DNA of 21,855 bases from a virus. The stretch lies in IMG/VR virus record IMGVR_UViG_3300046000_008088, positions 1 through 21,855 of that record; one strand, written 5' to 3'. Made by a program: the position numbers and the translations under genes. The notes below the pieces were generated by a model, which was given only the letters and a program-made list of their open reading frames with translations, ran no database searches and had not been told where the DNA came from. Shown in pieces: positions 1 to 21,855 of this stretch (the first letter of the stretch is position 1; the number at the start of each line of letters is the position of its first letter).

Positions 1-324
1 GCCACCAGTATCTTCAGCGCCAGCCAGCGAACAAACGAAACCACGGATAACGACGGCAGCTTCGACTTGAACGCCGCGATGGATTTCAAATGCACGCCGT
101 CTGCGGGGTTCACGCTGACCTTCACGAACATACCCGCGACACCCGTGGTGCAAAAGGGAACGATCATGCTGGTCAACCCGAGCGCCTACTCGGTTGCGGC
201 CCACGCTAACACCAAGGTCGGCGCGGCCACTCTCGCAGCACTCAGCGCAGCGGGAACCTATGAGTTGAGCTATCGCACCAGCAATGGCTTGGTGTACGTC
301 ACGGCATCTGGAGCCTTGGCATGA
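1..324 (+). CDS. Phage tail/fibre protein, C-terminal fragment (5' end outside window)
   Basis: The reading frame is open from the first base of the window, so this is the last 107 codons of a longer gene. An internal TTG at 67 could serve as a start, but the upstream frame continues without a stop and reads as ordinary protein, so I treat the gene as truncated by the window edge. The visible part is a beta-rich stretch with Thr/Ala/Gly-rich sequence (for example TLTFTNIP near the middle and ELSYRTSNG near the end), like the ends of phage tail or fibre proteins. No catalytic motif is seen. Its stop overlaps the start of the large fibre gene at 321 by four bases (ATGA), so the two are translationally coupled. 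The tail-protein role is inferred from composition and position. Confidence 0.6.
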   Translation, partial: ATSIFSASQRTNETTDNDGSFDLNAAMDFKCTPSAGFTLTFTNIPATPVVQKGTIMLVNPSAYSVAAHANTKVGAATLAALSAAGTYELSYRTSNGLVYVTASGALA

Positions 325-2267
325 CCGGGTTCCTTGACGGTGGTGTGATTGAGGAAAGCAGTGGCTACCAAATTCAGCGCAGCCTGCGGTTGCGGGATAG
401 TGCTACGGCTTATTTATCTTGGACTCCGGGGGTTATCGGGAGCAGGACTACATGGTCGTGGCGCGGGTGGGTTAAGCGGTCAAAACTTGGTGCGGCGCAG
501 GGCCTGTTTTGTGCTTACGCCACAAGCACCTACTGGGCGGGTTTCTACTTTACACCCGCTGACACCCTCCAGTTATACGATGTTCAAGGCGGTGTCGATT
601 ACGGGTATGTGACCTCCGCTGTATTTCGGGACCCCACTGCGCCGATGTACGTCGAGCTTGACTTTGATACCACACAGGTGGTGGCCGCAGACAGAGTAAA
701 ACTGCGTATTAACGGTGTGTCGCAGGCGTTCGGACAGAACTACGGGGATATGCCACAGGGGTATACCGGGGTAATCAACTACAACTACGAACACCGTATC
801 GGGAGTAACCAAGACGGCGGGGCGTATCTTGGTGCCTATCTGTCAGAAGTAAACTTCACATCTGGGCACATCCCACCACCAACGGCCAACGGCCAGATCA
901 ACCCAATCACAGGCCAGTGGACTGCCAAGAAGTTTGTGCCTGTTTATGGGTCTGAGTTGGTTACGAATGGGGACTTTAGTGCCGGGATTGCAGGTTGGAA
1001 TGTGGATACCGTTGACTGGACTGTTGGTGCAGGAACCGCGAACCACGCATCAGGGGCAGTTGGGAATATCAAGCCCAGCGCGGCGATACTCACAATTGGT
1101 AAATACTACACCGCGACATACACGGTAACATCCATATCTGCTGGTGGTTTCTGTTTGTTTTTTGGATCAGGAACGCAAACAGCTACAAAGACAACGCCCG
1201 GAACCTACACAGTAACAGGTTTGTGCGCAGGTGACACAAACCTGTATCTACACGCTGACGCAACAACAGTTTGCTCAATCGACAACATCAGCGTCCGCGA
1301 AGTAATCCAAGGCTACGGCACCAACGGCTTCTACCTCGACTTCAGCGACCCCACCAGCGCCACCACGCTGTGCTACGACCGATCTGGTAACTCCAACAAC
1401 TGGACGCCGAACAACATCTCAACGACTGCGGGTGCCACTTACGACAGTATGCTTGATGTGCCACTGGGTGGTGGGGGTGCGGAGAGGGGGAATTACTGCA
1501 CTTGGAATCCGCTGGCAAAGGCGTCATCAACTCTCAGCGCGGGAAACCTTAACGCCACGGTATCGGGGGTGACTCTTGGGACAATATCAACCGCATATGG
1601 CAAGTGGTATTGGGAAGTGCTGGTTACCTCAGACCCATCACCGGGTTCCTTCATTGGTGTTGCAGATGCAGACGACGCAGCAAAGTACCTTTTCTACCAC
1701 GCATACAGCGGCAGCCGATATATTGCGGGTGTGCAGACGGGTTATGGGGCAACGTACGGCGCTACGGATACTATTGGAATTGCGCTTGATGCAGACGCTA
1801 AGACTGTCACTTTCTACAAGAACAACGTGTCACAAGGGGTTTTAGCTCTGTCCCTTATTGGCACTACGTCTGGTAATTGGGTTCCCGCGACAAATAACGG
1901 GAGTACCCCGCAGACTATTGCATGTACCTTCGGCCAACGCCCCTTCGCGTACACTCCGCCCACAGGCTTCAAAGCCCTGCACACCGGCAACCTGACCAGC
2001 GACACCGTAACGGTATCTGGTTCATTCACCGGCAACTTGTCAGTCGATGGCCCGTGCATCTGGCTTAACGGCGCACCCGAGACTCTGACCATCAACGGCA
2101 ACGCTGTGACATGGGGCACTCACGCAGACAAGCTGGCTAGTGGCTTCAAGCTGCGCTCCAGTTCAGCCAGCTACAACGCCAGCGGCACGAACACTTGGAC
2201 GGCCACGATCCTGTCGCCATCGCTTAAATCATCCTTCCGCAATCAACTGGCAAAAGGTAACCCGTAA
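321..2267 (+). CDS. Tail fibre / receptor-binding protein with LamG-like, carbohydrate-binding-like and SPRY domains
   Basis: This 648-aa protein probably binds the host surface. Residues about 20-185 resemble a concanavalin A/laminin G-like fold. Residues about 211-326 (from SELVTNGDFS to CSIDNISVREV) resemble a CBM4/9-type carbohydrate-binding jelly roll. Residues about 427-555 (GKWYWEV ... FGQRPFAYTPPTGFKAL) match the SPRY domain often found in phage fibres. The flanking text TGQWTAKKF and YGTNGFYLDFSD is normally continuous in related fibres, so the carbohydrate-binding module looks inserted. No chaperone or peptidase domain is seen at the C terminus. Base composition is less GC-rich than the replication genes, common for host-range modules. 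It overlaps its upstream neighbour by ATGA and the next gene by one base. Domain calls are from pattern recognition, not a search. Confidence 0.8.
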   Translation: MTGFLDGGVIEESSGYQIQRSLRLRDSATAYLSWTPGVIGSRTTWSWRGWVKRSKLGAAQGLFCAYATSTYWAGFYFTPADTLQLYDVQGGVDYGYVTSAVFRDPTAPMYVELDFDTTQVVAADRVKLRINGVSQAFGQNYGDMPQGYTGVINYNYEHRIGSNQDGGAYLGAYLSEVNFTSGHIPPPTANGQINPITGQWTAKKFVPVYGSELVTNGDFSAGIAGWNVDTVDWTVGAGTANHASGAVGNIKPSAAILTIGKYYTATYTVTSISAGGFCLFFGSGTQTATKTTPGTYTVTGLCAGDTNLYLHADATTVCSIDNISVREVIQGYGTNGFYLDFSDPTSATTLCYDRSGNSNNWTPNNISTTAGATYDSMLDVPLGGGGAERGNYCTWNPLAKASSTLSAGNLNATVSGVTLGTISTAYGKWYWEVLVTSDPSPGSFIGVADADDAAKYLFYHAYSGSRYIAGVQTGYGATYGATDTIGIALDADAKTVTFYKNNVSQGVLALSLIGTTSGNWVPATNNGSTPQTIACTFGQRPFAYTPPTGFKALHTGNLTSDTVTVSGSFTGNLSVDGPCIWLNGAPETLTINGNAVTWGTHADKLASGFKLRSSSASYNASGTNTWTATILSPSLKSSFRNQLAKGNP

Positions 2268-2704
2268 TGCTGCACTACCACCCAACCACTCAAGCCTATG
2301 TCCGTGACGGCGAAGGCTTCACCCACAACGGCAACCAGTACCCGGCCAATTGGGACAAGGCAAGCCTCGGCTTTGTCGAAGTCACCACGGTTGGCACCCG
2401 CGAAGATGACCGCTACTTTTGGGTCAGCGAAGAACTGGCTGACGGTGTTCGCACTATCACCAACACGCCCAAAGACCCGGAGCAAATCGCCAAGATGGAG
2501 AGCGCCAAGAAGCAAGCGGAGATTGATGCACTTGAAGGTGGCAACCCGTTGGCGCGACCAACCCGCGAGTTCATGCTTGCGTCGATAGAAGAACGCGCAG
2601 TTGCTGCTGGGTACACCCTTGAACAGTTGCGCGAGAGCCACTACGGATACCGCAAGGTAAAAGAGGCCGACGAGGTAATCAAAGCTCTGAGGGCCGCGCT
2701 GTGA
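2267..2704 (+). CDS. Tail fibre-associated protein of unknown function (possible fibre assembly protein)
   Basis: A soluble 145-aa protein starting at an ATG that shares one base with the fibre stop (TAATG). The N-terminal half is beta-like with aromatic residues (YFWVSEELADGV). The middle, residues about 68-90, is a charged helix (DPEQIAKMESAKKQAEIDALEGG), and the C-terminal part is helical. Genes directly after a phage fibre gene often encode fibre assembly chaperones or hinge proteins, and the central helix with an Ala/Glu/Lys pattern is similar in style. I do not recognise a named family with certainty, so the assembly role is a positional inference. It ends in a GTGA overlap with the first lysis-cassette gene. 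Confidence 0.6.
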   Translation: MLHYHPTTQAYVRDGEGFTHNGNQYPANWDKASLGFVEVTTVGTREDDRYFWVSEELADGVRTITNTPKDPEQIAKMESAKKQAEIDALEGGNPLARPTREFMLASIEERAVAAGYTLEQLRESHYGYRKVKEADEVIKALRAAL

Positions 2705-2979
2705 CGCTACTCCTAATCCTCCTGTACCCAATTGCCGTGCAGTACGAGCGCGGAGGTTGGTGGCGTTTGCTTGCCCCGGTCACTGTGCTTGCGCTGCTGA
2801 TTGACGTAATAGCCACCCACACAGAGCTTGCCCTAATTTGTGGGTGGCCGCGTAAAAACGAGTGGACTTTCAGCACTTGCCTGCTGCGCCTTCGCTACCG
2901 GGGTGACCTGGTGGGCAAGATGTGCCGCTTGGTGATTGACTACCTGAACTTTTGGGCGCCCAACGGGAAACATGTATGA
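2701..2979 (+). CDS. Small membrane protein of the lysis cassette
   Basis: A 92-aa protein with a GTG start overlapping the previous stop (GTGA). Residues 1-12 and about 22-48 are hydrophobic and give one or two membrane segments. The C-terminal half is basic and aromatic (NEWTFSTCLLRLRYRGDLVG, then NFWAPNGKHV). Small proteins with a hydrophobic N terminus and a conserved E-W-x-F-(S/T)-x-R/C-x-R-type segment occur between tail and lysis genes in many proteobacterial prophages, without a known activity. It overlaps the next gene by ATGA. It may be an accessory holin or a membrane-associated lysis factor, but nothing in the sequence proves this. Confidence 0.55.
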   Translation: MTLLLILLYPIAVQYERGGWWRLLAPVTVLALLIDVIATHTELALICGWPRKNEWTFSTCLLRLRYRGDLVGKMCRLVIDYLNFWAPNGKHV

Positions 2980-3344
2980 CCGCAGAATTTATCCAACCCG
3001 ACCGACGAGTGCCTGACAGCAGCATGGCCCGTGTCGCTGCCCGTCTTGAGTCCTTTGAGTCATCCTTCGACGACCTCAAGGGCGATATGCGAAAGATGGC
3101 AGAAGCCGTGACAAAACTGGCGGTCATGGAAGAGCGTCAAGTCAGCGCGAATCAAGCGCAGGAGAGGGCGTTCAACGCCATCAAGCGTGTGGAGGACGAG
3201 GTAACTTTTGTCCGCACAAAGTTGTCGGCGCTGGAGCTTGCAAGTGTGGACAGCAAGCGAACCAGCGCATGGATTGACAAGGCGGTTCTGGCGATAGTGC
3301 TAGTTGTTGCCATGTTTGTCGCTGCGAAAGTGGGGCTGAAATGA
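2976..3344 (+). CDS. Coiled-coil protein with C-terminal membrane anchor (holin-accessory, XhlA-like architecture)
   Basis: I choose the ATG at 2976, which overlaps the upstream stop as ATGA, rather than the earlier in-frame ATG at 2952. The product is 122 aa. Residues about 20-95 are a long amphipathic helix rich in Glu, Lys, Arg and Ala, likely a coiled coil. Residues about 100-120 (AVLAIVLVVAMFVAAKVGL) form a single membrane segment at the extreme C terminus. This layout matches XhlA-type or Rz-independent accessory proteins in phage lysis cassettes, which assist holins at the inner membrane. No enzymatic motif is visible. Neighbours support a lysis role: an endolysin and a holin follow within 500 bp. 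Confidence 0.6.
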   Translation: MTAEFIQPDRRVPDSSMARVAARLESFESSFDDLKGDMRKMAEAVTKLAVMEERQVSANQAQERAFNAIKRVEDEVTFVRTKLSALELASVDSKRTSAWIDKAVLAIVLVVAMFVAAKVGLK

Positions 3345-3400
3345 TGGCACTGACCGTGTGGTTTTACTGGTGGGAAAACGTCTGGAAGGATTTGAAATGA
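3341..3400 (+). CDS. 19-codon minigene coupling two lysis genes
   Basis: A very short frame reading MMALTVWFYWWENVWKDLK. Its ATG overlaps the stop of the coiled-coil gene (ATGA at 3341-3344) and its stop overlaps the ATG of the endolysin (ATGA at 3397-3400). Having both junctions in the same overlapping form used throughout this phage argues that it is translated, at least to carry ribosomes into the endolysin gene. The peptide is strongly aromatic (four Trp, one Phe, one Tyr) and amphipathic, so a membrane-active peptide is possible. The function is unknown. Confidence 0.45.
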   Translation: MMALTVWFYWWENVWKDLK

Positions 3401-3834
3401 AACTCACAGAACACTTCACGCTTGCCGAGCTGTCACACAGCGACACCGCCATTGCGCGGCATATCGACAACACGCCGCCAAGCTACATCATGCCCAAGCT
3501 GCTGACCTTGGCCTTGGGGCTTGAGCAGGTGCGCAGCTTGCTTGGTGATAAGCCCATCCAGATCAGCAGCGGCTATCGGTCGATGCTGTTGAATGCTGCG
3601 ATTGGATCAAAGTCAACAAGCCAACATTTGTCGGGCTGCGCTGCTGACTTTACTTGCCCCGACTTTGGCACACCGGCCGAGATTGTGGTGGCTATTGTCA
3701 AGAGCGACATCGGCTACGACCAGCTTATCAGTGAGGACTTCATGCACTCGCAGTGGGTGCACATTTCCTTTTCAAGCCGCAACCGTAGGCAGGCACTGAT
3801 TATTGATTCTTCAGGAACGAGGGCTTTTGCATAA
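3397..3834 (+). CDS. Endolysin, M15 family D,D/L,D-peptidase
   Basis: The start is the ATG at 3397, preceded by a good GGAAGGA ribosome binding site. The longer frame from 3358 lacks one. The product is 145 aa, a normal length for single-domain peptidase M15A/M15_3 endolysins. Zinc ligands typical of the family are visible: H77 and D84 in SxHLxGxAADF, and H122 in QWVHISF. The SSGYRS motif at residues 57-62 is also characteristic. It should cleave peptide cross-links in peptidoglycan. No signal peptide is seen, so release to the periplasm would need the holin encoded immediately downstream, which overlaps it by one base (TAATG). Confidence 0.88.
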   Translation: MKLTEHFTLAELSHSDTAIARHIDNTPPSYIMPKLLTLALGLEQVRSLLGDKPIQISSGYRSMLLNAAIGSKSTSQHLSGCAADFTCPDFGTPAEIVVAIVKSDIGYDQLISEDFMHSQWVHISFSSRNRRQALIIDSSGTRAFA

Positions 3835-4349
3835 TGGACCCGATCACTATCGCCATGGGCTTGGCCCAGTTCGCCCCGGGCATCATTAAGTGGATCACCG
3901 GCAGTGACAAAGCTGCGGACGCCGCAAGCACGATTGTCGGCATTGCCGAAACCGTCACCGGAAAACAGGGTGTGGACGCGCTGGACGCGATCAAGCTAGA
4001 CCCTTCCCTGGTGATGCAGTTCAGAACAGCCGTGATGGCGAACGAGGCGGACCTGGACAAAGCCTATCTGGCCGACCGGTCCGACGCCCGCAAGCGCGAC
4101 GCCGTGTTCATCCAGGGGGGCACCCGCAATTACCGGGCTGACATCATGTTTTTGCTGGCGGTGATGGTGACGTGCGGCCTGGTGTGGCTGATTTGGAAAG
4201 ATCCCGCGATCAATGAGTACGTTAAAGGCATCTTCACCCTGGTGCTTGGCCGATTCCTGGGCTACCTGGACAACATCTACAGCTTTGAATTTGGCAGCAC
4301 CCGGGCCAGTAAATCCAAGGATGCGACCATTGAAAACTTGAGCCGCTGA
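3834..4349 (+). CDS. Holin-like protein (3TM/GTA-type holin family)
   Basis: A 171-aa protein. Residues 5-20 are moderately hydrophobic. Two clear membrane segments lie near residues 102-120 (DIMFLLAVMVTCGLVWLIW) and 127-146 (YVKGIFTLVLGRFLGYLDN), with a charged segment DLDKAYLADRSDARKRDA before them. This pattern, with the R-D-I start of the first helix and a polar C-terminal tail, fits the 3TM holin family found in gene transfer agents and many proteobacterial prophages. Such proteins form inner-membrane lesions that let the endolysin out. It directly follows the endolysin gene and is the last rightward gene before attP. The holin name rests on topology and position. Confidence 0.7.
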   Translation: MDPITIAMGLAQFAPGIIKWITGSDKAADAASTIVGIAETVTGKQGVDALDAIKLDPSLVMQFRTAVMANEADLDKAYLADRSDARKRDAVFIQGGTRNYRADIMFLLAVMVTCGLVWLIWKDPAINEYVKGIFTLVLGRFLGYLDNIYSFEFGSTRASKSKDATIENLSR

Positions 4350-4356
4350 TCCACTG

Positions 4357-4391
4357 ATGCGGAAGCGGTGCGGAACCGGATGCGGAAGTAA
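4357..4391 (+). repeat. Arm-type repeats, P' side of attP (three direct copies of TGCGGAA)
   Basis: TGCGGAA occurs at 4358, 4369 and 4381, with starts 11 and 12 bp apart, about one helical turn. The extended copies read ATGCGGAAGCGG, GTGCGGAACCGG and ATGCGGAAGTAA. They lie 46-80 bp from the tRNA-like core. Matching copies occur on the other side of the core. Tyrosine recombinases and excisionases of lambda type bind repeated arm sites arranged this way, so I read these as integrase or Xis binding sites. Confidence 0.6.
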
Positions 4392-4392
4392 A

Positions 4393-4428
4393 AAGGCCTT
4401 GCTATTACTTTCGTAGCAGCAAGGCCTT
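4393..4428 (-). terminator. Intrinsic terminator beyond the tRNA 3' end
   Basis: A perfect 11-bp inverted repeat (AAGGCCTTGCT at 4393-4403, AGCAAGGCCTT at 4418-4428) with a 14-nt loop. On the minus strand the stem runs directly into a T tract (TTTTT), giving a standard Rho-independent terminator. It is placed 8 bp past the CCA of the tRNA-Leu fragment. It would stop the long leftward int operon before it runs into the lysis genes. After integration it would also end the regenerated tRNA transcript. The plus-strand side has few T residues, so termination of lysis transcripts here is less sure. Confidence 0.75.
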
Positions 4429-4436
4429 ATACTATA

Positions 4437-4493
4437 TGGTGCCCGGGGCCGGACTCGAACCGGCACGCCTTGCGGCGGGGGATTTTGAGTCCC
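4437..4493 (-). other. attP core: 3' end of tRNA-Leu(CAA)
   Basis: Read on the minus strand, this contains the 3' side of a class II tRNA: anticodon loop CTCAAAA with flanking GGGA/TCCC, a long variable arm (CGCC-GCAA-GGCG), a T arm with GCCGG/CCGGC and loop TTCGAGT, the acceptor 3' strand CCCGGGC, and ACCA. The D arm and 5' acceptor strand are missing: identity to a betaproteobacterial tRNA-Leu stops at about 4493, where the expected sequence is replaced by AATGCGAAATG. A 3' tRNA fragment between integrase and lysis genes is the usual attP core of a tRNA-targeting tyrosine integrase. The core length (about 57 bp) is my estimate from remembered tRNA sequence. Confidence 0.8.
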
Positions 4494-4530
4494 AATGCGA
4501 AATGAAGCTGGGCGTGGCTTGCAGCCCGAT

Positions 4531-4587
4531 TACTTCCGCATCACAATCTGGTGCCTTCACTGGAAGGATACCCCCTTTGCGGAAGCG
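4531..4587 (+). repeat. Arm-type repeats, P side of attP
   Basis: TACTTCCGCAT at 4531-4541 is an exact 11-bp inverted copy of the arm site at 4380-4390. TGCGGAAGCG at 4578-4587 is an exact direct copy of the site at 4358-4367 and lies inside the last codons of the GIY-YIG gene. Together with the three copies on the other side they bracket the tRNA core, which supports an integrase/Xis arm-site function. Confidence 0.55.
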
Positions 4588-5219
4588 ATTTCGCGCCTAA
4601 ATCCGAGTCCTTGTACGTTGAATACTGGCGCCAGGGTTTTTATTAGGACTCCCTCAATCTCCAGGCGCTCACGCTCTTCTTTAATGTGAATCATCTTTAC
4701 AGTTTGGAATTCCTTTTCTTGATGCCCGACCATTCTGGAAAGTACGTTTCTTGACTGACCAACATACACCACCTCCCCGGATTTATTCAAAAGTAAGTAG
4801 ACACCTGGCGCTGGTCTAGCATCGGTTGCAGAGGCCATTAGCTTTATGATTTTCACGCTATGCGGCGTTGAATCTACCTCTACAACCTTCACCCGTATGC
4901 GCTGACGTTCTTGTTCAAGTTCGACGCGCAGGTTGTCTCTATCCAAAGCTATAGCCTCGTAAGGTGATGTTTTTTCAGATGGTTGTAGGGACAGACTGTG
5001 GGCAAGAGACGCGGCCCATACGTGCTTCACAAGGTATCGTTTTACAGGCCCAGTCCTGTTTTTTGATTCCTCTGTGATGTACTTAATTCGATCACGGACG
5101 CTATCAAACCAAGGCCCAAATGCGCGACCTTCAATGGTAAATAGTTCTTTCATCTTCCCCTGAGACAACCATTGATTTTTGTACGGTTGTATCCATTCAG
5201 GCATTTTTTGATTTGTCAT
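4557..5219 (-). CDS. GIY-YIG domain protein coupled to integrase
   Basis: A 220-aa protein. A C-terminal GIY-YIG nuclease-type domain covers residues about 137-202: GVY at 139-141, VYVGQS at 151-156, conserved Arg in SRNVLSR (157-162), Glu 189 in IEGVLIKTLAPVFN, and Asn 201. All key residues of an active GIY-YIG centre appear present. The first 130 residues match no domain I recognise; residues about 95-112 are a charged helix. Its ATG overlaps the integrase stop (ATGA), so it is translated with integrase. It ends about 60 bp from the attP core and one arm site lies inside its coding end. The DNA is clearly more AT-rich than the neighbouring genes, suggesting later acquisition. It could be a homing-type endonuclease, an integration accessory factor or an anti-competitor nuclease; the role is unknown. 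Confidence 0.8.
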   Translation of the reverse strand: MTNQKMPEWIQPYKNQWLSQGKMKELFTIEGRAFGPWFDSVRDRIKYITEESKNRTGPVKRYLVKHVWAASLAHSLSLQPSEKTSPYEAIALDRDNLRVELEQERQRIRVKVVEVDSTPHSVKIIKLMASATDARPAPGVYLLLNKSGEVVYVGQSRNVLSRMVGHQEKEFQTVKMIHIKEERERLEIEGVLIKTLAPVFNVQGLGFRREIASAKGVSFQ

Positions 5220-6217
5220 CGTACCGCTTTCAGCTCTGTGCCCTTTGTCCGGTAGTGCTTGGCGGTGAGCGCCTTGCTGCTGTGCTGGAGCAACTTGCTG
5301 GCTTCGTCCATATCGTCGGCCAGATCAGCCGCCCGCTTGCGGGTGTCGCGCAGGTACATCGCTTTGATGTCTTCGGCCAGCTTTGGGTTGGCCGCTGCTG
5401 CCGCAATCCTGGCTGCGTCATACCGGGTGCGCAGCATTGATGCTGACACCGCCCGGCCCGTCGATGTGGTGAGCAGCATCACGCAGTCGGCATTGCCCCG
5501 GCGATCAATCAGCGCAGTCAGCACGGGCGACTTGTCCACCACAAAGTAATCCCACTTGCCTGTCTTGCCAGCACGGAAGCGAAGGCGACCGTCCACCGGC
5601 ATCCGCACCGTGCGGGCGTCGGTAAGGCGCATACCCGTGGTGGTGGCGATGTCCATGCAGTCGCGCAGCACCTGGTCGCCATGCTCATACACCGCATTGA
5701 ACAACTCGGTGGTGACCTCAAACTCGCGGGCATGCTCTTCGTTCTTCCAACCCTTGATGCCAGCAGCAGGCCACGCCAGCTCAGTCATGCCCCACAGCTT
5801 GGCTTTGCCCCAAATCACTGACAGCAGGGCCAGCTCACGGTTGCCCTGGGTCTTGGCGGTTCTGTTGTCAAGGTACTGGCGCAGCACCGGAAGGTTGATC
5901 TCATGCCACCCGGCCTTACCGAACACAGGCTCAAGCTGGCGCAGGTTCTTCTTGTAACCCTTGATTGTTTCCGCGCTTGTGTAGGTAGGCAGCACGCGCT
6001 CGACAAAGCGCTCGATGGCCTCCTGCACCCGGCCCTTGGTCATGGGCACATGGTTGGTCAGCTTGTCCCATTGCTGGATTGCGGAGGCGTAGTCAGTCCC
6101 CAACGCAATGTCAGGCTTTCCGGTTCCGCGCATGTCGTACCAAAAACTTGTCCAGACCTGGCCGCCCGCGCCCTTTCGGGTGTGGGATCTGAGTCTTGGG
6201 TACTTTGACTTTTTCAT
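5216..6217 (-). CDS. int: Tyrosine-type site-specific integrase
   Basis: A 333-aa phage integrase that should recombine attP with a host tRNA-Leu gene. The N-terminal part (residues 1-50, with KKSKYPRLRSHTRKG and a W-T-x-F-W-Y-D segment) resembles an arm-binding or DUF3596-like region. Residues about 60-150 form the core-binding SAM-like domain. The catalytic domain shows Arg 197 in TTGMRLTDA, Lys in KTGKWDYF, Arg in YLRDTRKRAAD, His in LLQHSS and KHY, and the nucleophile Tyr 322 in KHYRTKG. The start is ATG at 6217, overlapping the stop of the excisionase-like gene as ATGA. It lies at the far end of the leftward replication operon instead of having an obvious private promoter, so its expression probably follows PL. 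Confidence 0.93.
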   Translation of the reverse strand: MKKSKYPRLRSHTRKGAGGQVWTSFWYDMRGTGKPDIALGTDYASAIQQWDKLTNHVPMTKGRVQEAIERFVERVLPTYTSAETIKGYKKNLRQLEPVFGKAGWHEINLPVLRQYLDNRTAKTQGNRELALLSVIWGKAKLWGMTELAWPAAGIKGWKNEEHAREFEVTTELFNAVYEHGDQVLRDCMDIATTTGMRLTDARTVRMPVDGRLRFRAGKTGKWDYFVVDKSPVLTALIDRRGNADCVMLLTTSTGRAVSASMLRTRYDAARIAAAAANPKLAEDIKAMYLRDTRKRAADLADDMDEASKLLQHSSKALTAKHYRTKGTELKAVR

Positions 6218-6417
6218 CGCACTGCTGCCAAGTTGAGTCCAGAGCTAACAATATTACGCCCTTCAAGCCACGCTTGCACATGGACGCGGGAAGCAATGAC
6301 CCGGCGACCGTCCAGCCGGTGGGCCACGCCGCGCTCTTTGAGCCATGACGCCTGACTGGTGGCCCGTGCGTATCCGGTTAACTGGTGTAGTTCTGGTGGG
6401 GTCAGGTATTCAGTCAT
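6214..6417 (-). CDS. xis: Excisionase-like protein (DUF4224)
   Basis: A 67-aa protein beginning MTEYLTPPELHQLTGYARAT and continuing with WLKERGVAHRLDGRRVIASR. This is the pattern of DUF4224 proteins, small winged-helix-like DNA binders encoded next to phage integrases and thought to act as excisionases. The LTPPEL opening is the helix-turn-helix start, and the GRRVIASR strand-turn resembles the MerR/Xis wing. It overlaps integrase by ATGA at its end and the 40-aa minigene at its start. Likely targets are the TGCGGAA repeats around the tRNA core, though either Int or Xis could own them. Function is by family and context; no experiment is implied. Confidence 0.75.
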   Translation of the reverse strand: MTEYLTPPELHQLTGYARATSQASWLKERGVAHRLDGRRVIASRVHVQAWLEGRNIVSSGLNLAAVR

Positions 6418-6536
6418 TTATTCCTCCATTCCCTAGATTTCAAAAGCGCCTTTAACTCCCGCTCCCAACGGGTTGGCTTGGCGGGCTTCGGTGGTGCTGC
6501 TGTAGGTCTTGGCTCGCGCCAGTGAAAATCGTTCAT
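6414..6536 (-). CDS. 40-aa minigene between winged-helix gene and xis
   Basis: A short frame reading MNDFHWREPRPTAAPPKPAK and then TRWERELKALLKSREWRNK. The ATG at 6536 overlaps the upstream stop (ATGA at 6533-6536), and its own stop overlaps the xis start (ATGA at 6414-6417). It fills the only space between those genes. The N-terminal half is Pro/Ala-rich and flexible; the C-terminal half is a strongly basic amphipathic helix. That arrangement suits a small DNA-, RNA- or protein-binding peptide. No family recognised. The double overlap makes translation likely. Confidence 0.65.
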   Translation of the reverse strand: MNDFHWREPRPTAAPPKPAKPTRWERELKALLKSREWRNK

Positions 6537-6913
6537 AGCAACCCTGCCCACATACCGGCTGCGGCCTTGCGCTGAGATTGCGGACGCTGTGCCGTGATGG
6601 TCGCCTTGTTACGCTGGTACGACTTGCGGCAGACTTCGTTGTGTTCAACACGCTCTGGTCGCACAGCGTCAGGTCGCCACTTGCCCGCCGCGTAGATTGG
6701 CACGAGCTGGCCCTGTTTGCCACACTCCTGTCGCTCGTAGTGCTGGATGTAGATCAAGCCGCGCACTCGCAGTCTGCTAACGCTGTCCTTGATCGACATT
6801 CGCGTCCTTCCTGTAAGCGGCACCAACTCCGCTGCACTCATGCCGCCGATCTCCGTGAGCAGGCGCAGCACTTCGTTTGAGAGTGTGGGCGTTCGTCCTG
6901 CTTTCTGTGTCAT
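6533..6913 (-). CDS. Winged-helix DNA-binding protein
   Basis: The start chosen is ATG at 6913, which overlaps the upstream stop as ATGA; longer frames would run deep into the neighbour. The product is 126 aa. Residues about 10-60 (LSNEVLRLLTEIGGMSAAEL, then GRTRMSIKDSVSRLRVRGLI) form a helix-turn-helix with a following wing (YIQHYERQ). This resembles phage MarR/DprA-type winged-helix proteins that sense DNA and regulate early genes. The C-terminal part, after about residue 85, is basic (RKSYQRNKATITAQRPQSQRK). It is encoded just before the minigene, xis and int, so it may tune excision or early transcription. The specific target is unknown. Confidence 0.7.
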   Translation of the reverse strand: MTQKAGRTPTLSNEVLRLLTEIGGMSAAELVPLTGRTRMSIKDSVSRLRVRGLIYIQHYERQECGKQGQLVPIYAAGKWRPDAVRPERVEHNEVCRKSYQRNKATITAQRPQSQRKAAAGMWAGLL

Positions 6914-7710
6914 TGCTGCTCTCCTTGTGCTGCTGCAATCCCTGCACGTACTGCCGCTTGCGCTTTGTTGAGTATGAGTTTTGATCCGCAATCCAACCAA
7001 GCATCCGCCGCTGCTTTGGCCTGTTCATGGGTAGGCTCAATCGGAACCAGCTTCCAACCATCTTGTGGTGCCGTCCACGACTCACGCATTTCAGCTTCTT
7101 TAGACCACGGCACGAATGGCATTGCAGGCTTGGCTTCCACTGGCTGTGGTGCGGCTTTGGATAGGATCGCAGCAAAGCCGTCAAGCTCGTCGGATAGTGG
7201 GTATCGCACCTCTGGCTTCTCTCCAGTGTTTACGGCATGAATAAATGCAGATGCTTCAAGCAACGCCGCTACCAGTTCCGCATTCACATCCTTCGCTGGC
7301 TGTGGTGCTGCACCGGCTGCGTAGAGTGGTTGCCAAGTCGGGCGCTCCCACGTAGCCAGATATGCAATCTGAGCATTTGTCGGCGGTGTGGTGCTGTATG
7401 AAACATGCCCCCGATCTTCGTCATCCACAAATCTCCAAGCCACCGGCTCCTGCTGCTCAAGGGCGGTGAGCTTGGCGCTGAGTGCATCACGCTCCACCTT
7501 GTGCGCTGCTGCCATGTCATCAGCGGCTTTGCGGTACTCGGTGACTTCGGTTTGCAGTTTTGTGATCTGCTCGTCACGCACTGTTATCGTCGCCAGCAGT
7601 CCGTCTCTCGTCTTTTCAGTCCACGCAAGCTGCTCAGTCAGCTCAGTGACGCGATCTGCACAGCGTCGGCCTCCGTCTGCTGCGGATAGGTAGGGGGTGT
7701 GGTTGGTCAC
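6910..7710 (-). CDS. Coiled-coil phage protein with EPVAWR...PLYA module
   Basis: A 266-aa protein with a GTG start in a GTGA overlap. Residues about 15-88 are a long coiled coil (TEQLAWTEKTRDGLL ... LSAKLTALEQQ). A module, EPVAWRF ... PLYAAG, follows at about 90-135 and recurs in many proteobacterial phage hypothetical proteins. A second recurring piece, DGWKLVPIEPTHEQ, lies near residues 218-231, followed by an Ala-rich helical end. These modules appear in different combinations among phages and have no assigned activity. No signal peptide or membrane segment is seen. It lies between DUF6378 and the winged-helix gene with coupled junctions on both sides. Confidence 0.7.
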   Translation of the reverse strand: MTNHTPYLSAADGGRRCADRVTELTEQLAWTEKTRDGLLATITVRDEQITKLQTEVTEYRKAADDMAAAHKVERDALSAKLTALEQQEPVAWRFVDDEDRGHVSYSTTPPTNAQIAYLATWERPTWQPLYAAGAAPQPAKDVNAELVAALLEASAFIHAVNTGEKPEVRYPLSDELDGFAAILSKAAPQPVEAKPAMPFVPWSKEAEMRESWTAPQDGWKLVPIEPTHEQAKAAADAWLDCGSKLILNKAQAAVRAGIAAAQGEQQ

Positions 7711-7979
7711 CGCTCCACCCCTTGAAGCCTGTCCGCCACCAGCTTTGTATACCCGGCAATGTCCACCCAGCTATCGTCATAGTCCGGGTCTCCGTTGAGG
7801 ATGCGGCCAATCTTGTGGGCCACCATTTCCAGCGCTTCCTTCTGGTCGTCGGCCAGGCGTGTCCACCCGGCGTTCGTGTGCATCACGCTCTTCAGGTCTT
7901 GCGTCACCTTGGCGTGCCCCACAAATTTGCCATAGCGTTTACCGCGCTCGGTCAGGGTTTGGGTGATGGTGTCGGTCAT
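7707..7979 (-). CDS. DUF6378-type phage protein
   Basis: A 90-aa protein. It starts MTDTITQTLTERGKRYGKFV and has the conserved core EALEMVAHKIGRILNGDPDY followed by DDSWVDIAGYTKLVADRL. This matches the small phage family DUF6378, whose all-helical fold, with E..HK..R and D..D...Y patterns, is reminiscent of MazG/dUTPase-like all-alpha NTP hydrolases. The acidic and basic residues that would bind nucleotide-metal are present (E, H-K, D-D, D). A nucleotide-metabolism role is therefore plausible but not established. It is ATGA-coupled to the helicase upstream and GTGA-coupled to the coiled-coil gene downstream. Confidence 0.75.
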   Translation of the reverse strand: MTDTITQTLTERGKRYGKFVGHAKVTQDLKSVMHTNAGWTRLADDQKEALEMVAHKIGRILNGDPDYDDSWVDIAGYTKLVADRLQGVER

Positions 7980-9361
7980 TTGCGTGCCCTTTTCATTGCT
8001 TGCATTAGGATGGTTTGGACTTCGGCCTTGCTGTCGCGGCGGGCCATTACGAGCTCGTCCACGGTGTCCGCGGCGACGATGTGGTGGATGAACACGGGAC
8101 GGTCATGGCCTGCTTGCGCCTGGCGGGTTGGCCCGATGCGCTCGATAATTTGCTGGTACTCTTCGAGATTCCACCAGTGGCCAAAGAAGGCAATGGCGTT
8201 GCCACCATCTTGGAGGTTGAGCCCGTGCCCTGCCGATGCAGGGTGAGCGAATAGGACCGGTATCTTTCCGGTGTTCCAATCCGTGATAGTTCTAGGGTCA
8301 GCGTCCAGGTGCCGACCCGCAGGGAACGCCTTGCGTAACCTTGCCAGGTCTGATTTGAAGTGGTAGGCGACAAGGAGGGGCGCGCCCGCTTGTTCTTCCA
8401 CCACTGACTCAAGTGCTTGAATTTTTGCATCATGTACCTCTATAAATTCTTCGCTGCCGTCCTCGGTGTAGGCGGCGCCGTTGGCAATTTGTAAACACTT
8501 CAGGGTGCGGGACGCCGCGCCCACCGCTTCGATGTCGTGGCCTTCCAGCGACATGAACATTTGTTTCTCCATGGCCGCGTAGAGCGAGCGCGCTTTGCGC
8601 GGTAGCTCCACCCGGATCACGTTCACGATGGGCTCGGCCAGGTCGAAGTAGTCTTTGGCCTCCAGGCTCAGACACAAATCGCGCAGCCGGTCCTGGATCT
8701 GTTCTTGCGCAAAGGGCAGGGGCTCGATGTTGTAACCATCAAAAGACTTTTGAAACCAGCGCTCGGTGAACCCGGTCCAGGTGCGGCCCAGCCGCTTGCC
8801 TTCGTCCAGGAACCAGGCCTGGCCCCACAGATCTTTGAGCCCGTTGGCCGCGGGGGTGCCGGTCAGCTCAATGAACCGGGACACCTTGCAGTGCGCCACC
8901 TTGGCCAGCGCCTGGGCCCGAGCCCCGCCCTGGCGCAGCCGAAAACCTTTAAGCCGGGTGGACTCGTCGGCCACCACCGTGCCGAATGGCCAGGCCTTGT
9001 TCTTGAAGTGCTCAATCAGCCAGGGCAGTTGCTCGTAGTTGGTGGTGAACACGTTGGCGTTGGAATTGCGCAGCGCGCCGGTGCGCTCGGCCAGATCCCC
9101 CACGACCGGCTGCACGACGATGTGGCGCAGGTGCTCCCACTTGGCCGCTTCGTCGGGCCAGGTGCTACGGGCAACCCGCAGCGGCGCCAGCACCAGGGTG
9201 GGGCGGGTTTCCTCGCCCGACACCAGCAGGTGGTCCAGCGTGGTGAGCGTGGTCACTGTCTTGCCCAAGCCCATGCCCGCAAAAACCGCGCCGCGCGCAT
9301 GCTCAAGCTGGTGGTCGATGATGGGCCGCTGGTACTCGCGCGGTGTCCAGACTTGTCTCAC
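7976..9361 (-). CDS. SNF2-family DEAD/DEAH-box helicase
   Basis: A 461-aa superfamily 2 ATPase. Motif I is GMGLGKT at residues 29-35. Motif II is ADES at 131-134, where the second Asp/Ala of DEAD/DEAH is replaced by Ser-Thr. Motif III is LTGTPAANG at 166-174. The C-terminal RecA lobe ends with motif VI QIIERIGPTRQ near residue 420. This compact SNF2 form is standard in phage modules that also encode VRR-NUC, DUF2815 and DNA polymerase A. It probably translocates on duplex DNA during phage replication or recombination. The start is GTG at 9361 in a GTGA overlap with the VRR-NUC stop. The large plus-strand frame facing it is a GC-rich shadow. Confidence 0.92.
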   Translation of the reverse strand: MRQVWTPREYQRPIIDHQLEHARGAVFAGMGLGKTVTTLTTLDHLLVSGEETRPTLVLAPLRVARSTWPDEAAKWEHLRHIVVQPVVGDLAERTGALRNSNANVFTTNYEQLPWLIEHFKNKAWPFGTVVADESTRLKGFRLRQGGARAQALAKVAHCKVSRFIELTGTPAANGLKDLWGQAWFLDEGKRLGRTWTGFTERWFQKSFDGYNIEPLPFAQEQIQDRLRDLCLSLEAKDYFDLAEPIVNVIRVELPRKARSLYAAMEKQMFMSLEGHDIEAVGAASRTLKCLQIANGAAYTEDGSEEFIEVHDAKIQALESVVEEQAGAPLLVAYHFKSDLARLRKAFPAGRHLDADPRTITDWNTGKIPVLFAHPASAGHGLNLQDGGNAIAFFGHWWNLEEYQQIIERIGPTRQAQAGHDRPVFIHHIVAADTVDELVMARRDSKAEVQTILMQAMKRARK

Positions 9362-9621
9362 GACAGCAACCCCTCAACGCCTTCGATAGAGTCGATCACC
9401 ACCACGCGCTGGCCGTGGCCGCGCATGCGGTCGTGCTCGCGCACCTGGTGGGGCTTGGCCTTCTCGCCGGGGCGTTTGAGCTCAACCCAAAAGCAACCGC
9501 CGGGCAGCATCACGAAGCGGTCGGGCGCACCGTGGCGGCCAATCCACTGGACTTTGCGGCACTCGCCGCCCAGCTCTGCCACGCGCTTGACCAGGTGGCG
9601 TTCGATGTCACGCTCTAGCAT
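9358..9621 (-). CDS. VRR-NUC domain nuclease
   Basis: I select ATG at 9621, giving 87 aa; a longer frame to 9732 is open but runs through the coding part of the zinc-protein gene. The protein covers one VRR-NUC domain, a PD-(D/E)XK fold: Glu in LERDIERHLV (helix 1), GRHGAPDRFV with the catalytic Asp, FWVELKRPG with Glu and Lys, and a Gln in KPHQVREHDRM. All catalytic positions are present. Stand-alone phage VRR-NUC proteins are structure-specific or Holliday-junction-type nucleases and are typically encoded next to the SNF2 helicase, as here. It overlaps the zinc-protein end by 7 bp. Confidence 0.9.
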   Translation of the reverse strand: MLERDIERHLVKRVAELGGECRKVQWIGRHGAPDRFVMLPGGCFWVELKRPGEKAKPHQVREHDRMRGHGQRVVVIDSIEGVEGLLS

Positions 9622-9818
9622 TTGGCACCTGCTTTCGGGTGTTTGTTGCAAACCCAGTGGCGGCCGCCCATTACCATGCGAATCGAAGATCCGAAGCCAA
9701 CAGGTTTGTGCACGCCGCACAGGGCGCACCACTTGACAATGCCGCCGCCCGCGAAAGGGGACTTGCCACCCTCCGGTGGGCGGTGCGCAGCATGCGCGTA
9801 AGTAATCACAGCGGCCAT
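9615..9818 (-). CDS. Small zinc-binding protein
   Basis: The ATG at 9818 lies one base after the polymerase stop (TGA-A-ATG), so this start is preferred over one inside the polymerase gene. The 67-aa product has four likely metal ligands: C31 and C34 (WCALC) and C57 and H60 (VCNKH), with a basic loop between. This is a treble-clef or zinc-ribbon type pattern, often DNA-binding. The N-terminal 25 residues look disordered. No family name is assigned. Its position between polymerase and VRR-NUC nuclease suggests a role in DNA processing. Confidence 0.7.
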   Translation of the reverse strand: MAAVITYAHAAHRPPEGGKSPFAGGGIVKWCALCGVHKPVGFGSSIRMVMGGRHWVCNKHPKAGAKC

Positions 9819-9819
9819 T

Positions 9820-12081
9820 TCAATCTTTCTTGTAACGTAATGCCTCGAACCCGGCAGCCGCAAGCGGCATGTCCAGGGCCCAGGGCGGGGTGGTTGCCAG
9901 CAGTGCCGACAGGTGGGTGGGGTTGAACTCGGGGGCGTCCGGGGCTTCGCAGATCACCTCGTCGTGCACGGTCAGCACAATCTGGTAGCCCGCGGCCTCG
10001 ATGCCGGGCATGTTGTGGGCCATCACATCGCGGGCCACGGCCTGGCAAATGTTCTCGAAAATCTTGCCGCCATAGGTAGCCTGGCGGGTCCACTGGCGGG
10101 TGTATTGGTCCAGTCCAAAGTAGCGGATACCGGTGCCGCGCCCAGGCTCGATGCCCGTGCCGTCGCAGACATGGCAGTCCAGCGGGGTGTCTTCCACCAT
10201 CAGGGCCCCGGTGCCGTTGCAGTGTTCGCACGGTGCATCGGCAGCAGGCACGGAGGGTGAGGGGTAGCACAGCGCACGGCCCGAGGGCAGCACAATGCGC
10301 AGCCAAGCACCGTCGCGGCGAATCTTCAGGGGGCCGACCACGAAGGTCTGACCGGGCAGGTTGATGGCGGCAATGACGTTGTCGCGCAGCTCGCGCCACA
10401 TGCCTTTGATGTTGGCGTGCGCCGCGCGCCAGCCCAGCACGAAGGACTCGCACACCAGCCAAGTCTTGTCGGCCATGCCGAAGTCCTTGGGCGGGTTGCG
10501 CTTGAGCCCGCGGTGCCACTCCAGCATGACGTTGGCCTGGCCCCAAATCGCGGGCGGAATGAACGCCTGCGCGGCATCGGCCATCGCGTCCAGGTCAATC
10601 TTGTAGGCGCTGGCGAAGGTGACGAAGGCACCCACACCACCCTCATATCCCAGGGCGAGCTCCTGAACCTTGCCGACTTGGCGCTGGTCCTTGGTCACGG
10701 CCTCGGGCTTGATGCCGAAGCTGCCGGCATAGGCCAGTTTGTAAAGGTCGTGGCCGGTGCCCGCGTCATAGGCGCGAAAGGCGTCCAGCTTCCATTCTTC
10801 GCCCGCCAGCCAGCACTGCACCCGGCCCTCGATGTTGGACAAGTCGGCCACCACCAGCTTCTTGCCTGGGGGCGCCACAATGCAGCCCCGAATCGCGGAG
10901 CTGGTGAGCTCCATCACGTTGTCGAACAGCAGGTCCGCGCAGTCGGCCATCAAGGCCTCGATGCCCGCGTCGATCAGCTCCTGCTTGAGCACGGGGCGGG
11001 GCAGGTTCTGTGGTTGCCACAAGCGACCGGCCCAGCGGCCAGTGCGCAGCGCACCGGCGAACTGCAACAGTCCGCGCAGGCGGGCGTCCTGGCTGGCGCC
11101 CAGCAGCAGGGTCTTGTACTTGGCGGTGCTGCTGGTGCTGGCTTGCAGTCGGATGGCCAGCAGCTCGCGCACCGCCTCGGGCAGGGCGGGGTCTTCAATG
11201 CGCCGCTCCAGCGTGGACATCTGCATATCGGGCAGCTCCACACCGTGGGCGTTCAGAATGTGCTTGAGCAACTGGTCGCGCTTGGTGGCGGACTCCACGA
11301 AGCCCAGGGTCAGGTCTTGCGTGCGCTCGGCCAGGCTCAACTGCGCCCGGTCCACGGCACGGATGGCGGCCTGCGCCAGGGGCAGATCCACCGCCACGCC
11401 GCGGTCGTTGATCCGCTGGTCCAGGTGCCACAGCGCCAGCTCGGCGCCGCTGTAATTCCAGCTCGGCATTTTCTTGGCGCAAGCCCGCATGGCGTCGATG
11501 TCCAGGGAGGCGTAGCGCACGAACTTGGCCCACTGTTCGGGGTGGGTGTGGCGGGTGGCCCGGCCGACCCATTCGGTTTTAGCCTGGGCGACCGCTTCGC
11601 GCAGGGCCTTGGCGCTGGGGAAATTCTCGCGCAGCAGTTTGTGGGAGAAGGCGCGGGGCTTGCAAAATAGCAAGATCAAGGCGCGGCCGTCTTTATCCTT
11701 GGCCTGGTCGGCGTCGATCTTGAGCACATCGCACAGCACCCCAAGGCCTGGCGGCAGTCCGTGGGCCATGGCTTGCACCATGGTGTCGCGCCAGCGCTCG
11801 ATGCCGGGCACCAGGCCGGTGGGGCGCAGCGCGTGGCGCAGCACCGTGCGGTCAAATTGTGAGTTATGGGCGTAGACCAGATCCGCGTCCCGCAGGGCAC
11901 GGGCCAGGTCGTCGGGCATCGCGGCGCCGTCGGTCGTGTCCCACACCTGGGTGGGCGCATCGTCGATGGCGTAGGCGAACAGCATGATCTCTGCGCCTTC
12001 GGCGTAGGCGTGGGTGCCGTTTTTAATGGGCACCGCGCTGTAGGTTTCGAGATCAAGAAACAATGTGGTCATGCTGTTCAT
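9820..12081 (-). CDS. polA-like: Family A DNA polymerase with 3'-5' exonuclease domain and internal CxxCxGxG insertion
   Basis: A 753-aa replicative phage polymerase. The N-terminal proofreading domain shows exo I D10-x-E12 (LDLET), exo II NSQFDRT and exo III YASLDIDA. The polymerase domain has motif A D413-LSNIEGR, a motif B/O-helix region around RQVGKVQELALGYEGG (residues about 463-480), and motif C V-H706-D707-E708. Between the fingers and motif C lies CEHCNGTG (618-625) and CHVCDGTG (636-643), two CxxCxGxG zinc-knuckle repeats like those of DnaJ, not seen in ordinary Pol I. The start is ATG at 12081 directly after a TGA; a second ATG is three codons in. No clear ribosome binding site is visible, so translation may depend on the upstream spacer. 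Confidence 0.93.
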   Translation of the reverse strand: MNSMTTLFLDLETYSAVPIKNGTHAYAEGAEIMLFAYAIDDAPTQVWDTTDGAAMPDDLARALRDADLVYAHNSQFDRTVLRHALRPTGLVPGIERWRDTMVQAMAHGLPPGLGVLCDVLKIDADQAKDKDGRALILLFCKPRAFSHKLLRENFPSAKALREAVAQAKTEWVGRATRHTHPEQWAKFVRYASLDIDAMRACAKKMPSWNYSGAELALWHLDQRINDRGVAVDLPLAQAAIRAVDRAQLSLAERTQDLTLGFVESATKRDQLLKHILNAHGVELPDMQMSTLERRIEDPALPEAVRELLAIRLQASTSSTAKYKTLLLGASQDARLRGLLQFAGALRTGRWAGRLWQPQNLPRPVLKQELIDAGIEALMADCADLLFDNVMELTSSAIRGCIVAPPGKKLVVADLSNIEGRVQCWLAGEEWKLDAFRAYDAGTGHDLYKLAYAGSFGIKPEAVTKDQRQVGKVQELALGYEGGVGAFVTFASAYKIDLDAMADAAQAFIPPAIWGQANVMLEWHRGLKRNPPKDFGMADKTWLVCESFVLGWRAAHANIKGMWRELRDNVIAAINLPGQTFVVGPLKIRRDGAWLRIVLPSGRALCYPSPSVPAADAPCEHCNGTGALMVEDTPLDCHVCDGTGIEPGRGTGIRYFGLDQYTRQWTRQATYGGKIFENICQAVARDVMAHNMPGIEAAGYQIVLTVHDEVICEAPDAPEFNPTHLSALLATTPPWALDMPLAAAGFEALRYKKD

Positions 12082-12192
12082 TCAAAAATTAGGTGTGCCG
12101 ATTGCCTTCGATCCCCGCTTCGTGGTTTCCGCTGCGCCGGGTTTGTGCACCCGGCCGCCCTTACAAAGTTCAGGGCAGGCGGCCGGTAGCAT
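12082..12192 (-). CDS. Possible 36-aa leader peptide before the polymerase
   Basis: A short frame beginning ATG at 12192 (MLPAACPELCKGGRVHKPGA and on) whose stop touches the polymerase ATG (TGAATG), the same junction form used between the repressor and its downstream gene. It is basic with a C-x3-C pair. The frame continues upstream, in register with the DUF2815 stop at 12250, without another stop. Open frames are common by chance in DNA this GC-rich, and the ribosome binding site is weak, so this is tentative. It overlaps a strong set of inverted repeats. Confidence 0.25.
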   Translation of the reverse strand: MLPAACPELCKGGRVHKPGAAETTKRGSKAIGTPNF

Positions 12193-12249
12193 CGAAGGCC
12201 TGTGTGCGTCGGGGCAAATCGACGCTCGGATTGCGCAGCCCCTTTGCTG
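12082..12249 (-). other. Structured spacer between SSB-like gene and DNA polymerase (candidate cis-RNA)
   Basis: The only sizeable gap in the leftward operon, 168 bp. It holds several perfect inverted repeats: GCCTTCGAT/ATCGAAGGC (12104-12112 and 12191-12199), CCGGCCGCC/GGCGGCCGG (12151-12159 and 12178-12186), GCCGGGT/ACCCGGC (12136-12142 and 12149-12155), GCGTCG/CGACGC (12206-12211 and 12220-12225), and GCTGCGC/GCGCAGC (12131-12137 and 12233-12239). The second and third stems share bases and cannot form together. The last pair crosses the first, so it would be a pseudoknot or an alternative fold. A T5 tract precedes the polymerase start. I recognise no known RNA family. Confidence 0.45.
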
Positions 12250-12798
12250 TTAGACCAGTGAGTCTTCGTCGGCGCCGACCGCCAAGTCCTCGAAGTCGTC
12301 GGCGGAACCTGCGCGAGCACCGCCAAAGCTGTCGCCGTCCTTAACGAACTGGACTGCCAGCAGGCCCGCGTTGACGCGTTTGCCGTAGGAGTTGTCCTGC
12401 GCCCACAGCTCCACGGTCACGTTGACGTAGCAACCCCCGTAGGGCTTGCCGTCTTCGGCGGTCAGGGGTGTTTTGTCGCGGTCCACCACGATGGGGCGCA
12501 GCGCGCTGTTGGCCGACACGTAAACCATGCCGGGGAAACCTTGGTACTGGGCTTTCAGGTCGCCGTCGTGCAGCGCGGTCTTGTCGGTCTTGCGCATCAA
12601 GGTCAACATGGCGGCGGCTTTGGCGCCCCACTTCTCAGTGGCCACTGCGTCGATGGCCTTGTTAATCATGGCGACCTGGGGGTCTTTGGGGTCCAGCAGG
12701 AAGCAAGCGCCGTACTTTGGTTCGCCTTCACCATTAACGGTTTCGGCTTTGAAGAACTTGGCGAACGCGGCGCGGGTGTTTGTAATCTTAATTTGCAT
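12250..12798 (-). CDS. DUF2815 / Enc34-type single-stranded DNA-binding protein
   Basis: A 182-aa protein starting MQIKITNTRAAFAKFFKAE. The core GEPKYGACFLLDPKDPQ, followed later by GFPGMVYVSANS, matches DUF2815, the family of the phage Enc34 ssDNA-binding protein with an OB fold. The last 16 residues are strongly acidic (DDFEDLAVGADEDS), as in SSB tails that contact polymerase and other partners. It would coat ssDNA during replication. Its ATG overlaps the end of the small upstream gene by 11 bp. Downstream comes the structured spacer, then DNA polymerase, a gene order seen in many siphovirus replication modules. Confidence 0.88.
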   Translation of the reverse strand: MQIKITNTRAAFAKFFKAETVNGEGEPKYGACFLLDPKDPQVAMINKAIDAVATEKWGAKAAAMLTLMRKTDKTALHDGDLKAQYQGFPGMVYVSANSALRPIVVDRDKTPLTAEDGKPYGGCYVNVTVELWAQDNSYGKRVNAGLLAVQFVKDGDSFGGARAGSADDFEDLAVGADEDSLV

Positions 12799-12976
12799 GA
12801 TGGTCTTTCAAAAAATAGCTGGGATACATGGAACGAACGGTGGCAATGGCCGCCTCGATAGCACTGGCCTTCGCGGCTGGCCCGAGGCGGTCAGTGGTTT
12901 GTGACGCGCGGATCAAAATGGCCCGCGCATCGAAGGGGAGCAACTTGCTCACCTGGGGGCCTTGGGTGTTAGACAA
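12788..12976 (-). CDS. 62-aa phage protein of unknown function
   Basis: The frame begins with TTG at 12976, overlapping the DUF2800 stop by 8 bp and preceded by a strong ribosome binding site (GAGGAGG, about 9 bases upstream). A GTG at 12952 with a weaker AAGG is the alternative and would give 54 aa. The product is mostly helical (FDARAILIRASQTTDRLG, then KASAIEAAIATVRSMYPSYF). No family recognised. It sits between two replication proteins with overlaps on both sides, which supports that it is a real gene. Confidence 0.6.
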   Translation of the reverse strand: MSNTQGPQVSKLLPFDARAILIRASQTTDRLGPAAKASAIEAAIATVRSMYPSYFLKDHHAN

Positions 12977-14204
12977 GGTCTGTGCCCTCCTCTAAAGTGT
13001 CAAAGGCATCGGCGCTGCGCAGCACCAGGGCCTCGCGCTTGTCCGACTCCGGGGCCACGCTGGGTTTGCCCGCAGCCTGGGTGATAAGGGTCTGGAGCAC
13101 AGGCCACTGGCGTGGTCCGATTTCCTTGGCCTTGAACAGCTTTTCGGCGCTGGTGGGGCTAATGACCGAGTAGTCGTACATCAGTTCGTGCTTGACGCGC
13201 ATGGTCTTGAGGGTTTCCTCTGCCACCTTGGCGTCAGTCCAGGCGCGGCTGCCTTTGCGGCCCTGCACCAGCTTGAAGCCGGTGACGGGGGTGCCCTCCA
13301 ACAGGCGGCGCGCGGCCTCGGCGCGCACGCTGGCGCACCACTGCTCGACCAGTTCAACCTTGGCCATGCAGTAGCCCAGGTCGTCGGGGGCGTGTGTTGC
13401 CACGGTGGCCGGGGTGTCCAGGTTCTCAAAGTCGGACAGGTTGGCCTGGCCTGTGGTGACGTGTTGCACCTCGGCCAGCAGCTTGGGGCAAGTGGCCTTG
13501 GCTTTGCAGAATTTGCACTGCGACTCGCCGGGCACCATGTCCTCCAGGCCCACGATGCCGGTTTGTACGATGTCCATCGCCTTGCGGGCTGCGTCCTTGG
13601 CACGCTTGCCAAATGCCAACAGGTCAGGGATCAGCATGCTGTGCTCGGACAAGTGATCCAGGCGTGGCTGGTGGATGGCCATGTGCACGAACTTCACATC
13701 GGCCACTGCGCTGAACTGGTCGTAAGCGCCCAGGGCGTACAGCATCATTTGCTCGTTGTCCGCAGCATCCACGCGCACGCCGCGGCCGTATTTCAGGTCA
13801 TCGACGTACAGGTCTTCGCCATCATCGGACAGGATCAGCGCATCGGCCGTGCCGAACTGGTCGGGCACATCGACGAAGCGGCTGAACTGCACCCGCTGCT
13901 CGACCATCAGATCCTTGCCGTAGGCGCGGACCCGCACCTGGTTCAGGTAGGTCTGGACGTGGGCGGCCATGTCGGCGTCCACCGTGTACTCGCGTCCGCT
14001 GTCTTTGACCTTGATAACCCGGCCCAGGTAGTGGTCGGCGTTGACCGAGTTGGTCAGGCAGTCGCTGGCCAGGGTGTGGGCGGCGGTGCCCTCGTCGGCA
14101 AACGCGCTGCTGGTGTCCTTCTTGTCGGACTCCAGGAACACGGAGGCCGGGCACTTTAGCCACCGATGTGCCGACGATGGCGATAATTTTGCGTGATCAG
14201 ACAT
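12969..14204 (-). CDS. DUF2800 Cas4/RecB-like nuclease with Fe-S cluster motif
   Basis: I choose ATG at 14204 (MSDHAKLSPSSAHRWLKCPA), whose first 8 bases overlap the HNH gene stop; the longer frame to 14288 would run through that gene. The 411-aa product shows PD-(D/E)XK features: GTADALIL near residue 120 and D136-L-K138 in VDDLKYGRG, then Q-M-x-Y-A-L. Cys 18 plus C230, C233 and C239 (CKFCKAKATC) give the four-cysteine arrangement that binds a 4Fe-4S cluster in Cas4 and AddB-type nucleases. DUF2800 proteins accompany DUF2815 SSB and phage polymerase. It is likely an exonuclease for replication or recombination. Confidence 0.85.
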   Translation of the reverse strand: MSDHAKLSPSSAHRWLKCPASVFLESDKKDTSSAFADEGTAAHTLASDCLTNSVNADHYLGRVIKVKDSGREYTVDADMAAHVQTYLNQVRVRAYGKDLMVEQRVQFSRFVDVPDQFGTADALILSDDGEDLYVDDLKYGRGVRVDAADNEQMMLYALGAYDQFSAVADVKFVHMAIHQPRLDHLSEHSMLIPDLLAFGKRAKDAARKAMDIVQTGIVGLEDMVPGESQCKFCKAKATCPKLLAEVQHVTTGQANLSDFENLDTPATVATHAPDDLGYCMAKVELVEQWCASVRAEAARRLLEGTPVTGFKLVQGRKGSRAWTDAKVAEETLKTMRVKHELMYDYSVISPTSAEKLFKAKEIGPRQWPVLQTLITQAAGKPSVAPESDKREALVLRSADAFDTLEEGTDLV

Positions 14205-14691
14205 TCGCGTAACTCCATTGAAAGCCCTTGTGGTGCGTGTACGCACCCCGCAGGCATTGGTGAATCCCTCTACGGTTGAACCCCGCACGGGCTGCGGCTA
14301 AGATCGACCCGAAGGACATGCTTTCACCGGGTTTTTGGGCGAGCACGGCTCTCTCATTGCCGACCTGGCGCCCGAGAACCCGGTACGCATGCAGATGGTT
14401 TTCGCTGCAAGTCGCCCACTCAAGGTTTGCCAGGGCGTTGTCTGAACGGTCGCCGTTCTTATGATTGACGTGGGGCTTGCTCTCCTGGTTCTCCAAGAAG
14501 GCAAGGGCCACAAGTCGGTGCACTTTTTTGTCGCTCTTCTTGCAGGGGCTCCCCGACCAGAGCGATACCTGCATGTACCCGTCCTTGTCCGCACGGGGCT
14601 TTAGCGCGCGCCCGGTGCGTGAGTTGCTGACTACGCCCGACTCACTCACTTCGTAGAGGCCCGCGAAGTCCTCGATGTAGCGGCTTTTCAC
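14197..14691 (-). CDS. HNH homing endonuclease (NUMOD4-HNH)
   Basis: The likely start is GTG at 14691 in a GTGA overlap with the upstream stop (164 aa); an ATG at 14709 is possible. Residues 1-45 are NUMOD4-like (SRYIEDFAGLYEVSESGVVS). Residues about 55-105 are the HNH_3 nuclease: VHRLVALAFLEN, then HVNHKNGDRSDNALANLEWA with catalytic H-N and final N. The C-terminal residues about 118-160 resemble a NUMOD1-type DNA-binding helix with SILAAARAGFNRRGIHQCLR. Free-standing enzymes of this type copy their own gene into related phages. Its stop overlaps the DUF2800 start by 8 bp, so the host operon remains coupled after insertion. Confidence 0.9.
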   Translation of the reverse strand: MKSRYIEDFAGLYEVSESGVVSNSRTGRALKPRADKDGYMQVSLWSGSPCKKSDKKVHRLVALAFLENQESKPHVNHKNGDRSDNALANLEWATCSENHLHAYRVLGRQVGNERAVLAQKPGESMSFGSILAAARAGFNRRGIHQCLRGAYTHHKGFQWSYANV

Positions 14692-15146
14692 GCCAGTGCC
14701 GCTTCGCAATGGGTTACCACTTCGGCGTACTGCGCGGCCTTGAGCTCGGGGCCCTTGGTCACACCGAAGGCGGCCAGCACGGCACGGGCGGCATCACCAC
14801 CTTTTTCCTTGGACAGCTTCAGGATCAGGGCTTTCACCTGGTCATAGCTGGTGGCCCCAGCTTCGGCAGCAGGTGATGCAGCGGCGGTTTCCTTTTGTGG
14901 GCTGGCCGCAGCAGGCTTTGGGTCAGGGGTCGCAGCAGTCGAGGCTGGCGCAGGGCTGGCCGCAGTGTCGGCAGTGGGGGCTGACTCGGCGACCGTCTTC
15001 AAAGGCGCAGCGGCCTTGGCAGTAGCTGGGCCAGACACAACCGCGGGGACCGCAGCAGGCTTTGGGAGAGCACCGGCCGCGACCAGGGCGGCGGTCAGGG
15101 CGTGGAGGGCGGCGGTATTGGCCGCCAGGGTTTCTTCTAATGACAT
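14688..15146 (-). CDS. Ala/Pro-rich phage protein with conserved C-terminal helical domain
   Basis: A 152-aa protein with ATG at 15146 and a good AAAGG ribosome binding site. The N-terminal helix (LEETLAANTAALHALTAALV) may oligomerise. Residues about 27-95 are a low-complexity Ala/Pro/Thr linker. The C-terminal residues about 98-150 (YDQVKALILKLSKEKGGDAA and the following FGVTKGPELK) form a compact helical domain also seen at the ends of various phage early proteins. The layout (oligomerising head, flexible linker, small globular tail) suggests an adaptor. Function unknown. The next gene overlaps it by GTGA. Confidence 0.65.
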   Translation of the reverse strand: MSLEETLAANTAALHALTAALVAAGALPKPAAVPAVVSGPATAKAAAPLKTVAESAPTADTAASPAPASTAATPDPKPAAASPQKETAAASPAAEAGATSYDQVKALILKLSKEKGGDAARAVLAAFGVTKGPELKAAQYAEVVTHCEAALA

Positions 15147-15156
15147 GGTGGGCCTT

Positions 15157-15561
15157 TCAGGCAGTGGTGGGGTTAAAAATCTTGTTCAGCACGGCAATGC
15201 CGTCGCTGGCGTCTTCGCGGATCTGGTCGAACTGGTCGGCCAGCTCAAGGCGTGGCTTCAGCAGGGCGGCCGTGTCGATGTCGTGTTCGCTGGCCAGCTC
15301 CATCAGAGCGCGCACCGTGGGCAGGTCGTAGTCCTGGGCGAATTGCAGGGCTGCACGGATCGCTTCGATGTCGGCGGTGAGGCTGGTGTCAAGGTTGAAC
15401 TCTTCCAGCACTTCGACCGCGGCGGCGTTGATGGCGTTTTCTCCCACCAGCACAGTGAAGCGGGCCAACAGCACTTGCTCCAGCTCGGTCGTGGTGAGCG
15501 GATTAGCGGCCAGGTCCGCATAGCGGGCCAGCTCTTCGTTGGTAAGCAGCGCGTAGTTCAT
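15157..15561 (-). CDS. Acidic helical phage protein of unknown function
   Basis: A 134-aa, strongly acidic and helical protein (MNYALLTNEELARYADLAAN through AVLNKIFNPTTA). No motif, signal peptide or membrane segment is seen. High Glu/Asp content and its early place under PL would suit an inhibitor or DNA mimic, but this is only a compositional hint. The ATG at 15561 lies three bases after the stop of the membrane peptide gene and lacks a clear ribosome binding site of its own, so translation is probably coupled. The next gene begins 10 bases after its stop. Confidence 0.65.
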   Translation of the reverse strand: MNYALLTNEELARYADLAANPLTTTELEQVLLARFTVLVGENAINAAAVEVLEEFNLDTSLTADIEAIRAALQFAQDYDLPTVRALMELASEHDIDTAALLKPRLELADQFDQIREDASDGIAVLNKIFNPTTA

Positions 15562-15564
15562 GGC

Positions 15565-15654
15565 TTACAGGACCACGGACAGGGCGACGAAGGCCAGGGC
15601 GTAGGTCACAGCCAGGGCGATTCGTATGGGGGTCCAGAAAGTTGAATCGTTCAT
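15565..15654 (-). CDS. 29-aa single-span membrane peptide, first gene under PL
   Basis: A frame reading MNDSTFWTPIRIALAVTYAL and then AFVALSVVL. The ATG at 15654 is preceded by AGGA at a good distance. Residues about 9-29 form one hydrophobic transmembrane helix with almost no tail. It is the first coding unit after the leftward early promoter, where lambda-like phages often carry N or kil-type genes. Such micropeptides can act on a membrane enzyme, on division or on host energy state. Too short for family recognition; the ribosome site and tight junction to the next gene support that it is real. Confidence 0.6.
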   Translation of the reverse strand: MNDSTFWTPIRIALAVTYALAFVALSVVL

Positions 15655-15676
15655 GTTGAATCCTGTAATTGGTTAT

Positions 15677-15743
15677 ATGTTGCTTTAATCGCAACATGTA
15701 GTAGATGCTAATCGAAACATTTATGTTGCGTCAATAGAAACAT
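15677..15743. promoter_or_regulatory. OL operators: three sites at 23-bp spacing
   Basis: A perfect 21-bp dyad ATGTTGC-TTTAATC-GCAACAT is at 15677-15697. A near copy, ATGTTGC-GTCAATA-GAAACAT, is at 15723-15743. Between them the half-site GAAACAT at 15714-15720, preceded by the similar spacer GCTAATC, marks a weaker middle site. The centres, about 15687, 15710 and 15733, are exactly 23 bp apart, as in lambda-type triple operators. The same dyad occurs at PR. Repressor bound here would cover the PL -35 and -10. Confidence 0.75.
15705..15734 (-). promoter_or_regulatory. PL, leftward early promoter
   Basis: Read leftward: TTGACG (15729-15734), an 18-bp spacer, and TAGCAT (15705-15710). The -35 and spacer length match those of PR exactly. 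It overlaps the operators and points to the membrane peptide and the long replication-integration operon. The start would be near 15698, about 44 bases before the first ATG. The -10 is weak by consensus. Confidence 0.6.
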
Positions 15744-15793
15744 GAAAATTAAAACTACTTACCCGGATACGTAGTTTGTTTTGGACGTAAAAA

Positions 15794-15812
15794 AGCCCGC
15801 GTTTAGCGGGCT
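15794..15812 (-). terminator. Terminator of the lysogeny operon
   Basis: The stem AGCCCGC/GCGGGCT with a 5-nt loop (15794-15812) is followed on the minus strand by six T residues. This is a strong intrinsic terminator 21 bp past the stop of the secreted HNH gene. It separates the repressor operon from PL, so lysogenic transcription would not enter the replication genes. Confidence 0.85.
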
Positions 15813-15832
15813 GGGTTTTGGTGCTGGTTACG

Positions 15833-16108
15833 CTATTTGCGGCACAGCTTGGCTTCGCGTTTGGTCTTGGCCTTGTGTTCAGCCACGGTGAGCCACTGCA
15901 AATTGGTAGTGTCGTCGAGCCCGAGGCACTTCAAGGGGTCTATGTGGTCAATCTGCCAGCCCGGGCATGGCAGTCTGTGCTGCCCCGTAGATGGGCACGC
16001 CTGCAAGTTTACAAACTCGCGCAGCACCTTTTTACTGCGGGCATATTCGGCTGTAGCCCCCGTGGATAGTGCGCAGGCAGCTATCAAAAAGATAGCTCTC
16101 CTAAACAT
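15833..16108 (-). CDS. Secreted (periplasmic) HNH-type protein in the repressor operon
   Basis: A 91-aa protein. Residues 1-20 (MFRRAIFLIAACALSTGATA) are a typical signal peptide with an A-T-A cleavage site. The mature part carries an HNH motif: W-Q-I-D54-H55 in PGWQIDHIDPLKC, N69 in TTNLQWL, and H78 in VAEHKAKTK, a DH-N-H arrangement. Four cysteines (38, 48, 61, 89) could form disulfides or bind metal. Similar small exported HNH proteins occur in Burkholderiales genomes, usually without a defined role. Its ATG follows the upstream stop after one base (TAG-A-ATG), and a strong terminator follows it. Being made with the repressor, it should be present in the lysogen, where a periplasmic nuclease could attack entering phage DNA. 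That role is my inference. Confidence 0.78.
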   Translation of the reverse strand: MFRRAIFLIAACALSTGATAEYARSKKVLREFVNLQACPSTGQHRLPCPGWQIDHIDPLKCLGLDDTTNLQWLTVAEHKAKTKREAKLCRK

Positions 16109-16109
16109 T

Positions 16110-16532
16110 CTAAAACGCGTACGCCGCTAAAAAACCCAATATGCTGTAGTAGGCGGCGCACGCGAGGGCTGCGTGGCCTGGGGTTGGTGCGGGGATAAAC
16201 TCGGCCAAGGCAAATATCGGAAGCGACCCCGCCCACACGGCGTGCAAAACGCGCTCCGCGCCTTTGCGTTTCGTTTCGCGGGTTTCGTACATTTGCTTTT
16301 CGCGCTTATGTTGGGCGAGATCAACGCCACGTTTGGCGTCTGCTTGTTCGCTCGCATCTTGCGCTATTATTTCGTGAAGGCTTGCCCTGGCCACCCTAAC
16401 GCGCGCGTCCTCGATCACGCTGACGCGCTGTTTTGCGAGTTGCAATTCAGCGTCAAGAGCTTCGATACTTTTTACTTTTAGCGCGTTCGCCCTGTCTATC
16501 TCCGCGCGCATGGTTTCGTTGGTGTGCAGCAT
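16110..16532 (-). CDS. Membrane-anchored coiled-coil protein in the repressor operon
   Basis: A 140-aa protein. Residues about 5-95 are one long charged helix (MRAEIDRANALKVKSIEALD through KREKQMYETRETKRKGAERV), likely a coiled coil. Residues about 96-115 (VLHAVWAGSLPIFALAEFI) and 119-139 (HAALACAAYYSILGFLAAYA) are two membrane segments forming a hairpin. No enzymatic motif is seen. The ATG directly follows the repressor stop (TGAATG), so the two are co-translated and the protein should be made in lysogens. Membrane proteins linked to a phage repressor commonly alter superinfection or host envelope properties. Its partner may be the exported HNH protein encoded next. Confidence 0.7.
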   Translation of the reverse strand: MLHTNETMRAEIDRANALKVKSIEALDAELQLAKQRVSVIEDARVRVARASLHEIIAQDASEQADAKRGVDLAQHKREKQMYETRETKRKGAERVLHAVWAGSLPIFALAEFIPAPTPGHAALACAAYYSILGFLAAYAF

Positions 16533-17189
16533 TCACACGTCCATTTCCATGCGCTTGACCACCCCGCAAAACACCGCGTCGGGTTTCATTTCCATGATGG
16601 GGTATCGAGGGTTTAGGGGCTTGAGGTAGCGAGTCTCGCCGTCTACCATGAGCTGCTTGAAGGTGGCTTCACCCCCGTTGTGCCGAACAATCACAAAGGA
16701 TCCTGACGCAGGGTTCTCCTCGGGTTCCACAATCAGGATCGCGCCGTCGGGAAATTTTGGCTCCATGCTGTCGCCGCGCACCCGAAGCGCGTAAGTGTGC
16801 TTGCGCACCCGGTATGTCGTATGGATACGCTCGCCCTCCCCAGGGTGCAAATTGTCAATCACATCGCACCACTGTCCCGCTTGTATCCAGGAGATCAGGG
16901 GCACGGTTCCTTTTAAGTCGGGGCCGTCTTCGGTGTTCCCGTACTGGATGCGTTCGGCTTCGATAAATAGGTCGATCACCGCGCACCCCAACGCCGCGGC
17001 CAACTTGGTGAGCATGAGCTCGCTGTAGCCCTGTTTGCTGTTTTCCACCTTGGAGAGCGTCCCCCTGTGGAGGCCCATAGCGTCCGCGACTTGGTCGAGC
17101 GTTTTCCCCCTACGCAGCCTGATGCTCTTGATGCCCGGGCCAAGGAGGATCGTTCTCGAATCTGAATCTGAAGGGTGTTGTTCGCTCAC
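16533..17189 (-). CDS. cI: CI-like repressor with S24/LexA-type autoprotease domain
   Basis: I select GTG at 17189 (218 aa), not the longer open frame to 17300, because the latter would read through the promoter and operators. Residues about 18-75 are an XRE-type helix-turn-helix (IKSIRLRRGKTLDQVADAMG and LHRGTLSKVENSK). Residues about 95-218 are the S24 peptidase: Ala104-Gly105 cleavage site in WIQAGQW, Ser141 in GDSMEP, and Lys178 in EATFKQL. It should repress PR and PL and self-cleave on RecA activation, giving SOS induction. No ribosome binding site precedes the GTG and the predicted PRM start lies at the GTG itself, suggesting a leaderless mRNA as for lambda cI. Confidence 0.9.
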   Translation of the reverse strand: MSEQHPSDSDSRTILLGPGIKSIRLRRGKTLDQVADAMGLHRGTLSKVENSKQGYSELMLTKLAAALGCAVIDLFIEAERIQYGNTEDGPDLKGTVPLISWIQAGQWCDVIDNLHPGEGERIHTTYRVRKHTYALRVRGDSMEPKFPDGAILIVEPEENPASGSFVIVRHNGGEATFKQLMVDGETRYLKPLNPRYPIMEMKPDAVFCGVVKRMEMDV

Positions 17190-17190
17190 C

Positions 17191-17206
17191 TGGTATTTAT
17201 ATACCA
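17191..17206. promoter_or_regulatory. Dyad TGGTAT-N4-ATACCA at PRM
   Basis: A perfect 6-bp inverted repeat with a 4-bp spacer overlapping the predicted PRM -10 and ending two bases from the repressor GTG. A protein bound here would block repressor transcription. It differs from the ATGTTGC operator, so it may be read by a different protein or be a side effect of the AT-rich -10. A GTTGCGCAAC palindrome lies beside it at 17208-17217. Confidence 0.4.
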
Positions 17207-17223
17207 AGTTGCGCAACACGCAA
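17196..17223 (-). promoter_or_regulatory. PRM, promoter for the repressor operon
   Basis: Read leftward: TTGCGT (17218-17223), a 16-bp spacer, TATAAA (17196-17201). The expected start, 7 bases past the -10, is the first base of the GTG at 17189. The hexamers are moderate. It would drive the repressor, the membrane coiled-coil protein and the secreted HNH protein. Confidence 0.5.
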
Positions 17224-17243
17224 TATGTATTTTGCAACAGGGG

Positions 17244-17273
17244 TTGACGAAATGTTGCGATTAGGGCAACAAT
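17244..17273 (+). promoter_or_regulatory. PR, rightward early promoter with operator
   Basis: TTGACG (17244-17249), an 18-bp spacer, AACAAT (17268-17273). The dyad ATGTTGC-GATTAGG-GCAACAA (17252-17272, one mismatch from perfect symmetry) lies between the two hexamers, so bound repressor would exclude polymerase. Further GCAAC half-sites are at 17213 and 17234. The predicted start near 17280 leaves a leader of about 29 bases before the Cro-like gene. Confidence 0.65.
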
Positions 17274-17308
17274 GCCGGGGATTTGCGATTTATCAACCAA
17301 GGAACCCC

Positions 17309-17518
17309 ATGCACTCCCCCTTGAAACAAACCCGACTTCGACGCGGCGGCACCTTGGCCGCGGTGTCTGCTGCGGTCGGCACCAATACCGGCAACCTGTC
17401 CCGCATCGAAAACGGTAAGCAAAAGGCCAGTCCCAAGCTGGCCGCCAAGCTGGCGCTCTACTTCGGGCATGAGATCACTGAAATTCAGATCCTCTATCCA
17501 GAGCGGTACGCGCAGTGA
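17309..17518 (+). CDS. cro: Cro-like HTH protein
   Basis: I use ATG at 17309, preceded by AAGGA at a proper distance; the longer open frame from 17225 would include the promoter. The 69-aa product is one XRE/Cro-CI helix-turn-helix domain: LKQTRLRRGGTLAAVSAAVG with recognition helix NTGNLSRIENGKQ, then LAAKLALYFGHEIT. It lies divergently from the CI-like gene, as Cro does in lambdoid phages, and should bind the shared operators to turn down PRM and the early promoters. The first gene of the PR operon; its stop TGA shares its last base with the primase ATG (TGATG). Confidence 0.82.
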   Translation: MHSPLKQTRLRRGGTLAAVSAAVGTNTGNLSRIENGKQKASPKLAAKLALYFGHEITEIQILYPERYAQ

Positions 17519-19647
17519 TGACACAAACCCAAACCCCCGCGCCACCTGCCTTACAGGGCTTTGACGCCAGCAAGATCCCGCAATCACTTAAAGACATTCC
17601 CCGCTGGGTGCTGTGGAAAGCCACCTGGATGCCCAAGCGCGGCAAGTACGACAAGCGCCCGGTGTTTGCCCGGGCCCCACACTACGGCGCCAGCACGACC
17701 AACCCCAAGCAGTGGATTGCGTTCGACGAGGCGCACCTGGGCCTGACCACGACCGGCCAGGGCTTTGACGGCATGGGCCTGTGCGTGACGGGCGTGGCGG
17801 ATCTGGTCAGCATTGACCTGGACAAGTGCGTGGACGACAACGTCATTGCCCCCTGGGCCGCTGACATCGTGCGCAGCATGGCCAGCTACACCGAGATCAG
17901 CCCCAGCGGCAAAGGCCTGCGCATTTTTGTGCAAGGCAATTTTGATTTTGATTGGACCAACCACGAAGTGGGCATCGAGGTCTACGCGGGCCATGGCGGC
18001 CGCTTCCTGACTGTCACCGGCCAGCGGCTCAAGACCTCACCGCATGAGCTGCGCCGGGTATCGGACGACGAGCTGGAGGCCCTGGCCACCCTGTACGCCA
18101 AGACCCGGGAGAAGGCGGACGTTATCAGTCTGACCCGGCCCGACCTGGTGGACGAAATGCTGCTGCCTGCTTTGAGCAGTCTGTCGCTGCCGCCTGCGGT
18201 CGAGCGCTTCCTGACGGATGGCGACACCAACGGGGACCGCTCGCGCATCCTTTGGGCGTCGGCCATTGCGCTGCACAACAATGGGCTGAGCCAGGACGAG
18301 GTGTTCAGCTTCCTGGTGCACAACCCGCACTCGATGGGGGTGGCGCTGGACCACCGCCAGCAGGACTTCGAGCGGGCCGAGACTTATATCTGGACCCACC
18401 ACGCCCAAAAAGCAAAAGCCAAGTCCAACGCGGTCGCCTCCATGGCTGACTTTGAAAATCTGGCGCGGGTATCCCCCGAGGTATCCCCCGTGGGGGAGGA
18501 GAGGGGGGAGGAGCAGGGGGGAGCCCCCGAGCTCAAGCAGGGCAGTGCGGACGACTTCGATGTGCTGGACGAGGGTGTGAGCCCAATTCACACCCCCGCG
18601 GCCAAGCCTTCGATGCGCTTTGCAATGCAAAAGCCAAGCGAGTGGTGCGACCGCCCCGACCCGGTGTGGTTGGTGGATGACGTGGTGCCCGATGCGGAGC
18701 TGATCGTTGTATATGGCGAGTCCACCGCGGGCAAGTCTTTCGTCACCATGGATCTGGTGGGGGCTATTGCGCTCGGGCGTGAGTGGAGGGGCCACGAGGT
18801 ACAGCAGGGCCGGGTGGCCTATGTGGTGGCCGAGGGTGGCGCAGGGTTTCGCAAGCGGGTGCGGGCGTATGCCATGGGGCAGGGCCTCACGCTGGCCGAC
18901 CTGGACGACAAGCTCTACATCATTGACGCGGCGCCCAACTTCATGGTCAAGGATGACGTAATGGATGTGTGCAAGTCCATCCTGGCGCACGCCCCGGTGG
19001 ATGTTGTGGTGCTGGACACCTGGGCCCAGGTGCTGCCTGGCGCCAACGAGAACGCGGGCGAGGACATGGGCAAGGCTCTGGCGCATTGCAAGGGGGTGCA
19101 CAAGGCCACCGGGGCCACCGTCATCTTGGTGCACCACGCGGGCAAAGACACCAGCAAAGGGGCGCGGGGTTGGTCGGGCCTGCGCGCCGCGGCCGATGCT
19201 GAGTTCGAGGTGGCCGTCACCAAGGCGGGCCGCACCATTAAGAACACCAAGCAAAAGGATGGTGAGTCGGGCCAGGTGTGGGGCTTCGGTTTGCAGACCG
19301 TTGACACCCGCAAGGATCTGGACGCGGGCAAGCCCATCACATCGTGCTATGTGGTGGCGTGTGCAGTGCCCTTGCCCGACAAAGGCGGTGCAGGCGCGAA
19401 CAAGAACGGGGGCAAGTGGGCGGCCCGGGTGTTGGAGGTGCTGGGCGAGTTCAGCCTGGCCCAAACCACCGGCATCGAGCGCAAGGAAGTAGTGGCCGAG
19501 GTCGCCCGCAGGTCACCGGACGAAGGCGAAGACCCCACCGGGCGCATCCGTAGGCAGCGTGCGTCTAGCGCGTTGAAGCTGCTTTTAGAGGACGAGGACA
19601 GCGGCTACTTGCTAGAGGATGACGGCACCGTCACGGCGTATGAGTAA
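17518..19647 (+). CDS. PrimPol-type primase fused to RepA-like AAA helicase
   Basis: ATG at 17518 is preferred, giving 709 aa; a GTG three bases earlier is possible. The N-terminal residues about 20-180 look like a primase-polymerase: D100-x-D102 in VSIDLDKC, SPSGKGLRIFV near 128-138, and IEVYAGHGGRFLTVTG. Residues about 200-310 form a helical PriCT-like region. A linker at about 318-345 is rich in Gly, Glu and Pro and encoded by runs of G and C. The C-terminal part is a RepA/AAA_25 ATPase: Walker A GESTAGKS at 400-407, Walker B VVVLDTW with D500, and ILVHHAGKD near 537. It should prime and unwind phage DNA. The probable origin lies directly after it. Confidence 0.88.
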   Translation: MTQTQTPAPPALQGFDASKIPQSLKDIPRWVLWKATWMPKRGKYDKRPVFARAPHYGASTTNPKQWIAFDEAHLGLTTTGQGFDGMGLCVTGVADLVSIDLDKCVDDNVIAPWAADIVRSMASYTEISPSGKGLRIFVQGNFDFDWTNHEVGIEVYAGHGGRFLTVTGQRLKTSPHELRRVSDDELEALATLYAKTREKADVISLTRPDLVDEMLLPALSSLSLPPAVERFLTDGDTNGDRSRILWASAIALHNNGLSQDEVFSFLVHNPHSMGVALDHRQQDFERAETYIWTHHAQKAKAKSNAVASMADFENLARVSPEVSPVGEERGEEQGGAPELKQGSADDFDVLDEGVSPIHTPAAKPSMRFAMQKPSEWCDRPDPVWLVDDVVPDAELIVVYGESTAGKSFVTMDLVGAIALGREWRGHEVQQGRVAYVVAEGGAGFRKRVRAYAMGQGLTLADLDDKLYIIDAAPNFMVKDDVMDVCKSILAHAPVDVVVLDTWAQVLPGANENAGEDMGKALAHCKGVHKATGATVILVHHAGKDTSKGARGWSGLRAAADAEFEVAVTKAGRTIKNTKQKDGESGQVWGFGLQTVDTRKDLDAGKPITSCYVVACAVPLPDKGGAGANKNGGKWAARVLEVLGEFSLAQTTGIERKEVVAEVARRSPDEGEDPTGRIRRQRASSALKLLLEDEDSGYLLEDDGTVTAYE

Positions 19648-19665
19648 AAACCTGCGCGCAAATAT

Positions 19666-19769
19666 AAGCGCACGGAGTGCACGGAGTGCACGAAAACTGC
19701 TCCGTGCAGTGCGCTTTGTGTGGGGGTACTGCACGGAGCAGGTGGGTGGGTCTAGGGAACCCACCTGCT
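19666..19769. other. Candidate phage replication origin: iterons and inverted repeats
   Basis: Four copies of GCACGGAG occur: direct at 19670, 19679 and 19731, inverted at 19700-19707. Larger perfect dyads are CTGCTCCGTGCAGT/ACTGCACGGAGCAG (19697-19710 and 19728-19741), AAGCGCAC/GTGCGCTT (19666-19673 and 19709-19716), TGCACGGAG/CTCCGTGCA (19678-19686 and 19700-19708), and AGCAGGTGGGT/ACCCACCTGCT (19737-19747 and 19759-19769). An AT-rich stretch follows at about 19795-19845. Iterons plus dyads plus an AT-rich segment beside a primase-helicase gene is a classic origin plan. The whole 19648-19854 gap has no convincing gene. The block lacks a T tract, so it is not a normal terminator. Confidence 0.6.
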
Positions 19770-19854
19770 GCGTGCACCCACAAGTCGGTCAAGCCATTGA
19801 ATAGGTAATTTTTAGCGCATTCATTGAGTAAGTAAATATTTGCAAGGAGCAAAA

Positions 19855-20094
19855 ATGGTCACTCAAAAGGTAGGTGTCAATGACCAAGGGCGCCGGGTAG
19901 GTGAGAGTCACTACAGGGCGGTGCTGTCGGACCATGAGGTGGGCCAGGTGTTGATGCTACGCACGGAGGGCTGGACCTACCGGGCGATTGCATTGACCAT
20001 GGAGGTGAGCAAGGGCACGGTGCGCGACATCGTGAAGGGCCGCAGGCGGGCGCAGTTCCCTGTCCGATTCAAAGCGGTGTGCGTGATTGATTGA
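19855..20094 (+). CDS. HTH DNA-binding protein, possible late regulator
   Basis: ATG at 19855 has a strong ribosome binding site (AAGGAG, 7 bases upstream); an upstream TTG at 19840 is less likely. The 79-aa product has a helix-turn-helix of resolvase/invertase type at about residues 25-62: LSDHEVGQVLMLRTEGWTYR, then AIALTMEVSKGTVRDIVKGR. The end is basic. It lies between the probable origin and the terminase genes, so it may control late transcription, bind the origin or act in packaging. There is no catalytic resolvase domain. Confidence 0.72.
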   Translation: MVTQKVGVNDQGRRVGESHYRAVLSDHEVGQVLMLRTEGWTYRAIALTMEVSKGTVRDIVKGRRRAQFPVRFKAVCVID

Positions 20095-20120
20095 AGTTTG
20101 ATTAATGTGCCTTCTATGAA
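20091..20120 (+). promoter_or_regulatory. Possible promoter ahead of terminase genes
   Basis: TTGAAG (20091-20096), an 18-bp spacer and TATGAA (20115-20120) fit a sigma-70 promoter and would start about 12 bases before the small terminase ATG. The surrounding 44 bp is the most AT-rich gap in the rightward operon. It might hold a packaging site instead. Confidence 0.35.
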
Positions 20121-20138
20121 AACAATCAAAAGGCATCC

Positions 20139-20459
20139 ATGACCGCATCGCGTGGGGTCGGCAAGGGCGGCAGCCGCAAGGGGGCGGGCCGCAAGGTGGG
20201 CACCGTGACCAAGAAGTCCCGTGAGGTGGCTAACCGCCTGGTCGCATCGGGTGAGCTCACCCCCTTGGAGTTCTTCCTGGGTGTCTTGCGCCAAGAGCCC
20301 ACCGCGGAAATGAGTGCCACGGAGCAGGTGGCGCTGTTCGAGCGCAGGCTGGACGCTGCGAAGGCCGCGGCGCCCTATGTGCACGCCAAGCTGGCCAACG
20401 TGGTCAGCAACAGCACGGTGCAGGGCCAGATCACCCTGGTGTCGGACTTTCCCGCATGA
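20139..20459 (+). CDS. terS: Terminase small subunit
   Basis: A 106-aa basic protein starting MTASRGVGKGGSRKGAGRKV, the glycine/lysine-rich opening of many phage small terminases and packaging proteins, followed by ELTPLEFFLGVLRQEP and FERRLDAAKAAAPYVHAKLA. This second part is a conserved helical segment of the family. Small terminase recognises the packaging site and loads DNA on the large subunit. Its stop overlaps the large terminase start by ATGA, which supports the assignment. An AAAAGG ribosome binding site precedes the ATG. Confidence 0.82.
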   Translation: MTASRGVGKGGSRKGAGRKVGTVTKKSREVANRLVASGELTPLEFFLGVLRQEPTAEMSATEQVALFERRLDAAKAAAPYVHAKLANVVSNSTVQGQITLVSDFPA

Positions 20460-21796
20460 GCGTGCCCAGCACTGCGATTCGGTTCGGCTTTCCCATGCGG
20501 GCCTGGCAACGTGAGTGCGCCCAACTGGCGGCGGGCAAACGCTTTGTGGTGCTGGCATTGCACCGCCGGGCAGGTAAGACCGAGATCGCGCTTAAAAAGC
20601 TGCTCGACGCCGCGCTCAAGAACCAAATGGACCTGCCGCTGTACTTCTACGTGGCGCCATACCTCAAGCAGGCCCGTGCCATCGCTTGGAGCCGCTTAAA
20701 ACAAATGGTGGCACCCCTGGTGCCATTTGGGCACATCGAGGTGTCTGAGGTCGATATGCTGGTCCGCTTTCCGCACAATGGTGCGACCATTCGGATCTTC
20801 GGGGCGGACAACCCGGACGCCATGCGCGGCGTGCGACTTGATGGGGTCGTGATTGACGAGGTGGCACAGATCAAGCCCGACGTGTGGGACGATGTAATCC
20901 AGCCCGCACTGGCCGACCGGCTGGGCTTTGCCTGGTTCATTGGCACGCCCAAGGGCGTCAACCTGTTCAGCTCGCTGTACTTCATGGCCAAGGAAGAACC
21001 CGATTGGGTATCCGCCAGGTACACGGTCTACGATACCGACGCACTGGACCGCACCGAGGTCGAGCGGCTGCGCAGGGTGATGGCCGAGACTGCCTTCGCC
21101 CGCGAGTTCCTGTGCGACTTCAGCGCCGCGGGCGACGACCAGCTCCTGAGTCTGACCGACGCTGAGACTGCTGCGCACCGCGTGGCGATACCGGGGTCTG
21201 CGGACTATGCACCGGTCATCCTGGGCGTGGACCCGGCGCGCTTTGGCAATGACCGCAGTGTGATCTTCAGGCGCCAGGGCCTGGTGGCGTTCGAGCCTTC
21301 GGTCTACCGCGGCATTGACAACATGGATCTGGCGGGGCGTGTGGCCCAGCACATCGAGCAGCACCACCCCGACGCAGTGTTCATTGATGCGGGCGCTGGA
21401 TCTGGTGTGATCGACCGGCTGCGCCAGCTCGGGCACGATGTGATCGAAGTCAACTTCGGGGGCAAGGCCAACGACGCGCGCTATGTCAACAAGCGCACCG
21501 AAATGTGGTACTCGCTGGCCGATTGGATCAAGGCCGGGGCCACCATCCCCAACAGCAACGACCTCAAGCTGGAGCTGGCCACCCCAACCTACAAGTTCGA
21601 CGCAGCGAATCGGATCTGCCTGGAGTCCAAGGACGACATACGCAAGCGGCTGCCCGACTCGGGCTCTCCGGACCTGGCCGATGCGCTGGCCCTGACCTTT
21701 GCCCACCCCGTGGTGAAGCGGGTGCGCGGCATCCCCGGTGTGCATAACCAGAGCAACCGCGGCCAATATGACCCCTACGAACTAATCAAGGGGTAG
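20456..21796 (+). CDS. terL: Terminase large subunit
   Basis: A 446-aa packaging motor. The ATPase half has Walker A HRRAGKT (K41, T42), Walker B VVIDE (D134, E135) and the coupling motif IGTPKG at 162-167. The RNase H-like nuclease half has acidic metal ligands D259 in LGVDPARFG, D311 in VFIDAGAGSG, and D406/D409 in SPDLADALAL. It cuts concatemeric phage DNA and pumps it into procapsids. The length is normal for the Terminase_6/Terminase_6C type. It is coupled to the small subunit by ATGA. The absence of a cos-flanked boundary here leaves headful or cos packaging undecided. Confidence 0.93.
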   Translation: MSVPSTAIRFGFPMRAWQRECAQLAAGKRFVVLALHRRAGKTEIALKKLLDAALKNQMDLPLYFYVAPYLKQARAIAWSRLKQMVAPLVPFGHIEVSEVDMLVRFPHNGATIRIFGADNPDAMRGVRLDGVVIDEVAQIKPDVWDDVIQPALADRLGFAWFIGTPKGVNLFSSLYFMAKEEPDWVSARYTVYDTDALDRTEVERLRRVMAETAFAREFLCDFSAAGDDQLLSLTDAETAAHRVAIPGSADYAPVILGVDPARFGNDRSVIFRRQGLVAFEPSVYRGIDNMDLAGRVAQHIEQHHPDAVFIDAGAGSGVIDRLRQLGHDVIEVNFGGKANDARYVNKRTEMWYSLADWIKAGATIPNSNDLKLELATPTYKFDAANRICLESKDDIRKRLPDSGSPDLADALALTFAHPVVKRVRGIPGVHNQSNRGQYDPYELIKG

Positions 21797-21799
21797 GCT

Positions 21800-21855
21800 A
21801 TGTGTGGTCAAGGGTCAGCGTTGGGGGCAATCGTCGGCGCGGTCGCGGCCTACTA
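21800..21855 (+). CDS. Start of a small phage protein (3' end outside window)
   Basis: The ATG at 21800 lies three bases after the terminase stop and begins MCGQGSALGAIVGAVAAY, a glycine/alanine-rich, hydrophobic segment that may be a glycine-zipper membrane helix or a lipidation-free virion peptide. Only 18 codons are visible. Small proteins of this kind often lie between terminase and portal genes. No further assignment is possible. Confidence 0.5.
   Translation, partial: MCGQGSALGAIVGAVAAY

Follow-up and report, generated by a model that had tools for sequence, protein, structure and literature searches.

The last gene of a prophage repressor operon encodes P0001, a protein of 91 amino acids predicted to be an exported HNH-fold DNase. 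The reading preferred here, held at a probability of about 0.5, is that P0001 is lysogenic-conversion cargo that destroys incoming DNA, likeliest that of natural transformation. The most defensible part of this reading is narrower: P0001 appears to represent a family of exported HNH-fold DNases that have an unusual two-form active site and travel as lysogenic-conversion cargo within the repressor operons of prophages. The finding places a common, unnamed family of exported nucleases in a prophage region that is still active in the lysogen, makes testable the idea that prophages protect the periplasm from the DNA of transformation or of phages, and offers two HNH active-site designs that can be compared as a natural pair within one family.

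The repressor operon

The window, which is the whole stretch of DNA analysed, is a temperate-phage record of 21,855 bases that carries genes for an integrase, a terminase, a family A DNA polymerase, an M15 peptidase, an S24 repressor, and a Cro-like protein. The integrase gene (5216..6217, minus strand; phrog_1, 6e-12) supplies the temperate-phage context. The CI-like repressor gene (16533..17189, minus strand; GTG start, TGA stop) encodes 218 amino acids with a helix-turn-helix (HTH) and an S24 peptidase domain; its Pfam and PHROGs matches are PF00717 (S24) at 2.9e-27, PF01381 (HTH_3) at 7e-10, and phrog_4 at 5e-39. The TGA of the repressor gene is followed directly by the ATG of the gene for the membrane protein P0002 (16110..16532, minus strand; 140 amino acids, TAG stop), and the P0001 gene (15833..16108, minus strand) starts one base past that TAG. 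An intrinsic terminator (15794..15812, minus strand), consisting of a stem-loop and then a T run, ends the operon; its stem of 7 bp has 6 G-C pairs, with a folding z of -3.0 against shuffles. The divergent Cro-like HTH gene (17309..17518, plus strand; HTH_3 at 3e-8 on the longer ORF 17225-17518) marks the immunity region. Reading the ORFs directly from the sequence gives the three-gene order, both junctions, and the terminator as they were first described. From this operon structure we infer that P0001 would be expressed in the lysogen, driven by the repressor promoter.

Three other genes of the window encode proteins of nuclease or exclusion type. A second HNH protein, which belongs to the homing type NUMOD4/HNH_3 and is unrelated to P0001, is encoded in the early region (14197-14709, minus strand); a GIY-YIG domain protein (4557-5219, minus strand) overlaps the end of the integrase gene; and a Ren-like exclusion protein (6533-7000, minus strand) is seen as a weak match to phrog_142 (4.4e-4).

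The exported HNH protein

The Pfam HNH match of P0001 scores 16.8 bits, under the curated cut-off of 21.4, and a search against the PHROGs HNH families gives a match at 5e-6. A Pfam cut-off is a detection threshold and not a defining structural feature, so the HNH membership of P0001 rests on fold and motif; the sub-threshold match is real. In the AlphaFold model, which has pLDDT above 90 over the core, beta strands at residues 51-55 and 70-74 and a helix at 75-88 form the beta-beta-alpha metal fold. HNH domains are the best matches among solved structures, the nearest being the HNH domain of Cas8f-HNH (PDB 8ydb, 9sjn), to which the sequence match is weak (8.5e-4). Cas8f-HNH and P0001 share the beta-beta-alpha core and a histidine at N+9; unlike P0001, Cas8f-HNH is cytoplasmic, fused to Cas8, RNA-guided, and without a signal peptide. 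The motif that had been read as DH-N-H with four cysteines is present as D54-H55-N69-H78, and the mature protein has exactly four cysteines (residues 38, 48, 61, and 89).

A signal peptide is predicted at about residues 1-20, with cleavage after MFRRAIFLIAACALSTGATA and before EY. The AxA motif that ends at the cleavage site is conserved across the family and supports this prediction, and hydropathy finds an N-terminal hydrophobic core in 64 of 71 viral members; the signal peptide first proposed for the 91-residue protein is thus borne out at the level of family-wide prediction. Lipoprotein processing at LIAAC (residues 8-12) was considered and is disfavoured, since the cysteine is not conserved and the AxA motif is. 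Cysteines near positions 61 and 89 are both present in 73 family members and both missing from 7, with one mixed case; they are kept or lost together, as for a disulfide, and the four cysteines of P0001 behave in their sequence pattern as two disulfides would. The conserved signal peptide and the cysteine pattern together point to export of P0001.

A family with a two-form active site

Searching viral contigs with P0001 yields two close relatives (78% and 69%); a small alignment then gives 80 viral and 80 genome-contig loci, or 73 and 77 once duplicates are removed. The relatives occur on plasmids as well as in contigs of Acidobacteria, Methylococcales, and Burkholderiales, where most are without a nearby repressor. 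The family is widespread, common, and unnamed; searches of solved structures and of the literature found no description of it.

D54, H55, and N69 are invariant in all 81 aligned sequences, and the invariant residues also include R24, F32, C38, C48, and G63. The third metal ligand takes one of two forms: 19 of the 81 members, P0001 with its full D-H-N-H set among them, have histidine at N69+9 (H78), always with threonine at N69+13 (T82), and the other 62 have alanine, glycine, or serine at position 78, always with D82. There are no exceptions or intermediates (Fisher p = 7e-19, with no correction for common ancestry). The residues at 52 and 73 change along with these, so that Q/E52-L73-H78-T82 (19 members) alternates with V/I52-Q73-A,G,S78-D82 (62 members). 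This alternation suggests that the third ligand has moved by one helical turn, from H78 to D82, along the helix at 75-88.

Doubt could be raised from the same alignment as to whether the protein is a nuclease in practice: 62 of the relatives are without the third histidine and one plasmid relative is without the catalytic DH motif, as might be seen in a degenerate or structural secreted protein that keeps the fold for DNA binding. Such a role is very improbable, given that D82 is found exactly where H78 is missing and that P0001 itself is complete; the invariance of D54, H55, and N69 together with an exceptionless alternation of ligands is what is expected of a selected active site. The family alignment and the model support the HNH fold that was proposed earlier and show its catalytic residues to be conserved.

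Linkage to S24 repressors

HNH loci were scored as linked when an S24-type repressor gene lay on the same strand no more than 1,200 bases upstream. By this rule 28 of the 67 viral loci with enough sequence are linked, as against 3 of 61 genome-contig loci, which are mostly cellular; most viral loci have no detected adjacent S24 repressor, under a profile so conservative that several loci scored as unlinked also show HTH genes nearby. Because one related phage group contributes several of the HNH sequences, the loci are not independent; with relatedness allowed for, clustering at 70% identity leaves a linked member in 19 of 48 clusters, and clustering at 60% in 10 of 19. A further, separate set of 301 Comamonadaceae genomes, which includes a Rhodoferax prophage already present in the viral and contig set (L010/L088), contains the family in 17 genomes, and 7 of about 20 loci read have a same-strand repressor upstream of the HNH gene. 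The order repressor, small membrane protein, HNH protein is seen at two of the Comamonadaceae loci (L173 and L187). The co-occurrence with S24 repressors in other prophages that was to be looked for is therefore found, as regards the HNH family, in both viral loci and Comamonadaceae genomes.

Among the unlinked loci, Mor (6 hits) and GemA (3 hits) are found upstream of the HNH gene at L025, L050, L059, L069, L071, and L076, and some relatives lie just after Mor in Mu-like phages, with hits assigned to loci by eye. Other family members adjoin lysis genes. Lysogenic expression is thus not universal in the family, and the function may not need it.

Relatives without a nearby repressor and on plasmids also fit a generic exported nuclease that serves as a fitness gene, through nucleotide scavenging, clearing of extracellular DNA, or biofilm control, and has nothing to do with prophage defence. 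This is rather improbable: the family is strongly over-represented next to prophage repressors, which points to a role connected with lysogeny, P0001 is small and single-domain, and the window shows no adjacent phosphatase or uptake gene.

Proposed function

According to the preferred reading, that of a transformation-blocking DNase, the repressor promoter would drive P0001 synthesis in the dormant prophage, the protein would reach the periplasm through Sec export, with cleavage by signal peptidase, and two disulfides would fold it there. Judging from its active site, P0001 would then cut double-stranded DNA short of the cytoplasm. With self and non-self DNA in different compartments, an immunity protein would be unnecessary. 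The likeliest benefit would be to guard the prophage against incoming DNA, chiefly from natural transformation, which could replace the prophage locus through recombination, and perhaps also against the DNA of phages held up in the periplasm. What the evidence supports is an exported nuclease of the lysogen, and its target is inferred. ComEC is present in 12 of 12 HNH-bearing host genomes checked, which does not discriminate because ComEC is near-universal, and no match to ComEA attains the curated cut-off.

P0001 has in common with known transformation-blocking DNases an origin in a mobile element, export (predicted for P0001), a predicted DNase activity, and presumed expression in the dormant state; the mobile element in this case is evident from the integrase, repressor, and terminase genes on a viral record. 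To our knowledge none of these DNases belongs to the short HNH family of P0001, and we know of none whose gene closes a repressor operon. They comprise Dns of CJIE1 and the CJIE2/CJIE4 nucleases in C. jejuni, IdeA in V. cholerae, and YokF in B. subtilis (PMC4774983, PMC3995785); their effect on transformation is documented, and that of P0001 is a prediction. Under the action of secreted DNases from mobile elements, natural transformation falls by between one and three orders of magnitude (PMC4774983, PMC3995785, PMC11472951).

The membrane protein and the slot after the repressor

P0002 is predicted to be helical over residues 2-109, as one long helix, and again over 118-139; behind the long helix comes a hydrophobic hairpin at the C terminus, which is also apparent from hydropathy, as expected from the initial description of a two-span membrane protein with a long coiled coil. 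It matches no family in Pfam or PHROGs and no relative was found in phages, plasmids, or viral contigs; the 301 Comamonadaceae genomes contain one match, which is weak and interrupted by an internal stop. The Lys/Arg-rich stretch RETKRKGAER lies directly before the hairpin and, by the positive-inside rule, probably places the helical arm in the cytoplasm, on the side opposite to the exported HNH protein. Tethering of the HNH protein by P0002, as the sequence-only reading had suggested, is for this reason unlikely, and the self-protection role that it offered as an alternative would be unneeded for an exported enzyme that depends on disulfides. A conserved P0001/P0002 pair is also rejected: P0002 is without a convincing relative, and the middle gene differs from phage to phage, with unrelated envelope proteins taking its place elsewhere. 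At the closest such locus, L003, the same gene order has in the middle an unrelated two-span protein of 77 amino acids. The likeliest role for P0002 is that of independent envelope cargo at this position, not of an obligate partner. Of the exclusion system originally envisaged, the HNH fold, the predicted export, and the repressor linkage stand, and the conserved two-gene system does not.

Under a simple hydropathy criterion, 25 of the 31 repressor-linked loci have one or more envelope-directed genes between repressor and HNH gene; genes of this kind make up 29 of 38 in that interval and 153 of 836 in the remainder of these loci (odds ratio 14, p 7.5e-14). A position on the repressor side is classical for exclusion genes. 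Counts and position both favour a two-part form of superinfection exclusion, in which phage DNA would be stalled at the inner membrane by an interchangeable small membrane protein and then destroyed in the periplasm by the HNH protein. A periplasmic nuclease would be useful when another protein blocks entry, as when the T4 DNA of a superinfecting phage is trapped in the periplasm and degraded by endonuclease I of the host. Precedent is provided by SNIPE, a membrane-placed nuclease that can cut phage DNA as it is injected (PMC13190303; reviewed in PMC12904381), and by T4 Imm and Spackle, small membrane or periplasmic exclusion proteins of which Imm stops DNA from crossing the membrane (PMC9311878, PMC7677548). 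SNIPE resembles the predicted P0001 in using a position in the cell envelope against entering foreign DNA (PMC13190303); it combines GIY-YIG and DUF4041 domains and is membrane-anchored and cytoplasm-facing, whereas P0001 is an HNH protein predicted to be soluble, exported, and without an anchor, and a Pfam search found neither DUF4041 nor GIY-YIG in P0001 or P0002. Imm and Spackle, likened here by description, differ in that they are not nucleases and are early genes of a lytic phage.

Against two-part exclusion, the membrane partners are not homologous between phages, and neither P0001 nor P0002 matches the PADLOC models (PADLOC-DB 2023). Envelope genes, moreover, are also found after repressors in loci without the HNH gene. 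The window repressor alone as query retrieves two loci, and an alignment of related repressors was used in its stead; that alignment was built from HNH-linked loci, and the 9/65 rate it gives is probably inflated. Among the loci collected by repressor similarity (L192-L271), the first downstream gene on the repressor strand codes for a membrane or secreted protein in 22 of 44 cases that lack HNH and in 6 of 9 that have it. The slot is thus a general site for envelope cargo, and the co-occurrence of membrane protein and HNH gene, which may reflect position only, is by itself no proof of a functional pair; this control weakens the signal for an HNH-specific pairing with membrane proteins, which was not retained. 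While it crosses the periplasm, the DNA of tailed phages is usually inside a tube, which also counts against such exclusion. Superinfection exclusion is a plausible function, but its two-part form is accordingly unlikely, if worth keeping in view. Slightly less likely still is a broader version, an undescribed but widespread entry block with two active-site forms, in which the lysogen would make the periplasmic HNH protein together with one of many interchangeable small membrane proteins from the repressor operon, and the two would destroy phage DNA during its injection.

At three loci, a protein of 256-258 amino acids is encoded after the repressor (L035:2951-3718, L048:2991-3767, and L049:1153-1923), with an HSDR_N domain in L035. 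It precedes a small membrane protein or lipoprotein gene and then the exported HNH gene, an arrangement that possibly represents layered defence cargo.
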